From: Bacteroidales bacterium
GTDB lineage: Bacteria > Bacteroidota > Bacteroidia > Bacteroidales > UBA932
NCBI GenBank assembly: GCA_024401695.1
Contig: JAKSKN010000004.1
Coordinates: forward strand, 62,001 to 126,000
Direction of reading: 5' to 3'
Length of the DNA stretch: 64,000 nt
Part shown: positions 1 through 64,000 of the stretch, piece after piece
Numbering within the stretch: position 1 is the first letter of the stretch
Layout of the letters: each line of letters starts with the position of its first letter
Position numbers and translations under genes: made by a program
The notes under the pieces: model-generated
What the model saw: the letters and a program-made list of their open reading frames with translations, nothing else
Told to the model about the DNA's origin: nothing
Database searches by the model: none

Positions 1-2
1 CG

Positions 3-1736
3 CTGGTGCAGGCTCTGGACCCTGAGAGCACAGATGGAAAGTCGTTCGAGGAGGAGTACGGAGAGCGCATGGGCGCCAGGTACTGGAGGTCTGACAAGCC
101 AGGAGAGGTGGTGTCGGTGAAGCCTGACGAGATACGTGTCAAGACTGCGGACGGCAAGGTGGAGAAGGTTGACCTGTACAACAACTTCCAGTTCAACAGG
201 AAGACCTACCTTCACAACAAGCCGCTAGTGGCCAAGGGAGACAAGATAAACCCTGGGCAGTTGCTGGCGTCTTCCAACTTTACGGATGACAACGGCACGA
301 TGAGCATGGGACGCAACGCCCGCATGGCCCTGGTGGCCTACAAGGGCTATTCCATGGACGACGCCGTTGTGGTGTCTGAGAGCTTCGCCAAGAAGATGAC
401 CTCACAGCACAACTACGAGCACGAGGTTGCCAAGGACGACGGAACAAAGTTCGGAAAGGTGCATTTCTCGTCTGTGTTCCCAAGGAAGTTCACCAAGGAG
501 CAGCTTGAGATGGTCGATGACGAGGGTATGGTGAAGCCGGGCACTGTACTGCACTATGGCGACCCGATAATCCTGGCCACCAGGCCGAAGCCGATATACA
601 GCAACGCGGAGCACCTTGGCAAGCTCGGGAAGGCGTTCAGGAGCATCAGGAGTGACGCTTCGGAGATTTGGGAGCACGACTACCCTGGAACCGTTGTGGA
701 CGTCGTGGACGGCAAGAGCGGGCGCAGGGCGTTCGTTACGGCCAAGGCTCCTCTGCAGGTTGGTGACAAGCTGATCACATCGCGAGTGGGTAACAAGGGT
801 ATCGTGTCGAAGATAATACCAGACCACCAGATACTGCGTTCGATGGACGGCAAGCCGTTCGATGTCCTTCTCAATCCGCTTTCACTTCCGTCTCGAGTCA
901 ACACGGCCACCCTGTTCGAGCTGGCCCTGGGCAAGATAGCGGCAAAGACCGGACAACCGTACAAGGTGCCGGCCTTTACAGACAAGGGAGTGTCCAGGCT
1001 GGACATGGTCAAGGGAGAGCTGAAGAAGCATGGAGTCGACAATACCGAGGAGGTGTACGACCCTGTGCTGGGTCGCAAGCTGGCCCAGCCGGTCACAACC
1101 GGCTTCGGATATACCTACAAGCTCCATCACGTCGTTGAGAGCAAGGAGAGCTCGCGCGGCCAGGGAAGCTACGACCAGAACATGCAGCCGTTGAAGGGCG
1201 GTAGCGACGCGGCGCAGGCCAAGCGCATGGGAGGCCTGGAGACGACGGCGTTGATGGCCAAGGGCGGCTACAACGTGATACGAGAGGGTTCCACTATCAA
1301 GGGTACCAGCAACGATGACTACTGGAGGCTTATACGAGAGGGATACAGGCCTGCCGAGCCTGGCGTACCGTTCGTGTTCACCAAGTACCTGGCGCTGCTC
1401 AACGGTGCCGGCATGAACGCGCGTGACCTCGGCAAGGGCACTTTGAGGCTTGAGCCTATGACAGACCGTACTCTGGAGGGAAGGAAGCCGATGGAGGTGA
1501 AGAACAACAAGACCGTCAAGTCGGACACGCTTGAGCCTGAGGAGGGCGGTCTGTTCGACCCGACGATGGTCGCGCTGGACAGGTGGGGCAAGATAACGCT
1601 GCCATCCAAGATGCCGAACCCTGCAATGGAGGGATCTATATGCACTGTTCTGGGTATCCGTGAGAAGGACTTGAGAAGCGTGCTGGCCGGCGACATGACG
1701 TTGAAGGAGGCACAGGAGGCTAACCACAAGAAGTAG
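3..1736 (+). CDS. RNA polymerase beta subunit, C-terminal part, with beta' N-terminal tip (5' partial)
   Basis: Part of a phage multisubunit RNA polymerase. The frame is open to the left window edge, so the gene starts upstream; the first in-window start codon is GTG at 6, used here for numbering. Beta landmarks seen: a segment at about residues 104-131 matching the conserved NxLVAYxxxxGYxxxDA region; GDKLITSRVGNKG at about 253-265, the lysine-rich active-site region (usually RHGNKG, here RVGNKG); and the GSY/QPLKGG/GGLE segment at about 385-415. After about residue 505 the sequence reads GGLFDP, WGKITLP and NP, which resembles the beta' N-terminus (GLFxxxIFG, GHIELxxPV). Beta and the beta' tip therefore seem fused. 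The beta' part with the NADFDGD site is not in this window. The gene ends with TAG and the next ATG follows after 2 nt. Confidence 0.92.
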   Translation: MVQALDPESTDGKSFEEEYGERMGARYWRSDKPGEVVSVKPDEIRVKTADGKVEKVDLYNNFQFNRKTYLHNKPLVAKGDKINPGQLLASSNFTDDNGTMSMGRNARMALVAYKGYSMDDAVVVSESFAKKMTSQHNYEHEVAKDDGTKFGKVHFSSVFPRKFTKEQLEMVDDEGMVKPGTVLHYGDPIILATRPKPIYSNAEHLGKLGKAFRSIRSDASEIWEHDYPGTVVDVVDGKSGRRAFVTAKAPLQVGDKLITSRVGNKGIVSKIIPDHQILRSMDGKPFDVLLNPLSLPSRVNTATLFELALGKIAAKTGQPYKVPAFTDKGVSRLDMVKGELKKHGVDNTEEVYDPVLGRKLAQPVTTGFGYTYKLHHVVESKESSRGQGSYDQNMQPLKGGSDAAQAKRMGGLETTALMAKGGYNVIREGSTIKGTSNDDYWRLIREGYRPAEPGVPFVFTKYLALLNGAGMNARDLGKGTLRLEPMTDRTLEGRKPMEVKNNKTVKSDTLEPEEGGLFDPTMVALDRWGKITLPSKMPNPAMEGSICTVLGIREKDLRSVLAGDMTLKEAQEANHKK

Positions 1737-1738
1737 TT

Positions 1739-2911
1739 ATGATAGATGAACCAAAGATAGGGTGTTTTGAGAAGCAGGCTGCACCGGTGTGGGCAAAGTA
1801 TTTGCGAGGCTTGCTGGGAAGGGGCAACACAGCTGGAGTAAACAGGTTTCTTGAAAAAGCCGCTCCTCATACTTATTTGAGTAGCGCCAGCGCCGCAGTA
1901 CCTGGTGCAAAGTTGTTTAGGAGCCTGGAAGGCGACATGGCCGCATCTGGTATATATAAAATGCAGGGCGGGAAATTGTATAGAGACGCCGCAGGTAGGC
2001 ATTACCTTGCCAACGGCACGCAGGCTAGGTTGAATCACGACGAGAACATGGCTGCAGATGCCGCTTTGTCGCAGAGGAACGATTACGTAAAGAATATTGG
2101 TTCTACTATACAAAGAATGGGCGACAATGCCATGCCCCTAGGCACAAATCAGGTGGCATACGCCAGTAACACAGTAAAGTATCCTGTAGGAAACCCTGCA
2201 GAACTTGCTAAAAAATTAGGTATGCAAATTAGGGACGCAGCAGGACATGCCGGCAATTCCAGGTCTATTCTGTACGGATCGGAAGGTGCTAGATTTGTAC
2301 CGTACCAAGGAAGGGCTTATATCCCTGGAAGATCTGACTATGCAGCGTATTTGAACGAGGCTATATCCGCCGGTAGGGTGCCTTCGTACTGGGCTGGTGA
2401 CCCTAAAATGGCTAGGTTGGTGGGAAGGTCTGCCGCCGCGCATGAGTTTTCTCACGGCAGGGTGGCCGGAGGCGCTTTTAGAGGCCATAATCCCTATTCA
2501 GAGGATGCTACCGCTGTAGCAGCTATGAAGGATATAATACCTGTCAACAGGATGCTTCGCAAGGCAGGTTACAGGCTTCCCGGAGAGTTCGAGTCTGTTA
2601 AACCTATGCTAGGCGGTAAGTATAATAATCCTGTGCAGACTCGCAGTACGCTGCTTAACGAGATGGGAAACCAGAGCAGAGCACACGCGTCTGATAGCAC
2701 CACAAGAGATCTTACTAGTGCGCTGTTGGATTCTGATTTAAGTGCAATACAGCGGGCTTCGTTCCATCCTGAGTTTTTGCGCGACTTGGCCAGGGTGGCA
2801 GACCGTAGAAGTAGTTTGGACATGCAGGGTGCGGCCGGATTGCTGCAAGGAGCGCTTAACTATCACGGGCATTTGCCGGTTCTTCCGCGTAGGGGATTTT
2901 TGCCTGAATAA
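1739..2911 (+). CDS. Putative virion protein with HExxH metallopeptidase-like motif
   Basis: 390 aa, family not recognised. A zincin-type HEFSHG motif sits at residues 235-240 (H235, E236, H239), preceded by AA as in many metallopeptidase active helices. A third zinc ligand cannot be placed with confidence; E254 in PYSED is one candidate. An FEKQAA motif lies near the N-terminus (about residues 10-15), the recurring hydrophobic-x-K-x-A signature found in most putative virion genes here, so I expect a processed structural protein. Calling it a peptidase is inference from one motif. The gene is flanked by the RNA polymerase gene and promoter P1. Codons look less selected than in the polymerase gene, with more TTG, TTT and ATA. 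Confidence 0.85.
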   Translation: MIDEPKIGCFEKQAAPVWAKYLRGLLGRGNTAGVNRFLEKAAPHTYLSSASAAVPGAKLFRSLEGDMAASGIYKMQGGKLYRDAAGRHYLANGTQARLNHDENMAADAALSQRNDYVKNIGSTIQRMGDNAMPLGTNQVAYASNTVKYPVGNPAELAKKLGMQIRDAAGHAGNSRSILYGSEGARFVPYQGRAYIPGRSDYAAYLNEAISAGRVPSYWAGDPKMARLVGRSAAAHEFSHGRVAGGAFRGHNPYSEDATAVAAMKDIIPVNRMLRKAGYRLPGEFESVKPMLGGKYNNPVQTRSTLLNEMGNQSRAHASDSTTRDLTSALLDSDLSAIQRASFHPEFLRDLARVADRRSSLDMQGAAGLLQGALNYHGHLPVLPRRGFLPE

Positions 2912-2935
2912 TTTGTACAAGGATAGACGAACCAG

Positions 2936-2964
2936 TTGACACGCCGGCAGGTGTGTTTTATAAT
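2936..2964 (+). promoter_or_regulatory. Promoter P1, consensus TTGACA-17-TATAAT
   Basis: TTGACA at 2936-2941 and TATAAT at 2959-2964 match both hexamers of the sigma70-type consensus with the ideal 17-nt spacer. The start codon of the downstream Pro/Gly-rich protein gene is 23 nt beyond the -10 box. A terminator-like hairpin sits inside the spacer. Confidence 0.85.
2939..2959 (+). terminator. Terminator-like hairpin inside promoter P1
   Basis: ACACGCC (2939-2945) and GGTGTGT (2950-2956) form a 7-bp stem with one G-U pair and a GGCA tetraloop, followed by TTTTA. The hairpin would end the mRNA of the HExxH gene and lies within the spacer of P1. The stem is short, so efficiency is uncertain. 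Confidence 0.5.
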
Positions 2965-2987
2965 TCACTTGTACAAGTACATTTCAA

Positions 2988-3536
2988 ATGAGCTCAGAAT
3001 CCATTGAACTATTGAAGGCGGCCGTGGACAACTTCGACATTCAGGTGCGTGGTATGTCCGGACTGGCTATGAACCTTGACGGTACACTCGCCAAGGCCGC
3101 GTTTGCCCCAGCCCCTCCACCGGCTGGTCCTATGATGGCGCCACCACCCGGAGACCCAGGAGCAATGCCTCCAGGAGCCCCGCCTCCCGGAGATCCTAAT
3201 GCAATGCCTCCAGGACCGCCTCCCGGAGATCCTAATGCAATGCCTCCAGGACCGCCTCCAGGAGACCCCAACGCAGCACCTCCAGGTCCGCCTCCACCAC
3301 AGCAGGGAGGCCTTGATCCTGGCCTTGAGCAGGTACTCGGCGAGCTTGCCAACGGCGTGCAGAGCATAGCTTCCGTGCAGGAGCAGAATCAGGCGGCTGT
3401 CGACCAGCTGGCCAAGCAGGTCCTGGCCATTTCCAGCAGGTTCGACGAGCTGGAGAACAGGATGAGCTCCATGAAGGAGCCGCAGGAACCGGCAGGAGAC
3501 CTGGAAGCGGCGCCTCCTGATGCAACTATGGCTTGA
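2988..3536 (+). CDS. Pro/Gly-repeat virion protein with coiled coil
   Basis: 182 aa, no family recognised. The N-terminal third contains LAKAAFAP (about residues 34-41), the K-x-A signature of putative virion proteins. A proline-rich region follows with about four copies of a 12-residue unit of the type PPGDPNAMPPGP. Then comes a predicted coiled coil (about residues 110-165), rich in heptad-spaced L, V and I and ending in FDELENRMSSM. A rigid stalk plus an oligomerising coil suggests an extended or linker structural part, but this is inference. It is driven by the consensus promoter P1 and followed by the P2/terminator palindrome, so it may be a single-gene transcript. Confidence 0.85.
   Translation: MSSESIELLKAAVDNFDIQVRGMSGLAMNLDGTLAKAAFAPAPPPAGPMMAPPPGDPGAMPPGAPPPGDPNAMPPGPPPGDPNAMPPGPPPGDPNAAPPGPPPPQQGGLDPGLEQVLGELANGVQSIASVQEQNQAAVDQLAKQVLAISSRFDELENRMSSMKEPQEPAGDLEAAPPDATMA
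3144..3290 (+). repeat. 36-bp tandem coding repeat (Pro-Gly 12-mer)
   Basis: Units at 3183-3218 and 3219-3254 are identical at the protein level and nearly so in DNA. Unit 3255-3290 is diverged, and the first unit, 3144-3182, is 39 bp long. Each encodes about 12 residues with a PPGDPxAxPPG core. Near-identical copies suggest recent slippage or recombination. Confidence 0.9.
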
Positions 3537-3553
3537 TAGCCACTCTATAATGT

Positions 3554-3582
3554 TTGACAATTCCGCATGCGTGTAATACTAT
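3554..3582 (+). promoter_or_regulatory. Promoter P2, TTGACA-17-TACTAT, leaderless
   Basis: TTGACA at 3554-3559 and TACTAT at 3577-3582 are separated by 17 nt. Only AAACGC lies between the -10 box and the ATG at 3589, so transcription would begin at or next to the start codon. The promoter is embedded in a perfect 14-bp inverted repeat. Confidence 0.8.
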
Positions 3583-3600
3583 AAACGCATGCGGAATTTT
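3559..3600 (+). terminator. Perfect 14-bp inverted repeat with T-tract spanning P2 and the start codon
   Basis: AATTCCGCATGCGT (3559-3572) and ACGCATGCGGAATT (3585-3598) are perfect reverse complements around a 12-nt loop holding the -10 box, followed by TTTT. It can act as terminator of the preceding gene. The right arm contains the ATG of the next gene. It could also be a protein-binding operator. Confidence 0.7.
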
Positions 3601-5901
3601 GATTGCAGCGGTTTGCTAGGCGCTATGTACAAGAAGGCTGACGGCCCGCAACAGAGCCCACAACAGCAGGCTCTGTACTCTGCTGCGTCCATGGCCAAAC
3701 CACCTGGCGCCCCTCCTCTTCCAAAGCCTGTGGAGGGAGGAGATCCTGCATCTGATGCACTTGCACAGCAAGAGGCCGAGCAGGCCGAGCAGAAGATGGA
3801 GATCGAGAAGCAGAAGCAGGAGGCTGCCCACCGCAAGGAGGTTGCAGACAGGGACAAGATTATAGCCGACTTGCGCGACAAGCTTCAGAACGCCAACTTC
3901 GAGGCTCAGCTGGCAAGGCAGCAGATGGAGCTGTTCAAGCAGAGACAGGCAGAGATAGACAAGATAAAGGCCGAGCAGGAGAAGCTCAATACAAGGAGGG
4001 ACTCCATGGCCGGCGAGGAAGCCGAGCACAAGTCCAGGATGGCTGAGGCCGTGGCGGATGCCAAGGCCAACATAGCCGAGGAGAGGGCCAAGGCCACGGA
4101 GGAGAGTGCCAACAGCAACGCCCAGGCGTATGTCAAGATGACCGAGGATGCCAGGAAGCATAGCGACGAGATGTTTTCCGGCATAAGGGACGAGATAGCC
4201 GGGCAGAAGGAGGAGCTGTTGAAGCAGCGCGAGGATTTCATGCTTCAGCGGGAGCATGAGGCGGAGGAGAGGATGAAAAAGATGCAGGAGGGCAACAAGG
4301 TGTCTCCGTATCTCATGAAGAGCTTGCAGGATGCAGCGTCGTCAGCCAGGAACATAGCCAAGCTGAACTCCAATATGATTGCAAAATCCGACAACCTTTT
4401 TGCATCTGACCTTGGCAAGAGTGCTGCGGTTACTGCTATGGGTACTACGCAGAATTCTGCACAACCGCAACAGCAGGCGCAGCCACAGCAGCAGACACAG
4501 CCACAGCAGCAGCAAAGTGCAGCTAGGAGTCCGTATAGAGACTCTTTGACTGCCCACTACGGCAACCGGGTGCGTAACGACGACATGAACCGGTTGAGGA
4601 ACATGTATGCATCGAACAGCACCAGGGCCGACGAGCAGGGTAAGGCATACCACAACATACGCGGTGTTATAAGGGACTCTGCAGATTCAAGCGGCTACAT
4701 GAAGCAGATGCTCAACCAGCTTGGCGCAGACAGCATGGAGTCGTATGCCAACGCCAGGAGGAACGCCGCGAACGCCAAGGTAGGTTCGGACGAGTGGATA
4801 GCCGGAGCAAACGACAAGGCGCTTGCGCTTACAGGAGTGTACGACAAGATGGACCAGGGCCTTTCAGGTGCCCTGGCCAGGCAGCGTGCAGAGGCTGACA
4901 AGGGTTTCTTCAGAAACCTGTGGGATGGTACCGTAGACGCGATCACATTTGCCAGGCCGAGGGAACTGTGGGGCAACGTAGGAAAGGCAGGGCAGTTGGC
5001 AGAGATGTACGGCGGCAAGCAGAACGCGTGGGGAGCCGACGGCTTCGCCAATGACCGCGTGCGACAGGCGTATGAGGACATGATAAACGCCAGCGGATAT
5101 TCGCAGGGCTACATGACAGGCTATGCCAAGTCTATACCGGCCACCGTGTCAGACCTGGCAAACATAGGCCTTACGTTTATTCCAGGAATTGGATGGGCTG
5201 CAAGGGGAGCTTCCATGGGCACAAGGCTTGCGTCCGGTGCAGGTATGATGGCCGGTTACACAGGACTTGGTATGCTGGACGACTACCTCAATCCGGCAGG
5301 AAGCGGCTATGATACAAGCTATACTACCAATGCTGGCATAAATCCGTCAGCCTACAATCCTGTCAGGGCCAATGAGGTGGCCGATTATGTCTCCAACGGC
5401 GGTATGGTAAAGCCAGCCGCCGCATCCACAGAGGCTCTTTCGGAGAACACTGCACGTCCTATAGAGGCTGTGACACCGCCAAAGAGAGGTAACGACCTAA
5501 CGGCGTCAAACGTGAACAGCGGATACAACCTGGACACGGCGCAGGGTTGGAACTCGTATATGGCGGACAAGAATTCCATAAACGGACTCATCAGGCTTGT
5601 CAACGGGTTTCTGCCTATGCTGGGGTTAAATGGAAACTCCGTACAGTACGATCCCAGCTCTAGCGGCAAAATCAATCCTATACACTCGGCAGTTGCGCTG
5701 CGTGGTATAAATGCCGCAGTAAACGGCGAGCCGTCGCCAGGCCCTCGCTACGACGGACGACAGAATGGTTACTACACTCCTGCAGACATGCAGAGGAACT
5801 GGTACATGGCTGCCAGGAACGAGCAGTTCGGAAATATGTATGGATCCGGCAAGATACGCAGCATGGTGGACTCTATGCGGGGTGTGACGCCTAATTTTTA
5901 A
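3589..5901 (+). CDS. Large coiled-coil virion protein
   Basis: 770 aa, not recognised. The N-terminus carries MYKKADG (about residues 14-20), the K-x-A signature. Residues about 60-235 are a long charged coiled coil (Q, E, K and A rich heptads), followed by a Gln-rich linker of PQQQ repeats (about 285-305). The C-terminal half is globular, with one hydrophobic Gly-rich stretch (about 525-565: IPGIGWAARG, SGAGMMAGY) that could insert in a membrane. The overall plan resembles an internal head or ejection protein, which is inference. The start is fixed by leaderless promoter P2 directly upstream. Six nt separate it from the next gene. Confidence 0.88.
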   Translation: MRNFDCSGLLGAMYKKADGPQQSPQQQALYSAASMAKPPGAPPLPKPVEGGDPASDALAQQEAEQAEQKMEIEKQKQEAAHRKEVADRDKIIADLRDKLQNANFEAQLARQQMELFKQRQAEIDKIKAEQEKLNTRRDSMAGEEAEHKSRMAEAVADAKANIAEERAKATEESANSNAQAYVKMTEDARKHSDEMFSGIRDEIAGQKEELLKQREDFMLQREHEAEERMKKMQEGNKVSPYLMKSLQDAASSARNIAKLNSNMIAKSDNLFASDLGKSAAVTAMGTTQNSAQPQQQAQPQQQTQPQQQQSAARSPYRDSLTAHYGNRVRNDDMNRLRNMYASNSTRADEQGKAYHNIRGVIRDSADSSGYMKQMLNQLGADSMESYANARRNAANAKVGSDEWIAGANDKALALTGVYDKMDQGLSGALARQRAEADKGFFRNLWDGTVDAITFARPRELWGNVGKAGQLAEMYGGKQNAWGADGFANDRVRQAYEDMINASGYSQGYMTGYAKSIPATVSDLANIGLTFIPGIGWAARGASMGTRLASGAGMMAGYTGLGMLDDYLNPAGSGYDTSYTTNAGINPSAYNPVRANEVADYVSNGGMVKPAAASTEALSENTARPIEAVTPPKRGNDLTASNVNSGYNLDTAQGWNSYMADKNSINGLIRLVNGFLPMLGLNGNSVQYDPSSSGKINPIHSAVALRGINAAVNGEPSPGPRYDGRQNGYYTPADMQRNWYMAARNEQFGNMYGSGKIRSMVDSMRGVTPNF

Positions 5902-5906
5902 CTAGT

Positions 5907-6374
5907 ATGTCTAATTCTATAAGTGCTATATTGAAGGAGGCTGCAAGCTGGAATGTTCCGCAGCCTGAAGCGCAGATGGACAAGGAGGCCGCGGCCAGGG
6001 AACTGGCCATAACGGAGCTGCTGTCCATATCCGCCAACATCAAGGCAATGCACGTGAATACAGGCAAGTATTCACAGCATATGGCCCTGGACCAGGCGTT
6101 CGATGACCTAAATGCCGCCGTGGATACGTTCAACGAGTGCGTGCAGGGTTACTACCTGTATAGCACAGGCAGCAGGCTCAAGCTTGCCAATGCCGAGGTG
6201 ACGTTCAAGCTTCCTGGAGACGGCGGCGTGTTCGATGCTGTGAAGTCTCTTTGCAAGAGGTTCAAGGATGCGTCGGATCCGTTGGTGTCAGGCAAGTCTC
6301 CGCTTGTAAGTGTCCAGGATGATGTGCTAAACTGTTTCTACCAGCTGCTCTACAGGTTGGACTTGAAAGGATAA
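5907..6374 (+). CDS. Small helical virion protein
   Basis: 155 aa, no recognised family. Two K-x-A signatures occur near the N-terminus: ILKEAAS (about residues 8-14) and MDKEAAA (about 24-30). The rest is mainly helical with several Leu-rich amphipathic segments. Its position between virion genes, with 5-6 nt gaps on both sides and no promoter of its own, suggests co-transcription from P2 and a structural role. No catalytic motif is visible. Confidence 0.82.
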   Translation: MSNSISAILKEAASWNVPQPEAQMDKEAAARELAITELLSISANIKAMHVNTGKYSQHMALDQAFDDLNAAVDTFNECVQGYYLYSTGSRLKLANAEVTFKLPGDGGVFDAVKSLCKRFKDASDPLVSGKSPLVSVQDDVLNCFYQLLYRLDLKG

Positions 6375-6380
6375 ACCGTT

Positions 6381-7037
6381 ATGATACCTATTAACTTGAT
6401 AAAGAATGCTGCGTCAGAGGCTTCGGACGAGCTTTCGGAAACAAAGGAAAAGGGAGGCAGGCTGTTTAACAAGGCAATGTCCAAGGTTGGACTGCCTGCC
6501 GCAGCCCATCCGAACGCCAACCCTGTGTATTCGCTGCTTAGCGCTGTTACAGGAGGGAAGGCTATAAGCAATGAGGCCGGAGACACGCTGTATTCGTGGG
6601 ATAAGATCGGCGATACAGACGCCATGAACAAGCTGAACGAGATTGCCGAGATGATTCGCGGCGACAAGGCCGGCACGGCGTTGAGAACTACGGCATCGCC
6701 GCTGATCAATACGCTGGCTGTTGCCTCTCCTGTGTTGGGAGCGGTCGGAGGTGCTATAGGCGATGCAGGATTGTTCCGTGGCGCACTGAGGGGTCTCGGA
6801 TTCGGCGCAGGAGGCCTTGGAGGCACCTACGCAGGCGCAATGCTTGCAGACAGGCTGGCGCAGACAGACGCCGTAAAGGGCCTTAGCCCGGCGATGCAGG
6901 CTGTCGTCACAGCCGCCTCGACTCTTGGCGGCGGCGCACTTGGAAGCTACCTCGGACACAAGGCCACGAAGGCCCTGTCCAAGTCGGACAAGGAGAAGTA
7001 CGAGGAAGCCGTAATGTCCAGGAACGGCCTAGCATAA
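6381..7037 (+). CDS. Virion protein with glycine-rich membrane-like segments
   Basis: 218 aa, not recognised. LIKNAAS at residues 6-12 is the K-x-A signature, very close to the N-terminus. Residues about 110-165 and 175-195 are Ala/Gly-rich and hydrophobic (LGAVGGAIGDAG, GFGAGGLGGTYAGAML, LGGGALGSYLG). They have glycine-zipper spacing as in pore-forming or ejected proteins. A charged C-terminus follows. A role in genome ejection or membrane passage is inference. Gaps to neighbours are 6 nt. Confidence 0.82.
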   Translation: MIPINLIKNAASEASDELSETKEKGGRLFNKAMSKVGLPAAAHPNANPVYSLLSAVTGGKAISNEAGDTLYSWDKIGDTDAMNKLNEIAEMIRGDKAGTALRTTASPLINTLAVASPVLGAVGGAIGDAGLFRGALRGLGFGAGGLGGTYAGAMLADRLAQTDAVKGLSPAMQAVVTAASTLGGGALGSYLGHKATKALSKSDKEKYEEAVMSRNGLA

Positions 7038-7043
7038 CGTCGT

Positions 7044-8858
7044 ATGGCGTACACAAGCTCCAGCGTACCGGTGGCACTCGCCAGGGACCTGCCGTTGTAT
7101 ACAGGTTCAGTGGCTGACGATGTGTCGGTTGTCGCTGTCACCGGTAACGGCTCGGTGGCAAGGATGCCGCTTCCGTCCATAGTGTCTGGATTTGTGAAGT
7201 GGCAGCCTGAGGCTCCGCAGTATCCAGAGGAATACGGGGAGCAAGGCTATGTGGCTGTAGACGGCAACGGCTTCTATTGCTATTTCGACGGATGGAAGAA
7301 GTTGCCGTTCTATGGTGCCCATTGGGATGACCTTACGGCAGACGTAAGGTTCTTGAGGGTTGACGGAAGGATGACCCTTACCCAGGAGGAGTTGTCCAAT
7401 GCCAGGGGTACGCTTGGCATAGGCCTTGCCACAACGGATATTGCAGGACTTGTCAAGGCCTCCGGTACTGGCGTAGGTGACGGTAGTGTATTGGTGGCGC
7501 AAGACGGCACCATAACAGTGCCTACTGCTACGTCGCAGGAGTACGGCTCCGTAAAGCTGGATTCCCTTGTAGACACTGCATCCGCGGCGTCTGTGGCATA
7601 CGTTAATGCCAAGGTTGCCGGCAGGGAGAGGGAGGTATACGAAATAGCCACCCCGGAGGTTCCAGGCCTCGTCAGGTCTGACGAGGAGGGAGGAGTGTTT
7701 GTTGTAAACTCTGGAGGCGGCGTTTCAATAAGGGTTGCAGACAGTACCACCGCAGGAGACGGCAAGCCTGGCTTGGTTAAGCTGAGCAGGTGGCAGCTCA
7801 ATCCTCCAAACGGAGTGGACGAGGAGGACACCATAGGAACTGCGGCTTCAGTGGAAAGGGTGTCCAGGATGATAGAGGATGCCGTCAGCGCACAGGCTGG
7901 CGTGGCAGCCACAGAGGGCACGCTGGGCTCCGTTATGGTGCCTGGCGACGGCTGTATAAGGATTATCACGGATACTACGCCTGCCGCCGACATACCGCAT
8001 TACGGCGAGGAGGGAATGCAATGGAAATCAGGATCCATAGATGTCAATCCTGCCGACGGGTCCAAGCACGGCGCTGTTGTTGTGTCCAACGTCATATCTC
8101 CTGCAATAGGTGACAGGACGGAGCAGCCTATAAACTGCCGCAAGTATTATATAGTTCCCACGGCCAAGGCCGTTAACGACTTTATAGAGGACAAGCTTGT
8201 CGACGTTGTTCACGTTGACGGAGGCCAGATAAGCAGGGCCAACCTCCCTGTGGCGACCACAGCACTGCCGGGTATGGTGGCCGTAGGCGAAGGACTCAGT
8301 ATAAACAGTTACAACAGCATGTTGTCTGTGCGTGCGGCCATGCCGACGTCGTCGGAAACAGTCAGGAACATCCCAGGGCAGACAAAGGGAGCAGTTTACG
8401 TATGCTGTACCGAGGAAGAGGAGACTACGGCAGGTTATCCTATAGTCCCGACAGTGGCAAAGGTAATGGAGCTGCTGGAAGACGGACAGGGTTCAGGAGG
8501 CGGCGGAGGCGGAGGAACCAGTATTGTAGTGGAGCGTCCGTGGGAGGAGGTTGCCGCCACTGTCGTAGGTACGGGCGCAAGGGTGTCGTGGAGTCCCAGG
8601 AAGTTTTTCATAGTGCCGGACAACGTCGACAGCCTGGACGTAGTGGTGTCGTCAAGCTACGAGGGGTTTGAGGAAAGCGTGCTTAAATGGACGCCTCCGT
8701 CTCATATACGCGATTTTGCCGATGACGGCGTAACGTCCGGGTTGAAATGGGATCTGACCACAAGCACGGAGGTGACAGGACGGCGCACGTACATAATAAG
8801 GCTTTCCAGGATTTCAAGGCTTATGGTGGTGGCAAAGGTGCAGTCTTCCTTTAACTAG
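7044..8858 (+). CDS. Putative fibre protein (head or tail fibre type)
   Basis: 604 aa. The middle contains diverged beta-type repeats of the kind G-(L/S)-V-(K/R) followed by a short GDGSV/GGVxV turn, for example IAGLVKASGTGVGDGSV, VPGLVRSDEEGG, GKPGLVKL and PGMVAVGEG. Such repeats are typical of trimeric phage fibres that record register after each strand. A run of glycines (about residues 483-492) is a flexible hinge before a C-terminal beta-sandwich-like domain of about 110 residues. No K-x-A signature occurs near the start, unlike the internal virion proteins. The gene is directly followed by a glycosyltransferase-like gene, so the fibre is a conceivable glycan acceptor. Confidence 0.75.
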   Translation: MAYTSSSVPVALARDLPLYTGSVADDVSVVAVTGNGSVARMPLPSIVSGFVKWQPEAPQYPEEYGEQGYVAVDGNGFYCYFDGWKKLPFYGAHWDDLTADVRFLRVDGRMTLTQEELSNARGTLGIGLATTDIAGLVKASGTGVGDGSVLVAQDGTITVPTATSQEYGSVKLDSLVDTASAASVAYVNAKVAGREREVYEIATPEVPGLVRSDEEGGVFVVNSGGGVSIRVADSTTAGDGKPGLVKLSRWQLNPPNGVDEEDTIGTAASVERVSRMIEDAVSAQAGVAATEGTLGSVMVPGDGCIRIITDTTPAADIPHYGEEGMQWKSGSIDVNPADGSKHGAVVVSNVISPAIGDRTEQPINCRKYYIVPTAKAVNDFIEDKLVDVVHVDGGQISRANLPVATTALPGMVAVGEGLSINSYNSMLSVRAAMPTSSETVRNIPGQTKGAVYVCCTEEEETTAGYPIVPTVAKVMELLEDGQGSGGGGGGGTSIVVERPWEEVAATVVGTGARVSWSPRKFFIVPDNVDSLDVVVSSSYEGFEESVLKWTPPSHIRDFADDGVTSGLKWDLTTSTEVTGRRTYIIRLSRISRLMVVAKVQSSFN

Positions 8859-8862
8859 CATT

Positions 8863-9402
8863 ATGTCTGGATACGAAAAACACGCGATAATAATACCTGA
8901 AGGTGCAAAGAGGATAGTTATACTGTCCAATTGCAAGGGAAAGTTGCCGAAGGGCGCTGTTAGGGAAGGTGACTTGTGCATCCATCTCAACAGGGCGGCG
9001 TTCAAGGACGAGGCCATGGCCGTACCGGGCACTTGGCACGAGTTGATAGTCAGGCACGGCAGGGATTCAAACAACAACGTGATATGGTTTACGCCTGACA
9101 AGGGTGTGTCTGGATTCTCCTGCGTACACTTTACTCCTACCATAAACGGCTGGAGCGGCAGTATGTGGTGGCGATTGTATAGGGACAAGACTGGTGGAAA
9201 GAGTCCCACCACAGGCTTCCTTGCATACAGGGCGGCGTCGCTCGTGAACAGCAAGGGGCTGCCTGTGATACTCGTGGGGTTCAACCCTTCTGTGGATATG
9301 GGGACATACAGGTCCCCGAAGCACGGGTGGGATTACGAGGCGGCCACATACGCCAGGGAGAAGGCCAATATAATAAATCTTATAACCGATACAAGCGAAT
9401 GA
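8863..9402 (+). CDS. GT29-like (sialyltransferase-like) protein, copy 1
   Basis: 179 aa, clearly homologous to the product at 62847-63368. Three blocks resemble the eukaryotic-type GT29 sialyltransferase motifs. The L-like block is KRIVILSN then CIHLNRA (about residues 16-47). The S-like block is SPTTGFLAYR then VILVGFNP (about 109-140). The VS-like HxxxxE is H154 and E159. GT29 enzymes transfer sialic acid from CMP-sialic acid to glycans, and the acceptor here is unknown. The protein is shorter than classical GT29 catalytic domains (about 250-300 aa), so activity is uncertain. It has no signal peptide. Its stop overlaps the next ATG (ATGA). Confidence 0.6.
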   Translation: MSGYEKHAIIIPEGAKRIVILSNCKGKLPKGAVREGDLCIHLNRAAFKDEAMAVPGTWHELIVRHGRDSNNNVIWFTPDKGVSGFSCVHFTPTINGWSGSMWWRLYRDKTGGKSPTTGFLAYRAASLVNSKGLPVILVGFNPSVDMGTYRSPKHGWDYEAATYAREKANIINLITDTSE

Positions 9403-9842
9403 GTAATAATAGTGGAAACAAACTGGTTGGGTGGCTGTGCATACTGCTTGGAGTAGCGGTACTCGCACTGAACCTAAGGCCCGGTACCGAGTACGACGGT
9501 GCTTCTGCAAACGCCGCGTGTGCAACTATGGTCGCAGGTCTTTGCGAGTGTTACGGCGACGACTCTGTACGTCCGGTGGTTACCAAGGTGGCCGGAGTGC
9601 TCAAGGAAGCGGTGGCTGCCAGGCAGGGAGACCCTGCAAAGCTTGCCGACGACGTGAAGTCCGGAGTGTTGTCGCTCGGGCTTGACGGTACGTCGTCTGC
9701 AGCGGCTGCTATGATTGTGGTGACCGTGTGCTCCAAGGTAAACGAGGCGTACAGCAATCATTCTGACTGCGAGACCGATTACCTTGAGAGGGTCAACTCT
9801 ATAGCCGATAGCCTTTTGACGGCGGCATCGTTGGCCAAGTAA
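9399..9842 (+). CDS. Small protein with one N-terminal membrane segment
   Basis: 147 aa from ATG 9399, which overlaps the preceding stop; a longer in-frame start at 9327 would run deep into the previous gene. Residues about 10-27 (LVGWLCILLGVAVLALNL) form a single transmembrane helix. The remainder is an Ala-rich helical domain with four or five cysteines, likely outside the cytoplasm if the helix is a signal anchor. A holin, spanin or envelope role is possible, but nothing diagnostic is seen. Promoter P3 and the next gene follow. Confidence 0.72.
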   Translation: MSNNSGNKLVGWLCILLGVAVLALNLRPGTEYDGASANAACATMVAGLCECYGDDSVRPVVTKVAGVLKEAVAARQGDPAKLADDVKSGVLSLGLDGTSSAAAAMIVVTVCSKVNEAYSNHSDCETDYLERVNSIADSLLTAASLAK

Positions 9843-9855
9843 ACAGGCAATGCGC

Positions 9856-9884
9856 TTGCTTTGCAATGCGGCGCAGTGTATAAT
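9856..9884 (+). promoter_or_regulatory. Promoter P3, TTGCTT-17-TATAAT
   Basis: TTGCTT (9856-9861) and TATAAT (9879-9884) are spaced by 17 nt, with TG one base upstream of the -10 box. The ATG at 9894 is 9 nt beyond the -10 box, leaving at most about 3 nt of leader. It would drive the small gene at 9894 and the coupled beta' gene. Confidence 0.72.
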
Positions 9885-9893
9885 GACCTTGTT

Positions 9894-10208
9894 ATGTTAA
9901 AGAATTCTGCTATAGCGGCGCACGATACCGTAATAGATACCGTGGTAGATACTGCGCCTTATTCAAATGCACTGGACAGGAGTACGTTTGTAAAGACATC
10001 GTTCCACTGCCCAGGCAGGACGCTAGTTATACAGGTGTCCAACAAGCCTAGGCCCGACGAGACAAGCGACGACGACTGGGTGGAGCTTGGAGGACACTCG
10101 TCCGGCGAGGACTTCGTATGGGCCGAGGCACCGGTCATGTGGATGCGCGTAAGGGGCGTCGAGGCCGGTGACCAGGTGTTCGTGCACAGTATATTCACGC
10201 AGAGGTAA
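9894..10208 (+). CDS. Small beta-rich protein upstream of beta'
   Basis: 104 aa from ATG 9894; the upstream TTG frame (9861) would overlap promoter P3 and is rejected. Sequence alternates hydrophobic and polar residues in a beta-sandwich-like way (RTLVIQVSNKP, VMWMRVRGVE, DQVFVHSIF). This resembles small phage adhesin or fibre-tip domains that begin with a substitution for a binding loop, but no family is recognised. Its TAA overlaps the ATG of the beta' gene (TAATG), so translation of the polymerase subunit is probably coupled to it. Confidence 0.72.
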   Translation: MLKNSAIAAHDTVIDTVVDTAPYSNALDRSTFVKTSFHCPGRTLVIQVSNKPRPDETSDDDWVELGGHSSGEDFVWAEAPVMWMRVRGVEAGDQVFVHSIFTQR

Positions 10209-13200
10209 TGAAGGCCGTATCCCTCCTGGTCAATTCCTACCTGCCGGATGACCTCAAGGACTACTCGCAGGTGTACGACTCCAAGAGTATAAACAGGATA
10301 CTCTACGCAGTGGCGTTGAAGCATCCAGACTTATACGCAAAGTTGGAGAAGCAGATAGGCGACATAGGAAGGAACGCGTCATACATTAACGGCGAAACCA
10401 TAACACTGGGGGACCTTGAGCCTGTCATAGACCGTAAGGCGTTGTACGACAGCATGGACTCCGAGATAAAGGCGTTGCCAAGGGATAGGAACTTTACAGG
10501 CAAGCGCAGGGAGATATTCCAGAAGTACAACAACATTATCGAGAAGGAGACTGCCAAGGCAGGGCTGGCCAAGAGGAACAACATAGCCATGTCAGTGTTG
10601 TCCGGCGCCAGGGGTAAGAACCCGCAGTTCAAGGCCATGGTGTCTACACCCGGTACGTACTCCGACTATAAGGGCGAGACTGTGGACGTGTTCTCGAAGG
10701 AGTCGTTCGCAGACGGTATAAGGCCCGCCATGTTTTGCGCCAGTACAAACGGCACGCGTGCATCTGTCGTGTCGGCGAAGGTTTCGACGGCAAAGGGCGG
10801 AGACTGGGCCAAGCAGATGGCGGCCATATCTGCCAACCAGGTTATCAGGGAACAGGATTGCAAGACCGGCAACGGCATATCACTGCCTATAGACGATACC
10901 AGTATTGTCGGCAGAAAGCTGGCAAAGGACGCAGGCAAGTTCAAGGCCGGCGAGTTCGTAACAAGGGAGATGCTTGCCTCTATGGCCAACGACGGCGTGA
11001 AGAACGTAGTTGTACGGTCGGCTCTTACCTGCGGCACGAAGAACGGACTTTGCGCCCACTGCATAGGAAAGTATTTCAACGGAGGAAAGTTGCCGAAGAT
11101 AGGCGATTCTGTTGGCTTGGTCGCGTCAACATCGAGTTCTGAACCTGTGTGCCTGGTCGAGGGTACTATGGTGCGTATGGCTGACGGTACAGACAAGGCC
11201 ATACAGGATATAAAGCCAGGTGACATGGTGCTCGGGTCTGATTTGAAGGGATTTTGTAGGCCTACAAGGGTTGTCAACGTGTTTCACAACGGTCCAAGGG
11301 AGTGCTACAGGACAAAGGTGGCCAAGACGCATACTACCAAGAGCAGGAATGCCGAGTTTGTGTATCTTGAGTCCACGTTGGCCCATAAGGTGCTGGCATG
11401 TAATGCAGGAGTTGGCGGCATTAGGTTGAAAGACGCTGTTCCTTCTATACGGCCTGTAGGAGAGCTTCCTAAGGCTAAGTACAACAGGCTGATGCTGCAG
11501 ATGCAGGCAGGCTGGGACACGGACGCGGGAGTGCGTGAGCCTATGGCCATGCTCCTGGGAATGTTGGTGGGTGACGGGTCGTACAAGGGAACCGCATCCG
11601 GTTCTGCGGCTGTCGCAGTGAAGCTTTCATGCTACGACGATGAGCAGGCGGAAGAGCTCCGTGGCGAGCTTGAGCCTATGGGGCTGCTTGTTAAAGAATA
11701 CACTGCACCTCATGAGTACAGGATAGTAGAGGATGACCAGTACGACACCTCAAGGTGGACTCATATAGACGGTTACGGAGACCGTGATTGCGACAAGGTA
11801 CGCAACAGAGTGCGTGCGAAGCTTATCCTGGAGGGTATGTGGGGACAGTCATGTTATACCAAGACTTTACCGAGAAGTATATGGACTTGGGACAAGGAGA
11901 GCGTGTGCAAGTTTGTCGGCGGACTGATAGCCACCGATGGGTATGTAAGCAAGGGTGTGGTAGGATACTCTTCCAACAACAAGGCTCTGCTGGAGGATAT
12001 ACGTAAGCTGTTGGAGTCCAGGTTGGGTGTGTACTCTGCTGCGATAGCGTCCAGTACCAAGAAGCGTCCAGACGGAGGTGAATACAATCCGACGTATTTC
12101 TTCTGTATAGGCGAGACTAGTAGTCTGCAGGCACTGCATGCGCAGGTAAGGATACCTGGACGCAAACAGGCTTTGTTCGACAGGCTGCTTGAGTCCAGGG
12201 GACCGGCCAAGTCCAGGCTTGCCATGTTCCGCGCGGTTGAGCAGGAGTATATTGGAACAAGGGATACCTGGGACATCGAGGTTGACAACGACACTCACCT
12301 GTTCGCGCTATCTAACGGACTGATAGTCAGTAACACGCAAATGGCTTTGTGCTTGGAGGAGCATACGCTCGTTCGTATGGCTGACGGTTCAGCAAAGGAA
12401 CTCAAGGACATAGAACCGGGAGAGATGGTGCTTGGGGCAGACAAGAACGCCAACACATTTCCTGTTAAGGTGCTGGACAAGTTTGACCAAGGTGTCAGGA
12501 GTGTGGCCACATACAGGTTTTCCGGAGATGACAATATTGATGTCTGTATAACTGCCACTGAGGATCACAAGATATTGTGTGACGGCGGTATTCATAGGCT
12601 GTCTGATGTAGTTGCCAACCTCGGAGATGATTTCAAGTTGGAGTTTAGCCCTGCTCGTTGCCTTGATATAGAGGTTGACCATCCAGACCATTTGTTCGTT
12701 CTTGCCAACGGGCTGATCACGTCCAACAGCGCCAAGCATACCGCAGGTATGACCAAGGACAAGATGACGTTCTCGGGCCTCCCGGTAATACAGCAGTTCA
12801 CACAGTCTCCAGAGAAGTTCAAGGACCGCGCTACGCTGTCAGAGGTAGACGGAAAGGTGGACTCCGTTGAGGAGGCGCCACAGGGCGGTATGTACGTTAC
12901 GGTGTCCGGCAGGAGGCACTACGTGCTGCCGGGTCATGATGTGGAGGTGAAGGCTGGGGACACCGTTGAGGCTGGAGACGAATTGTCAGAGGGTCTTGCC
13001 GATGCGGAGGACATAGTGCGCTTAAAGGGCCTGGGAGCTGGACGCAAGTATTATGCGGACAGGTTGAGCAGGATACTGGAGGACTCAGGTGCCGCGTCAG
13101 ACCGTAGGAACATAGAGATTATAGCCAGGGGCGCCGTAAACCATGTCCGTATAACGGGAAACGACAGCGTGGGTGCGTATTTGCCTGACGACGTAGTAGA

Positions 13201-13603
13201 CTATAACGCCCTTCAAGCCACTTATGCCGCCCCGGAAACGTCTATACGCACCGCTCCGTCGCAGGCTGTCGGCAAGTACATACAGGAGCCAGTGCTGCAC
13301 TACTCTATAGGTACAAGGGTCACTCCCAACGTTGCGAAGGATCTCAAGGACAACGGGTACGACTCCGTACTGGTAGACCAGTCTGCCCCAGGATTCGAGC
13401 CGGAGCTTGTCAGGCTCAGGACGGCATCTCACAATAACAGGGACTGGTTGGCGTCGCAGGCCACGTCGTACCTTACTCAACAGATAGAGGACAGCGTGGT
13501 CAGGGGCGACGACACCAACGTGATGGCCAATGACGACTATAGGCCCAGGATAGCGTATGGACGCGGATTCGCCGAGAATGCCGGGGAGACCGGAAGGTTT
13601 TAA
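10208..13603 (+). CDS. RNA polymerase beta' C-terminal subunit with two inteins
   Basis: 1131 aa precursor; removing two inteins leaves a 610-residue beta' C-terminal part. The N-terminus (NSYLPDD, then D-x-x-x-x-IG and a DL motif) aligns with the part of beta' where cyanobacterial and plastid RpoC2 begin, so beta' is split at a natural split point. Residues C275, C282 and C285 belong to the zinc site (CGTKNGLCAHC). The next extein, after splicing, reads VASTSSSEPV-TQMAL-SAKHTAG, matching SIGEPGTQLTMRTFHTGG of the trigger loop. The trigger histidine is kept, and Met and Arg are replaced by Leu and Ser. Intein 1 is residues 315-709 and intein 2 is 715-840. The catalytic NADFDGD part must be encoded elsewhere. 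Confidence 0.92.
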   Translation: MKAVSLLVNSYLPDDLKDYSQVYDSKSINRILYAVALKHPDLYAKLEKQIGDIGRNASYINGETITLGDLEPVIDRKALYDSMDSEIKALPRDRNFTGKRREIFQKYNNIIEKETAKAGLAKRNNIAMSVLSGARGKNPQFKAMVSTPGTYSDYKGETVDVFSKESFADGIRPAMFCASTNGTRASVVSAKVSTAKGGDWAKQMAAISANQVIREQDCKTGNGISLPIDDTSIVGRKLAKDAGKFKAGEFVTREMLASMANDGVKNVVVRSALTCGTKNGLCAHCIGKYFNGGKLPKIGDSVGLVASTSSSEPVCLVEGTMVRMADGTDKAIQDIKPGDMVLGSDLKGFCRPTRVVNVFHNGPRECYRTKVAKTHTTKSRNAEFVYLESTLAHKVLACNAGVGGIRLKDAVPSIRPVGELPKAKYNRLMLQMQAGWDTDAGVREPMAMLLGMLVGDGSYKGTASGSAAVAVKLSCYDDEQAEELRGELEPMGLLVKEYTAPHEYRIVEDDQYDTSRWTHIDGYGDRDCDKVRNRVRAKLILEGMWGQSCYTKTLPRSIWTWDKESVCKFVGGLIATDGYVSKGVVGYSSNNKALLEDIRKLLESRLGVYSAAIASSTKKRPDGGEYNPTYFFCIGETSSLQALHAQVRIPGRKQALFDRLLESRGPAKSRLAMFRAVEQEYIGTRDTWDIEVDNDTHLFALSNGLIVSNTQMALCLEEHTLVRMADGSAKELKDIEPGEMVLGADKNANTFPVKVLDKFDQGVRSVATYRFSGDDNIDVCITATEDHKILCDGGIHRLSDVVANLGDDFKLEFSPARCLDIEVDHPDHLFVLANGLITSNSAKHTAGMTKDKMTFSGLPVIQQFTQSPEKFKDRATLSEVDGKVDSVEEAPQGGMYVTVSGRRHYVLPGHDVEVKAGDTVEAGDELSEGLADAEDIVRLKGLGAGRKYYADRLSRILEDSGAASDRRNIEIIARGAVNHVRITGNDSVGAYLPDDVVDYNALQATYAAPETSIRTAPSQAVGKYIQEPVLHYSIGTRVTPNVAKDLKDNGYDSVLVDQSAPGFEPELVRLRTASHNNRDWLASQATSYLTQQIEDSVVRGDDTNVMANDDYRPRIAYGRGFAENAGETGRF
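11150..12334 (+). mobile_element. Intein 1 with LAGLIDADG homing endonuclease
   Basis: 395 residues, starting at C315 and ending ..LIVSN before extein Thr. Splicing block A is CLVEGTMVRMADG with KPGDMVLG. Block B is STLAHKVL. The C-terminal blocks are DTWDIEVDNDTHLFALSNG and SN. Two LAGLIDADG-type motifs are visible (LLGMLVGDGSY near 11550-11580 and FVGGLIATDGYV near 11911-11945), so this is a full-size, potentially mobile intein. The penultimate residue is Ser, not the usual His. The downstream +1 residue is Thr, an acceptable nucleophile. Confidence 0.93.
12350..12727 (+). other. Intein 2, mini-intein without endonuclease
   Basis: 126 residues, starting at C715 (CLEEHTLVRMADG, EPGEMVLG), with a block B-like TATEDHKIL and C-terminal blocks CLDIEVDHPDHLFVLANG and ITSN. 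The +1 extein residue is Ser. No LAGLIDADG motif is present, so it is a minimal splicing domain. Its ends closely resemble those of intein 1 (VRMADG, NGLI-SN), suggesting common origin. Only five extein residues (TQMAL) separate it from intein 1. Confidence 0.92.
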
Positions 13604-13606
13604 GTG

Positions 13607-13635
13607 TTTACAATAACATTGATTGCTAGTACAAT
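13607..13635 (+). promoter_or_regulatory. Promoter P4, TTTACA-17-TACAAT
   Basis: TTTACA at 13607-13612 and TACAAT at 13630-13635 with 17 nt between lie just after the beta' stop codon. The next ATG (13662) is 26 nt downstream of the -10 box. Confidence 0.65.
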
Positions 13636-13661
13636 AACCAAGTAACACGTGTTTATAAATT

Positions 13662-14372
13662 ATGGCAGCCAGCAATAAGGACATAGATGATTTTATAAAG
13701 TGGGCGGCACCCAGGCTTGCCTATATAGCTTCCAGCGACGACACACTGGAAAAGATTGCAAATGCAGGTATGAGGACCGCAGCCATGAAGGCGTTCGACG
13801 CTTTCGGTCTGGCAAAGGGTAGGGCCGCCAAGGCAGGATTCAACGACGTAGCCGAATACTTTGCCAAGAATCCCAAGACAAGGGACAAGATGCTGTTCGA
13901 CAAGAGGATGGCCGCCCTTGGCAAGCAGTATAAGTTCCAGGCCAAGGACGTGAACGGCCAGATGGATGAGCTGCAGAGGGTGTTCAACCTCAATAAGCCC
14001 GGTGCTAATCCTGCAGGAGAGCCGGCGTCAAGGTTCGGCAGTGCGCTTGGAAAGTTTGTAGCCAACCGACCTATTCTGGCAGGCTCCGCTATGGTGGGCC
14101 TTCCGTCGTTCCTGTCATACAACTTGGGGCACAGCAGCGGCTACGACTCCGGAGCAACGGAGGGCCTAAACAGCGGGTTGTACAACGGCATGATGAAAGG
14201 CCTAAACATGGCTAACACGTACGGTGCAAACTCTCTCAGTAATGCCGGTATTATGGATAGGTTGTCGTACCTGTTCACAGGAAACCCTTCCAGCCTGAAC
14301 TACCCGCAAACACAGGATTTGGCATCCATGCTCAACAGGTATATGGCGGCAAACGGAAATGCCATGTTCTAA
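13662..14372 (+). CDS. Virion protein, unrecognised
   Basis: 236 aa. LEKIANAG at about residues 28-35 is the K-x-A signature. The central part is Lys/Ala-rich and helical. A hydrophobic Gly-containing stretch at about residues 127-150 (RPILAGSAMVGLPSFLSY) could cross a membrane. The C-terminus is Asn-rich and polar. It starts a new transcript from P4 and is followed after 5 nt by another putative virion gene. Internal head or ejection protein is the best guess, from context only. Confidence 0.82.
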   Translation: MAASNKDIDDFIKWAAPRLAYIASSDDTLEKIANAGMRTAAMKAFDAFGLAKGRAAKAGFNDVAEYFAKNPKTRDKMLFDKRMAALGKQYKFQAKDVNGQMDELQRVFNLNKPGANPAGEPASRFGSALGKFVANRPILAGSAMVGLPSFLSYNLGHSSGYDSGATEGLNSGLYNGMMKGLNMANTYGANSLSNAGIMDRLSYLFTGNPSSLNYPQTQDLASMLNRYMAANGNAMF

Positions 14373-14377
14373 TATAG

Positions 14378-15325
14378 ATGCAAGGGAAACCCACAGTTAT
14401 GTATAAGGCTGCAGCCCCTCTTATGAAACCGCTGTTTGGCGGTTTGATGGAGGCCGCCAAACGTGGTTTGTCAGGAGGCGGCCTGGCTGGCATGAAAAAG
14501 GGGTTCTCAAGCGTAGCCGGTCCTGGAACGGATGCGTTCACCATGGCGAGGGGTATGTACCACTCGCCTATCGGCGCGTTTGGCGACATGACGGTAGGCG
14601 CGTCTGCCCCGACATTGAAGTTCTTGGCCAGGAAGTTCCTTGGCGCAAAAGGCAAGTGGACGAACTTTGACCCAAGTACCGGAAAGTCCGAGTTCAAGTT
14701 TACGGGAGAGTACGGAAAGGGTGATACGTTCAGGGAGAGGCTTGGTAACAGTCTGTATTCCGCTGTAAGCCGTGCAGAAAATTACGTCAACAGGCACAGC
14801 AGGATAGCCAACGATGCTGCCAGGAGCCTTAAGGACAGGGGTCACGGAGTTGCAGGATTCTTCGGCAACAAGTTTGTGCGAGATACAGGTATAGGTATAG
14901 GAGCGCCGATGCTGGCCACCCTAGGCACTGGATTGGCTACAGGGGCCGATAGCGTTCCTTCCAAAGTGGTCAACTTCGCAAACGAAGCGTACTTTGCTCC
15001 GTTCTCGTACCTTAATCCGTTCGGGTTGTCGCTCACGGCATTGCAGAAGGGATCTGAGGCTGTTGGCGGCTTTATAAACAAGACCAAGAAGGACGTGGAA
15101 AACAAGCTTGTCGCAACTGCAAACGAGTCGGCACATACCACCGTGGACAGGATAGCAGATGAACTGGCAAACGGAGGAAGGGCCGGATTCATGTACGGCG
15201 CCATATCCCCGGAGTCTTGGGCAAACAACTTCAGGGCCAGGGCGCACAGGGAAGTCGACGGTGCAATGCCAGGAGTGCAGCAGTACATAGCGCAGGCCGT
15301 GCAAAACGGAGGACGTACAATATAG
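14378..15325 (+). CDS. Virion protein with hydrophobic segment
   Basis: 315 aa, not recognised. MYKAAAP at about residues 8-14 is the K-x-A signature, at the same place as in several neighbours; a later in-frame Met (14399) lies inside it. Gly-rich N-terminal part (FGGLMEAAKRGLSGGGLAG). A membrane-like stretch (GIGIGAPMLATLGTGLATG) is at about residues 171-189. The C-terminal half is amphipathic helical with an Asn-rich, charged tail. No enzyme motif. A 19-nt gap containing a TTTTTATATG start context precedes the next gene. Confidence 0.82.
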   Translation: MQGKPTVMYKAAAPLMKPLFGGLMEAAKRGLSGGGLAGMKKGFSSVAGPGTDAFTMARGMYHSPIGAFGDMTVGASAPTLKFLARKFLGAKGKWTNFDPSTGKSEFKFTGEYGKGDTFRERLGNSLYSAVSRAENYVNRHSRIANDAARSLKDRGHGVAGFFGNKFVRDTGIGIGAPMLATLGTGLATGADSVPSKVVNFANEAYFAPFSYLNPFGLSLTALQKGSEAVGGFINKTKKDVENKLVATANESAHTTVDRIADELANGGRAGFMYGAISPESWANNFRARAHREVDGAMPGVQQYIAQAVQNGGRTI

Positions 15326-15343
15326 TTATTCAACAATTTTTAT

Positions 15344-17875
15344 ATGGCTAATTATTTCACTGACAGCAACAGTAACTGGAGGGAGTTGGCAAAGCAGGCC
15401 GCTATGACGGCTGTGAACGACCTCGACGTGGAGAAGGCGTTCGCCGACCAGGCGTCTGGTTTCGTTGAGAACAAGGTTGGAGACCTTATGAAGGACGATC
15501 ACCGCATAGGTTTCGAGATCGTCAAGAAGAACGACGAGAACACACGCATGATAGGCATATACGCCTTCAAGGTGAACAACGACCTGATATTCGCTCCTGT
15601 ATTCTTCATCAACGGAGAGATCAAGGGTCCGCTCCTTTACCGTTGCGACACCAAGACGTTCGTTCCGGCCAACAAGGATTGGGCCAGCTATCTTATCGAG
15701 GCCCTTGACAGGAAGGAGGGAGCAGGCAGGTCTAGGTCAAGGCGCGGCGACGCTCCTCCCAGGGTCGACATGGACCGTATGGCATTCCGCGGAAAGGCTA
15801 TGGCCAAGACCGCTTCCTCGGACGTAGAGCCAGGTAACAAGCCTGTAAAGGAGGAGAAGATCAAGGTCGACCTCAAGACTGTCAAAGAGAAGCAGGAGCT
15901 CAGCCTCAAGGATGCAGAGATAGACAAGAAGACACGCAATGTCGGTACGCAAAGCTCTGACAGCGCAATCAAGAATGCAGCTGTTGCAGAGTTCGGCGAG
16001 GACATAGAGCGTGGCATAGTGGCGGCCATAGCCGATTCCATGCCTAAGATGGCAAGCGGTGGTACTGTGGACGGCAGCTTGGCGGAGATGCTCCGCGAGC
16101 CTGTGTTCGGAAAGGCGGCTGCCGCTGCGGTCATAGCCGCGGCAGAGGGAAGCGAGGAGTTCGCCTCCCAGCTTGTGCGCCTGTACGGCAACGCGGAGAA
16201 CCTTTTCCCGGACACGTACATCGTAGAGCCTGCCATGGACAAGAGTGCGTCCGCAGCGCCGAAGCTGACCATACACTACGACATAGACGGCCTTGAGAAG
16301 AGCGCAGCCGTGTCCAAGGAGTATTTCAGCCAGGGATTCTACATAGAGGACACTCGCCCGTCCGAGGGACTGTCCGTGGTGGACGAGAACACCGGTGCCT
16401 ATATGCAGCATGTCGCCGAGCCTGGATTCTATTCCATTCTAATGGAGGACGGCAGCTACAAGGACGACGTGTTCGTGGCCAAGACTGGCAGGTTGAAGGT
16501 TGAGCCGCACAGGAACACTCCAAAGGAGTATGATTGTTGCTGCGGCCGCTCACGTCATGGCAAGGTTGACGACAGCACTACTCCGAGGGAGCTGTTCCGC
16601 AATTACGCCGACGATGGAAACAGGCAGGAGTACATACTGGTTAAGGACGGCAAGTCCTATATCACGGACAGGGACATCTGGGGTATATACTCGGGTTCTG
16701 CCTCTGAGCTGGCAAACGACAGCATCAAGGCTGAAAACTTCTATTATATCTATATAGACAACAGCCAGACGGTTCTAGGGCCTATAGCTGTTCATTCAGT
16801 CAAGGAGTCTGATGGTAACAAGTATTGCAAGGTGGCTGCCGCCGGTTCGTGGGGATGCGACTTCCGGTCTGGCAGTGAATCTGACTGCGCCCAGCTGGTG
16901 GTGAACAAGGATCTGCCCAAGAGCGACATAGAGCACCTGGCGTTTGGAAGCGACGCCAAGTTTATAAGGATAGATGCCAAGAAGCAGGATAAGGAGTATC
17001 CGCTGCCTTTGTCCAAGCCTGTGTCGTTTGCCAACGATCTAAGCTACGAGGCCGACAAGTTGTTCGATACGGTTATGCCGGCAGCATCGTTGTCGGATGC
17101 CATATACGACAACTTCGGGCTCGACTCTGTGAAGATCACCTTTGACGGAGAGAAGAGGGCGGCGTACAACCTGGAAGCCAACGGACGCAGGTCCGAGGGT
17201 ATGAACAGCGTTGTCATGATGGTCAAGCTGGCGCGCGACTTGAATATCCATGCCGATACGGCGTTCGACCTTATGGACAAGGCCCGCGACAAGGGAAGCG
17301 TGGAGTTCATGCTCGGTTTGGACAAGGAGGCCAGCAGGCTGCACCTGGTGGACAGGCCGACGTTCGACGAGGGATTCGATTCAGAGTTCGGGCTTCCTAC
17401 ACAGCCTACCAAGGAGTATCACCTCCGTATAGAGGGGCAGCAGCAGTTCGAGCCACCGTCTGCGATAGGCGACGCCCTTAATCCGACATCGCCGACAGGC
17501 CTTCCGGATTCGACTGTTGTTGCAACGGATCCGTCGGATTTGCAGGCATTGGCCGATATGTACAAGGTGCCGCACGTGTTCGAGCATGGTGTGGTGGGTA
17601 CGCTGGCCGAGACATTCAATGCAATGTCTATGCTTGACAAATACATTCCAAAGATCGAAGATGGTGTGGACGCATTGGGTAGGATCAAGTTCCTGCTCCA
17701 CTGGTGTCCGAACGACTTCGAGAACAGTTACGGAAGCGACGATATGCTCAACCTTGAGGCGGAGGTCGATTCCAACTTCACATCACAGGGCGCTCTTCTG
17801 CTCAAGCTCATGAAGCGTTCCGAAAAACTCCGTAAGCAGGATGGCTCTACTGATGCGGAACGCGACAAGGGCTAA
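15344..17875 (+). CDS. Large virion protein of unknown function
   Basis: 843 aa. The N-terminus has LAKQAAM (about residues 16-22). A compact conserved-looking domain at about 50-125 follows, of the form IGFEIVKKND..RMIGIYAFKVN..APVFFINGEIKGPLLY, a type I associate with virion proteins of very large phages but cannot name. Further K-x-A motifs occur inside (MAKTASS, MDKSASA, LEKSAAV, LDKEASR). A Cys cluster DCCCGRS lies near residue 397. The size would suit a portal, but I see no portal signature and do not claim it. Confidence 0.82.
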   Translation: MANYFTDSNSNWRELAKQAAMTAVNDLDVEKAFADQASGFVENKVGDLMKDDHRIGFEIVKKNDENTRMIGIYAFKVNNDLIFAPVFFINGEIKGPLLYRCDTKTFVPANKDWASYLIEALDRKEGAGRSRSRRGDAPPRVDMDRMAFRGKAMAKTASSDVEPGNKPVKEEKIKVDLKTVKEKQELSLKDAEIDKKTRNVGTQSSDSAIKNAAVAEFGEDIERGIVAAIADSMPKMASGGTVDGSLAEMLREPVFGKAAAAAVIAAAEGSEEFASQLVRLYGNAENLFPDTYIVEPAMDKSASAAPKLTIHYDIDGLEKSAAVSKEYFSQGFYIEDTRPSEGLSVVDENTGAYMQHVAEPGFYSILMEDGSYKDDVFVAKTGRLKVEPHRNTPKEYDCCCGRSRHGKVDDSTTPRELFRNYADDGNRQEYILVKDGKSYITDRDIWGIYSGSASELANDSIKAENFYYIYIDNSQTVLGPIAVHSVKESDGNKYCKVAAAGSWGCDFRSGSESDCAQLVVNKDLPKSDIEHLAFGSDAKFIRIDAKKQDKEYPLPLSKPVSFANDLSYEADKLFDTVMPAASLSDAIYDNFGLDSVKITFDGEKRAAYNLEANGRRSEGMNSVVMMVKLARDLNIHADTAFDLMDKARDKGSVEFMLGLDKEASRLHLVDRPTFDEGFDSEFGLPTQPTKEYHLRIEGQQQFEPPSAIGDALNPTSPTGLPDSTVVATDPSDLQALADMYKVPHVFEHGVVGTLAETFNAMSMLDKYIPKIEDGVDALGRIKFLLHWCPNDFENSYGSDDMLNLEAEVDSNFTSQGALLLKLMKRSEKLRKQDGSTDAERDKG

Positions 17876-17904
17876 ATCTACTAACTTATACAATACTACA
17901 TACT

Positions 17905-19059
17905 ATGTCTATCAAAGATGGTTTGAATTGGTTGAAGAAGCAGGCTGCAGGCCTTGGAGAGCAGGGTAGTTTCCCTATAAGTCCTGCGCATACTTTGAAC
18001 TATAGCGCTCCTACAACCGTGGAGCCTAATATAGATCTGGGGCTCGACTTGCCTCCTGCCGATGGAGGTGAAATGTCGTTCGACGCGTCACAGTTCGGCA
18101 GGCCTGCTATCATGGACAAGTTGGAGGACGCAGCTGCCAGTGGAGGCCGAGGTGCGGCCGCACAGATACAAAACCTTATGCAACCAAAGCCTGCGCCGGC
18201 GCCTATTAGTGACCATATACCGTATACTGGAGGCAATCCTGCCATAGATCCGGCAGTTGCTAATCAAGGAATTGTGACCAACGATACCGGTATGGGAAGG
18301 TCTAGTACCGAGGCTATGCCAACACCTACACCCACGCTGCCTACCACGGCAGCCACGATGGCAGACGGTCCGGAGATGCCGTCAGTTACGACTACGTTCC
18401 CGGAGTGGCAGGATAAACCTGCTCCTACTCCAGCACTGCCTACCACGGCAGCCACGATGGCAGACGGTCCGGAGATGCCGTCTGTAAGCACTACATTCCC
18501 TGAGTGGCAGGACAGGCCCGCCCCAGCTCCTCAGCAGCCTGCACCTCAGCAGCCGGCTCCTCAGCAGCCTGAACCTCAGCAGCCTGCCTCTCAGCAGCCT
18601 GCTACTCAGCAGCCGGCTCCGGCACAGAGCAGCCCGGTCGTGGATCCGGCAGTTGCCGGCCAGGGATACGTTTCTGAGAACGCAGGCAACTCCACAGCCC
18701 AGACGCAGGCTATGCCGAACGGATCTGCAGACTATAGCAGGATCTTCGGTAAGGGTTTCAACGCCTCTTCGGGCAGCGCGTCTGACAAGTGGCTGGCAGG
18801 ACAGGCAGACAAGCTCCGCACGGCCGGCTACAGCGACAACCAGATTTCCACTATGCTCGACCAGAACGCATGGCGCAAGTACGGCAGGAACGGACAGGAC
18901 TACCAGGTTAATACAAGCAAGTATACAAAGCCTATGGGTATGAAGTCTGCCTCTGCGGCTGACGCCTTGTGGGCTAAGCAGGCCGGCCTGAACGACGACC
19001 TGGACGACCTTTACGTTCGCCGCCTTAGGGTTGGACTGTGGGACAAATACAATGGCTAA
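17905..19059 (+). CDS. Pro/Gln-repeat virion protein
   Basis: 384 aa. LKKQAAG at about residues 10-16 is the K-x-A signature. Two consecutive 33-residue repeats (core TTAATMADGPEMPSV and FPEWQD) are followed by a run of about six APQQP-type pentapeptides, then a folded C-terminal domain of about 140 residues. That domain has a motif DKWLAGQADKLRTAGYS.. and QNAWRKYG, which looks helical. The repeats make a long flexible spacer between two domains. A late K-x-A (LWAKQAGLND) occurs near the C-terminus. It overlaps the next gene by 8 nt. Confidence 0.85.
   Translation: MSIKDGLNWLKKQAAGLGEQGSFPISPAHTLNYSAPTTVEPNIDLGLDLPPADGGEMSFDASQFGRPAIMDKLEDAAASGGRGAAAQIQNLMQPKPAPAPISDHIPYTGGNPAIDPAVANQGIVTNDTGMGRSSTEAMPTPTPTLPTTAATMADGPEMPSVTTTFPEWQDKPAPTPALPTTAATMADGPEMPSVSTTFPEWQDRPAPAPQQPAPQQPAPQQPEPQQPASQQPATQQPAPAQSSPVVDPAVAGQGYVSENAGNSTAQTQAMPNGSADYSRIFGKGFNASSGSASDKWLAGQADKLRTAGYSDNQISTMLDQNAWRKYGRNGQDYQVNTSKYTKPMGMKSASAADALWAKQAGLNDDLDDLYVRRLRVGLWDKYNG
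18322..18519 (+). repeat. Two 99-bp tandem coding repeats
   Basis: Units 18322-18420 and 18421-18519 share a nearly identical core, including ACGGCAGCCACGATGGCAGA and the following bases, encoding TTAATMADGPEMPSV. Their ends differ by a few codons. The high DNA identity indicates a recent duplication. Confidence 0.9.
18529..18625 (+). repeat. 15-bp QQPAP-type pentapeptide repeats
   Basis: CCTCAGCAGCCT-type units repeat about six times, encoding PQQPA, PQQPE, SQQPA and TQQPA. A Pro/Gln spacer prone to slippage. Confidence 0.85.
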
Positions 19060-20260
19060 TAATCAAATACAGAAGGACGCCGGAGTCATGGATTATGTTG
19101 ACTCCGCCGTAAGCAGCGGAGGCAGGTTCCTGAAGGACGTGTATAAAGACGTCCTCAGCCCTGCCGGCCGCAACCTGGAGAAGGTGACGTCCGAGGACGT
19201 CATCGACCCTGCCGTACGCAAGCTAAAGAATATCGTCGGCCCCAGGTGGAACGAGGTCAGTAGGTTCGGAAGGAAGGCTAAGAATTATGTAATAAAAGGT
19301 CTTACAGGTCTTGACAGGCTAGGCAGCGATGCATACAACACCGCAAGGCGCCTGTATAACTCGTCCGGAGCCATAGGAGACGACCTGTCCAGGGCGTATA
19401 GGGGTGTCAGGGGAGACCTCGGTTCGTTTGCCGCAAGGTATAAGAACAATTCACGCAACACGCTTGAAGCAGCCCGTAATATACTTGATAGGCATATGAG
19501 CAACAGCGCTGAAAACTTTAGCGAGCTGGGTTCTGACCTGCAAGGCACATTGGGCGATATGTGGGGCTCTATAGGAAACAGGGCCTCTGGTCTTCAGAAA
19601 TCCTCGTCACTGCAGAAGGACGCTAATTTCTTGTACAGATGGCTGGCAAGGAGGGCCGCCAGGAGGACAATGGCCAATGCCAGGAAGATACTTCCAACGG
19701 CTAGGGCAACTAGGACCAGGTCGTATAACAAGGCTACTGAAGAGTACAACAGGAAGCTGAATCCAGCTAGTACAGTGAGTGAGCCTACGCCGGAAGGCAT
19801 ACCTACTATGTCTTACAAGGGTCCTGTAAATGCCAATTTTAACGGGACTCCCAATCCGACGATGACTACTCCTCCTCCAACCGTGGCTCCCACTGCGGCA
19901 ACTGCAGGGGCGGCTACAGAGGCTGCGTCCGCGGCGGTTCCAGGGCATATTATCAATAACAATATACAGTTGGCAGGAGGGATTCCTGCAGGCATGGTAG
20001 GTGCTGTTCCTGCAGGCATGGCAGGTGCTGTCCCTGCGGCTACATCCTCGCTGGGAAGCAAGTTGGGCACAGGTATGAACGTGCTTACAATGGGAATGAT
20101 GGGGTACGGCATGTTCGGCGGCGGAGGTGCCGCTGCAGCTCAAGCGGCCCCTGCTGCCGGTGCCGCCATGGCAGCCGCCAACCCAGGGATGTATATGCCG
20201 CAGACCAACTATGTCAATTGGGCCGCGAACAATAACATCCTGCGCGGTTTGTACATGTAA
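19052..20260 (+). CDS. Virion protein with Ala/Pro-rich C-terminus
   Basis: 402 aa from ATG 19052, which overlaps the preceding gene by 8 nt; an in-frame upstream TTG (19031) is less likely. IQKDAG at about residues 6-11 and LQKDANF at about 195 are K-x-A signatures. The N-terminal half is helical and basic. The C-terminal half is low complexity (APTAATAGAATEAASAA, AGMVGAVPAGMAGAVPA) and ends in a hydrophobic Gly/Met/Ala-rich region (MGMMGYGMFGGGGAAAAQAA). Function not recognised. Confidence 0.82.
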   Translation: MANNQIQKDAGVMDYVDSAVSSGGRFLKDVYKDVLSPAGRNLEKVTSEDVIDPAVRKLKNIVGPRWNEVSRFGRKAKNYVIKGLTGLDRLGSDAYNTARRLYNSSGAIGDDLSRAYRGVRGDLGSFAARYKNNSRNTLEAARNILDRHMSNSAENFSELGSDLQGTLGDMWGSIGNRASGLQKSSSLQKDANFLYRWLARRAARRTMANARKILPTARATRTRSYNKATEEYNRKLNPASTVSEPTPEGIPTMSYKGPVNANFNGTPNPTMTTPPPTVAPTAATAGAATEAASAAVPGHIINNNIQLAGGIPAGMVGAVPAGMAGAVPAATSSLGSKLGTGMNVLTMGMMGYGMFGGGGAAAAQAAPAAGAAMAAANPGMYMPQTNYVNWAANNNILRGLYM

Positions 20261-20272
20261 TGTATAGTATCT

Positions 20273-20992
20273 ATGAGTGGTATGTTTACAAAGAAGGCTG
20301 CTCCCGTGGTACCTCTCACCTCGTCTAGGGTTTTGTCGTCGCTGCTGCGTTTTGGCGAAAACGCAGCAGTTCCTTCGGCAAATGCGACTGCATCTGCCAC
20401 TATGCGAGGTGTGGGCGAGGCTGGTAGGGGCGCTCTCAACGCGGCATGGAATGGGGCAAAGGCTACCGGTAAAGGAGCGTGGAACTACGTTGTCAAGCCT
20501 ACAGGCCGCGCCGCATGGGCAGCATCTAAGGCTACAGGCAGGGGAGTTGCGAATGTCGCAAGCAACCCTAAGGTTCGACAGCTGGCAGCCAGCGGACTCA
20601 AGGGAGCGCTGGGCTTGGCCGCAAAGGCATACAAGGTGCCTTACACAGCCCCCAGTTGGCTTGCAAGAACGCTGGGTGCTTCTCCCCGTTTGGCAGGTGC
20701 AATAGGCAGTGGAGCACTGTTGGGCACTTACCTGGGACGCGAGGCATACAGGAATGGAGGCTCGCTGGATTTGTTAAGTCCCGGAACATACGGCAATATG
20801 CTGATCAACCCGGCAAGGGATGCGTGGAATTTTACATCCGGAGGTTTGAATAGGCTATTCTCCGGAGCAGAGGAAGATACAGCAGGTCTTGCCTCAAAGA
20901 GTGAGGTTGGTGCTACCGATGCAGATATTCAAAGGGCGGCGCACGCTGCCCAGAACGCAGGAGTGACTGCAACGCCGGATATTTCAGCATGA
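20273..20992 (+). CDS. Ala-rich amphipathic virion protein
   Basis: 239 aa. FTKKAAP at residues 5-11 is the K-x-A signature, only four residues from the start. The middle is built of short amphipathic units (AAWNGAKATGKGAW, AAWAASKATGRGV) of apolipoprotein-like helix character. These could lie on a membrane or on DNA. A hydrophobic stretch (RLAGAIGSGALLGTYLG) follows. The acidic C-terminus overlaps the next gene by ATGA. Internal virion protein by context. Confidence 0.82.
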   Translation: MSGMFTKKAAPVVPLTSSRVLSSLLRFGENAAVPSANATASATMRGVGEAGRGALNAAWNGAKATGKGAWNYVVKPTGRAAWAASKATGRGVANVASNPKVRQLAASGLKGALGLAAKAYKVPYTAPSWLARTLGASPRLAGAIGSGALLGTYLGREAYRNGGSLDLLSPGTYGNMLINPARDAWNFTSGGLNRLFSGAEEDTAGLASKSEVGATDADIQRAAHAAQNAGVTATPDISA

Positions 20993-21876
20993 CTTCAGAT
21001 GTTATAGCGCTTATGTCGTGGCATATGCCGCGCAACTACCAGATGTGCATGGACCCTCACGAGCTGGTGGGTTTGCATGATACTGCGGCGTACGATATAA
21101 TGCACTATGCAGAGTGTTTCAAGAACCTTAAGATAGGTTGGGATTTCGCTGCGGCAATGGCTGCCGACAGCGAATCCGTGTTTCCTGCAATATTCCACGG
21201 AGACGACCTGTATGTATGGCGTGCCTACAGGTATCTCAAGGGAGACTCCGATCCAGACGTTGAAGGCGCAATAGCCCTGGAGATGGGGAAGTCGCCTGGA
21301 AGGGACGCCATAAGGGCGATGCTTGTCAACGAGGACGGAGGATACGCCGTGTCCAGCAGTTACACCAATATACGCAAGGAGGTTATAAAGGCGTACGAGA
21401 AACTGTTCTTCAATGTGCGCGACAGGTTGAAGGACCACGCCTTCATAGCGTCAGTCGTATACCCTGACAGCAGGATGGTGGAGGCGTACGAGGAGTACAT
21501 AACCGGAACAGGCATAGACGTGCTTATGCTCAGAGCCGGGTACACGAAGGGCATAAGGCATGTACTGTACGCGTCGGGCTTGACAAACGACCATCCTTAT
21601 GCTGGGTACAATGCAATGGACGGCGCCAACGAGCTTGACAAGATGTTCATGCAGGACGGCGTGTTTATAGGTAGTATGGGCTTCATGCACCAGAAGCACA
21701 ACAACATAGCGCTGAGCAACGCACGACTTTCTATGCAGGCCAGCAAGATGGGCGGAAACGAGGCGGGCAACATGAGCGTCATAGCGGATGTAGGCTCTAT
21801 AGCGCTGGATTCGCTGAGCGAACTTACCAAGAAAAAGGCTTACGCCATGAGCGGTTTGGCGGACGCGGCAGAATAA
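20989..21876 (+). CDS. Conserved-looking protein of unknown function
   Basis: 295 aa, globular and mixed alpha/beta, unlike its low-complexity neighbours. There is no K-x-A signature near the start, but ELTKKKAYAMSGLADAAE occurs at the C-terminus. It contains several Trp/Tyr/His-rich segments (MSWHMPRNYQ, HGDDLYVWRAYRYLKGD) and a polar NDHPYAGYNAMDGANELDKMF. These do not match a family I know. It is translationally coupled to the preceding gene (ATGA overlap) and followed by promoter P5. A portal-proximal or head-completion role is possible from position only. Confidence 0.78.
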   Translation: MTSDVIALMSWHMPRNYQMCMDPHELVGLHDTAAYDIMHYAECFKNLKIGWDFAAAMAADSESVFPAIFHGDDLYVWRAYRYLKGDSDPDVEGAIALEMGKSPGRDAIRAMLVNEDGGYAVSSSYTNIRKEVIKAYEKLFFNVRDRLKDHAFIASVVYPDSRMVEAYEEYITGTGIDVLMLRAGYTKGIRHVLYASGLTNDHPYAGYNAMDGANELDKMFMQDGVFIGSMGFMHQKHNNIALSNARLSMQASKMGGNEAGNMSVIADVGSIALDSLSELTKKKAYAMSGLADAAE

Positions 21877-21880
21877 AGTA

Positions 21881-21909
21881 TTGCAACGTAAGGCAAGTGG
21901 TGCGATAAT
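21881..21909 (+). promoter_or_regulatory. Promoter P5, TTGCAA-17-GATAAT
   Basis: TTGCAA (21881-21886) and GATAAT (21904-21909) are spaced by 17 nt, with a TGC just before the -10 box. The ATG at 21921 is 11 nt after the -10 box, so the leader would be about 5 nt. Confidence 0.62.
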
Positions 21910-21920
21910 ACGGTCGAGCA

Positions 21921-23318
21921 ATGACACAGAAGCAGCAGATACAGCTATTGGACTCCATAATCCCGGATATAATTAGCGAAAACAACCCAGAGGCGGTTAT
22001 GTTGAAGTGTGCCAGGAAGCACAACCTGGCCCCGGCGCAGTTGGAGAAGCTTGCACAGGTTTTCAATACTCACAAGACTATAGTGGGTCTGAAGAAGCAG
22101 GCCAACAGGGGAGATTCGTTCTCTATAGTGGACGTTCCCTCACTTGTAAAGGAGTATACGACTTATAATCCCGAGGCGGTTATATCGGCCGAGTCCAAGG
22201 CCATACACGCCAAGGTTGACAAGCTGACCAAGAGTGCATCGGTTAATTCCGAGCCTGTCAGTGAAAGACTTCCCAATCCTTTTTCTATCGAGAATGAAAA
22301 GAGCGATTGGGCGGCAGTCGAAGGCAGCGGGGACAGTTACGATACTAAGCTCTCGAAGCAGGCCGCAGGCTTTGCTGAAGATATACAGGACAGAAGGGAT
22401 GTCCATGTGTATCGCAGTATCACTGGCAACCTCAACCTGGCCATAGATACGGCTTCCCAGGTGGCGTACGATTCGCATATGGACATTCTGGAGAAGTGTG
22501 CGTCGATCATGTACAGGCTTACGCCTGATGAGGGACGCTGGGCGGAGTGCGTTCGTGATATAGTCGACAACATGGGCTTGGATAAAGCCGCTTCTGTTAT
22601 CACGGCTGTCGAAAACTATTTCATTGAACACAGGCACCCATTTACCCCGGCAGATTTGGAGAAGGACGCTGCGGCAGACGACAGCGTGTTCGCAAGGGAC
22701 AGGCACGGAGTTGTAGACGACGCCGAGGAGATATACGACTTGCAGCAGATAAACAAGCAGGCGCACTCTCATCTCGAGGTGTTCGAGAAGGCTGCCGAGC
22801 CTAAGACGAAGGGTTCAGAGGGAGGTGGAATAGTCGACACGGCCGATGCGCTGTTGAGCGGCATGAACAATCCATACTACAAGGATCCTCCAAACAGTAT
22901 CAAGGGTACGCTGGGCGTAGACCTTGACATACCTGCAAAGGGAGCTCTCAATATGGCCAAGGCTACCGACGGTTTCGGGTTTGGCAGCACGGCCAAGGCG
23001 GAGAAGAAGATAGAGAAGGCTGAGGAGCAGGCCAAGATGGAGTCGGCAATACAGGAGCTGATGCTCTCTGACGACACCATAGCCGAGGCCGACCCTGCAG
23101 ACGTAAAGAGCCTTTACGAGACTATCAGGAGGTTGAGCCCGACGGTCGCCTCCGACCCGGTGGTACTTGCTCCTGTGCTGAAGGAGGCCCTGCAGTACGG
23201 GTCCCTGCCTATACAGCAGGTGAAGGATTTGTTGGCGGCAGAGAAGGATAGCCTCGGAAACAGGATGCAGAACCTTAGGCTTGACAAGGATATATTGGCA
23301 CCACAGAAGGATCAGTAA
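21921..23318 (+). CDS. Virion protein with many K-x-A sites
   Basis: 465 aa, helical, not recognised. At least six hydrophobic-x-K-x-A motifs are spread along it (LKKQANR, LTKSASV, LSKQAAG, LEKDAAA, INKQAHS, FEKAAEP), all in the N-terminal 310 residues. The remaining C-terminal part is acidic coiled coil. The density of sites resembles the scaffold gene downstream. It may be an assembly-core or internal protein trimmed into pieces during maturation, which is inference. It sits just upstream of the protease gene with only 2 nt before the next gene. Confidence 0.82.
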   Translation: MTQKQQIQLLDSIIPDIISENNPEAVMLKCARKHNLAPAQLEKLAQVFNTHKTIVGLKKQANRGDSFSIVDVPSLVKEYTTYNPEAVISAESKAIHAKVDKLTKSASVNSEPVSERLPNPFSIENEKSDWAAVEGSGDSYDTKLSKQAAGFAEDIQDRRDVHVYRSITGNLNLAIDTASQVAYDSHMDILEKCASIMYRLTPDEGRWAECVRDIVDNMGLDKAASVITAVENYFIEHRHPFTPADLEKDAAADDSVFARDRHGVVDDAEEIYDLQQINKQAHSHLEVFEKAAEPKTKGSEGGGIVDTADALLSGMNNPYYKDPPNSIKGTLGVDLDIPAKGALNMAKATDGFGFGSTAKAEKKIEKAEEQAKMESAIQELMLSDDTIAEADPADVKSLYETIRRLSPTVASDPVVLAPVLKEALQYGSLPIQQVKDLLAAEKDSLGNRMQNLRLDKDILAPQKDQ

Positions 23319-23320
23319 TT

Positions 23321-24181
23321 ATGGAAAAGGTTTCGACACAGTTGTTTGACAGTATAGGAGATTTCTTCAGCAAGAACCCAAAGGCCATTAGCGGTTTGCT
23401 GGCCGGTGGGGGACTTGGTTTGGCAGGCGGACTGATGGCTCCAGCCGATGATCCAAACGATCCAGACGACAAGGCCGGTACCCGTGTAAACAGGAGGCTC
23501 AAGCACGCCCTTATAGGTCTTTTGGCCGGTGGTGCAGCTGGAGGCGGTATAGGATACGCCCTGTCGGACAACGGACCTATACTCGGCGCACTTCCTGAAG
23601 ATGATGTTTCTCCAGAGGCTGCAGCGGCGTCTTCCATCCCTCTTAGGGGCTTGTACGCAGGAATAGGCGGTGCGGCGGGTCGCCACTTCGACAACAAGGC
23701 CAAGGCCAAGGCGGAGAACGACTTCCTGAAGCTCGTCAATAATGCCGGAGGAACAGAGAACCTTGACAGCATCAGCGCCATAAGGAAGGCCATAGAGCAG
23801 GACGCCAGGGTGATGATAGAGAATCCTCCAAAGGACAGGACCACCTGGCAAAAGATAAAGGACTTTATTCTCCGCAGGCCGAATAACCCGTCCAAGACAC
23901 GCACCACAGCAGTAAACCAGCTTATAACGGCAGCCAAGCGCAAGGGTATAGAACCAAGGGGCCTTGTGGACATGGCCGCCAGCGCCGGAATAGACATGCC
24001 GGAGGAGGTGCTGAAGGCATACTCGGTTGAGGCGGGAGGCCGCAAGGGAGATATACTCCGCAGGCTTGCACGCAACAAGAGGGCGCTTGGAGCCGCCGGT
24101 GTTGGTCTTGTACTGCCTGAGATAGTGAGTCCTATATACAACGCTATGGCTGCTTCGGACGCCGGCGCACCTTTGCGATAA
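23321..24181 (+). CDS. Gly-rich membrane-like virion protein
   Basis: 286 aa. Two Gly/Ala/Leu-rich hydrophobic stretches (about residues 24-42: GLLAGGGLGLAGGLMA; and 62-80: LIGLLAGGAAGGGIGYAL) are separated by an acidic loop (DDPNDPDDKAG), suggesting a helical hairpin that could enter a membrane. The rest is basic and helical. MEKVS at the very start is a weak form of the K-x-A signature. No family recognised. An ejected or pore-forming internal protein is conceivable. Confidence 0.8.
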   Translation: MEKVSTQLFDSIGDFFSKNPKAISGLLAGGGLGLAGGLMAPADDPNDPDDKAGTRVNRRLKHALIGLLAGGAAGGGIGYALSDNGPILGALPEDDVSPEAAAASSIPLRGLYAGIGGAAGRHFDNKAKAKAENDFLKLVNNAGGTENLDSISAIRKAIEQDARVMIENPPKDRTTWQKIKDFILRRPNNPSKTRTTAVNQLITAAKRKGIEPRGLVDMAASAGIDMPEEVLKAYSVEAGGRKGDILRRLARNKRALGAAGVGLVLPEIVSPIYNAMAASDAGAPLR

Positions 24182-24187
24182 CCGTAT

Positions 24188-25705
24188 ATGAATAAAATAA
24201 TCTACCAGGACAGCAACGAGGAGCTGATGAGGTCGGTCGAGGCCAACGGCGAGGCCATGACCACGCTTATCGAGATGGATGCCGGAGTGAAGTCGGCCGC
24301 CAGCAGTATGATAAGCAGGGATCTTCTTGAGAAGTACAGGCCGGAGGATGACAGGCACGCCTGCATCCACCTTATCGCCATGGGAAACTCGGACCAGTAC
24401 GGGTTCAACCGCAACGGAGACTACTTCGCTGGAGATGTACTGGAAAAGAACGCCCACACGTTTGTCAAGTACGGGCATGTTTTCCGCGAGCACAGGAACA
24501 AGGACCCGAAGAAGGCTATCGGCTCTATCAAGTACGCGGCATACGATCCGAAGGGAATGCAGCGCGTTGAGCTGATCATACACCTGGACAAGGACAAGGC
24601 TGAAGAGGAGTACGAGATGGCCAAGAGCGGTTCGGCCCTTAATTTCTCAATGTCGTGCAAGGTTCCCAACGACAGGTGCTCCTGCTGCGGAAACGAGGCC
24701 AAGAGCCTTTCAGGGTACTGCGACCATTTGAAGAGTCATATGGGGCAGTATATGCCAGAGTTCAAGAAGTATGCCTTCGCCTACAACGACCAGCCAAAGT
24801 TCTTCGACATATCTGTTGTTAAGACTCCTGCCGACCGCATAGCCCGCCACCTGGAGTACCTTTTCCAGGATGGTGGGAAGTCCGCGTCGGCTTATAACGG
24901 TGATATACTGGTTCCGTCTGTTGTGGCTGCGGAGGCCGAGGGCGTTAGCCTCGACACGTTCGAGCTGGACGAAAGGCTTGTACTTGAAAAGATGGCAGAT
25001 GCCGAGGACTACGTCCGAGACCTTGCCAAGAACTCTTCAAACTTTTACACCGACAGGAGGGCGCACAACGCCTACGGTACATACCCTTACTCCATGCTGG
25101 AGAAGATGAGCTCCGTCGAGCTGGAGGCGGCCAGGGCTGTCAAGCCTACCACCCTGTTCAGGGAATTGGCTAAAAAGGCCTGCATCCTGTCTTTCCCGGC
25201 ATTTTGCCAGTATATAACCGGCGAGGAGAATATTACGGAGGCCCCGATGTTCAAGAAGGCCGCCATCTGCCTGCCGGACATTTTCAGCACTATAAAGAAC
25301 GTTATGGAGAGCGTGGTGCCCTGCATAAGCTCTTTCAGGGCTGGAAGCGAATTCTCTTCAGAGTGCGATCCGAAGCGTTCGGATCTCGTTCAGAAGTTCA
25401 TGGACACTGCGGAGGACAAGTTCTCTATGGAGGCCGAGCCCGTAAAACGCAGGGTTGTGACTATAATCATCAAATCAGGGGCGTCCCCTCAGGAGGTTCA
25501 TGACGAGGTGGTAAAGTCGGCGTCGTGTTACAACGACGCGGACGGCAGTGCACTCAAGCTCGCGTCGGCGTACGGACAGTACCAGATAGGCGCTGTGTGC
25601 GACATACGCGATATACTTGGTGCAGACGCTGTCAGTGACGATGTCTACGACATGGTGGCTGGGGCGAATTCGGTCATGCTTTACGACACGTACGGCAAGG
25701 GCTGA
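24188..25705 (+). CDS. Capsid maturation (prohead) protease
   Basis: 505 aa. The N-terminal 200 residues have the layout of the herpesvirus-type/S78-like prohead proteases. There is an early acidic strand, a His region (GHVFREH; H102 the best catalytic His), then a Gly-Ser-rich turn leading to NFSMSCKV with S154 or S156 as nucleophile. A Cys/His cluster (CSCCGN, YCDHLKSH) inserted after the nucleophile looks like a small zinc site and is unusual. The C-terminal 280 residues contain several K-x-A motifs (FKKAAI, VVKSAS), consistent with self-cleavage. Immediately upstream of the scaffold and capsid genes, as in other large phages. It should cut the K-x-A sites. Confidence 0.8.
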   Translation: MNKIIYQDSNEELMRSVEANGEAMTTLIEMDAGVKSAASSMISRDLLEKYRPEDDRHACIHLIAMGNSDQYGFNRNGDYFAGDVLEKNAHTFVKYGHVFREHRNKDPKKAIGSIKYAAYDPKGMQRVELIIHLDKDKAEEEYEMAKSGSALNFSMSCKVPNDRCSCCGNEAKSLSGYCDHLKSHMGQYMPEFKKYAFAYNDQPKFFDISVVKTPADRIARHLEYLFQDGGKSASAYNGDILVPSVVAAEAEGVSLDTFELDERLVLEKMADAEDYVRDLAKNSSNFYTDRRAHNAYGTYPYSMLEKMSSVELEAARAVKPTTLFRELAKKACILSFPAFCQYITGEENITEAPMFKKAAICLPDIFSTIKNVMESVVPCISSFRAGSEFSSECDPKRSDLVQKFMDTAEDKFSMEAEPVKRRVVTIIIKSGASPQEVHDEVVKSASCYNDADGSALKLASAYGQYQIGAVCDIRDILGADAVSDDVYDMVAGANSVMLYDTYGKG

Positions 25706-25718
25706 GACACTACGCAGG

Positions 25719-25739
25719 ATGCCGGTTAAAAATTGGCAT
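25719..25739 (+). terminator. Hairpin abutting promoter P6
   Basis: ATGCCGGTT (25719-25727) pairs with AATTGGCAT (25731-25739) through 9 bp including two G-U pairs, with an AAA loop. Only a poor T-tract follows. It could end the protease mRNA. Its right arm shares bases with the -35 box of P6. Confidence 0.45.
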
Positions 25740-25767
25740 TGACTATTTATCGAAATATTCATATTAT
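25739..25767 (+). promoter_or_regulatory. Promoter P6, TTGACT-17-TATTAT, of the scaffold/capsid genes
   Basis: TTGACT (25739-25744) and TATTAT (25762-25767) are spaced by 17 nt in an AT-rich stretch; an overlapping TATAAT (25765-25770) would need a 20-nt spacer. The ATG at 25783 is 15 nt past the -10 box. Confidence 0.72.
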
Positions 25768-25782
25768 AATTCAAGCACAATT

Positions 25783-27210
25783 ATGGTTAATTCATCAAAA
25801 CGTGAACAATACCGCGCGTTCCTGAAGTCTTCTATGAGTCGCTACCAGAACGCCGGCGAGGTTATCAAGCAGGCTGCCGACGAGGAGGCCTTGAACGGAA
25901 TCAAGGATCCGAACAGCAGGGGCACGACCTCTATCCCGGGTTTCGGTGACGGCAGCAACCATGCCGCCCTGAACATGCCCACCAGCAGGTCGAACATGGA
26001 GGCTCCAAACAAGGACCGCAATATAATCAATGTGTCTAATCCTGACGGCACGGGCCAGGGAGAGTATATACAACCGAGGGACGGTGACGCCCTGGATGCT
26101 GCTGCCAAGTCTCCCACCACTCCGTTGGAGAAGATGTCTGGTATTGCAGCACAGTTGAAGGCCTCTGCAGACGCCATCGCAAATGCGTTCAACAAGTCCG
26201 CGGCTCCTGCGGCTCCAGTACAGGAGCAGCCAGCCCAGCCGGTCCAGCCGGCACAGCCTGCGCAGCCGGTACAGGAGAAGCAGGCATCGCCCGCCCAGGC
26301 CGGATTTACCAATGCAGACCTCGAGAACACGCTTGACGATCCGGACACGATGTCCAAGCTCGCAGCCTTGAGCCTTGTGATGCTTGGCAGCGAGGACGGA
26401 AGGCGCATGGTTGCCGATACGTTGGAGAAGGAGGCCGGTATACGAGAAGCCCAGAGCATTATAGGCAAGGTTACAGAGGACCTCTACAAGGAGGCTGCCG
26501 CTGTACGTGACTACAATGAGGCAGTGGCTATGCAGGCTTACAATGACAGCCTCATTGCCGCCGAGCGAAACAACGCAGGCGCAGCAATGCAAAACGCAAT
26601 GTCCAAGCAGGCTTCGGCACAGCCGCAGGCACCTGCAGGTTCAGGATTTAGCTACGGAGACTTCTTGAAGGCCGCAATGGCCGGCCAGGCGCACAACCAG
26701 TGGGAGACGTATTTCAACGACTCTCCTATGCAGAAGCAGGCTTACCAGCAGGGCGCAGCCGACGGTGATGCCGCCGCTGCAGCCATGGCAGAGGGAGGAG
26801 AGCCGGAGATCCCAGGTTCAGGTGAAGTGACGCCGGATGACGTTATCGCTTATCTTCAGCAGCTCGTAGAGAGCGGACAGGTACAGCCTGAGGAGGCAGA
26901 GGCGGTTTTGCAGGCTCTCGGATCAGCCGGAGACGACGGCGTGGATCCCGCAGAGTTCGCAGACGCCATTCGCCAGGCTGTTGAGAGCGGCCAGATACAG
27001 CCCGAGGAGGCCGAGGCCATAGCCCAGCAGTATCTCGCGCAGTTCGGAGGTGGAGACGCAGCAGGCGCTCCGGCCGACGCCGAGGTGCCTGCCGGTGCCG
27101 AAGAGGAGGCAGCAGCCGCTGCCGCGCAGGATCCTGTAGCAGCCGGTGCTGCCGCAGAGGGCGTGCAGAAGGCAGCCTCTGTTATCAACTACCTCTGGAA
27201 CCAGCAGTAA
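25783..27210 (+). CDS. Scaffold-like protein with about ten processing motifs
   Basis: 475 aa, Ala/Gln/Glu-rich, mostly disordered or helical. It contains about ten K-x-A motifs (VIKQAAD, FNKSAAP, EKQASPA, LEKEAGI, LYKEAAA, MSKQASA, FLKAAMA, MQKQAYQ, VQKAASV), many more per length than any other gene. A scaffold that is cut to peptides by the protease during maturation would look like this. It also has a Pro/Gln linker (QPAQPVQPAQPAQPVQ) and a duplicated acidic segment (VESGQ-QPEEAEA) near the C-terminus. Gene order protease, scaffold, capsid supports the call. Driven by P6. Confidence 0.72.
   Translation: MVNSSKREQYRAFLKSSMSRYQNAGEVIKQAADEEALNGIKDPNSRGTTSIPGFGDGSNHAALNMPTSRSNMEAPNKDRNIINVSNPDGTGQGEYIQPRDGDALDAAAKSPTTPLEKMSGIAAQLKASADAIANAFNKSAAPAAPVQEQPAQPVQPAQPAQPVQEKQASPAQAGFTNADLENTLDDPDTMSKLAALSLVMLGSEDGRRMVADTLEKEAGIREAQSIIGKVTEDLYKEAAAVRDYNEAVAMQAYNDSLIAAERNNAGAAMQNAMSKQASAQPQAPAGSGFSYGDFLKAAMAGQAHNQWETYFNDSPMQKQAYQQGAADGDAAAAAMAEGGEPEIPGSGEVTPDDVIAYLQQLVESGQVQPEEAEAVLQALGSAGDDGVDPAEFADAIRQAVESGQIQPEEAEAIAQQYLAQFGGGDAAGAPADAEVPAGAEEEAAAAAAQDPVAAGAAAEGVQKAASVINYLWNQQ
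26836..27050 (+). repeat. Internal duplication in the scaffold-like gene
   Basis: Two copies of about 35-38 codons share VESGQ(V/I)QPEEAEA with similar flanks (IAYLQQL and FADAIRQA before it). DNA similarity is moderate, so the duplication is older than the other repeats in this window. Confidence 0.7.
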
Positions 27211-27229
27211 CAGTTAAACTTACGGACTC

Positions 27230-27673
27230 ATGAATAACTTAGTTTATCCAGCAGATGTAGTAGACGGTGTCGTGAAGTCCGCTTCGGTCCTTATTCACGG
27301 CCTCGTGGACGCTGCGGCGGCCCAGGAGGCCGAGATAGCGGGGCTTAAGTCCGAGCTCGAACGCGAGAAGGCTGCAAACGCCAATCGCGTCGAGCTGGAC
27401 AAGGTGGCATCAGCACCAAAGGGTCCCTCCACGGAACTGATCGGCGAGTTTACGGCAACTCTTGCCAACCACGCATTGATCAAGGAAGGTGACAGGGAAA
27501 AATATGCATCGGCGTGTATGGACGATCCTGACGCTCTTGTCAAGTTCGCCATTCATGCACTAAAGCTTTCCGAGGCTCCTGCATCGCAGGGCCGAGGAGT
27601 AAAGTCCGCTTCAACAAAGAGCAACGCCCAGAAGGAGCTCGAAAAGGAGAATGAACTCTGGGCCAGCATCTAA
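27230..27673 (+). CDS. Small scaffold-like coiled-coil protein
   Basis: 147 aa. K-x-A motifs at VVKSASV (about residues 14-20), LDKVASA (about 56-62) and GVKSAST (about 124-130) flank a coiled coil (about 33-58) and a helical domain. With three possible cuts in 147 residues it is likely processed and perhaps removed from the mature head. It lies between the scaffold-like gene and the decoration/capsid pair. No enzymatic motif. Confidence 0.78.
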   Translation: MNNLVYPADVVDGVVKSASVLIHGLVDAAAAQEAEIAGLKSELEREKAANANRVELDKVASAPKGPSTELIGEFTATLANHALIKEGDREKYASACMDDPDALVKFAIHALKLSEAPASQGRGVKSASTKSNAQKELEKENELWASI

Positions 27674-27676
27674 TTG

Positions 27677-27706
27677 TTGCGGCAAAAAAGGAAACAGTAG
27701 TACAAA
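27677..27706 (+). promoter_or_regulatory. Possible promoter P7, TTGCGG-18-TACAAA
   Basis: TTGCGG (27677-27682) and TACAAA (27701-27706) are spaced by 18 nt, 9 nt before the ATG at 27716. The hexamers are weaker than in the other promoters. A purine-rich AAAGGAAA that could serve as ribosome site also lies here. Confidence 0.4.
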
Positions 27707-27715
27707 TAAAACAAT

Positions 27716-28531
27716 ATGTATACATCACCAGTTGTAGTTCGTGAATTCCCTCGTGGATTCGCTACTCGCGGTTGGGATCCTCAGAATCCCACCGGGAGGA
27801 CCAACGCATTCGATGTGCCTAAGATCGACAGCGAGCATCCTGGCCATGGTATCGTTTGGCAGGGCATGATCATGTCCACAGACGACCAGGGCAAGACCTG
27901 GAAGCGCGGTGTCGACTCTGCAAGTTACAACGGCATCATAGCTATCGCCAACAACGACCAGCTTGATGATGACGTGCGTAACGCAGGCACCCTCGTCGGG
28001 CTCTCATGCTCCGGCCAGTATACCTACGCAACGCCTTATTTCGCGCATACGGAGGACAAGGAAACCGGTAAGCAGTACGAGTACGCAGCTGGTACGCTGC
28101 TTACATACTGTCTTAACGATGAAGTGGACGACTATGACTATATCGAGGATTCGGAGGTCAAGTCCACCTCTCGTTCCCTTTCGGGCTTCGTGCGTCCTGC
28201 GAAGGAAGGCGAGGTAGTGATTGGCGTGGTGTCGCAGACCGGTTACGGTCCTTACAATCCAAACCCTGTGACCTGGGTGGAAGACCCGGACGCAGAGGGA
28301 CGCGGCTATATAGCCGAGGGATTGAACAGGAACGCCATTCCGTTCAAGGACACCTACAAGATGCCTGCCGGCGTGTGGGCTCTGCAGTCGTCTATCGGAA
28401 CCGCAGTGGATTCAACCTCGAAGATCAACAACTCGTATCTGTTGGTGTTCGAGACCAGGTACACCGGAGCGCTTGCCCCGGCTAAGGCCGATCCAGGTTC
28501 TGATTCCACTTCAGGCAGTGCAAGTGAATAA
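27716..28531 (+). CDS. Probable head decoration protein
   Basis: 271 aa, beta-rich, no family recognised. It starts MYTSPVVVREFPRGFATRGWD and has no K-x-A signature, so it is probably not processed. Codons are of the highly expressed type (CGT/CGC for Arg, ATC for Ile), shared only with the capsid gene next door, suggesting many copies per virion. A flexible Ser/Gly/Asp tail ends the protein. Directly upstream of the major capsid protein gene, it best fits a decoration or cement protein; a second capsid-type protein is the alternative. Confidence 0.62.
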   Translation: MYTSPVVVREFPRGFATRGWDPQNPTGRTNAFDVPKIDSEHPGHGIVWQGMIMSTDDQGKTWKRGVDSASYNGIIAIANNDQLDDDVRNAGTLVGLSCSGQYTYATPYFAHTEDKETGKQYEYAAGTLLTYCLNDEVDDYDYIEDSEVKSTSRSLSGFVRPAKEGEVVIGVVSQTGYGPYNPNPVTWVEDPDAEGRGYIAEGLNRNAIPFKDTYKMPAGVWALQSSIGTAVDSTSKINNSYLLVFETRYTGALAPAKADPGSDSTSGSASE

Positions 28532-28554
28532 CAAAGAAAGGACATATAACTACT

Positions 28555-29595
28555 ATGGCTAACTTTGAGATTGAGGGCGAGATGACTTCTCAGATGTTCA
28601 ATGAGAGGTTCCTTGCAGCCCTGGACAGTATCAATGAGGGATCTATGGAGAAGGTTGCCGCCGCTGCATCACAGATGACAAGGCGCAAGCTGCGTGAAGA
28701 CGCTATATCTCCTGCGATCATTCCACATGAAGACGTTACCAACGCCGACCTCGACTACTTCCTGGACGAGCGTATCGGTATCATCTGCGAGATGGAGCCG
28801 GACTCTTATGGTGCTAAGACCATATCGTTCGAGGACACCGCAGATACGGTGCCGTACTACGGTGTTAAGTACGTTCTGGAGTTCTACGCCAACACCACTC
28901 CCGAGTGGACCAAGAACGTAGATCGCCTGCGTACTTACCGTGGTGACCTTCGTGAGATCATCACCGACAACTCTCTCCGCGACCTGTCGCGTCAGAAGGA
29001 CGTCAAGTTCTTCAAGCTCGTCGACAGCATCGTTGGTGTGAAGCGCGGCGGTATCTCCGACGCAGGTCTCGAACAGAATGTTGTGTATGGCGGCCGTTTG
29101 AACCGTGACAACTTCATCAGCTCGACCATGCTTCTCCGCGACCGTCAGTTGCTCAACGGTGTGTTCGTCGTGAACGCCCGTACCTGGACTGAGTTCGCTC
29201 GCTGGAAGCGTGAAGAGATGGGTGGCGACTTCTCGCAGGACCTTGTGCTCAAGGGCAACAAGGCTTGGGAGACCGCCAGGATGTTCGACGTGGACTTCAT
29301 CGTGACCATGAAGCACGACCTCGTGCCGAACGGCGTGATGTACCAGTTCACCAAGCCCAACTACCTTGGCCGTGCCGGTGTGCTCCAGAAGCCCACCATG
29401 TACGTCAAGAAGGACAAGGACATCCTGCGCTTCAGCTGCCGCGAGAAGCTCGGTGTGGCCATCGCAAACGTGGCTGGTGTGCAGAAGGTTACCTTCGCCG
29501 CCCTTGCCAACGCAACCGGTGGTGACGGACGTCTCACTCCCAACGAGATCAGCAACTACTTCGACAACGGTGTCGATCCCGGAAGCAAGTTCTGA
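28555..29595 (+). CDS. Major capsid protein
   Basis: 346 aa, HK97-fold type by layout. The N-terminal 35 residues are helical and end with MEKVA (residues 31-35), the K-x-A signature. The expected mature protein starts just after. The body has features of capsid proteins of large myophages: an N-arm, an E-loop region around residues 75-115, and a C-terminal A-domain (FDVDFIVTMKHDLV, VMYQFTKPNYLGRAG, RFSCREKLGVAIANV). Codon choice (CGT, CTC, ATC) is strongly biased, as expected for the most abundant protein. An AAAGAAAGGA ribosome-site-like stretch precedes it, and a strong terminator follows. Confidence 0.9.
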   Translation: MANFEIEGEMTSQMFNERFLAALDSINEGSMEKVAAAASQMTRRKLREDAISPAIIPHEDVTNADLDYFLDERIGIICEMEPDSYGAKTISFEDTADTVPYYGVKYVLEFYANTTPEWTKNVDRLRTYRGDLREIITDNSLRDLSRQKDVKFFKLVDSIVGVKRGGISDAGLEQNVVYGGRLNRDNFISSTMLLRDRQLLNGVFVVNARTWTEFARWKREEMGGDFSQDLVLKGNKAWETARMFDVDFIVTMKHDLVPNGVMYQFTKPNYLGRAGVLQKPTMYVKKDKDILRFSCREKLGVAIANVAGVQKVTFAALANATGGDGRLTPNEISNYFDNGVDPGSKF

Positions 29596-29622
29596 TTGAG
29601 TAGGGTTTAGTACCCATGGTGC

Positions 29623-29659
29623 GGATGCAGGCCAAAAGGCTTGCATCCGTTCCTTTTTT
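29623..29659 (+). terminator. Strong intrinsic terminator after the capsid gene
   Basis: GGATGCAGGCC (29623-29633) and GGCTTGCATCC (29638-29648) form an 11-bp stem with one G-U pair and an AAAA loop. GTTCC and then six T residues (29654-29659) follow. It ends the scaffold/capsid transcript and is the only clear terminator here not overlapped by a recognisable promoter. Confidence 0.88.
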
Positions 29660-29694
29660 AATTTATTATTGATGTACGGTTTAGTATTTTGAGT

Positions 29695-30870
29695 ATGGCT
29701 AAAGTAAGCGTAATATCGCCAAGTTTTATCGAGGGTTTTGTGACGGCGTGTCACAATCGCGGGCTTATGGAAAAGGAGGCTGCCTCTCTCCTTAACGGTT
29801 ATATAGACGGCGCAATGAGCCTTAGTGAGCAGAACATGGAAAAGAAGGCGGCTCCCATGCCGTTCGCAAAGTTGTTGACAGAGAACTTGAAGTACGGCGG
29901 GCACTTGTTCCGCAAACTGTTCCCAAAAAAGTTTGTCAGCGGTATCCCGGATATTGCAACCAAGCCACTGCAGTGGGGTGGTAAGCTTGCAGACAAGCAC
30001 GGCTGGCCTGGCGGTGTTGTGGGTGTTCTTGGTGCAACTGCAGCCTATGGATTGCCTGTATATGCATTTGACAAGTATCGACAGTCTGATTCACCCGGCT
30101 CCAGTACATTGCGTGCGTTGACAGGCTCTGGCAGTATATTCGGAGGTAACGACTCTACTTACGGGATGCATAGCATTCCCGGCGTTGGTGGCGACATATC
30201 AGCACCTGTCGGCGGTGCCACCGGTTCTCCGGAAGTGGTGCCCACAAGCAGGGATAATATATTTACAGGTCCTGGAAAGGGAGAGGAGCGCAACCTGCCT
30301 TCGCTCGGAGTCTCGATACCTGCCCTTTCAAGGTCTGGTTCTGCCGATAACGGAGGCGTGACCGGTAGCTCGTTCCTTGGTAGCGATTCCGAGGCAAGGG
30401 CGTTCGGAGACCTGCTTAACGAAAGGGAAGGCATAAACCTTGAGCTCAAGAGGGCCAGGGAGGATGCCAACCGTATTACAGACTCTGACTTGAGGGCTTT
30501 GGGCGAGAAGCGTATAAGCAGCATTGTAGAGAGGCAGAACGAAATAAATAACAAGATAAGGAACGCTGCCAGCACGCAAGGCACTAGACTTGCCAAGTTC
30601 AGGTCTGAGAACGCACAGGCTATTGCAGACAACGCAGCCAGAGAGGCTAAGGCCAGGCAGGCACTTAGGGACAACTTGGGACTGTACAACAGGCTGCATA
30701 ACGGAGGCTTCGTAGCCAGGGCCCTGGGCGACGTACTGGATTCCGACAGTATGTTCACAAACGCCAACAGCAGGGGAGACGAGCTTTCTGAGATTCTCAG
30801 GGAGGGACAGCGGCTCAAGGAGGAGGAAGCCAGGCTGAGGAGCCATAAGCCAATAAGCGTAGGGTTCTAA
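29695..30870 (+). CDS. Virion protein after the capsid gene
   Basis: 391 aa from ATG 29695; an in-frame TTG two codons earlier (29689) is less likely. Two K-x-A motifs lie near the start, MEKEAAS (about residues 24-30) and MEKKAAP (about 46-52). A single membrane-like stretch (WPGGVVGVLGATAAYGLPVYAF) at about 103-124 is followed by a polar linker and a charged coiled coil (about 240-330). The architecture matches the internal virion proteins upstream. TAGTAT at 29682-29687 may be a -10 box, but no good -35 is seen. Confidence 0.8.
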   Translation: MAKVSVISPSFIEGFVTACHNRGLMEKEAASLLNGYIDGAMSLSEQNMEKKAAPMPFAKLLTENLKYGGHLFRKLFPKKFVSGIPDIATKPLQWGGKLADKHGWPGGVVGVLGATAAYGLPVYAFDKYRQSDSPGSSTLRALTGSGSIFGGNDSTYGMHSIPGVGGDISAPVGGATGSPEVVPTSRDNIFTGPGKGEERNLPSLGVSIPALSRSGSADNGGVTGSSFLGSDSEARAFGDLLNEREGINLELKRAREDANRITDSDLRALGEKRISSIVERQNEINNKIRNAASTQGTRLAKFRSENAQAIADNAAREAKARQALRDNLGLYNRLHNGGFVARALGDVLDSDSMFTNANSRGDELSEILREGQRLKEEEARLRSHKPISVGF

Positions 30871-30873
30871 CTT

Positions 30874-31296
30874 ATGCACAGGTACATCACCATAGACGAC
30901 ATACGCGAGGAGATACAGGACAGGACGCCTGACGACAATGTCATAGACTGCGACCTGTCCTTCTCCGACGACGAGATAGTGCATGCCATGGAGAGGGCTG
31001 CAGCCGCATACAACAGTGTACCGCCCCTGGGAGTGGATGTTGTAAGCGGCAAGAGGCTGCCTCTGCATAACGACATATTCATGTACGCCACGTTGTCCAA
31101 GCTTTACAACTCAGCCACGTTCAAGCTTGCAAGGAATATGGCGTCGTGGCAGACTGGAGAGACGACTGTAGACCTCAAGAAGAGCAGGATGGATGCCTAC
31201 AAGGCTCTTGTAAAGGAGTTCGACGACATGTGGAAGCCTGCAGCCGCCGCCAGGAAGGCCGAGTTGAACAGGGCGCAGTGCTGGGGAAACTGGTAA
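30874..31296 (+). CDS. Probable head-tail connector (head completion) protein
   Basis: 140 aa, helical. It starts ITIDDIREEIQDRTPDDN and continues with helices typical in length of phage head completion or adaptor proteins (about 120-180 aa). Its position between the capsid gene and the tail sheath supports a neck role. No sequence motif is diagnostic, so the call rests on context and size. Gaps of 3-4 nt join it to its neighbours. Confidence 0.6.
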   Translation: MHRYITIDDIREEIQDRTPDDNVIDCDLSFSDDEIVHAMERAAAAYNSVPPLGVDVVSGKRLPLHNDIFMYATLSKLYNSATFKLARNMASWQTGETTVDLKKSRMDAYKALVKEFDDMWKPAAAARKAELNRAQCWGNW

Positions 31297-31300
31297 TCCG

Positions 31301-32155
31301 ATGAACGCGTTCCGCGACATAAACATATTTCCGTCATACAGCAGGAAGGCTGCTGTTGTGGCGTGGATAGTCGATCCTGCAATAAGGGACGCCGAGTTCT
31401 ATGTCTACAGGAGCGAGGACGGCACGTCCGAGTACGAGCTGTTGAACGACGACCCTGTATTCGGCTGCACGTTCACGGACACGACACTGCATGTTCGCAA
31501 CAAGCTTCAGATACCGTACTACAGGGTGCTGGCCATACTCAACGGCAAGGAATACGAGTCTCCTATAGTGGCGCTGTACGACAGGGTCGGCCGCGAGGCG
31601 TACGGCGTTTCGCACTGTATAATATCCGAGAAGTACATGCAGGCCAGGCAGGACGGTATACCGGTGCTGTACTACCCGCTGGCGCGCAACGGCAAGACCA
31701 ACGAGGCCCTGGATCCTGATACGGGACAGAGGATAAAGGCCACGTGCCCGGCATCCTCGCACGTGGGAGGCGACGGAGAGGAGGGTAACGACGACTACGG
31801 TACATATTACGCCGACGGATACTGCAGGCCGTTTATAACATACATAAGGCTTCTCGGAGGACTGGCGCAGAAGACCAACGTGCTTGACGTGGGAGTGATG
31901 GACTCGTCGGTACAGTTGGCCGAGTTCCTGGCGTTCCCGTTCCCGAGGACTGACGATATGGTCGTCGACGCCGCCACGGACAGGAGGTGGAAGATAGGCG
32001 ACCTGATACAGACACATCTTGTAAAGGGTATAATACCTGTGGGGCATAACGCTAAAATATCGTTGCAACCGCACAACGACCCGTGCTATGCCGTTCCAAT
32101 CCCAGATAACTACAAAGCTTTGGTAGACAATTTGCTATGGCCGGAGATAAGGTGA
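31301..32155 (+). CDS. Probable neck protein with FN3-like N-terminus
   Basis: 284 aa. The first 90 residues read like a fibronectin-III-type beta sandwich (AAVVAWIVDPAIRDAEFYVYRSEDG, then YYRVLAILNGKEYESP). The rest is a mixed domain with DVGVMDSSVQLAEFLAFPFPRTDD. This fits neck or tail-completion proteins of contractile-tail phages, by position just before the tail terminator-like gene. It overlaps the next gene by 19 nt. No K-x-A near the start; SRKAAVV at about residues 14-20 is only a partial match. Confidence 0.62.
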   Translation: MNAFRDINIFPSYSRKAAVVAWIVDPAIRDAEFYVYRSEDGTSEYELLNDDPVFGCTFTDTTLHVRNKLQIPYYRVLAILNGKEYESPIVALYDRVGREAYGVSHCIISEKYMQARQDGIPVLYYPLARNGKTNEALDPDTGQRIKATCPASSHVGGDGEEGNDDYGTYYADGYCRPFITYIRLLGGLAQKTNVLDVGVMDSSVQLAEFLAFPFPRTDDMVVDAATDRRWKIGDLIQTHLVKGIIPVGHNAKISLQPHNDPCYAVPIPDNYKALVDNLLWPEIR

Positions 32156-32838
32156 CAGACAAGTGTACATGCTGCAGCTCTTTTTCTGAATGGTGCAGGT
32201 GTGTCGACGGTGTCGAGCCGTCCCTGCATTCCATAAAGAGGATATTCACGCTTTTGGTGCAGTACCTGTTTTCAGACAAGGACAGGCTGTCCGGTTTGAG
32301 CGAGGCGCTGGCATGCAGGACGTACAGCAGCGACAAGTCCGAGACCGGACTAAACATAGCGCCTGCAACGGTCATAGATCCAGGCGGTACGGAGGTTGTG
32401 CCGGCCATACTCATACAGGCGTCCAACGATGGTGTTAAATTCGAGAAGATAGCAATGGACCCGTCTGTGCACGAGTCTCCGGACTATGCGTCCAACACCG
32501 AGGTGTGGAAATGCGACGTTGTGCTACAGTTCAGATGCCTGGACAGGAACGGTGACGTATCTGGAATGATGGCTGACGCCCTTATGCTTTTTCTCACGTC
32601 TTTGCGCCGGGGATTGCTCGGAAGGGTGCCTTGGCTGAAAGAATATGTGCCAGTGGAAATAACGGAGCCGAAGCTAATTAAAAGCGAGATCGACGACACC
32701 AGCTCCGACAAGTGGTACGAATCCATTGTCGCAGTTCAAATAACATACATCTACAGCGTGTTCGTAGCTACGGAATCCAAGCGTTTGAAGGACTTCTCGC
32801 TGTATCCGGAAGGAGAGCCCGGAAACAATCGCTCTTGA
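32137..32838 (+). CDS. Probable tail terminator/completion protein
   Basis: 233 aa. The N-terminus carries a Cys cluster (CTCCSSFSEWCRC, residues 10-22) of possible metal-binding type. The following domain has alternating strands and helices (WKCDVVLQFRCLDRNGD, VAVQITYIYSVFV) reminiscent of tail terminator proteins that cap the tube. It lies immediately upstream of the sheath and tube genes, the usual place for such a gene. The 19-nt overlap with the preceding gene suggests translational coupling. Its stop codon overlaps the -35 box of P8. Confidence 0.6.
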   Translation: MAGDKVTDKCTCCSSFSEWCRCVDGVEPSLHSIKRIFTLLVQYLFSDKDRLSGLSEALACRTYSSDKSETGLNIAPATVIDPGGTEVVPAILIQASNDGVKFEKIAMDPSVHESPDYASNTEVWKCDVVLQFRCLDRNGDVSGMMADALMLFLTSLRRGLLGRVPWLKEYVPVEITEPKLIKSEIDDTSSDKWYESIVAVQITYIYSVFVATESKRLKDFSLYPEGEPGNNRS

Positions 32839-32863
32839 CACTAACTAATAAATAAAAGACAAT
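32835..32863 (+). promoter_or_regulatory. Promoter P8, TTGACA-17-GACAAT, leaderless, of the sheath gene
   Basis: TTGACA (32835-32840) overlaps the preceding stop codon. GACAAT lies at 32858-32863 after a 17-nt spacer. ACAGAC (6 nt) then leads directly to the ATG at 32870, so the sheath mRNA would begin at its start codon. Confidence 0.72.
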
Positions 32864-32869
32864 ACAGAC

Positions 32870-35377
32870 ATGGCTAATAATTACATTAGGCCGCTTCTTG
32901 CGGTTTACCAGCAGCTGGAGATAACTCTTGCGGCTACAGGCGACCATTTGCATGCCTGCGTTATAGGTCCTAACTACAACCTGTACCGCTATGGTATCGA
33001 ACCTGTGGCACCGCATAAGTTCAAATCTTCAGGAGACGTCATAGCGTTCGACTATGACAAGGAGGAAATCAACGACTATGTGGTTGACACCGCTACGGTT
33101 AATGTGTACGCCGAGGGTCTCGAGGCGTCGTTGGCAACGGTTGCCAGCGGCTTCACAGTGGACCCGGACGACATAATGACTGTCAGGCTCGTGCAGCCGG
33201 ATGGCTCTTCCAAGAAGAACTGCCTCTACATAAACGGTGAAGCAGACGAGGACCACCAGTTGCTGGAGTCCTTGAGCGGCCTCGGCACAGAGGTTGGCGA
33301 CATTGTGTATGTCAAGGCTGCGGCTGATGGAGGCAGCAGGCGCAGGATCGTGATAGGTCTCGCCGGAGAGGCCGTTCCGTCATCTGCCCATATAGGCTCG
33401 CTGCTCAAGGGAAATACCGACACCACTGCAACTGCGTCGGATGTGATCCTGGAGGGAGAGGACGGGGACAGGAACGTGAGCGGTTTGTACACTGGAGACA
33501 AGTCCACCACGGTGTACGTGGCTATTACCGCCGTGAACAGCGCTGCCAAGACTGTCGACCTGTCTGTGTACGACGCTGCAGGCGTCGTGACCAGGAAGAG
33601 CGTCGCAGGCGTGTCGTACGACGGAAACGATGCAGATCCGGAGTACACCGACCTTGGCAACGGCCTTCACCTTGCGTTCAAGGCGTCTGCCGCCAGCAAG
33701 ATATTCTCGGTTGGCGACGTCATCACCATAGGTGCCGTGCCTCGGTCGGCTTCCAACAAGTATTACGACGGCGTGGTGCTGTCTGCCGCTCCAGTGGAGG
33801 TTGGCCAGTGGACCACCTACAAGACCACCGCTCTGTCCTCTGTCGAATTCCGCAAGGAATACTACGGCGATGTCGACCGCAGCGAGGGAGGCAGCGAGAC
33901 TTGGACCATAGAGACCGACGAGACCACCGGAGAGCCGTATGTGAGCGTCAAGCCCGGCATGAGTGTGAACATCCCTGGAAGGACAGCCTCGGCACAGTTT
34001 GCGGACAATACGGGTAACCTGTATGTAAGCTTCCGCGTACTGGTGCAGGCCGATCCCAACGAGGATATGTTCGCCATCGACAACGAGGACGACATCAAGG
34101 ACTACTTCGGTACCATCTCGCAGGAGAACGAGCTGGCATACGCTGCATACTGGTGCCTCAAGGGTGCACAGGGCCGCCGCATATACGCCATACGTACGCG
34201 CGGTACCGACGTTGAGTCGTTCCACTCCGCGATAGAGAAGACGGAGACCACCACGCTTACATACGCCGTGGCCGTCATCTCAAACGACCCGGAGGTCATA
34301 GCCGACATCGTGGCGTTCAACGACAAGCTCTCGCAGCCCGAGGTGAAGCGCTGGAGGCGTACGCTTTGCGGCGTGGACACTCCGGGCGAGTACACCATCG
34401 CAGAGAAGGACAACAACAACAACTACCTTACCGCACAGCTCGGTGCGTACGGCACCAGGCAGGGAGAGACGGCCAACGTGTTGTTGCAGGTTACAGAGGA
34501 CCTTGACTTCGATCTCACCAACGTGAGGGTGAACGGCGCTGTAACGTCTATCAAGGCTGGCGACAAGGTCAAGTTCACCTCTACCGGCCTGGAGTACACT
34601 GTGAAGACGGTCCTGTCTCCGAAGGAACTCATCCTGGTGGCAGGCCCGGAGACTCCTGTGTCTGTGCCTGAACTGGTGACCTTCATCAAGGCCGACACCG
34701 CAGTCAACAACGTGGATTACGTTGGTGCACTCGCCAAGGCGTTCAACAGCCGCCGAGTGACTGTAGTGTGGTGTGACGGCGGCGTGCTTGTCGGAAGCAC
34801 CGATGTGGTGGAGAACAAGTTCATAGCTGCCGAGGTTGCGGGTATATCTTCAGCAGTGGTGCCGCAGGCCGGTATCACAAGGACGGAGGTGCAGTCTGTG
34901 ACCAACGCTGTGAAGATGTACACCAAGTACCGTCAGGACCAGCTGGACGACATCGCCTCCAACGGTGTGATGATAATCACGCAGGACAGCAAGGACGCTC
35001 CTTGCTACATCAGGCACCAGCTCACTACCGAGATGGACAAGGGTTCCCTCTATTACGAGGAGTCGCCTACGCGCAACCTTGACAACATCTCGTACGCGAT
35101 GGTGGACATCCTTGAAGGGTTCATAGGCAAGGCCAACGTGACTCCGAGCGCGCTGACCGCCATCAAGGTGGCTGTCATAAGCAAGCTCAACGAGTTCACG
35201 CAGGACAGCCCCGACCCGATGATAGGGCCTTCCCTCATCGAATGGAGCGACCTCGAGGTGTTCCAGGATCCGAAGTTCATGGATCGTGTGATCATCAAGG
35301 TGAAGCTGTACCTGCCGCTTCCTCTTAACGGCATAAGGCTGTACGAGATGGCTTATGCGGCTACTGTAACAATCTAA
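32870..35377 (+). CDS. Tail sheath protein
   Basis: 835 aa. The C-terminal about 120 residues are typical of contractile sheath proteins: a helical region, then LTAIKVAVISKLNEF, a DP-rich loop, and a closing strand set (VIIKVKLYLPLPLNGIRLYEMAYAATVTI) that exchanges strands between neighbours. The N-terminal and middle parts are beta-rich insert domains, making it longer than the T4 sheath (about 660 aa). Codons are moderately biased, as for an abundant protein. The tube gene follows after 13 nt, the normal order. Leaderless promoter P8 drives it. Confidence 0.88.
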   Translation: MANNYIRPLLAVYQQLEITLAATGDHLHACVIGPNYNLYRYGIEPVAPHKFKSSGDVIAFDYDKEEINDYVVDTATVNVYAEGLEASLATVASGFTVDPDDIMTVRLVQPDGSSKKNCLYINGEADEDHQLLESLSGLGTEVGDIVYVKAAADGGSRRRIVIGLAGEAVPSSAHIGSLLKGNTDTTATASDVILEGEDGDRNVSGLYTGDKSTTVYVAITAVNSAAKTVDLSVYDAAGVVTRKSVAGVSYDGNDADPEYTDLGNGLHLAFKASAASKIFSVGDVITIGAVPRSASNKYYDGVVLSAAPVEVGQWTTYKTTALSSVEFRKEYYGDVDRSEGGSETWTIETDETTGEPYVSVKPGMSVNIPGRTASAQFADNTGNLYVSFRVLVQADPNEDMFAIDNEDDIKDYFGTISQENELAYAAYWCLKGAQGRRIYAIRTRGTDVESFHSAIEKTETTTLTYAVAVISNDPEVIADIVAFNDKLSQPEVKRWRRTLCGVDTPGEYTIAEKDNNNNYLTAQLGAYGTRQGETANVLLQVTEDLDFDLTNVRVNGAVTSIKAGDKVKFTSTGLEYTVKTVLSPKELILVAGPETPVSVPELVTFIKADTAVNNVDYVGALAKAFNSRRVTVVWCDGGVLVGSTDVVENKFIAAEVAGISSAVVPQAGITRTEVQSVTNAVKMYTKYRQDQLDDIASNGVMIITQDSKDAPCYIRHQLTTEMDKGSLYYEESPTRNLDNISYAMVDILEGFIGKANVTPSALTAIKVAVISKLNEFTQDSPDPMIGPSLIEWSDLEVFQDPKFMDRVIIKVKLYLPLPLNGIRLYEMAYAATVTI

Positions 35378-35390
35378 CTAATATACTCAA

Positions 35391-35825
35391 ATGGCTGAAT
35401 ATTTCGGATATACCAAGGAAGTCAAGGGCCCTGAGCATGTGGGTGTAACGTCCGCCGTGCTCGTCAAGGTGGATGGCGGCGACGTCAAGCTTGCACAGTC
35501 GTGCAATATCAAGTACGGCAGGCAGGTCACACCGCATTTCGAGCTGGGTAGCGACAACGTGTACCTTACCGTCGGTTCTGCCAGCGGTACGGTCGACATC
35601 AGCAGGATCATAGGTGTAACCAAGGCGCTGGAGCCGTACAAGGGTAAGAACCCGTGCAAGAAGCAGACGATCTCTGTGGCACGAGGCTCGTCGCAGTGCG
35701 GACTGGACATTGGCACCATCACCATGGAAGGCCTGCTTACCGAGGTCGGCGTGAATATAGACGTTGGCCAGTTCACTGTGACCGACAACGCGCAGTACAC
35801 CATCGGTAGCCTTGACATCAACTGA
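35391..35825 (+). CDS. Tail tube protein
   Basis: 144 aa, mostly beta strands, the size of tube proteins of contractile phages (about 140-165 aa). It follows the sheath gene and has the strand-loop pattern of the tube fold (SAVLVKVDGGDVKLAQSCNIKYG, LTVGSASGTVDISRIIG, TITMEGLLTEVGVNIDVGQFTV). Codon choice is biased like that of other abundant proteins. It probably forms the inner tube around the tape measure. Promoter P9 and a terminator hairpin follow directly. Confidence 0.82.
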   Translation: MAEYFGYTKEVKGPEHVGVTSAVLVKVDGGDVKLAQSCNIKYGRQVTPHFELGSDNVYLTVGSASGTVDISRIIGVTKALEPYKGKNPCKKQTISVARGSSQCGLDIGTITMEGLLTEVGVNIDVGQFTVTDNAQYTIGSLDIN

Positions 35826-35831
35826 TTTCAG

Positions 35832-35860
35832 TTGACATACAACGGAAAATGGTTCATAAT
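35832..35860 (+). promoter_or_regulatory. Promoter P9, TTGACA-17-CATAAT
   Basis: TTGACA (35832-35837) and CATAAT (35855-35860) have 17 nt between them. The last three bases of the -10 box are also the start of the following terminator stem. The ATG used (35888) is 27 nt downstream. Confidence 0.72.
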
Positions 35861-35887
35861 CCGGGGAGAGATCCCCGGATTATTTTT
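35858..35887 (+). terminator. Terminator hairpin overlapping promoter P9
   Basis: AATCCGGGGA (35858-35867) and TCCCCGGATT (35872-35881) are a perfect 10-bp stem with a GAGA tetraloop, followed by ATTTTT. It can stop the sheath/tube transcript. RNA starting from P9 (expected near 35867) would lack most of the left arm and so escape termination. Confidence 0.85.
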
Positions 35888-38497
35888 ATGTCCACGCCTA
35901 TAGTTTACAACAAGACAAGACCCAAGCAGGATACATCGCAACAGTCTCTGGTATCGCCGGCAGGGGATTCGCACGCAGACAACACCATGCAGGGCATGAG
36001 CAAGGCCCTTCTAAAGAACGGCGTGTACGAGGGTACTGTTACTGCGTGCGACATGTCTGCCAGGACATTGAACGTGAAGGTGCATAACGTGACTGTTAAA
36101 AATTGCGCCTACATGCCGCTCATGTTCGCGTCGTTCCTTGGCACCACCATAAACGCGTTTCCTCCTACGGGTGCAAGGGTGCTTGTAATGTACGCGTCCG
36201 GCAGCGCCTACGTTATAGGTTCAAAGTCTGTCACCGAGGAAAAGCTTGGAGTGTTCAAGGGAAGGGTTTGCGGAGATCCCTCCAAGGAGGAGTGCGCGGC
36301 CAGCAACAAGGCGTTCAACAAGAAGAGGAGCAAGGGAAAGACGCCAGTCAACAACGTGCCGTTCCCGCAGGGCGACATGTATCCCGGCGAGGCTGAGATA
36401 TCCGACAATATGGGCACCGCTGTTCGCGTGTTGTACGGCTTGGCCCAGCTGACCTCCGGAGACCTGGCCAAGGTGGAGGCGTGCCTGTACAATGCGATGG
36501 TGCGTATAGTGGACAGCTACTTCGTACACCACTCTTGCGGCGGCGACCACCTGATATGGTCGAACGGCGGGTGTAACGAGGAGTCTCACTTTACAAGCCA
36601 CCAGTTCGAGGCGGACGGCAAGAAGGAGGAGAGCGGCACGCTGACTTCCAAGGGAGAGCACGACGCCTACAAGACCAAGGACCAGGTAAAGGACAGGTAC
36701 GGCGAGACAGGCCGTTGGAGGAAGTCTACATACATAGGGTTCCTCGGCGATATGATACACACCTTTGTGACGCAGCCGACAGACGTTATAAGCAACACGA
36801 TGGAGGGTGCAGCCAGGTCCGGTCTGTTCAGGTCGTGGGTTGGTTCCGACGGAACACTGATGATACAGGCGGCCGGAGGTGTCCACGTGGAGGTCACTCC
36901 TAAGATAGTCGTCCCAACCATGCTGAAGGCGTGGAACGATCCTGAGCTGGACCACGAGAAGCTGATGGAGGACCTGGACGACAAGTACATAAAGCTTTGG
37001 GGCAACGGTCCTGACTGGAAGGACTTGCGTGTGTCGTGCTGGCAGATGGGAGCGTACCTCAGGTACATAACCCTTTGGCACTCGCTGGCCAGGTTCAGGC
37101 AGATGGAGAACGGCAAGTTGTGCAAGGTTCCCAAGGTCACCGAGGCAAAGGCGGCCGAGGTGACGGCAAAGGAACAGGACAGGGAGAAGGCCAATCCCAA
37201 CGGAAAGCATCCGTACCTTGCCGAGTCCAGCTTCAGCATAGACCCTGCCGGCTCCATAACAATGCAGTCCAACGGTCTTGCCTCCGTGGTGCTCGACAAC
37301 GGCAACGTGCAGATAGCGGCAGTCGGCAACATAGAGTTGAAGGCCGGCAACACCGTGGTCATAGAGGGCAAGTACAATGTGTTTCACAGCCTCCTGGACA
37401 CCGAGATAGTGAGCCTTGCAGGCAAGATTACACAGCGCGCCGTAAAGGCGTTCAAGATACTGTGTGACAAGGGCAGGCTGTGGCTGAAGAGCTGCGCCCC
37501 AAAGGTACGCGACGGAGAGCAGCCTCCGGCCGACAGCGACGAGGTGCCGGACGACAAGAACAAGAGGGAGTTGAACAAGTATGCCATAGTTCTTGACGCC
37601 AGCGAGGGAGATATTATGACGGTGTCCGGAGGGGATATAGATTTGGTGGCCGGAGACGGTGCCGCTTCAGGCGACTATGGTTGCATAGGCTTGGACGGTG
37701 ACAGGTTAAAGGCGAGTTTCGATGATGTCGCGCTTCGCATGGACAGTATGTCTATAGCCGGTACGAGTTGTATATCCAAGTTCTCCACACACCTGGATTA
37801 TTCGGACATTGTGGCTGGAAACACGTTCGCGCTGGGGAACGGCCTGGCGTTGTTCAACAATGTCGTGGAAGCCAAGGGAGTTAGCGTCACAGGATCGTTT
37901 ATATCGGCGTCTTCCACCAACGTGAGCAAGAACAAGGACTTCAAGGACGATTTTAAGGAGCATGTCGAGGATCATATATCGTCTTACACCGAAGACGAAG
38001 AGATAAAGGGCTTGATAGACGAGGCCGATTCGAGGTTCTCCAAGGCGTCGTCCGAAGACAGGAAATGGGTGGAGTGGAAAGGCGTAGATTCGGTTAAAAA
38101 AGAGTTCACAGATCCTAAAGAGGGTGCTGAATGGGAGTTCAGGGAATGGGAGCTGCCTTCGGATGTGGAGAAGTGGAGCAGCCTGAAGCGGCCGTTTTTG
38201 CGTTATAAGGATATAAAGCAGCAGGAGTACAAGTCTATGATGTACGGGTCAGACTCCATGAGGCGTGTCAACCAGTCCATCCTCCCGTGGCCGGGCCAGT
38301 CTGCCCAGCAGTGGTCTGCAGAACAGGTGCTGGAGAAGTACAAGCTTGGAAAGGTCGACGTGGACTTCGACGCCGATCCGAGCAGTTTCGGTACCGGAGC
38401 CATGAAGCCAGGTGACTACAAGATGTATTTTGCCGGCAAGGATGATGCCGACAAGGACTACTTGAAGATGATTCAGGATGACAACAAGTCAAAATAA
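35888..38497 (+). CDS. Baseplate spike/hub protein (gp5/gpV type)
   Basis: 869 aa from ATG 35888. An in-frame ATG at 35849 is rejected because it would translate the terminator hairpin. Residues about 45-105 form an OB-fold-like domain (GVYEGTVTACDMSARTLNVKV, GARVLVMYASGSAYVIG), as in tail spike proteins. The middle has repeated short strands (SFSIDPAGSITMQSNGLASVVLDNGNVQIAAVGNIELKAGN in pieces) typical of the spike beta-helix, with acidic insertions. A His/Cys-containing segment (FVHHSCGGDH, GGCNEESHF) may bind metal. The C-terminal about 200 residues are acidic and of unknown fold. Located after the tube gene, it would pierce the host envelope. Confidence 0.72.
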   Translation: MSTPIVYNKTRPKQDTSQQSLVSPAGDSHADNTMQGMSKALLKNGVYEGTVTACDMSARTLNVKVHNVTVKNCAYMPLMFASFLGTTINAFPPTGARVLVMYASGSAYVIGSKSVTEEKLGVFKGRVCGDPSKEECAASNKAFNKKRSKGKTPVNNVPFPQGDMYPGEAEISDNMGTAVRVLYGLAQLTSGDLAKVEACLYNAMVRIVDSYFVHHSCGGDHLIWSNGGCNEESHFTSHQFEADGKKEESGTLTSKGEHDAYKTKDQVKDRYGETGRWRKSTYIGFLGDMIHTFVTQPTDVISNTMEGAARSGLFRSWVGSDGTLMIQAAGGVHVEVTPKIVVPTMLKAWNDPELDHEKLMEDLDDKYIKLWGNGPDWKDLRVSCWQMGAYLRYITLWHSLARFRQMENGKLCKVPKVTEAKAAEVTAKEQDREKANPNGKHPYLAESSFSIDPAGSITMQSNGLASVVLDNGNVQIAAVGNIELKAGNTVVIEGKYNVFHSLLDTEIVSLAGKITQRAVKAFKILCDKGRLWLKSCAPKVRDGEQPPADSDEVPDDKNKRELNKYAIVLDASEGDIMTVSGGDIDLVAGDGAASGDYGCIGLDGDRLKASFDDVALRMDSMSIAGTSCISKFSTHLDYSDIVAGNTFALGNGLALFNNVVEAKGVSVTGSFISASSTNVSKNKDFKDDFKEHVEDHISSYTEDEEIKGLIDEADSRFSKASSEDRKWVEWKGVDSVKKEFTDPKEGAEWEFREWELPSDVEKWSSLKRPFLRYKDIKQQEYKSMMYGSDSMRRVNQSILPWPGQSAQQWSAEQVLEKYKLGKVDVDFDADPSSFGTGAMKPGDYKMYFAGKDDADKDYLKMIQDDNKSK

Positions 38498-38502
38498 CTT
38501 TT

Positions 38503-39252
38503 ATGACAGATAATAAAAACAACGAAGAGGAGCTTCCTATCGAGGAGGCTGGAGAGGTGACTATCACTGCGGAGGAGGTCAAGGCCGCCATAGAAGGCGT
38601 GGAGGCGCTGGAAGAAAAGCAGGAGAAGAGCGCGGACGCCAAGCTGGCCGATATGGGAGCCGTGGTCGAGGGTAGCGTGGACAAGGGAGCCGCCAGGGTT
38701 TCCCTCATGTCAGACACGTCGTTCGACTCGGATACGTCAGCAGATATCATATCCGAGCTTGACGTTACGGTCAGGGCGTCTCAGATTCCAATAACCGAAT
38801 ACGACAAGATAGCGTATTTGAAGGCAGTGCTGCAGGATGTGAACTTCGAGCTGGACATCCCGGTTGCCGCCGGAAAGGTGGTGGTCACGTTCCGCTCGTT
38901 GAGCGCGTACGAGACCGACCTTATACCGGCTGCCATGGCCATATACGCGGAGGACCATCCCGACACCATGACTATACTTCTGGCCGCGTTCAGGCAGCAG
39001 TGCCACCTTGCGATGGCCATGACGGCATTCAACGGCAAGCCCAGGGACTTTGCGTCATACAGGCCAGGAGAGCACACCATAGAGGAGGACGCAAGGGACC
39101 TGTTCGAGAAGAGCCTGAACATAGTGTCGTTCGCAGGTCCTAAGTTCTCTCTTTGCGTGGCTGCCGCAGAGGTGTTTGTACACAAGGTGACCAGGCTTGG
39201 AGAGGCTGCCTTGAACAAGGATTTTTGGGAACCCGCCTCTGCCGCCTTGTAA
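38503..39252 (+). CDS. Putative tail assembly chaperone (G-like)
   Basis: 249 aa. The N-terminus is acidic and disordered, and the rest helical (YETDLIPAAMAIYAEDHPDT, LAAFRQQCHLAMAMTAFNGKPRDF). It lies directly before a short overlapping gene and the tape measure, the position and size of the tail assembly chaperone in most long-tailed phages. The final TAA overlaps the next ATG (TAATG). The -1 frame is open from at least 39153, so a frameshift fusion is possible, though no canonical slippery heptamer is seen. Confidence 0.6.
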   Translation: MTDNKNNEEELPIEEAGEVTITAEEVKAAIEGVEALEEKQEKSADAKLADMGAVVEGSVDKGAARVSLMSDTSFDSDTSADIISELDVTVRASQIPITEYDKIAYLKAVLQDVNFELDIPVAAGKVVVTFRSLSAYETDLIPAAMAIYAEDHPDTMTILLAAFRQQCHLAMAMTAFNGKPRDFASYRPGEHTIEEDARDLFEKSLNIVSFAGPKFSLCVAAAEVFVHKVTRLGEAALNKDFWEPASAAL

Positions 39253-39644
39253 TGGTGGCATGGAGGCGGGGTCTCTTGAAAGAGGGTTACCCCAACGGCC
39301 TGCGCTCCTACATCAGGGAGCGCATGGTGCTGGATATGGTCAACGACGAGCTGGAGGCCGAGTCGTTCAGCGAGGTGTCGTTGAATATGTCTGCATTGCT
39401 GTCCACGCATTCTGCAGGCAAACCTATGAAGGGCCTGTACGACGATATATATTCTAGGATAAGGCACTCAAGGGCCAAGTCGGAATACAAGCCCGGCAAG
39501 TTCAGGACAAAGGACGAGGAATTGAGGGACATGGTGTCCGGCGCATCCAAGGTATACGAATCTATGCTCAAGGGAGGCACCATCGAAATGTTTGACAAGA
39601 AGGTCACTGCGATACATAATAGGTTAGAGCGAGAAAAGAGCTGA
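39252..39644 (+). CDS. Putative tail assembly chaperone partner (T-like)
   Basis: 130 aa from ATG 39252, overlapping the preceding stop as TAATG and the tape measure start as TGATG. An in-frame open stretch continues upstream to 39153 within the previous gene. The protein is helical and basic (YIRERMVLDMVNDELEAESF, EYKPGKFRTKDEELRDMVSG). Two short coupled genes before the tape measure are the hallmark of the G/GT pair. It could be made separately by reinitiation or as a -1 frameshift extension. Confidence 0.6.
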   Translation: MVAWRRGLLKEGYPNGLRSYIRERMVLDMVNDELEAESFSEVSLNMSALLSTHSAGKPMKGLYDDIYSRIRHSRAKSEYKPGKFRTKDEELRDMVSGASKVYESMLKGGTIEMFDKKVTAIHNRLEREKS

Positions 39645-42600
39645 TGGATACAGATTCCAACAATAGGAGCTATTTCGAGGCACTGCGTCAGCAGTCAGGC
39701 AACAACGATCCGCAGGTGCAGAAGATCGTTCAGCTTCTCACTATGCTCGTGAGGGGGCAGAGCGGAAACAGCAAGATGAGCAGCGAGACGCTCTCCGGAA
39801 TCGTATCTGCAGTGGGTAGTGCGTTGGCAGCCGCAGTGGGAGGAAACCCGAACTTTGCCTCTCAAAGGTATGACACGTTCTATTCGGCGTTAAGGGACTC
39901 CGGGCCAATACACATGTACGGCAGGGCCAACAACGAGTCCGGCAACATGGTGTACTACGGAGCGGCCAACAGGCCGGGCAACGTGACGTCCAACATGGCC
40001 TACTCGCTGACCGGTTACATAAACGACTTTTCCAGCAGGGGAGAGCACGGTATTACCGGTCACGAGCAGCGCAGCATGATGACCGAGCTCATGTCTGCCA
40101 GGATAAGGAAGAACGGCATGCGTTCGTCCCTTATTGATTTCGGCAAGAACGGTACTGCCGCCGAGTTGCAGCGCGCCTACAGCCAGAACGTGGATGTCAT
40201 AGGCGGCGTGGGTACGGCGCAAGGCGACGAGATGCAGGACGTCATACGCGCCAGGAAGCTGATGAACAGGAAGGCTTTCGACGCGCTGGAGGGAAGGATA
40301 GGAAAGGGCGCTCTCGGAGAGTTCGACGCCAACAAGGAATACTGGGCCACAAAGGAGTTCCAGGGTGCCGCCATGGCCGAGGACAGGAAGAAGATAGAGG
40401 CCGATATACTGAAGAACGGTATAAAGGACGACAAGACGGGCAGGACAATAGACGGAAGGGCCGCATCTATGGCCGTCAGGCAGAGCCACGGAGGATTCTC
40501 GTCCAATGTAGCCAATATATCTGACGTCAGCGCGATGGCCGAGGAACTGCGTCCGGCTATGGAGGCCCTGGTGAAGATACAGAAGCAGACGGGCAAGACG
40601 TTCGCTGAGTTGAACGGCTTTGCGTCGCAGCTGCATATGGGCTCCCTCGCCAACGAGAAGGGCCTGTCGTCAATGAAGTCGTTCATGGACAGGATGAACG
40701 AGATCGCCGACAGCACTGGGCGCAATGTTCACGAGGTGTTCGCAGAGGCTCAGAATATATCCGACCAAATGGGTCCGTTGGCGTCCAAGGCTACTGTCGC
40801 CAGGGTGCAGCAGCGTATAGCCCAGTCTGTGAACGATCAGAACACAGCTGGCGAGAACACCGTGTACGGTGTGCAGGCCACGGCGCAGATGGCCGTGCAG
40901 CAGAACAACGCGCTGATGGGCAAGAACAGCGGCAGGGCGCTGCTAAGGTATGCATTGGCCACTACCGGAGTGTCTGGAGAGGCCAGGAAGCAGTACGAGG
41001 ACTTGCTCGGAAAGATGAACAACGCTTCGTCCGACGACGAGATGAAGGAGTACAACAAGCAGGCTAGGAAGCTGCTTGCCGCAAACGGCCTGGATGTAAC
41101 CGACACGGCGCTGGTAAACAACGCAACGCGCACATACGGCGAGGAGGGCGACATAGACCAGCTGTCCGACATGGCACTGAAGCAGAATGCCAGGGACCTG
41201 GCCGGCGGTAGGAAAGGAAGGATGATGACTAAGGCGTTGTTTGGCAACACGTCCAAGTCGTCTGTGAACAAGGCCGCCAAGATACTGTACAACCTGCACG
41301 ATGCCATAGGCTCAGACGACGACGGCTCCAAGTTCAACAAGCTGCGCGAGCTGTCCAAGCAGTTGAAGGGGCTTGGGGCCGACGAAAAGGCTGCCAAGCT
41401 GAAGGCTATAGGAGAGTCTGGGGCGTATTCGGAATACGAGCTGCAGGCTATAAGCGACCTGTCGGATATGAGCGACGAGCAGCTGATGAAGACCCAGAAC
41501 GTGTACGGAACGTACAGCAGGGGTATGAGCCAGCACACGGCCATGAGCAAGTCCGACAGGGCCAAGGCCAAGAAGGCTGCCAGTGACGCTGCTATCAACA
41601 AGCGTATAGACGAGTCTGTGGTCGGGGAAGAGCAGAAGGTGGGCGCACTGGACGCATTCATGAACGGTGCGTTCGGCGACGCGCAACTGTCGGAGTACGA
41701 CACTACGAGGGGCCTTATGGCGCAGGCCGAGGAGCACAGGAACAAGCTGATGGCCGAAGCCCAGTCAGACGACGAGAAGGAGAAGTACAAGAACATGTCC
41801 ATCCCGGAGCTGCTCAACCTGGCCAACAAGGGTCTTAACGTGGGCGGATTCAACGATGAGAACATAAAGCAGTTCAAGGGCGCCATTGAAAACGGCAAGT
41901 TGACCAAGTCGTTTAAGGACACGCTGATGGGGGACGACGCCTTTATGAACAAGGTCGGCGGCAAGGAGAAGTTCGGCAAGATGACCGACGAGGAGATGCT
42001 GAAGGCCTACGAGAGCTTTCACGGTGGAAACATACATTTCGACATGAACACCGGAAACGCCTTGTTCTTCAACAGGGAGGCTGTCGACAAGGCCAATTCC
42101 GTGAAGCAGGCCCTCAGGAGCTCGGAAGCCGGAAAGGCCGCACTCAAGGCATACGGAAACGCGGATACCGCTGCCGAGAATGTCAAGTTCGACCACGAGG
42201 GCAAACTGGCGTTCCTCAATGTGGTGACGGACAACCATGAGCGACAGTTGGAGCGCGGCGAGCACGGCAAGCTGAAGGCGAGGTCTGGTTCTGGCAAGGA
42301 CAAGGGCACCACCGACGCAACACTAGTAAAGAGGTCCATAGATATAAACGAGCTGTTCGGCAAGCACGGAGGTGCGGAAGCGTATGCCAATGGAGGAAAG
42401 GCCGAGATCCTCAGGCGCCTTGGCCTTACTGGAGACGAGGCGAAGGACAAGAACGGCAACAAGATTGACATAGAGAGCTTCTTCACCAAGGGAGACGACG
42501 GTTCGTACACCGGACTGAGCGCATCGGGCGTGGAGTACCTTTCAAAGCAGGCCGCGAAGTTCGACCAGGACCATGCGAAGTCCTCTGTTCCACCAGAGCT

Positions 42601-42712
42601 GCTGGAGGCTGTCAACTCCATGCTGGCCAATACGGACGGCATAAAGAACGGCATCTCCAAGCTGTCGTTCTCTGGAGATGCTTTGAAAGTGGCGCCGCAG
42701 GCTTCTTCTTAA
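39644..42712 (+). CDS. Tape measure protein
   Basis: 1022 aa, the third-longest gene here, mostly helical with many Lys/Glu/Ala-rich segments. Located after the chaperone-like pair and before small baseplate genes, the usual tape measure position. At about 1.5 angstrom per residue it would set a tail of roughly 150 nm (inference). One hydrophobic region near residues 45-65 (LSGIVSAVGSALAAAVGG) could be a membrane segment, as in many tape measures. I see no peptidoglycan hydrolase domain. It starts in the stop codon of the preceding gene (TGATG). Confidence 0.78.
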   Translation: MDTDSNNRSYFEALRQQSGNNDPQVQKIVQLLTMLVRGQSGNSKMSSETLSGIVSAVGSALAAAVGGNPNFASQRYDTFYSALRDSGPIHMYGRANNESGNMVYYGAANRPGNVTSNMAYSLTGYINDFSSRGEHGITGHEQRSMMTELMSARIRKNGMRSSLIDFGKNGTAAELQRAYSQNVDVIGGVGTAQGDEMQDVIRARKLMNRKAFDALEGRIGKGALGEFDANKEYWATKEFQGAAMAEDRKKIEADILKNGIKDDKTGRTIDGRAASMAVRQSHGGFSSNVANISDVSAMAEELRPAMEALVKIQKQTGKTFAELNGFASQLHMGSLANEKGLSSMKSFMDRMNEIADSTGRNVHEVFAEAQNISDQMGPLASKATVARVQQRIAQSVNDQNTAGENTVYGVQATAQMAVQQNNALMGKNSGRALLRYALATTGVSGEARKQYEDLLGKMNNASSDDEMKEYNKQARKLLAANGLDVTDTALVNNATRTYGEEGDIDQLSDMALKQNARDLAGGRKGRMMTKALFGNTSKSSVNKAAKILYNLHDAIGSDDDGSKFNKLRELSKQLKGLGADEKAAKLKAIGESGAYSEYELQAISDLSDMSDEQLMKTQNVYGTYSRGMSQHTAMSKSDRAKAKKAASDAAINKRIDESVVGEEQKVGALDAFMNGAFGDAQLSEYDTTRGLMAQAEEHRNKLMAEAQSDDEKEKYKNMSIPELLNLANKGLNVGGFNDENIKQFKGAIENGKLTKSFKDTLMGDDAFMNKVGGKEKFGKMTDEEMLKAYESFHGGNIHFDMNTGNALFFNREAVDKANSVKQALRSSEAGKAALKAYGNADTAAENVKFDHEGKLAFLNVVTDNHERQLERGEHGKLKARSGSGKDKGTTDATLVKRSIDINELFGKHGGAEAYANGGKAEILRRLGLTGDEAKDKNGNKIDIESFFTKGDDGSYTGLSASGVEYLSKQAAKFDQDHAKSSVPPELLEAVNSMLANTDGIKNGISKLSFSGDALKVAPQASS

Positions 42713-42730
42713 GCAAAACAATATCAAGCA

Positions 42731-43228
42731 ATGTCTAAATTATTTCCAGGAAGGGGAGCGGTTATAACCCTTAACAACAAGGGAGGCAGTCCCGTGTTCA
42801 AGCTGCAGAACGCAGGCTCGCTGAGCTCTATACTCAGCGGCAACGGCGGAGGGCAGGTTGGTAGCGGACTTGTTCTTGTGGGCGACGTCAGCATATCGGA
42901 CAGTGATATAGCGCTGCCGGTGGTGGCTACAGACAATTTCAGGGCCTTGTACAGGTTCGGCAAGGACTTCGGCAAGGCAGTGATATCCGGCACAGTGTTC
43001 ATGGGAGCTACAAGCGGGTGCTCCGGTGGAGGAAGCAAGGCACTGGCTCAGCTGATAAAGGGCTACGAGTCTGCCAGGTTGTCAGCAAAGAAGAAGCCTG
43101 CCAAGCTCAGCATCGTCGGAGGCAAGGCCTACCCTATCTACTTTGTGGGGTTGGAGCTGTCCGGCGTAAAGGCGGAGGCCAACTCCATAGACTTCAAACT
43201 GGCTGCGATAATAGCCGCTGAAAAGTAA
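42731..43228 (+). CDS. Small baseplate/tail protein
   Basis: 165 aa, beta-rich with Gly-rich turns (SSILSGNGGGQVGSGLVLVGDVSIS, SGTVFMGATSGCSGGGSKAL). It resembles tail-tube-like folds in size and strand content. It sits between the tape measure and the hub, so a tube-initiator or distal tail protein is a reasonable guess. No family recognised. One nt separates it from the next gene. Confidence 0.62.
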   Translation: MSKLFPGRGAVITLNNKGGSPVFKLQNAGSLSSILSGNGGGQVGSGLVLVGDVSISDSDIALPVVATDNFRALYRFGKDFGKAVISGTVFMGATSGCSGGGSKALAQLIKGYESARLSAKKKPAKLSIVGGKAYPIYFVGLELSGVKAEANSIDFKLAAIIAAEK

Positions 43229-43229
43229 T

Positions 43230-43865
43230 ATGAACGTAGAGACTGTATCAAGAGTGCTTAGGGCCGAGTATGAACTGGGCGAGTATTCGCCGGTATGCGC
43301 GCTGCTAGGTGTAGGCGACACGTACTGGGAGCACGCCCTGGTCCGCATAGCGCTGTCGTCTGTAAGGTGCGAGGCGGCCATGCGACGCAGGACCGAATCC
43401 GCGCCGCCGGTGGAGATAAGGGATTCAGGGGTTATGGTGCACGGGCCGCGCATACTGCCTTCCGTAGGCCGGTGCACGCTCACTCCAGGGTCGTGGCCTT
43501 GCAGCGCCTCTGCCTCTGTCAAGGTGGAGGGAGGTACTGCGTACATATCTGTAATGGGCCTTACGTTGGCTGCAGGCTGCCGTGCGGAGGGAGACGTCGT
43601 CACCGTAGAGTGGCCCGACGGATTGGGGCTGGAGGGCGCATTGCAGCTGCCTGAGGGAGGCGAGGCGGTATTGCCGATTTTGCCTGCGTACCCTGTGGAA
43701 TCTGTTATTTCCCTTGCAAAAGCTGACAGCAACGTGTATAATTTGCTGCGTGAGACAGAGTATAGTTCGGCGTTCTTCACGGAAACCGATCCGAACGAGC
43801 AGCTGGCTATACTGGTACTGGCACTATACATACACTACATAACAAACAATGGCCACTCAAGCTGA
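43230..43865 (+). CDS. Baseplate-region protein, unknown
   Basis: 211 aa, not recognised. Helical N-terminus (VETVSRVLRAEYELGEYSPVC), then a beta-rich middle (ASASVKVEGGTAYISVMGLTL) and a helical C-terminus ending in a hydrophobic helix (LAILVLALYIHYI) that is probably buried in an interface, as there is no flanking charge pattern for a membrane anchor. It overlaps the hub gene by 17 nt. Context suggests a baseplate component. Confidence 0.62.
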   Translation: MNVETVSRVLRAEYELGEYSPVCALLGVGDTYWEHALVRIALSSVRCEAAMRRRTESAPPVEIRDSGVMVHGPRILPSVGRCTLTPGSWPCSASASVKVEGGTAYISVMGLTLAAGCRAEGDVVTVEWPDGLGLEGALQLPEGGEAVLPILPAYPVESVISLAKADSNVYNLLRETEYSSAFFTETDPNEQLAILVLALYIHYITNNGHSS

Positions 43866-45360
43866 GGTATACGACATAAAGACAAACCTTAACATAGGCG
43901 GCAAGAGGAGTTATCCTGCCGCCTTCAGTATAACCTCGTCCATAAACAGGTACAGTCAGCTGGTTGTAGTGCACCACAACGGCACCAGGGCCGAGAACTC
44001 GGCCATAGACATAACCGACGACAAGGTGTTCAAGGACATGGGACAGAGGCAGCAGGACATATTCGGCTCAAGGTCCGGTCCCGACACAACGATGGATGTA
44101 CAGGTGACTGGAGGCAAGGCCGATTTGAAGGTTAATTTCAAAGGGTACATAGTCAGCCCGCAGTACGCGTTCGCTATTTCAAACGTGGACAAGAAGGACG
44201 AGTGCATAGACGAGTTTGCAGAGGTTGACGCGTTCGACGGCAGCATATACGGTCCGATAGAGAAGGAAGAGGACCGTGATTTCGGCGCAGGTGCCGCAGA
44301 CTACGGCAAGGCGCCTGACGAACTGGGATGGAGCATACCCAAGTGCGTGTCCAGTATAATAGATGACATGGTCAACAAGGGCGCAGAGTCGTTTGACGAC
44401 GATGTGTCTGCAGACGAGGAGAAGAACGCCAGGAAGGCCCAGCACGCCATAAACAGCAAGGTGGCGAACAAGATAAAGAAGATGCTCAGCGATTCCGAGG
44501 ATACGTTCGGGTGGAAGGACAAGCTGGCTGAGATGGCCGAGGACCACTACGGCATGGCAGACTCGATACACGTGGCGCTGGTGAACAGGCTTACGTCGGC
44601 GTCGGGCAGCTTCATGAGCACGCTGATAGGCATAGGCTCTGACTTCAACTGCTACGTTGTCCCGGAGGACGACAACGGCAAGATCAAGTACAAGTTCGTC
44701 AACAGGTCGAAGATATACAAGGACATGAAGTCGATAACCCTTCCCATAACGTCTATGCAGGCTAAGGCAGGTACTGACGGAGGGTTGTTCCCGATAAGCT
44801 ACGTGGCCTGTATTTCCAGGACCGATGACGGAAACGAGACCAGGGACTTCGCCAATTCGCACCCGTATGTGGCATACCCGGAGCAGAACGTGCAGAAGGT
44901 CATGACTGCCGGCGGTTCCGTGTCGAAGGTTCTTGCCCCGTACTGGCTGCCGGACATGCAGAACATATCCACAGACTTGCCCGACGACGGCGACCCCGAG
45001 GAGGAGGGCAAGGACAAGATGGAGCAGTCTACGGCGGAAAAGGCTTACGACGACAAGGAGAAGAACCGCAAGGAGTACAGGAGCGTCAGGGTGCGGGTTA
45101 TGAAGGAGTGGGCAAAGCAGTTCTACCTGTGGCAATCTCTGTCTGCGTCCACTGTACACCTGACGGGTCCGCTTGTTAAGAACATATCCGTTGGTAAATA
45201 CTACAACGTCAAATCCGTAAAGGGCAAGGAGCTGTTCAAGGGATTTTGCGACACTGTCACCTACTCTGTCACCACGCAGGGGTCTAGGTCTGCAACCTAC
45301 ACTGCCTATTTTACGAATGTAGAGTTCGGCAGCTTCCAGCTGCCTGGAAAGGATGAGTGA
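43849..45360 (+). CDS. Baseplate hub protein (gp27/gpD type, putative)
   Basis: 503 aa. The N-terminal strands (INRYSQLVVVHHNG) and the C-terminal closing domain (GPLVKNISVGKYYNV, KGFCDTVTYSVTTQG, TYTAYFTNVEFG) match the build of hub proteins. In those, a domain describing a coordinate or field value is followed by strand-rich domains. The middle is a helical, acidic insertion (about residues 150-260). Position after the tape measure fits the hub that seats the spike. No catalytic motif. The identification is by architecture, not by a conserved signature. Confidence 0.6.
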   Translation: MATQAEVYDIKTNLNIGGKRSYPAAFSITSSINRYSQLVVVHHNGTRAENSAIDITDDKVFKDMGQRQQDIFGSRSGPDTTMDVQVTGGKADLKVNFKGYIVSPQYAFAISNVDKKDECIDEFAEVDAFDGSIYGPIEKEEDRDFGAGAADYGKAPDELGWSIPKCVSSIIDDMVNKGAESFDDDVSADEEKNARKAQHAINSKVANKIKKMLSDSEDTFGWKDKLAEMAEDHYGMADSIHVALVNRLTSASGSFMSTLIGIGSDFNCYVVPEDDNGKIKYKFVNRSKIYKDMKSITLPITSMQAKAGTDGGLFPISYVACISRTDDGNETRDFANSHPYVAYPEQNVQKVMTAGGSVSKVLAPYWLPDMQNISTDLPDDGDPEEEGKDKMEQSTAEKAYDDKEKNRKEYRSVRVRVMKEWAKQFYLWQSLSASTVHLTGPLVKNISVGKYYNVKSVKGKELFKGFCDTVTYSVTTQGSRSATYTAYFTNVEFGSFQLPGKDE

Positions 45361-45365
45361 TTTTT

Positions 45366-48300
45366 ATGGCTGATTGCGAGGAAGAGAAGTTTTATACAGT
45401 TGCCGATACGTTCGGCGGCGTCAAGCCCGTGCCGTCGTGCAACCCTGCAAAGGAGCGCATACCAGACGAGCTCAGGGAGCCGGAGGGTTCGCTGGACAAC
45501 CCAAGGGTGTACAGGGTTCCGGAGCCCGTACTGGTGTTCAACGTGCAGCAGGATGTAACATGCCAGGAAAGGTACGACGGTCAGCGTGTGTACGGCTTGG
45601 GCTCGGTTGTGCCCGACGGTGCGTATACCTCGGTGGTTGACCTGAGCCTTATAGGGCAGCTGACGGCTGAGCAGCTTGACTACATAGCGTCAAAGGACCT
45701 GTCGGCCAGGATGTCCAGGCTGTTCCACACCTATGTAATGGAGGAGACTCCAGAGGAAGAGGTTGTTGCCGGTATCGCCACCCTGTTCAGGATAACGGCC
45801 GACAAGGCTGCCCTTGTGTACGATGCGTTGTCGTCCGAGCAGGACAGGCTCGACTATGAGGCGAGGACGCAGGCCGAGGCGTCGCTCGAGTGCTATTGGA
45901 TGAACTACGAGGCGGAGGCGACATGCTGGGACAACCTGCCGGAGTGGGCGGACAGGGAGTTTGCCACGAGGGACGACCACAAGGACGCCGTTGTCGAGTA
46001 TTTCGTTCCAGACGGCCTTATACGGTCGGACATCAGCCAGGACGACGCGGACATGCAGGCCAAGGTGATGGCCGAGAGTGGACTGAACTGCTTCTACGTG
46101 TCGTCTCCGGTTGATGTGGCGTGTACCGACCCTGACAGGCCCGGCAAGCCCGACGGTGGAGGCGATGTGCCGGTACCAGTGGAGAAAGAGGCTGTTGTAG
46201 CCAATATGCCTCCAAGGAACGGCAGGGTGTTTATACCGAAGGGTATGTACACGTCTGTAGTCAGCAGGGCCGATGCAACCGCCACGGCGCGAAACTATGC
46301 GTACTCACTGCTGGTATGCTACTATTTCAACGATTACACGAGGCGCACGTGCGGACTGCCTGACGCCCGCGGCATAGGCATAGACCCGTTGCTGCAGTGG
46401 CCGGAGGAGGCCGACACGAAGACCAGGACGTCCGGGCAGTCTGCGGTTGTTCCGTATGGAACCATTATATCCAACCTGTCTCCGGCCGATGCCAATGCGA
46501 CTGCAGCGTCCATAGCGGAGAGCGTGCTGGAGTGCTGCTTCATAAGCCCGGAGGCATCTGCGTCCTGCCCTGTCATAGAGGTGGTGGACGAGCACGGACA
46601 TCCCGTACTGGAACCGGACGGAAGCCAGGTAGTCGTCAGGCCGTTGGACAAGGCCGACTATGCTGTGCCCAGGTATACTGTGCCGCGAGGCGAGTTTACC
46701 GGATGCGTCAGCAGCAACCTTACCGACGAGGAGGCCAACGAGAAGGTGCGGCAGGAACTGGAGCAGAGGGCCGAGGATGCGGCAAACGCGGGATTGACTT
46801 GCATATACTGCAACAGGCAGGTTCTTCCGTCGTGTGTGCCCGAGTGGGTTATAAAGGCCGTCACTACAGGGTTCGAGACTCCGTCCGGCAGTATATACAG
46901 GTTGTCGCTGCCGCTCAACCCGGACGAGATAATAAACCCGTATACGGGAGAGAAGGAGGATTTCAGCAAGTGGTCCAAGGACGCCACCGTAGGCTTTATG
47001 GAGGACTACTTCTGCGCCGAGGACTATTACTCCGCACAAAGGCTTGCCGACTCTGAAGGCATAGAGCTGCTGTCGGACAAGATAGACAAGGGGGCGGACA
47101 TGTCCTGCACGTTCGGCAACTGCATAGTGCACGCCGCGTGTATGGCCGAGAACATATACACCAAGGACGAATGCCAAGGCTCCACCGTGACGACTGGAAG
47201 GTACAAGAGGTACTATATGGAGACCGGCGAGCGCAGCGAGGATTGCGGCGGAGGCGAGTACATATGGCTCAGCGCCAAGAAGTGGGGATCCAAGTGCGCC
47301 GTGTCGTCGGAGTCCAACCCTCCGCCGTGCGAATACATAACTGTGGACCCGGACACCATCAAGGTGACGATAGACGAGACTCCCGGCACCATACCGATAG
47401 GCGAGCCTGGCTACAGTTACGACGACAACGCCAGGAAGGCCAGGGGATATGCCAACAGGCTCGCCATGGACCTGGCTATCTCGTCGATGTGCTGTAAGCA
47501 GCCTCCGGCCACTGTGGTAGGATACTGCGCTGAAAGCACGGAAGACGATAAGACGGCCACGCTGCACGGACTGTACAGCGACATGCCGAAGGTGCTGGTT
47601 GAAAGCGATAGCGAGGTTGACGACGATTTGGAATGTGCGGGATGCAACAGGACATTCTATGTCGTCAAGCATCACGGCCTCGAGCGGCTGGTCGACTACA
47701 GCCCTGTTGCGGCGTCTCCCATCATCATGGACTGGACTCCTCAGGGTTGCTTCAACGCCGAGCCGTACAAGGCCCGCAAGGAGCAGACGCACGAGCAAGG
47801 CAAGAGGATGAGCCTGCAGGACATAATAAACACTGTCAGGTCCCTTGTTGTGTGCCTGTACGGCAACGCCGAGGTGGAGGGATGGTGCGCCGCTCCGGAG
47901 GACATCGGCTCCGACGACGAGCCTCCAGAGGTTGTCAGCGACAGTTTCAAGCTGCCGGAGAACACTATAATTGCAGACAGCTGGTACAGCGCGCAGATAA
48001 CCGCAGAGCTGCTGGCTGATGCCATAGTGAACTGTTCATATGGAAACATCACCGTAAAGGCGGAGTGTTCCTGCAACAAGGGAGAATACAAGGACCAGCT
48101 AGAGAAATGGGAGTATCTCAGACAGATAGTTCCGTTCAAGTGCGGCAAGGTCAAGGCCAACACTGTGTTCGCCAGTTCGGTGTCGCTCGCCAAGAAGATC
48201 GCGCTCGGACTGGCCGAGCTGATAACAGTGTGCCGCATAAAGCCTTGCGAGGACTTGACGCCGTTCAAGGTGCGGTACAAGTGCAAGCCTGAGGATCCCT

Positions 48301-48590
48301 GCGACGACATAAAGGACAAGAAGAAGAGGGAGGAGTGCAAGCGCAAGGAGAAGGACAGGGAGAAGGACTACTCCGACTGCATACTCAGGATGAACCACGG
48401 AATGGTGTACCTGTCCAACGGCACTGTGGTCGACTGCCCGTGCATAGAGTACATGCAGGGAACCACCGGAAAGCTGTCCGTAAGGATAAAGAAGGAGGTA
48501 GGCACGGGAGACTACAAATGCGTGCACCTTGTAGACGGCAAGGAAGTCGAGGAGAAGGAGTGCGAGGAAGAGGACAAGCAGCAGCAGTGA
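45366..48590 (+). CDS. Giant Cys-rich repeat tail protein (DUF5977-like repeats)
   Basis: 1074 aa from ATG 45366, preceded by TTTTT; an in-frame GTG at 45357 overlaps the preceding stop. It holds about ten diverged repeats of 70-110 residues: a turn of the type (V/I)P-x-G-x-(Y/I)-x-S, then DA/DE-rich helix with regularly spaced Ala, then a Cys pair (L-x-C-x-(Y/F)-x-N, about 8 residues, C). This closely resembles the DUF5977 repeat of Bacteroidota surface and tail proteins. More than 40 Cys suggest disulfides or metal sites. The C-terminal 130 residues are Lys/Glu/Asp-rich. A baseplate-attached adhesin or fibre is likely, by inference. Confidence 0.65.
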   Translation: MADCEEEKFYTVADTFGGVKPVPSCNPAKERIPDELREPEGSLDNPRVYRVPEPVLVFNVQQDVTCQERYDGQRVYGLGSVVPDGAYTSVVDLSLIGQLTAEQLDYIASKDLSARMSRLFHTYVMEETPEEEVVAGIATLFRITADKAALVYDALSSEQDRLDYEARTQAEASLECYWMNYEAEATCWDNLPEWADREFATRDDHKDAVVEYFVPDGLIRSDISQDDADMQAKVMAESGLNCFYVSSPVDVACTDPDRPGKPDGGGDVPVPVEKEAVVANMPPRNGRVFIPKGMYTSVVSRADATATARNYAYSLLVCYYFNDYTRRTCGLPDARGIGIDPLLQWPEEADTKTRTSGQSAVVPYGTIISNLSPADANATAASIAESVLECCFISPEASASCPVIEVVDEHGHPVLEPDGSQVVVRPLDKADYAVPRYTVPRGEFTGCVSSNLTDEEANEKVRQELEQRAEDAANAGLTCIYCNRQVLPSCVPEWVIKAVTTGFETPSGSIYRLSLPLNPDEIINPYTGEKEDFSKWSKDATVGFMEDYFCAEDYYSAQRLADSEGIELLSDKIDKGADMSCTFGNCIVHAACMAENIYTKDECQGSTVTTGRYKRYYMETGERSEDCGGGEYIWLSAKKWGSKCAVSSESNPPPCEYITVDPDTIKVTIDETPGTIPIGEPGYSYDDNARKARGYANRLAMDLAISSMCCKQPPATVVGYCAESTEDDKTATLHGLYSDMPKVLVESDSEVDDDLECAGCNRTFYVVKHHGLERLVDYSPVAASPIIMDWTPQGCFNAEPYKARKEQTHEQGKRMSLQDIINTVRSLVVCLYGNAEVEGWCAAPEDIGSDDEPPEVVSDSFKLPENTIIADSWYSAQITAELLADAIVNCSYGNITVKAECSCNKGEYKDQLEKWEYLRQIVPFKCGKVKANTVFASSVSLAKKIALGLAELITVCRIKPCEDLTPFKVRYKCKPEDPCDDIKDKKKREECKRKEKDREKDYSDCILRMNHGMVYLSNGTVVDCPCIEYMQGTTGKLSVRIKKEVGTGDYKCVHLVDGKEVEEKECEEEDKQQQ

Positions 48591-48604
48591 CAGCCTGGTA
48601 GGGT

Positions 48605-50980
48605 ATGGCAGACAGCGACACAATAGGAGAGCCGGTTGACAGCGGTACGTATGTAGTGTGGCATATCGCCGACACTGCACACCCTGACCCTGGCGGCATA
48701 GTGCAGTTGCAGGAGGGTAATTTCGACTACATGCCGGCCCCTAGGAACAGCAAGCCGCTGGTTTATCCAGAAACAGAGTCTCCAGAGAACCAGTCGGATG
48801 GGGATGACTTGCCCAACATACAGGGATGGACGTATATTCCAGACCCTATAGAGCCGCATCCCAAGCTCCCCGGTCCTCCAGCCGACTCCCCGTTGTACCT
48901 GCACGCCAGGGTTGACAAGAACGGCATGTTGCAGTTCGGGCTGTTCGCCAAGGAGGAGATGCCTGACGGCGAGATGGAATGGGAGATAGCCGCGACCGTC
49001 GATTTCAGCGGTGAGATAAAAAAGCTTGCGGCCACCAAGGATATAACGCACAGGCTTACGATAGCCCCGGCTGACGAGGTGCTGGGGTTCCTTGTAATAA
49101 AGGATACGGATGGAAAGCTCAAGCTGAACGAGGCGGTCGACCCCAGGCTTATAGGCCCGCTTGCACCTTGCTCCATAGTGCATATATGGGACAACTGCGG
49201 AGGAGGCGGCGAAGCGCTGTGCTACGGGCATTGCCACTCGTTATGGGGTTGCATACACGACAACGTGCTGTACATGCACGTGTTCAAGCACGAGGTCGAG
49301 GACGGTACGTATGTCGGCTGGGGTAGGCTCGACCAAGGCAGCGGCAGCGGCAGTGACAGCGGCAGCCGCAGGAGGGGTGGTACGGATTGCGGTTGCGTAA
49401 GGGTGCCGGTAGACCTGCCGTGCAACACTTTCGACGAATGCCCCGTATACGACGCCTGTCCGCCGACACCCTGCGACGTACACATGAATCTCGGTTTCCA
49501 TTTCAACATGTGCTGCGGCTACGAGATTATCGCGCATGCCAAGAAGGTGGCCGATATGATAGGCACTGTCAACGAGCCTGTAGCGCTGTTGGAGAGGGAT
49601 ATGGCCGACGCAGGCCCATACCTTGGGCCTTGTGCCGTGAGGCAGTGCAATAGCGGAGACATATACGCAAGGTACGGGCTTCTTACAAAGCATGGAGGAC
49701 TGTACAACGGCAAGTGGGTGGTCACGCAGCGTGTTGACGTCTGCGAGTGCAAGAAGGAGGGCAAGCCGGTGTCAAAGGCCAAAGTGCCTGAAAACTACCC
49801 TTACAAGGCGCCGGAGGACTGCGGTACATGGGCTGTGCCGGGTGCGCAGGACTACGGCCCCAACTGGCCAGGGTTGGAGTTCCGTAACAGCGACAACAGC
49901 ATAAAGGGCGTAAGCGGTATAATGTACGGAGAGTGCGGGCAGACGCACATAAGCACGTTGCGGTCCAACAACGTGTACGACATGAATACTGGACACGCGC
50001 CTGAATACTGCTATGACATGTTTGTCAATATAGACTGCTGCGAGCCTGGTTCAGGTTCTGAGTCCGACTCCGGTTCCGACTCTGGTTCTGGATCCGGTTC
50101 AGGTTCAGGCTCCCACTCGCATTCACACTCTGGCTCCGGCTCTGGCTCCGATTCAGGATCAGAAACCCCATGCCCCAGGTGCGTCGACTATATACAGACG
50201 GAGATGTTGCCTATTAGAGACGAATGCGAGATATGTGGCGTATCTTTTGGTGCTTACGGTATAGGCGCCAGGCTGTGGGAGTTTGGGACGCTGGTGATGG
50301 ACGAGCATTTCAACTTCGGACAGGGAGGTCCGACAGGCGGCATCGGCTGCCAGGACGTCATGTCTGCATTTAGGTTGCTGTTTAATTATACGTCGCTTGG
50401 TAGATACGCCGAGGCGGTGCTGTCACCGGACACAGAAGACGAGGCTGCCGTAGTTGCCAGGAAAGCAGGGTTGTGTATAGGACAGTACGAGGTGGAGGTG
50501 TACTACTGGTGCTGTAACTGCAATGACCAATCCGATGAACCTCCTCCAGGCGCCACCGTAACACTTATACCCAGGACGTCGTTGGACAAATGCGGCCCGT
50601 TTACCCCAGTAGACCCCGGCAATAGGGACACGGTTAGCGAAAGGCCTATGAAGCTGTCGAACGGCAGGCTGGTGTACGCAGACGAGCCTCCTGTGTCTAC
50701 CGGCACTGTGCCGTTTGTACAGGAGTCAGGGTTTATATACTCCGCTATCGTGTACAGGCGTGACGACCCTGTTGACGAGCTGATGCCCGAAATCTCGTTC
50801 CAGAGTATAGAGGATATGGCGATGGACATAACAGGACGAACTTTCGGAAACTATACCGCCGCTGTAGACGACGGGCTGCTGTCCGTGTCCGCGAAGGGCG
50901 ACGACTGGTCTATAACTGTCACGCTGTACTCAGTAGAAGACGGCCACGTGCTGCAGAACATTTTCATACAGCCGGAGTAA
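48605..50980 (+). CDS. Cys-rich tail protein with Gly-Ser linkers
   Basis: 791 aa, no family recognised. Several globular blocks are joined by low-complexity linkers: GSGSGSDSGS near residue 240, and a long Gly/Ser/Asp linker with HSHSHS near 480-520. Cys-rich segments (CGCVRVPVDLPC, CPPTPCDVHMNLGFHFNMCCG, CEICGV) may bind metal or form disulfides. A C-terminal beta domain (about 690-791) resembles fibre-attachment domains. It follows the Cys-rich repeat protein and probably belongs to the same tail appendage. The start at 48605 has no Shine-Dalgarno site. Confidence 0.65.
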   Translation: MADSDTIGEPVDSGTYVVWHIADTAHPDPGGIVQLQEGNFDYMPAPRNSKPLVYPETESPENQSDGDDLPNIQGWTYIPDPIEPHPKLPGPPADSPLYLHARVDKNGMLQFGLFAKEEMPDGEMEWEIAATVDFSGEIKKLAATKDITHRLTIAPADEVLGFLVIKDTDGKLKLNEAVDPRLIGPLAPCSIVHIWDNCGGGGEALCYGHCHSLWGCIHDNVLYMHVFKHEVEDGTYVGWGRLDQGSGSGSDSGSRRRGGTDCGCVRVPVDLPCNTFDECPVYDACPPTPCDVHMNLGFHFNMCCGYEIIAHAKKVADMIGTVNEPVALLERDMADAGPYLGPCAVRQCNSGDIYARYGLLTKHGGLYNGKWVVTQRVDVCECKKEGKPVSKAKVPENYPYKAPEDCGTWAVPGAQDYGPNWPGLEFRNSDNSIKGVSGIMYGECGQTHISTLRSNNVYDMNTGHAPEYCYDMFVNIDCCEPGSGSESDSGSDSGSGSGSGSGSHSHSHSGSGSGSDSGSETPCPRCVDYIQTEMLPIRDECEICGVSFGAYGIGARLWEFGTLVMDEHFNFGQGGPTGGIGCQDVMSAFRLLFNYTSLGRYAEAVLSPDTEDEAAVVARKAGLCIGQYEVEVYYWCCNCNDQSDEPPPGATVTLIPRTSLDKCGPFTPVDPGNRDTVSERPMKLSNGRLVYADEPPVSTGTVPFVQESGFIYSAIVYRRDDPVDELMPEISFQSIEDMAMDITGRTFGNYTAAVDDGLLSVSAKGDDWSITVTLYSVEDGHVLQNIFIQPE
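50044..50166 (+). repeat. Gly/Ser/Asp low-complexity coding region
   Basis: GGTTCTGGATCC-like hexanucleotide units (GG/TC-rich) repeat across about 120 bp, encoding GS, SDSG and HSHSHS. The unit order is irregular and prone to slippage. Confidence 0.85.
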
Positions 50981-50986
50981 ATTACC

Positions 50987-51015
50987 TTGACATTCGTTGC
51001 AGGACATAGTATAAC
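50987..51015 (+). promoter_or_regulatory. Promoter P10, TTGACA-17-TATAAC, leaderless
   Basis: TTGACA (50987-50992) and TATAAC (51010-51015) are spaced by 17 nt. ACCCGC (6 nt) separates the -10 box from the ATG at 51022. It would drive the membrane protein, sigma factor and baseplate operon. Confidence 0.82.
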
Positions 51016-51021
51016 ACCCGC

Positions 51022-51399
51022 ATGGAAACCATACTGACAATCTACGTGCTAGGCTGTCTGGCCGTATCTTCAGCGCTTATGGCATGGTTCGGCTCAGGGC
51101 TGCCCATACACGTGTTGTACATGCTCAAGAGGGTAGGCTATGCAAAGGGATCCGACATGTGGAACACGCTCGGCGAGTGGACCAGCACCTGGGACGACTT
51201 TTCGGTCGCTGCGGCGGCGTATATGCACCCGTTCATAGGAGAGTTGATAACGTGTCCGGTGTGCCTGTCGTTTCATATATCTTTTTGGCTGGCGCTGGCC
51301 ATATGGGTGTTTGCGCCTGTTCCGTTCGTATTCGTCATAGCGGCCACTTGCACGTGGCCCATACTGTCTAATGCATTAAAGTCTTTAGTAGTTAAATAA
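51022..51399 (+). CDS. DUF1360-like membrane protein
   Basis: 125 aa with an N-terminal membrane helix (about residues 4-24) and one or two more (about 83-115: FWLALAIWVFAPVPFVFVIAATCTW). Between them lies ELITCPVCLSFHISFW, a CPxC motif at a membrane edge resembling that of DUF1360 phage and Bacillus membrane proteins. Function unknown; a lysis or envelope role is possible. It is the first gene after leaderless promoter P10, and the ATG is the first transcribed codon. Confidence 0.72.
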   Translation: METILTIYVLGCLAVSSALMAWFGSGLPIHVLYMLKRVGYAKGSDMWNTLGEWTSTWDDFSVAAAAYMHPFIGELITCPVCLSFHISFWLALAIWVFAPVPFVFVIAATCTWPILSNALKSLVVK

Positions 51400-51402
51400 A
51401 TC

Positions 51403-51939
51403 ATGGAAAACAGTGAAACAAAATGGGTCGAAGTACCTATTAACGCAATAACCAGGAATCTGGACGAAAGGGGCATAACCTACGAGCTGATAGACGTCCC
51501 TGTCACCGACTCTGACGGCAACAAGGTAAAGGACGAAAACGGCAATGTGGTTACGCACCAGGCCGTGCATATACTTGAAGTTCCTCCGGACGAGCAGTCC
51601 GCGATTGATTTCATAGGCGGAAAGAAGTGCTGGTTCGCCGGTTGCGAGGAACTTCGCAAGAAATATGAGGAGGAATACGAGGAGGCCGGCGGTGCCGAGG
51701 GATGTACCACTTGCGAAAAGAACAAGATTATGCGAAAATACATCCGGCTTGTAAGGGAGGCTATAAAGGCCGACAACAAGGCCAAGGCTCACCATGAAGA
51801 AAATTCAAATGGACATCCCGGGACTGTCGCAGTATCCGGACCTGATGAAGAGGGCAAACGAGGAGTTGGCGAAAAGCGGTCACTGCTGCGGAGGGCGGCA
51901 AGCCGTTTTAAGAAAATACTTCGAGCTTGCACAGAATAG
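51403..51939 (+). CDS. Small Cys-motif protein, C-terminus overlapping the next gene
   Basis: 178 aa. The first 125 residues look like genuine coding sequence, with a CxxC near residue 105 (GCTTCEKNKIMRKYIRLV) after an acidic helix. From about residue 130 the frame overlaps another gene for 146 nt. It then uses CGA/CGG Arg codons that are rare in this phage, so the tail may be only passively translated. The CxxC-x(n)-RKY block resembles that in the overlapping gene product, hinting at related small zinc proteins of unknown role. Confidence 0.68.
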   Translation: MENSETKWVEVPINAITRNLDERGITYELIDVPVTDSDGNKVKDENGNVVTHQAVHILEVPPDEQSAIDFIGGKKCWFAGCEELRKKYEEEYEEAGGAEGCTTCEKNKIMRKYIRLVREAIKADNKAKAHHEENSNGHPGTVAVSGPDEEGKRGVGEKRSLLRRAASRFKKILRACTE

Positions 51940-52012
51940 GAGGAAGATAGAGGATGAACTCGGACAAGGATTCAGACACCCAGGTGGTAGACTCAGGCTC
52001 GGCAAACGCTGA
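51794..52012 (+). CDS. Overlapping small protein
   Basis: 72 aa in the +1 frame relative to the previous gene, overlapping its last 146 nt and the first 59 nt of the sigma factor gene. Codon use is normal for this phage. It begins MKKIQMDIPGLSQYPDLMKRAN and has HCCGGRQAVLRKYFELAQ, similar in layout to the CxxC...RKYIRL block of the preceding product. Such double overlap is unusual, but gene-like codons and the related motif argue that it is real. Confidence 0.55.
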   Translation: MKKIQMDIPGLSQYPDLMKRANEELAKSGHCCGGRQAVLRKYFELAQNRRKIEDELGQGFRHPGGRLRLGKR

Positions 52013-52820
52013 GCCTCTGCCCAGTGTGGTGGAGGTTCTGGGGTGGAAGACACCGGAAGCCCTCGACGACAGCAGCGTGGGGGAGGAGGAGACGTATACT
52101 CCGAAGTCCGCGTACGAGCAGTGGAAGATGACAGGCAGCCCGGAGGACCTTTACAATGTCACAAGGAGCCTGTCGTCTACCATAAACGCATCGCTGGCTT
52201 CCATGGGAGGGTCCGGAAGTCCAAACCTTGAGGCCAGGGCGCGTGTGATAGCCGCCAAGGCCGTGCAGTCGTATGATCCGGAGGCAGGTGCGTCACTGGC
52301 CACGTGGGTGAGCAGCCAGCTCAGGCAGATGGTGCGCGACATAAGGAAGTCGAATAGCCCCCTGCACGTGCCGGACGGTGTAAAGCTGGACGCGTATGCC
52401 ATATACAGGGCCGAGACCGAGTTCATGGACGAGCACGGCAGGGAGCCTACAATGGACGAGCTTGCAGACGCTGCAAAGATACCCATAAGGCGCATACAGC
52501 AGGTTCGCAAGAAAATGCGCCCTGTAACCAACGGAAAGACTGTGGACCAGGAGACCGGCGAGACATCGGATGCTGCGGTTTCCGTACATGAAACGGACTA
52601 CAGCCAGGACGCCATGGACTATGTGTACTCCGACGCCGACAGGCTTGACAAGAAGATAATGGAGATGTGGATGGGATACAACGGCTATCCGCAGAAGGAC
52701 AACAAGTACATCATGGACAAGCTCAAGTTGACGCCTGTGCAGCTTTCAAGGAGGAAAACAGGCATATCCATGAGGATGTTCGACATAATCAACGACCTGG
52801 AGTCTGTGCAGAATGGGTAA
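51954..52820 (+). CDS. Phage sigma factor (sigma70 family)
   Basis: 288 aa. Region 2-like block at about residues 92-135 (AKAVQSYDPEAGASLATWV, LRQMVRDIRKSNSPLHVP) matches the FDPxxGxxFxTYA and IRQ...R.IRLP pattern. Region 3 at about 161-186 is HGREPTMDELADAAKIPI. A region 4-like helix-turn-helix lies at about 232-275 (DKKIMEMWMGYNGYP, MDKLKLTPVQLSRRK). It lacks region 1.1. It should direct RNA polymerase, plausibly the phage-encoded enzyme, to late promoters such as those seen here. Preceded by a purine-rich GGAGGAAGATAGAGG ribosome site and overlapping the next gene by 8 nt. Confidence 0.85.
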   Translation: MNSDKDSDTQVVDSGSANAEPLPSVVEVLGWKTPEALDDSSVGEEETYTPKSAYEQWKMTGSPEDLYNVTRSLSSTINASLASMGGSGSPNLEARARVIAAKAVQSYDPEAGASLATWVSSQLRQMVRDIRKSNSPLHVPDGVKLDAYAIYRAETEFMDEHGREPTMDELADAAKIPIRRIQQVRKKMRPVTNGKTVDQETGETSDAAVSVHETDYSQDAMDYVYSDADRLDKKIMEMWMGYNGYPQKDNKYIMDKLKLTPVQLSRRKTGISMRMFDIINDLESVQNG

Positions 52821-53181
52821 GAATTACATAGACGGCCTGTTTATGGCCGCAGTGGAGCCTGACGAGATATACCAGGCTGACAAGGTCATAGACAAGATGG
52901 CCACCGGAGGATTGTCAGGCATACTTCCTAAAGTCTACAAGAAGGAGGACCTTGACAAGATAAAGGAGGCCAAGGACAAGAAGAAGGAGGAGGCCCTGAA
53001 GGGGCGCATGTTCGGAAAGACTGCCGCCGCGGCTTTGGCTGCTGCCACATACAGGACTGTCGAGTACGCCTTGTCCGGCAGGAAGTATATCAAGCTGGCG
53101 GGCCTTAACGGTATGCGCGTCGCAATGCACGGAAGGGGAAGGGCTATGGTTGGAGCGCTAAAGAAGAACAAGAAGAGGTGA
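52813..53181 (+). CDS. Small basic structural protein
   Basis: 122 aa. It begins MGKNYIDGLFMAAVEP. A Lys-rich helix (about residues 44-65) is followed by FGKTAAAALA (about 68-77), which fits the K-x-A signature. A basic C-terminus (RGRAMVGALKKNKKR) could bind DNA or a partner. It overlaps the sigma factor gene by 8 nt and has 1 nt before the gp25-like gene, so it is probably a baseplate or core component. No family recognised. Confidence 0.68.
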   Translation: MGKNYIDGLFMAAVEPDEIYQADKVIDKMATGGLSGILPKVYKKEDLDKIKEAKDKKKEEALKGRMFGKTAAAALAAATYRTVEYALSGRKYIKLAGLNGMRVAMHGRGRAMVGALKKNKKR

Positions 53182-53182
53182 T

Positions 53183-53590
53183 ATGCAGGACTTGGCCATA
53201 AGGTTCAACGGAGACGGGGACACGGTGTTTGATTTCGACAGGATGGTCGAGGGAAAGGCTGCCGAGGAGCAGCGCTTCCTGATAAACGTGGCGACAAGCA
53301 GGAACACTGTCGACCTGTACGAGGACAAGGGTACGGAGATGATGGAGATGGCATTGAGCGGAGCCGTGTCGGACTACAATACGGCCGCACACGCAGGAAA
53401 CTTCGCCGCCCTGGACACGCTGCTGTTCATCGGGGCCGTATCGGACGATGAAAGGATGAACTCCGACGACTACGTGGCTGAGGCCAGCATAAGTCCCATG
53501 GAGTATTCCCTTGGGGCGCTGCACTACACTGTCCAATTGACTTTCAACGACGGAACGTCCACTTCTGAGGACGTCACAATAGCTATATAG
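53183..53590 (+). CDS. gp25-like baseplate wedge protein
   Basis: 135 aa, the size of the T4 gp25/lysozyme-like baseplate family. It has the family's central pattern: a strand-helix stretch AEEQRFLINVATSRNTVDLYEDKGTEMMEMALSG, where gp25 proteins have a conserved N-terminal strand, a 'GTxL' turn and helix. A closing strand (YTVQLTFNDGTS) follows. Located just upstream of the J-like gene, as in Mu, P2 and T4-type baseplates. Preceded by a good Shine-Dalgarno site (AGAGGTGAT). It connects sheath and wedge in those phages. Confidence 0.72.
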   Translation: MQDLAIRFNGDGDTVFDFDRMVEGKAAEEQRFLINVATSRNTVDLYEDKGTEMMEMALSGAVSDYNTAAHAGNFAALDTLLFIGAVSDDERMNSDDYVAEASISPMEYSLGALHYTVQLTFNDGTSTSEDVTIAI

Positions 53591-53592
53591 AT

Positions 53593-55275
53593 ATGATAGA
53601 CTTTATAAACATATACATGCCGGCGTACGCAGACCTTGCCAAGGACGAGGTGCTGGACGTCAGGGGCAGGCTTGAATCATACGTGCACAGCAGCTTCCCG
53701 GAGCTGGAGACGTCTCCGGCTACAGTCACAGGAGACCTTATAATCACTCCGCAGGCTTATGAGATAGCTGCAATAGAGCGCGGGCTGGACAACTTCATGT
53801 CCGACCTCGACCTCGGCAACGTGGCAAACGACGTAATATACAACTGCGAATTCGTCGAGAGGTACCTCGAGAACTTCTCGGCCTACCCGAAGAACGCCGA
53901 GTTGGCTGCGTCCGGCGTCGTGAGGCTTGTGTTCAATACCAACAAGGACTATGTCCTGGACCGTAGCACGAGGTTCTCGTTCAACGGAGGCGTGTATTCC
54001 TTGTACCTGCCGTGCACTGGCCCGCTGTACATAATGGCGGCCGGGTCGAGCTCGGTGGTGCAGCACGGCAACTGTGTCAAGCTGATCGACTCCGGATCGA
54101 ACGCGTATTTTGTGGACGTGCCCGTCGTCGGCAACTCCGGCGCGTTGACTGTGACGGCGTCTACGTCAGGCCTTGTCAACAAGGACAACATACCGGAGCT
54201 TGGGGCTATAACCTCGCTTGTCGACTTCTCAAGCGGAGAGGTGTCGTATTCGCTTCCGCAGCTTGCCGCCAGGACAAGGAACACTATATACGCCGCATCA
54301 CTCAATACAAGGATGGGAGCAATAAGGTACGTGATTGACAACTGTCCTTTCGTGGAATCGGTGTATGCCGTAAAGAACGGCGACAGGGAGATGCTCAGGG
54401 ACTTCACAGGCGTTGGCGTGGTAGGATGCCTGGACCTGTATGTCAGGTCCAAGTCGTATGTGTTCACGGAGGTTCAGCGCGTCAAGCTGTACAAGGACGC
54501 GACAACCGGCAAGTTCTCCGGAGAGTTTCCATATACCGGACAGATATACCATATGGAGTCCGTCACCAACGACGCTGTTCCGGATGTAGACGACATACCG
54601 CATACTATAACGGCCAGCAACGCAGAGGTGCCTGGAAGGCTCCCGTCGTATACGGTGAACGAGAGGCTGTTCCTTGAGGTTGACGACGCCGTTGGTCCAG
54701 ACGGTGCGTCCCTGTACGACACGTCTACCGACGCAGACGGCAGGGTGTACTCCATGTTCACCGTTACATACCAGACGGACCCTGCGTTCAAGGCTATACA
54801 CGACATGGTGACCAACCCGGACTACGTGCCGATAAACACGTCTATACAGGTAAAGGGTTTCATACCTGTCATAATAAGCAGGTTCGAGGTGTCGTACGTG
54901 AAGGCACCGGGTGTGGTTCCGCTGCTTGACGAGGCAGCCACAGACATAAAGGCGTACATGGCCGGGCTGGGAGCTCCGGACACGTACTCGGACGCTGAGA
55001 TAGCACGCATAATGGCCGAGGCCGGAGCCAAGTACACAAAGGGCGTGTCGGTAGTGGCCAAGGTACAGTGGAGCGTTGCAGACAAGCTGCAGACGGCCGA
55101 CGGGACCAAAGTTGACATCCCAGGCGTTCCTGTGATAACCACGTCCGCCGGTCTGCGCGTCACGTACCCGGCATCCAAGCGTAGGCCGGGTGACATGTAT
55201 GCGTGCTCGCCAAGGAATATAAGGTACTACTTCCTTGAGGGAGCCCTGTCATTCAAGGAAATAAGGGAGATGTAA
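53593..55275 (+). CDS. Baseplate wedge protein (J/gp6-like)
   Basis: 560 aa. The N-terminus (MIDFINIYMPAYADLAKDEVLDVRG) and the middle region (ELAASGVVRLVFNTNKDYVLDRSTRFSFNGGVYSL in pieces) follow the baseplate J pattern of A-x-G-x-(V/L)-xF..V..GT.F...G..Y. Later strand-rich domains (LYVRSKSYVFTEVQRVKLYKD) and a C-terminal helix-strand domain complete it. Next to the gp25-like gene, this is the standard wedge module. The J/gp6 family forms the ring that anchors fibres. Two nt separate it from each neighbour. Confidence 0.78.
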   Translation: MIDFINIYMPAYADLAKDEVLDVRGRLESYVHSSFPELETSPATVTGDLIITPQAYEIAAIERGLDNFMSDLDLGNVANDVIYNCEFVERYLENFSAYPKNAELAASGVVRLVFNTNKDYVLDRSTRFSFNGGVYSLYLPCTGPLYIMAAGSSSVVQHGNCVKLIDSGSNAYFVDVPVVGNSGALTVTASTSGLVNKDNIPELGAITSLVDFSSGEVSYSLPQLAARTRNTIYAASLNTRMGAIRYVIDNCPFVESVYAVKNGDREMLRDFTGVGVVGCLDLYVRSKSYVFTEVQRVKLYKDATTGKFSGEFPYTGQIYHMESVTNDAVPDVDDIPHTITASNAEVPGRLPSYTVNERLFLEVDDAVGPDGASLYDTSTDADGRVYSMFTVTYQTDPAFKAIHDMVTNPDYVPINTSIQVKGFIPVIISRFEVSYVKAPGVVPLLDEAATDIKAYMAGLGAPDTYSDAEIARIMAEAGAKYTKGVSVVAKVQWSVADKLQTADGTKVDIPGVPVITTSAGLRVTYPASKRRPGDMYACSPRNIRYYFLEGALSFKEIREM

Positions 55276-55277
55276 CC

Positions 55278-56633
55278 ATGTCGCTTGATCTTGTACAGGA
55301 GCACGACTCGATGCTGTCCAAGTGCGGCTCGTTCTGGTACGGCACGGTGAACATGCGCGACAAGAGGATAGCCCGCGTGTTCAACGGAATGGCATGCCAC
55401 ACCGACGCCGTGTCGAGGCTTGCCAACATAGCCGACGCCGTACTGTCTGGAGGCTACTTTGTAGGACATAACGCCGTTGTCAGGTTTTCAGACAAGGACA
55501 TGTCGTATAACGGTGCGGACAAGGTTTTGCAGGAGCTGTACGGAGGTGCTGTCGAGCCCGGTGAAGACATAACCGTACACAACGTAACGGCTGTAGCCGG
55601 GGCGTGCTGCGACAGGGAACCGTTGTCAGACGAGAAGCGGCTGCCAGTAATGTTCCCCGCAGACGCTGACATGGAGTCTGATATGGTAGTGCCTGCAAAC
55701 TACCGCGCGCTGTTCGGCCTGAAGGTCGATGACGACATAATGGTAACCACCATAGAGACTCCTGATGGCGGCATAATGATCGAGGGGATAGACTTCATGT
55801 CGGAGTTCGGAAGGCTATGGCTGCAACGAAACCCTGTCACGGAGTTTCCGGATATGAAGTTCACCGCAAGGTCGTTCGTTCTCCGTGCAAGGAATATATA
55901 CTGCTACTCTCTCGGCTTGGACAATATATACGGCCCCGTGGATAGGGTCATGACGTACTACAGGGAGTCGCAGTCCCCGAAGGCGTTCAAGTTTGCCGCC
56001 GCCCAGGCGTGCGGGCTGGCTGTGACAAGGGCTGCATGCAGGATAACGGGTTCAGAGCCGCTGCTTTCAGGATGGTCTTACCGCACGTTGTCCGGAGGAA
56101 GGATAGACGCACCGTACCCACATGCAAAGATCAAGGACAATACAGTGCTGCCTGCAGACTACATAGTCGGCGGCGGAGAGCTGTTCGACATGGTTCTTCC
56201 TGGAGAGTCCGGCGACTCCCTGACAGAGATAGACACCGCCCCTGCGCTTCCGTCCGGAGCCGTGGTGCCGCGCAAGACTATATGTTCCAAGTGTGTTGTG
56301 GACGGTGTGGAGTACGACAGGCCGGTCGACTGCGCTCCCGGTGACGATCCGGTGAACGGCAACGAGCTGTTCAACTGGTACTGGAAATGGATGGCGGCCG
56401 AGGACGGAGGTCCGGAGGCATGGGAAGACGGCATGGAGGCGGCAGGAGCCGTGGACAGCATAGACTGGGTTCTGGGTACGGCATGCAGGGGCAACTGCAT
56501 AGTGGTCAGGATCAACAGCGGGTTCATGCCGTACGGTATGCAGGTGAAGCTGCACAATTTCGTGGACAGGGAGGCGCCTATAGGGTGTCTGTTGACTTAT
56601 TCCCCTATAACTAGTACAATAGTGGAGGACTAA
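55278..56633 (+). CDS. Baseplate-region protein, unknown
   Basis: 451 aa, mixed fold. It has two Cys-containing patches (ACCDREP near residue 114, and ICSKCVVDGVEYDRPVDC near 335, a possible CxxC site). The C-terminal strands (NCIVVRINSGFMPYGMQVKLHNF) look like a fibre-attachment or wedge domain. It follows the J-like gene, where gp7/gp8 or I-type wedge genes usually lie. No clear family. A GGGAG stretch precedes the ATG. One nt separates it from the next gene. Confidence 0.62.
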   Translation: MSLDLVQEHDSMLSKCGSFWYGTVNMRDKRIARVFNGMACHTDAVSRLANIADAVLSGGYFVGHNAVVRFSDKDMSYNGADKVLQELYGGAVEPGEDITVHNVTAVAGACCDREPLSDEKRLPVMFPADADMESDMVVPANYRALFGLKVDDDIMVTTIETPDGGIMIEGIDFMSEFGRLWLQRNPVTEFPDMKFTARSFVLRARNIYCYSLGLDNIYGPVDRVMTYYRESQSPKAFKFAAAQACGLAVTRAACRITGSEPLLSGWSYRTLSGGRIDAPYPHAKIKDNTVLPADYIVGGGELFDMVLPGESGDSLTEIDTAPALPSGAVVPRKTICSKCVVDGVEYDRPVDCAPGDDPVNGNELFNWYWKWMAAEDGGPEAWEDGMEAAGAVDSIDWVLGTACRGNCIVVRINSGFMPYGMQVKLHNFVDREAPIGCLLTYSPITSTIVED

Positions 56634-56634
56634 A

Positions 56635-57252
56635 ATGATCAAGCTTACCAGGGAACAGATAGAGTTGGATTCTGGCGTCGACTGTCGCAGGAACTGGGTG
56701 TTGAAGGTTACGGCGACCGGAATGAGCGACGCCGAATACGAGGAGTGGAAGGCTGCAAACGACGACGACGCGCATTGTGTCCAGGAATACGAGGACATTC
56801 AACGAGCAAGGAACCTTAAGTTCATAACCGCCCTGCACAAGGCGGCAACGGGAGAACTAAACACCGGTACCGTAGGGCCTTTGCAGGTGGTCGGCAGCAC
56901 AGAGGTCGTCAAGCCTGCCGAATCTTCGGAAGACCCTGGAGACGACGATGTCAACGTGTTCGTGTACCATGCCGCAGAGCCTGACGACCCGTACCACGGC
57001 GACCTGTTTGCAAACGTGGCGTCCCTGCAGGATATGGAATCCCTGCCTGTGGGCGAGCCTGTTGTTATAGAGGGAATGGACGAGGCGGAGAACTTCTTCC
57101 CGTTCTACAGGACATCCTCTATAGAGCTGCACCTACATAACCTGGCGGACGCCGAGAGGGTGTGGAACGTAATAAGGCACGACGTGAAGATGCTCGTGTA
57201 CGAGATGTGGAAGGCGAAGCACTTGAAGGTGGCCGAGGAGGTTGTATATTGA
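56635..57252 (+). CDS. Baseplate-region protein, unknown
   Basis: 205 aa. The N-terminal half is helical and acidic (MSDAEYEEWKAANDDDA). The C-terminal half is mixed, with a hydrophobic segment (FFPFYRTSSIELHLHNLADAERVWNVI). It has no recognised family. A good Shine-Dalgarno site (GGAGGACTAAA) precedes the ATG. The TGA ends just before the next ATG. Context suggests a wedge or fibre-linker protein. Confidence 0.62.
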   Translation: MIKLTREQIELDSGVDCRRNWVLKVTATGMSDAEYEEWKAANDDDAHCVQEYEDIQRARNLKFITALHKAATGELNTGTVGPLQVVGSTEVVKPAESSEDPGDDDVNVFVYHAAEPDDPYHGDLFANVASLQDMESLPVGEPVVIEGMDEAENFFPFYRTSSIELHLHNLADAERVWNVIRHDVKMLVYEMWKAKHLKVAEEVVY

Positions 57253-57253
57253 T

Positions 57254-59239
57254 ATGGGACATTTTAATGCAAGATACGCGGTGCCGGGGCTGATGCCGCC
57301 TAACGACACCAACAACGAGATGAGGATAATGCTGCCGGAGGACGGCAGCATGCTGCTTTGCGTGCATTGCGGTACGGTGGACGACACTGTGAACTACGCT
57401 ATAGACGTACGCGGACACAGGTGGAAAAGCGGCGTAATAAAGGATCCGTCGTATAATTTTGTGCCGGGCGACTTGCACCCCTGGTTTGTAAAGTGGAAGT
57501 CCAGGTGGCCGCAGTTCATGCGTATAACCGATGCCGTCCCTGACGGATGCATGGTGCTGAGGAAGATAGTTCACGGCGATTGGACTGTTCCGGTTACAGA
57601 GAGGTACTGCATACCTGACAAGGACAAGAGGTATTGGATAATAGAGTTGCCGGCAGAGACCATACCATACGGGCAGTCAGTACTTGAGTTGTCAGTAAAC
57701 GGAAAGGTGTCCAAGCATGTACTCAACAGGCCGCCTTTCTCCATACACGCGCCCAGCCGAAGGCTTATGCACAGGCTCGGCATATTCCAGCACCAGAAGG
57801 GAGAGACGCTGGACGTTGGGTTCACCAGCGGCAGGGAGGGAGAGATACGCGTGCATTTGACGTACAAGGGGTTCGCGGAGGAGTTTCATATGCCGGAGGA
57901 GGCTGTTTACGCCGCGTCGGCCCTTGTGGACGGAAACGAGGTTGCACTGGAGTGCACGGCCGACAACGTCAACCACATATTGCACATCAAGGTCCCCGGC
58001 AACTTGAAGGTGGGTAAGTGGACGTGGAGCAGCACTTACGAGATGTGGGGAAACAAGTCCCCGCTGGCGTGCGGCGACCTGGAGATAATGCCGGCCGTAA
58101 ACGCGTACGAGTCCATATCCAAGGTTCACGACTACCTGTACGAGGTTTGGTACGGCGATATAGACTACAACTACGCCGGAGAGTATTTCGAGGGTAGGAA
58201 GGTGCCGGTGAACATAGGCGGATGCACGTCAATGTGCAGTGGCCATGTGTTCGGGCGCAACTACGACTGGCTGTACAGCAACAGTACGGAATTCATAGTG
58301 CATACACCGGCAAGGGAGGGCAGGCACGCCGTGATGGGCGTGGTGGGCCACGTGGACAGGCTGGAGGACGACGTTGTGGCGTCAGGCGCAAGTATGGATG
58401 AATACAACATACTTCCGTTCCTGCTTGTAGACGGTATAAACGACGCCGGCCTTGTCATGTCGGTAAACGTCGTGCCCGCCGGCGACAAGGGCGAAAACCT
58501 GTATACGTACCCTTACGGAGAAAAGGAGGCGGAGATCTGCACCACCATGCTGCCCAGGTACATACTGGACAGGTTCGACTCTGCCGAGACGGCCGCAACA
58601 TGGGTGTCGAACCATGCGGCGCTGTTTGTTCCGCAGCATATGGCCGACCTTGGGTACGAGGTTCATTTCCTCATAGCAGACAAGTCGTCTGCATGGGTTG
58701 TAGAGCTTGTAGACGGCAGGGCCGAGGCGATAGACGCCACAGACCATCCGGTCATAGCCAACTTCCACACGCACGGGGTCACATACAACGAGGACGGAAG
58801 TGTGGAGACTCCCGCCACCGGCAACGCCCACGCAGTCAACAACGTGACGCTGCACGGGGCAGGGCTAGAGCGGCACAACATAGCCATAGGCGGACTGGCT
58901 GACGCAGGCACCGTACATGGAATGAGGGAGTTGCTCGACAGGCTGCTGTACACCAGGACGTACAAGACGTCCGGGCACGCTGCCGACCCTAGGTGGGATA
59001 CCGAGTTTATAGGCATGCTTCCCGAACTTACCGTGGAGTCTCCCGATAGCGCGTTCGACGCTGTATACGATGCAGTGGGAGAAGCCTATACGCTTCGGGA
59101 CAGGAGCAATCCGTTGTTCTGGCAGACTGTACACAGCAGCGTGTACGACATGGACAACCTGACGCTTAACATAATGGTGCAGGAGGACGACGGAGTGGTG
59201 TACAAAAGGAAACTTTCAATAGCAAACGATAACATATGA
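57254..59239 (+). CDS. Tail protein with C-terminal Ntn-hydrolase (choloylglycine hydrolase/acyltransferase-like) domain
   Basis: 661 aa from ATG 57254; a TTG four codons earlier is a weaker option. Residues about 1-290 are beta-rich and likely a tail or fibre part. From about residue 290 the sequence matches the Ntn-hydrolase families C45/C59. It has a propeptide-like helix (KVHDYLYEVWYGDIDYNYAG), then GG|CTSMC with C324 as predicted nucleophile and new N-terminus after self-cleavage. GRNYD follows (R335, D338), then DGINDAGLVMSV, FLIADKSSAWVVE, HPVIANF and a final SSVYDMDNLTLNIMV. These enzymes hydrolyse linear amides such as conjugated bile salts, penicillins or lactones, or transfer acyl groups. 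The substrate here is unknown. Confidence 0.78.
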   Translation: MGHFNARYAVPGLMPPNDTNNEMRIMLPEDGSMLLCVHCGTVDDTVNYAIDVRGHRWKSGVIKDPSYNFVPGDLHPWFVKWKSRWPQFMRITDAVPDGCMVLRKIVHGDWTVPVTERYCIPDKDKRYWIIELPAETIPYGQSVLELSVNGKVSKHVLNRPPFSIHAPSRRLMHRLGIFQHQKGETLDVGFTSGREGEIRVHLTYKGFAEEFHMPEEAVYAASALVDGNEVALECTADNVNHILHIKVPGNLKVGKWTWSSTYEMWGNKSPLACGDLEIMPAVNAYESISKVHDYLYEVWYGDIDYNYAGEYFEGRKVPVNIGGCTSMCSGHVFGRNYDWLYSNSTEFIVHTPAREGRHAVMGVVGHVDRLEDDVVASGASMDEYNILPFLLVDGINDAGLVMSVNVVPAGDKGENLYTYPYGEKEAEICTTMLPRYILDRFDSAETAATWVSNHAALFVPQHMADLGYEVHFLIADKSSAWVVELVDGRAEAIDATDHPVIANFHTHGVTYNEDGSVETPATGNAHAVNNVTLHGAGLERHNIAIGGLADAGTVHGMRELLDRLLYTRTYKTSGHAADPRWDTEFIGMLPELTVESPDSAFDAVYDAVGEAYTLRDRSNPLFWQTVHSSVYDMDNLTLNIMVQEDDGVVYKRKLSIANDNI

Positions 59240-59703
59240 GTGTATATAGTAATAACGGAGTAGACCCTGTAAGGTTTATAGTGAATGCCGTAAACGAAGC
59301 CAGGGAGTGCGCCGCAGATGCAAACGCTGCGGCTGCGATGGCAGCGGCGTACGCAGCTGAGGCAAAGGAGGCGGCGGTTCATGAACCGGAGTCCATGCCG
59401 GCCGATGGACGTCTCACGGACAGGCGCGTATACCGCGCAACGTGTACCGACAGTATAGACCTGTCCGCATTGACCGTGGAGCCTTACGGTACATGCGAGG
59501 TGTGGGTAGACTACACTGCCGGCAGCATAACGTGGCCTGACGGGTGGTATTGGCTTGATGGCACCAACTCTGATACCACGCACGACCACGACGTGCCGCC
59601 TTCCATGGACACTGCTGGCTACAGGTACAGGGTGGTTGTGCGAAACGAGGGCGACGGGTCGTACGCCAGGGTTGCCTACAAGTCTGCAGTACCTACAGCC
59701 TAG
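59236..59703 (+). CDS. Small tail/fibre protein
   Basis: 155 aa. N-terminal Ala-rich helix (about residues 15-48, heptad-like, possibly a trimeric coiled coil), then a small beta-sandwich (about 60-150: RVYRATCTDSIDLSALTVEPYGTCEVWVDYT, YRYRVVVRNEGDGSYARVAY). This resembles phage fibre modules that carry a carbohydrate or tip-binding domain. It overlaps the preceding gene by 4 nt (ATGA). No catalytic motif. Confidence 0.7.
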   Translation: MSVYSNNGVDPVRFIVNAVNEARECAADANAAAAMAAAYAAEAKEAAVHEPESMPADGRLTDRRVYRATCTDSIDLSALTVEPYGTCEVWVDYTAGSITWPDGWYWLDGTNSDTTHDHDVPPSMDTAGYRYRVVVRNEGDGSYARVAYKSAVPTA

Positions 59704-59707
59704 TGTT

Positions 59708-60394
59708 ATGAGCATTCCGTGCAAAATGGATCCTATGGCCACGAACGCCGAGCCGTGGCCAGACCCTCCGGCATCGACAGTTGACTATGCAGAGGTGAAT
59801 GACGTAAATGTGACGTCTGCGCTACCTGGGATGTACTTGCTAAACCATCAGGTGGTGTTCGACTTGAATTTTCCGTGGTACGGCACTCTACAATGGACGC
59901 ATGTTGTTATACCAAAACTTTATTTTAGTAAAGGACACACGTATAATGACCTGTATGTAGGCCTTTTGAAACCTGACGCCGTTGAACCGTACACCACGGA
60001 CAAGTTCATGTTCCTTGCAGAAGATACAGTGTCTGGCTCTGGACTTCAAACTAATGTGGTGTGCAAATCCTACATACATACTGATCCTATGCCGTGCGGT
60101 CCGTCGTACGGTACGACTACTGCATTCGACGATTACAGGACTAATCCAAAAATATCACAAATCACCGCATTTTCCAGGAATGCAGACGGCACGTACAGCA
60201 AGGTTACCACAATGTCCACATTGTCTGACACTACTATTAGCTCCAATTTTATTGCAGGTACGGCGGCAGAAAACCTTGTAACCGATGCCCCGGACAACAG
60301 GCAGCACGTGCTCATAAGGGCGACCAAGTATCCACGCGTAGCAACAGCACTTGGAGCCAAGTTCAAATTTACACCTGATCCAACAAGGAACTGA
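59708..60394 (+). CDS. Possible fibre-tip protein, relatively AT-rich
   Basis: 228 aa from ATG 59708; the frame is open far upstream, but the earlier starts overlap the previous gene fully and are rejected. It is beta-rich, with Tyr/Thr/Ser-rich loops and scattered Cys (IPCKMDP, VVCKSYIH, PMPCGP), of the type found in receptor-binding tips. Its codons are more AT-rich (AAA, ATA, TCA, CAA) than those of its neighbours, which may mean recent acquisition. Function is inference from position before the endolysin and after tail genes. Confidence 0.65.
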   Translation: MSIPCKMDPMATNAEPWPDPPASTVDYAEVNDVNVTSALPGMYLLNHQVVFDLNFPWYGTLQWTHVVIPKLYFSKGHTYNDLYVGLLKPDAVEPYTTDKFMFLAEDTVSGSGLQTNVVCKSYIHTDPMPCGPSYGTTTAFDDYRTNPKISQITAFSRNADGTYSKVTTMSTLSDTTISSNFIAGTAAENLVTDAPDNRQHVLIRATKYPRVATALGAKFKFTPDPTRN

Positions 60395-60416
60395 TTTCCA
60401 AACAAACTAAAATACT

Positions 60417-61310
60417 ATGACATCGAAGGAAACTATCAAGGAGATACAGAGGATAGCTGGCACTACTGCAGATGGCCTGTGGGGTCCCAATACGCTAAAT
60501 GCCGTGGCGCGCAAGCTCGGATGTCCTGCGTCTGTCAAGGATGTACAGGCTACAGTCGGGGTTACTGCCGACGGTATCGTCGGTCCCAAGACGTTGTCGG
60601 CCGTGTACTCAAGGTTGTCTGGCGGATCGTGCGGCTGCCCTGCAGGCTCTGGAACGCACACAGTGTTCATAGACCCTGGGCATACGTCTGATTACGAGCG
60701 CGAGCATCCTTCACAGTTTACAGGGGTAGACTGGAAGTCCGGCAAGCCGCTGGAGATAGTCCGCATACTGGGACTGGACAGGAACCCGAACGACAGCGTG
60801 GAGCACGCCCTAAACTGCGCCATAGCCAACGCACTCAACAGCGAGCTTCGCGGAAGGGGCAAGTTCGAGACCATGCTGTACGACAATCCCAGCCTGTCCA
60901 ACGGCTCGGAAATAGGTCAGGTTTACAAGAGGTCGAACGCGTTCAACCCAGACGTGTTCATATCCATACACTGCAACGCCCAGGGAGGCTCCAAGTGGAA
61001 GTCGCTGGGAGGAACGGCATCAGGAGCCGTAGGCCTGTACTGCGCCAAGAACTCCAAGAACTCCAAACTGGCGCAATACGTGGTTAATGCGATAAACGCC
61101 TACAGGAAGGAGGCGAAGGCGTGCAACAACAGGGCCGAAACACTTAGCAAGAGTTCTGTAGGCGTACTGGCCAACGCCGACCCGTCCATAGCGGCATGCC
61201 TGGTTGAGGTAGGGTTCTACGACAACCTGGACGACCTGTATTGGATGTGCACGCACCTCAAGGGGCTGGCTGCCGCAATCGCAGACGGCATATCTGGTTT
61301 TCTTGGGTAG
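60417..61310 (+). CDS. Endolysin: N-acetylmuramoyl-L-alanine amidase (Amidase_3) with two PG-binding repeats
   Basis: 297 aa. Two tandem peptidoglycan-binding-type repeats (residues about 8-35 and 41-68, each ending DG(L/I)(W/V)GP(N/K)TL.AV) precede an Amidase_3 domain from about residue 80. The predicted zinc ligands are H89 (FIDPGH), E129 (DSVEHALN) and H185 (SIHCNA), and the catalytic Glu is E264 (VEVGFYDN). It cuts the bond between N-acetylmuramic acid and L-alanine. There is no signal peptide, so it needs a holin or a similar export route. It is encoded after the tail genes, followed by a sugar-modification cluster. Confidence 0.92.
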   Translation: MTSKETIKEIQRIAGTTADGLWGPNTLNAVARKLGCPASVKDVQATVGVTADGIVGPKTLSAVYSRLSGGSCGCPAGSGTHTVFIDPGHTSDYEREHPSQFTGVDWKSGKPLEIVRILGLDRNPNDSVEHALNCAIANALNSELRGRGKFETMLYDNPSLSNGSEIGQVYKRSNAFNPDVFISIHCNAQGGSKWKSLGGTASGAVGLYCAKNSKNSKLAQYVVNAINAYRKEAKACNNRAETLSKSSVGVLANADPSIAACLVEVGFYDNLDDLYWMCTHLKGLAAAIADGISGFLG

Positions 61311-61325
61311 CAGGTCCGTATAGTG

Positions 61326-61354
61326 TTGACATCGGGACCATGGTGGTATACCAT
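61326..61354 (+). promoter_or_regulatory. Promoter P11, TTGACA-17-TACCAT
   Basis: TTGACA (61326-61331) and TACCAT (61349-61354) are separated by 17 nt. The -10 box lies in the loop and right arm of a perfect hairpin. The ATG at 61379 is 24 nt downstream. Confidence 0.55.
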
Positions 61355-61368
61355 GGTCCTGTTATTTT
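61335..61368 (+). terminator. Hairpin terminator overlapping promoter P11
   Basis: GGACCATGGT (61335-61344) and ACCATGGTCC (61350-61359) are a perfect 10-bp stem with a GGTAT loop, followed by TGTTATTTT. It would end the endolysin mRNA. It overlaps P11, so it could instead be an operator; CCATGG occurs in both arms. Confidence 0.65.
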
Positions 61369-61378
61369 AACGCGGACA

Positions 61379-62146
61379 ATGAAAAATAAAAAACTAGTAG
61401 CTATAATACCTGCAAGCTCTATACTGCTTGAGCGTTTCGGCGGAGGCATGTCCAGACTGTGCGGGCATCCTATGTTCCTGTATTCTGTGTGGTACGCCAT
61501 GAACGAGGGATATGTACCGGTGGTGGTGTCCGACAACGAGGAGGTGCTGGACTGCGCGAAGTGCTTTCTAGCCGATACTGTTCGTTGCGACAGCGACACA
61601 GACCTGTTCGGGTGCATAGGCGGCGTACTTGAAGAGGACGTATACGGTGATTGCGAACTGTTTGCCCTGCTGCAGCCGACGTTGCCGATCAGGGATCCCG
61701 GACTGCTCAGGGAGATGACAGGCCTTTTTATCGGCAGCGGCAGCAGCGACACGTCATGCGTGTTCACTGCGACAGGAGTAAACCTGCTGGGTTCCATGGT
61801 GTACAGGTATACCGGCGAGGATACCAAGCCCAACGAGTTCTACGGTGCATACAACGCCGACAAAGCCGAAAAGAGGTTCGAGGCGTTCAATGGAAATATC
61901 GTCGTGTTCTCCAGGGAGGCGTTTGAAAAGACCGGCAACCCGTTCAACAACGGAGAGGGAGTGCATGTGTACGACACAACCATAACCCAGGCTACGTCTA
62001 TTTGCATACGGCTGGCTGAAGACTTGGCAATAGTCGAGGGGATCATGTGCCATCCTATGATGCACGACTACAATCCGATCAACAACCTTCCAAATGAATA
62101 CAGGTACAGGTTCCTGTGGCACAGGCTGACACCAATACACGCTTGA
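61379..62146 (+). CDS. Cytidylyltransferase-like protein (acylneuraminate/CMP-sugar synthetase family)
   Basis: 255 aa from ATG 61379; upstream in-frame starts overlap the endolysin gene. The fold pattern of NeuA/KdsB-type nucleotidyltransferases is visible: LVAIIPASS (N-terminal strand), GHPMFLYSVWYAMNEGYVPVVVSDNEEVLDCAKCF, and LLQPTLPIRDP (usual LLQPTSPLR). A later GNIVVFSREAF follows. These enzymes make CMP-sialic acid or related CMP-sugars from CTP. The N-terminal ARxGSKR motif is altered to ASSILLERFGG, so substrate and activity are uncertain. Followed by a GT32 and a GT29-like gene, suggesting a sugar-transfer cassette. Confidence 0.72.
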   Translation: MKNKKLVAIIPASSILLERFGGGMSRLCGHPMFLYSVWYAMNEGYVPVVVSDNEEVLDCAKCFLADTVRCDSDTDLFGCIGGVLEEDVYGDCELFALLQPTLPIRDPGLLREMTGLFIGSGSSDTSCVFTATGVNLLGSMVYRYTGEDTKPNEFYGAYNADKAEKRFEAFNGNIVVFSREAFEKTGNPFNNGEGVHVYDTTITQATSICIRLAEDLAIVEGIMCHPMMHDYNPINNLPNEYRYRFLWHRLTPIHA

Positions 62147-62148
62147 CT

Positions 62149-62850
62149 ATGAACATACATCAAATATGGATAGGGGACGGTATATCAGGACGGGATGCCG
62201 CCGACGTAGAGGCGATAAGGCAGAAATGCGTTGCCGCCGGACACACGCACAGGCTTTGGTCCTATAGCGAGCTGCTGGAAACACTCGAGCAGGACCGAGT
62301 AAAGGATGCGTTCGACGTGGCGCAGGCACTGCTGCCTCACACGATGTTCGCCTCGATGGTAACTGACTATTTCAGGTTGTATCTCCTCAGGGAGCCCGGG
62401 CTGTACATGGACACTGACGTCATATGCAACGCAGACAAGTTCCCAGAGATGCCGGAAGGTCTGGACATACAACTGTGCACAAACACCAATGCCGTTACTC
62501 CCAACACGTGCATACTGCACGCCGCCACAGAACTTGGTGCGGCAGGATGCGCCGTTGGCGCTGACATGGTGGCCAAGAAACTGGAGGAAGAGCTGCTGTC
62601 TGAAGATATGCAGCATGTGGAGGAGCTCGCTGCCGAACTGAAGGCCAAGCCGTTCAGCCTTATAGGGTTTATAGGACCGGCGTTCTTCAGGAAGACCGTT
62701 GTCCCGGTGCTTGAGGAGGCTGGCACCAAGGTAGGCTTGTTCGACCTGCAATTCTCCAGTTCTTCCAATCCGAAGTCTGTGCTGTACCACAGGGGTACCG
62801 GGAGCTGGTGCTACGGAGGCAAGGGAAACCACAGGAGGGCAGGCAAATGA
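62149..62850 (+). CDS. Glycosyltransferase, GT32 family
   Basis: 233 aa from ATG 62149; the frame is open upstream to 62116 but that overlaps the preceding gene. It begins MNIHQIWIGDG, the usual start of GT32 enzymes, and has SDYFRLYLL-type spacing (TDYFRLYLL) followed by LYMDTDV with the DxD at D88 and D90. This motif binds the metal and nucleotide-sugar. Donor and acceptor are unknown. The last codons overlap the next gene. It may decorate the virion or host surface, as seen for phage capsid and tail glycans. Confidence 0.88.
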   Translation: MNIHQIWIGDGISGRDAADVEAIRQKCVAAGHTHRLWSYSELLETLEQDRVKDAFDVAQALLPHTMFASMVTDYFRLYLLREPGLYMDTDVICNADKFPEMPEGLDIQLCTNTNAVTPNTCILHAATELGAAGCAVGADMVAKKLEEELLSEDMQHVEELAAELKAKPFSLIGFIGPAFFRKTVVPVLEEAGTKVGLFDLQFSSSSNPKSVLYHRGTGSWCYGGKGNHRRAGK

Positions 62851-63368
62851 TATATCCCCATCCTTTTACCATACCGTCCCGGGCCAAGCGCGTTGTGATA
62901 CTGTCCAACGTGCAGGAAGGGTTTCCGATGGAGGAAATAGGTCTTAGGGAAAACGATGTGTGCATACACATCAACACGGCCGTGCACGCGGAGGAGGCCA
63001 TGGCCGTGCCCGGAACCTACCACATACTGCTTGTGCGCCACGGCAAGGACAACGAGAACGGTGGATGGAAGTGGTTTGCACCTTCGGTCATACGCGGGTA
63101 TGACCATGTGCTGTTCACACCTATACACGACTCGTTCGCAACACTGCCGTGGTGGAAGGTGTACTACGCTGCTACGAAGGGAAAGGTTCCGTCTACAGGC
63201 TTCATGGCGTACAGGATAGTCAAGGAGGAGGCTCCTCACCTGCCTGTGGTGCTGGCAGGCTTCGATCCCGGTGTAGACCACGGCACTCCAATGTTTGCCG
63301 GACACGCGTGGGGATACGAAGCCTTGTACTACGAGAGGAACGGTGTTAAAATAATCAAGCCGAAATGA
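62847..63368 (+). CDS. GT29-like (sialyltransferase-like) protein, copy 2
   Basis: 173 aa from ATG 62847, with a good AGGAGGGC ribosome site; in-frame upstream starts overlap the GT32 gene. Paralog of the product at 8863-9402. Shared blocks: RVVILSN and CIHINTA (L-like), EAMAVPGTYHxLxVRHG, PSTGFMAYR with VVLAGFDP (S-like), and H153-AWGY-E158 (VS-like HxxxxE). The nearby CMP-sugar-synthetase-like gene makes a sialyltransferase role attractive, but the protein is short and no activity is shown. Its stop overlaps the next ATG (ATGA). Confidence 0.65.
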   Translation: MIYPHPFTIPSRAKRVVILSNVQEGFPMEEIGLRENDVCIHINTAVHAEEAMAVPGTYHILLVRHGKDNENGGWKWFAPSVIRGYDHVLFTPIHDSFATLPWWKVYYAATKGKVPSTGFMAYRIVKEEAPHLPVVLAGFDPGVDHGTPMFAGHAWGYEALYYERNGVKIIKPK

Positions 63369-63499
63369 AATGCATTATAACAGCCGCAGTGCTGCTGCTG
63401 ACTTCGTGCAGTGCCAGCGTTTCATACAAGACACCTGCCGGAGGAGAGGCCAGGGTGTCGTGGTCGTTCGACGTTCCTGTGGTGGACGTCGGCAAATGA
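63365..63499 (+). CDS. Small lipoprotein
   Basis: 44 aa: a basic-hydrophobic signal peptide (MKCIITAAVLLLTSC) with a lipobox LTSC and Cys15 as the lipidated residue, then a short polar mature part ending FDVPVVDVGK. It overlaps the preceding stop by 4 nt (ATGA). Candidate roles are o-spanin (Rz1-like), receptor masking or superinfection exclusion. The signal peptide shows that it is exported and anchored in an envelope membrane. Its small size fits phage-encoded exclusion lipoproteins, but this is inference. Confidence 0.75.
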   Translation: MKCIITAAVLLLTSCSASVSYKTPAGGEARVSWSFDVPVVDVGK

Positions 63500-63506
63500 T
63501 ATTGGC

Positions 63507-63535
63507 TTGACTATAGCCGCGTATGTATATATTAT
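63507..63535 (+). promoter_or_regulatory. Promoter P12, TTGACT-17-TATTAT, leaderless
   Basis: TTGACT (63507-63512) and TATTAT (63530-63535) are separated by 17 nt. AAGTTC (6 nt) separates the -10 box from the ATG at 63542, the same geometry as P2, P8 and P10. Confidence 0.8.
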
Positions 63536-63541
63536 AAGTTC

Positions 63542-64000
63542 ATGTCTACAAATATAACCATAGAGCGAGACTTTACAACTGACCAAAACCCAGACTTGCT
63601 GATGTGGCTGGCCGAAAAGGGAGCTGTACCTGATTATGTGCTGGACAGCGATGTGTGCGCCAGCGAGGATTTTGAAAAGCTCGCATGCAATGCTTTCGCC
63701 GATCCGCAGGAAAGGCTGTACCCGTGCAACACCAAGGAAGCCTGCTGGCTGTCCGCTGCACACTATGTCGGCCGCGGAGGCAGCAACCCGACCATTATAG
63801 GCAATATAGCCAAGATGGCCGATTGGCACGGCATAAAGGATGATGTCGACAATGTGTGGAAGGTGCTGTCGGAAGCCGCAGACGAGCCTGTGGAGAAGAG
63901 CGCATCCGCCGAACACGAGACCAGGCACGCCCTGGAATTGGAGTATGACGACGGTTCCGTGCATTCGTTCTATCCCATAGACAACGGGCTGGACATAATC
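63542..64000 (+). CDS. Virion protein, N-terminal part (3' partial)
   Basis: 153 residues before the window ends. It begins MSTNITIERDFTTDQNPDLLMWL. The segment FEKLACNAFADPQERLYPCNT followed by KEACWLSAAHYVG (about residues 45-79) looks like a conserved block. I associate it with virion proteins of large phages but cannot name the family. VEKSASA (about residues 120-126) is the K-x-A signature. Expressed from leaderless promoter P12. The rest of the gene lies beyond 64000. Confidence 0.8.
   Translation, partial: MSTNITIERDFTTDQNPDLLMWLAEKGAVPDYVLDSDVCASEDFEKLACNAFADPQERLYPCNTKEACWLSAAHYVGRGGSNPTIIGNIAKMADWHGIKDDVDNVWKVLSEAADEPVEKSASAEHETRHALELEYDDGSVHSFYPIDNGLDII

Follow-up and report, generated by a model that had tools for sequence, protein, structure and literature searches.

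We analysed a stretch of DNA of 64,000 nucleotides (the window), which covers C33:62001-126000 of a phage-like contig of 203,138 bases in a draft assembly of 2.65 Mb and 71 contigs. One open reading frame of 1131 aa in the window encodes the C-terminal part of a phage RNA polymerase beta' subunit and holds two inteins; all of its five segments, extein and intein, follow one another in a single uninterrupted frame (Table 1). On the whole protein, the Pfam model RNA_pol_Rpb1_5 matched with 8.7e-8 from aa 170 to 984, spanning both inserts, and the NCBIfam rpoC model matched with 3.6e-50, a score far under that model's own full-length cut-off. The inserts gave Pfam matches to Hom_end_hint (3.5e-12), LAGLIDADG_3 (8.7e-12) and Hint (1.5e-8), and the NCBIfam model intein_Cterm passed its cut-off. 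With these Pfam and NCBIfam matches on the whole protein, the observation goes beyond chance.

The RpoC homology with a trigger loop, together with partner subunit parts on the same contig, identifies a multisubunit phage polymerase. The beta part at the left window end has relatives in the Vibrio phages D69, D148 and D181 and in Salmonella phage Arash, and the cellular RpoC of the same assembly is located on a different contig. The N-terminal part of the phage beta' lies apart from the beta gene and the beta' C-terminal part and on the opposite strand; the ORF beside it looks terminase-like by eye and is a candidate only. Elsewhere in the window, positions 5907-6374 match phrog_858, a starvation-inducible transcriptional regulator (2.1e-15), and positions 60417-61310 encode an N-acetylmuramoyl-L-alanine amidase with peptidoglycan-binding motifs, possibly an endolysin.

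Table 1. Polymerase genes, intein features and intein insertion sites. Slashes mark the extein junction; loci listed for a site come from the extein scans and from a separate intein scan.
Feature	Coordinates	Strand	Evidence	Found in
Phage RNA polymerase beta subunit, C-terminal part, runs off left window end	3..1736	+	PF00562 6.3e-56	window
Phage RNA polymerase beta', C-terminal part (bridge helix, trigger loop), two inteins inside	10208..13603	+	Pfam, NCBIfam, phage homologs	window
N-extein, C-terminal end ...STSSSEPV	10208..11149	+		window
Intein 1, site a (V/T), 395 aa, aa 315-709, Hint and LAGLIDADG endonuclease	11150..12334	+		window
First LAGLIDADG motif of intein 1, LLGMLVGDGS	11552..11581	+		window
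Second LAGLIDADG motif of intein 1, VGGLIATDGY, within LAGLIDADG_3 match (intein aa 253-301)	11915..11944	+		window
Micro-extein TQMAL, five residues, within trigger-loop N-terminal helix	12335..12349	+		window
Intein 2, site b (L/S), 126-aa mini-intein, aa 715-840, without endonuclease	12350..12727	+		window
C-extein, N-terminal SAKHTAG (trigger-loop His)	12728..13600	+		window
Phage beta' N-terminal part (L177), motif ADFDGD	C33:131673-132659	minus		same contig, outside window
Site a0 (L/SEPV)				L089, L127, L137, L149
Site a (V or A/TQ)				window, L112
Site b (L/S)				window, L085, L089, L091, L095, L137, L151
Site b1 (one residue beyond b)				L034, L090, L097, L168
Site after trigger-loop His				L072, L100, L169

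The original prediction of a LAGLIDADG intein and a mini-intein flanking TQMAL agrees exactly with these coordinates and lengths. Analysed alone, intein 1 matched LAGLIDADG_3 with 1.2e-12 and keeps the acidic residues in both LAGLIDADG-like motifs; neither of two general intein-end models matched it at 0.05. Intein 2 alone matched Hint with 2.3e-4 (21.3 bits, under the Pfam cut-off of 29.7), was over the cut-off of intein_Cterm (17.9 versus 15.6) and under that of intein_Nterm. Its 126 aa contain no LAGLIDADG-like motif and consist of a Hint domain only, which shows weak similarity to solved inteins, for example 4kl6 (E 0.0041) and the RecA mini intein 5k08 (E 0.0097). An RNA intron was also considered as the origin of the inserts and was ruled out: each insert continues the reading frame without a stop, and protein profiles of Hint domains and endonucleases match the inserts.

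That the in-frame pair lies inside the polymerase trigger loop is supported by uninterrupted homologs. Where the window has intein 1-TQMAL-intein 2, D69 reads SEVL-TQMVL-STKH and Arash SEVL-TQMIL-GTKH, and alignment of the D69 beta' to the solved Thermus beta' chain (EPGTQLTMRTFHTGG) places SEVLTQMVLSTKH on GEPGTQLTMRTFH, which is the trigger loop. We take site a to correspond to 927/928 and site b to 932/933 in E. coli numbering. The micro-extein includes the residues in contact with the incoming nucleotide, Gln and Met/Leu, and the His follows in the C-extein. Counting the window, D69 and Arash, there were 114 unique ORFs, and 12 of these are interrupted within the trigger-loop core E-x-x-x-Q-x-x-L-x-x-K-H. 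The core was found by pattern in 101 others, with Gln in 99, L/I/M in all 101 and His in 100, and was read by eye as QPLTQMALDSKH in the remaining one (L077). The window exteins keep the Q, L and H of the loop.

Relatives were collected by two IMG/VR scans with exteins, which gave at least 132 loci and 109 unique ORFs (L104, a truncated copy of L100, is counted among the latter). The first scan yielded 52 loci, to which a third extein scan (43 loci) added nothing new. From the second scan, the best 80 of 196 were used, and six of the seven C-exteins in its query, among them that of the window, belong to genes with inteins; the sample is therefore skewed towards intein-bearing phages. L092, L093 and L094 were excluded, the first two of which look like inteins of other genes. 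Within this sample, a trigger-loop intein is present in 15 of the 109 unique metagenomic ORFs (L104 being one of the 15) and absent from 94, a bridge-helix intein is present in 9/109, an intein at either place in 19/109 and two trigger-loop inteins in 2/109. An intein at either place was found in two of 42 unique ORFs from the first scan versus 17 of 67 from the second.

Searches with single window proteins against IMG/VR gave no match or, in one case, two distant loci, so that alignments were needed. Against 299 genomes of the host family, the C-extein found its own gene; the other matches listed were 5e-9 or weaker at 23-28% identity, many of them in frames of about 1420 aa, and were taken as cellular RpoC. 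In 395 genomes of the phylum, intein 1 matched only the window's own copy at E 1e-20, and no third relative of either intein was detected in the window's own genome at E 1. A scan of genome contigs revealed no beta' relative, and a further one revealed a single protein with a Hint-like stretch in a Rhodobacteraceae assembly.

The inteins of these phages occupy five trigger-loop junctions over 13 residues, which from a0 to the His junction read SEPVTQMALSAKH in window letters, and in addition the bridge helix. Site a is filled without b in L112 ('EPA/C...VVSN/TQAAL'), where it holds the sole intein. Conversely, site b is filled without a or a0 in four loci: as the sole intein in L091 and L151, next to one bridge-helix intein in L095 and next to two in L085. 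Because some relatives have only one of the sites a and b filled, neither intein needs the other. Apart from these, L072 carries a distant intein (4955-6031) that follows the trigger-loop His of what is probably a fused beta-beta' phage polymerase; the ORF is open over 2256 aa and extends past the locus start. In six loci (L137, L138, L139, L154, L165 and L173), the beta' ORFs continue for several hundred residues past the RpoC-like part.

Both window inteins carry the hallmarks of class 1 inteins (Cys1, TxxH in block B, terminal Asn and a +1 Ser, Thr or Cys). Intein 1 has Cys1, TLAH at aa 76, a terminal Ser-Asn and a +1 Thr; intein 2 has Cys1, TEDH at aa 70, a terminal Ser-Asn and a +1 Ser. 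The penultimate His is absent from both and Ser stands in its place; according to the accessible text of PMC7765530, the C-terminus of an intein is usually His-Asn. A penultimate Ser does not bar class 1 membership, because inteins ending in Gly-Asn are recorded in the accessible part of PMC1635734. Such an end, combined with the low profile scores of intein 2 alone, could nevertheless point to inteins of which one or both are splicing-defective, so that the phage would live with the fragments of a split or dead beta'. We consider this improbable. All of the 29 inteins extracted from the family have Cys1, a terminal Asn, a +1 Ser (24) or Thr (5) and TxxH in the block B region, and 25 of them end in Ser-Asn, among them full-length inteins with both endonuclease motifs. 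Moreover, neither window intein contains a stop or frameshift, and the extein Q, L and H are kept. Two family members differ at their ends: the intein at L034:4976-5407 ends in His-Asn and has no block F His (DALF), and the one at L100:2676-3890 ends in Lys-Asn and has DELF. The penultimate and block F His positions may swap roles.

Tight pairs similar to that of the window were found in three relatives. L089 and L137 each carry inteins at a0 and b, separated by a 9-residue spacer (SEPVTQGAL and SEPLSQAQL, respectively), and the bridge helix of L137 holds one more intein. L085 has two bridge-helix mini-inteins (4554-5429) around the 8-residue spacer STQDAGFF, which, placed by eye, falls on KTADAGYL of the host RpoC bridge helix; its third intein is at b. 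These pairs bear on whether the window pair could be an artificial join of two alleles side by side, as might occur in a draft assembly of 71 contigs. Such a chimera is extremely unlikely, since comparable trigger-loop pairs exist in L089 and L137, two contigs of different metagenomes, and since the window's reading frame is kept through all five ORF segments.

The two window inteins belong to one family: they are 39% identical over the first 100 aa and share 15 of 21 residues at the C end, and their first 87 nt are 72% identical. This likeness could reflect a local tandem duplication, in which intein 2 would be a neighbouring copy of intein 1 that lost its endonuclease, a history compatible with ordinary splicing. 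For the bridge-helix pair of L085 such a history is plausible, with 54% identity (74 of 137) over the full length, the variable linker included. In the window, however, the nearest kin of each intein lies elsewhere: in Hint columns, intein 1 is closest to the site-a intein of L112 (58%) and intein 2 to the bridge-helix intein of L095 (59%), against 42% between the two.

Trees were built from Hint columns (28 rows, 112 columns) and from full-length inteins (21 rows), excluding the L072 intein as too distant. In the Hint tree, intein 1 is sister to the L112 site-a intein (95/92), and intein 2 pairs with the L095 bridge-helix intein (87/80), the two belonging to a group that also contains L095_b and L098 (86/87); support is modest overall, with 4 of 25 inner branches starred. 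The site-b inteins do not form one clade in this tree (5 changes, a count equally low in 81 of 500 shuffles). In the full-length tree, the a and a0 inteins are split from all others (99/99), and intein 1 stands weakly beside the long-branched a0 intein of L089 (65/50), not beside L112. In AU tests run after the tree was seen, sisterhood of the window inteins was rejected (p-AU 0.007). The same constraint on the other pairs was rejected for L137 (0.007) and not for L089 (0.098) or L085 (0.146). The window inteins therefore come from different lineages, and a local duplication is an unlikely origin of the pair.

On the C-extein tree, the sister of the window is L095 (SH-aLRT 99), in which b is filled and a is not and whose C-extein is 65% identical to that of the window over 280 columns. 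Alleles with and without inteins are scattered over this tree. This patchy presence fits intein mobility. A history in which b was inherited from the common ancestor and intein 1 entered later is possible, because kinship of intein 2 with L095_b was not rejected (p 0.225).

Based on these findings, we think it very probable that two separately entered inteins each splice at their own junctions, in either order, and that TQMAL is kept. We propose that two mobile inteins of one phage-polymerase family entered neighbouring trigger-loop sites in the beta' of a large phage separately. Each would fold as its own Hint domain and splice via Cys1, the terminal Asn and the +1 Thr (intein 1) or Ser (intein 2), yielding a ligated extein with EPVTQMALSAKH in which TQMAL is retained. 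TQMAL would flank both inteins, at positions +1 to +5 for intein 1 and at -1 to -5 for intein 2. The loop with its conserved Gln, Leu and His would stay broken until both inteins have left, and splicing would therefore be needed for a working enzyme. This is in agreement with the original prediction that splicing is required to restore the catalytic motif. Intein activity is not certain from motifs, with a penultimate Ser where His is usual, and splicing itself, its order, homing and co-conversion are what we infer for the window inteins.

A different outcome, also part of the original prediction, would be alternative splicing, in which the N half of intein 1 works with the C half of intein 2 and removes both inteins together with TQMAL, giving a second subunit with a shortened loop. 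The two Hint domains are alike enough to suggest this, and alternative splicing has been reported for domain-swapped inteins in the available text of PMC8175363. We did not find this idea to hold up well, and regard it as very unlikely. Skipping would lose the Gln kept in 99/101 loops as well as a residue that is L, I or M in all 101, either site a or b is occupied alone in relatives, and the window inteins are from different lineages and not matched copies. If skipping did occur, the phage would have a second beta' without the core of the trigger-loop helix, and the 8- and 9-residue micro-exteins of the L085 bridge helix, L089 and L137 would be parallel cases.

Ordinary splicing of both inteins would also be compatible with a conditional switch, in which slow or stress-dependent splicing times late transcription. 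A precedent comes from the mycobacterial DnaB, whose two inteins differ in splicing rate, one of them being oxidation-responsive (PMC6195587, accessible part). We judge a switch to be quite improbable, as it is not a conserved control: relatives manage without one or both inteins.

Under the proposed model of two separately entered, separately spliced inteins, intein 1 is probably home-capable, since it keeps both endonuclease motifs, and intein 2 lacks an endonuclease. When intein 1 homes into an allele without both, intein 2 should be co-copied, because the 15 bp to the insertion point of intein 1 are a very short distance for recombination to resolve in.

Inteins in the largest subunit of archaeal RNA polymerases are known, namely Mja rPol A'' and Nph rPol A'' (PMC1635734, as far as its available text goes). 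We compared their position with the window via the host RpoC. With a 30-aa host RpoC fragment (...TQLTLRTFH), the A'' model TIGR02389 matched through to the H, whereas the intein-containing NF011491 matched only to TQLTL. Along the host RpoC, the match to NF011491 (860 positions) stops at profile position 77 and restarts at 759. Neither A'' model matched the 179 host residues after the trigger-loop His, so that support for the junction comes from the N side. As judged from these N-side profile ends, the archaeal rPol A'' intein probably shares the site-b junction. Among ten inteins scanned, NF011491 matched L137_b (E 0.006) and L089_a0 (0.021), and the window's two were not listed at 0.05. Because the archaeal A'' intein probably lies at site b, a trigger-loop intein as such is probably not new. 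Both systems place an intein in the trigger-loop subunit; the archaeal one, however, is a single intein of a cellular enzyme and has no partner across a micro-extein.

What appears to be new are tight intein pairs with micro-exteins in catalytic helices of phage RNA polymerases. For proteins with two inteins, the accessible text of PMC8966425 gives spacings of 85 residues in a Thermococcus DNA polymerase and 48 residues in P. abyssi CDC21, compared with 5 residues in the window and 8 and 9 in its relatives; the pair is indeed unusually close, as had been predicted. Among the full-text matches listed and the passages covered, no report of inteins this closely spaced was found, which is not proof that none exists. 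The spacing in the window raises the question of the minimum extein that two inteins can share while both splice. In addition, with one intein family settled in the bridge helix as well as at five junctions of the trigger loop of one phage polymerase family, the site hopping of inteins becomes traceable within a single gene.

Several known systems resemble the window in part. In crAss-like phages, TerL is likewise a phage gene with two in-frame inteins; it is another gene, and a tight pair is not described in the available part of that report (PMC7886860). The DnaB of Mycobacterium smegmatis combines a mini-intein and an endonuclease-bearing intein in one protein, but these lie in two motifs and belong to two splicing classes, whereas both window inteins have Cys1 and belong to one family (PMC6195587, accessible part). 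Another likeness is to the haloarchaeal MCM, a single catalytic protein in which highly conserved sites close to one another harbour several inteins. Its accessible text (PMC10643990) discusses how neighbouring inteins may interfere in homing and how a HEN-less neighbour may co-home, and asks whether an endonuclease-less intein can home with its neighbour's help. Both MCM inteins studied there have working endonucleases, whereas the partner in the window is a mini-intein 15 bp away. It should ride every conversion of an empty allele and would thus provide a sharp test of co-homing, and the gene is a good natural test of how intein parasites share one site.
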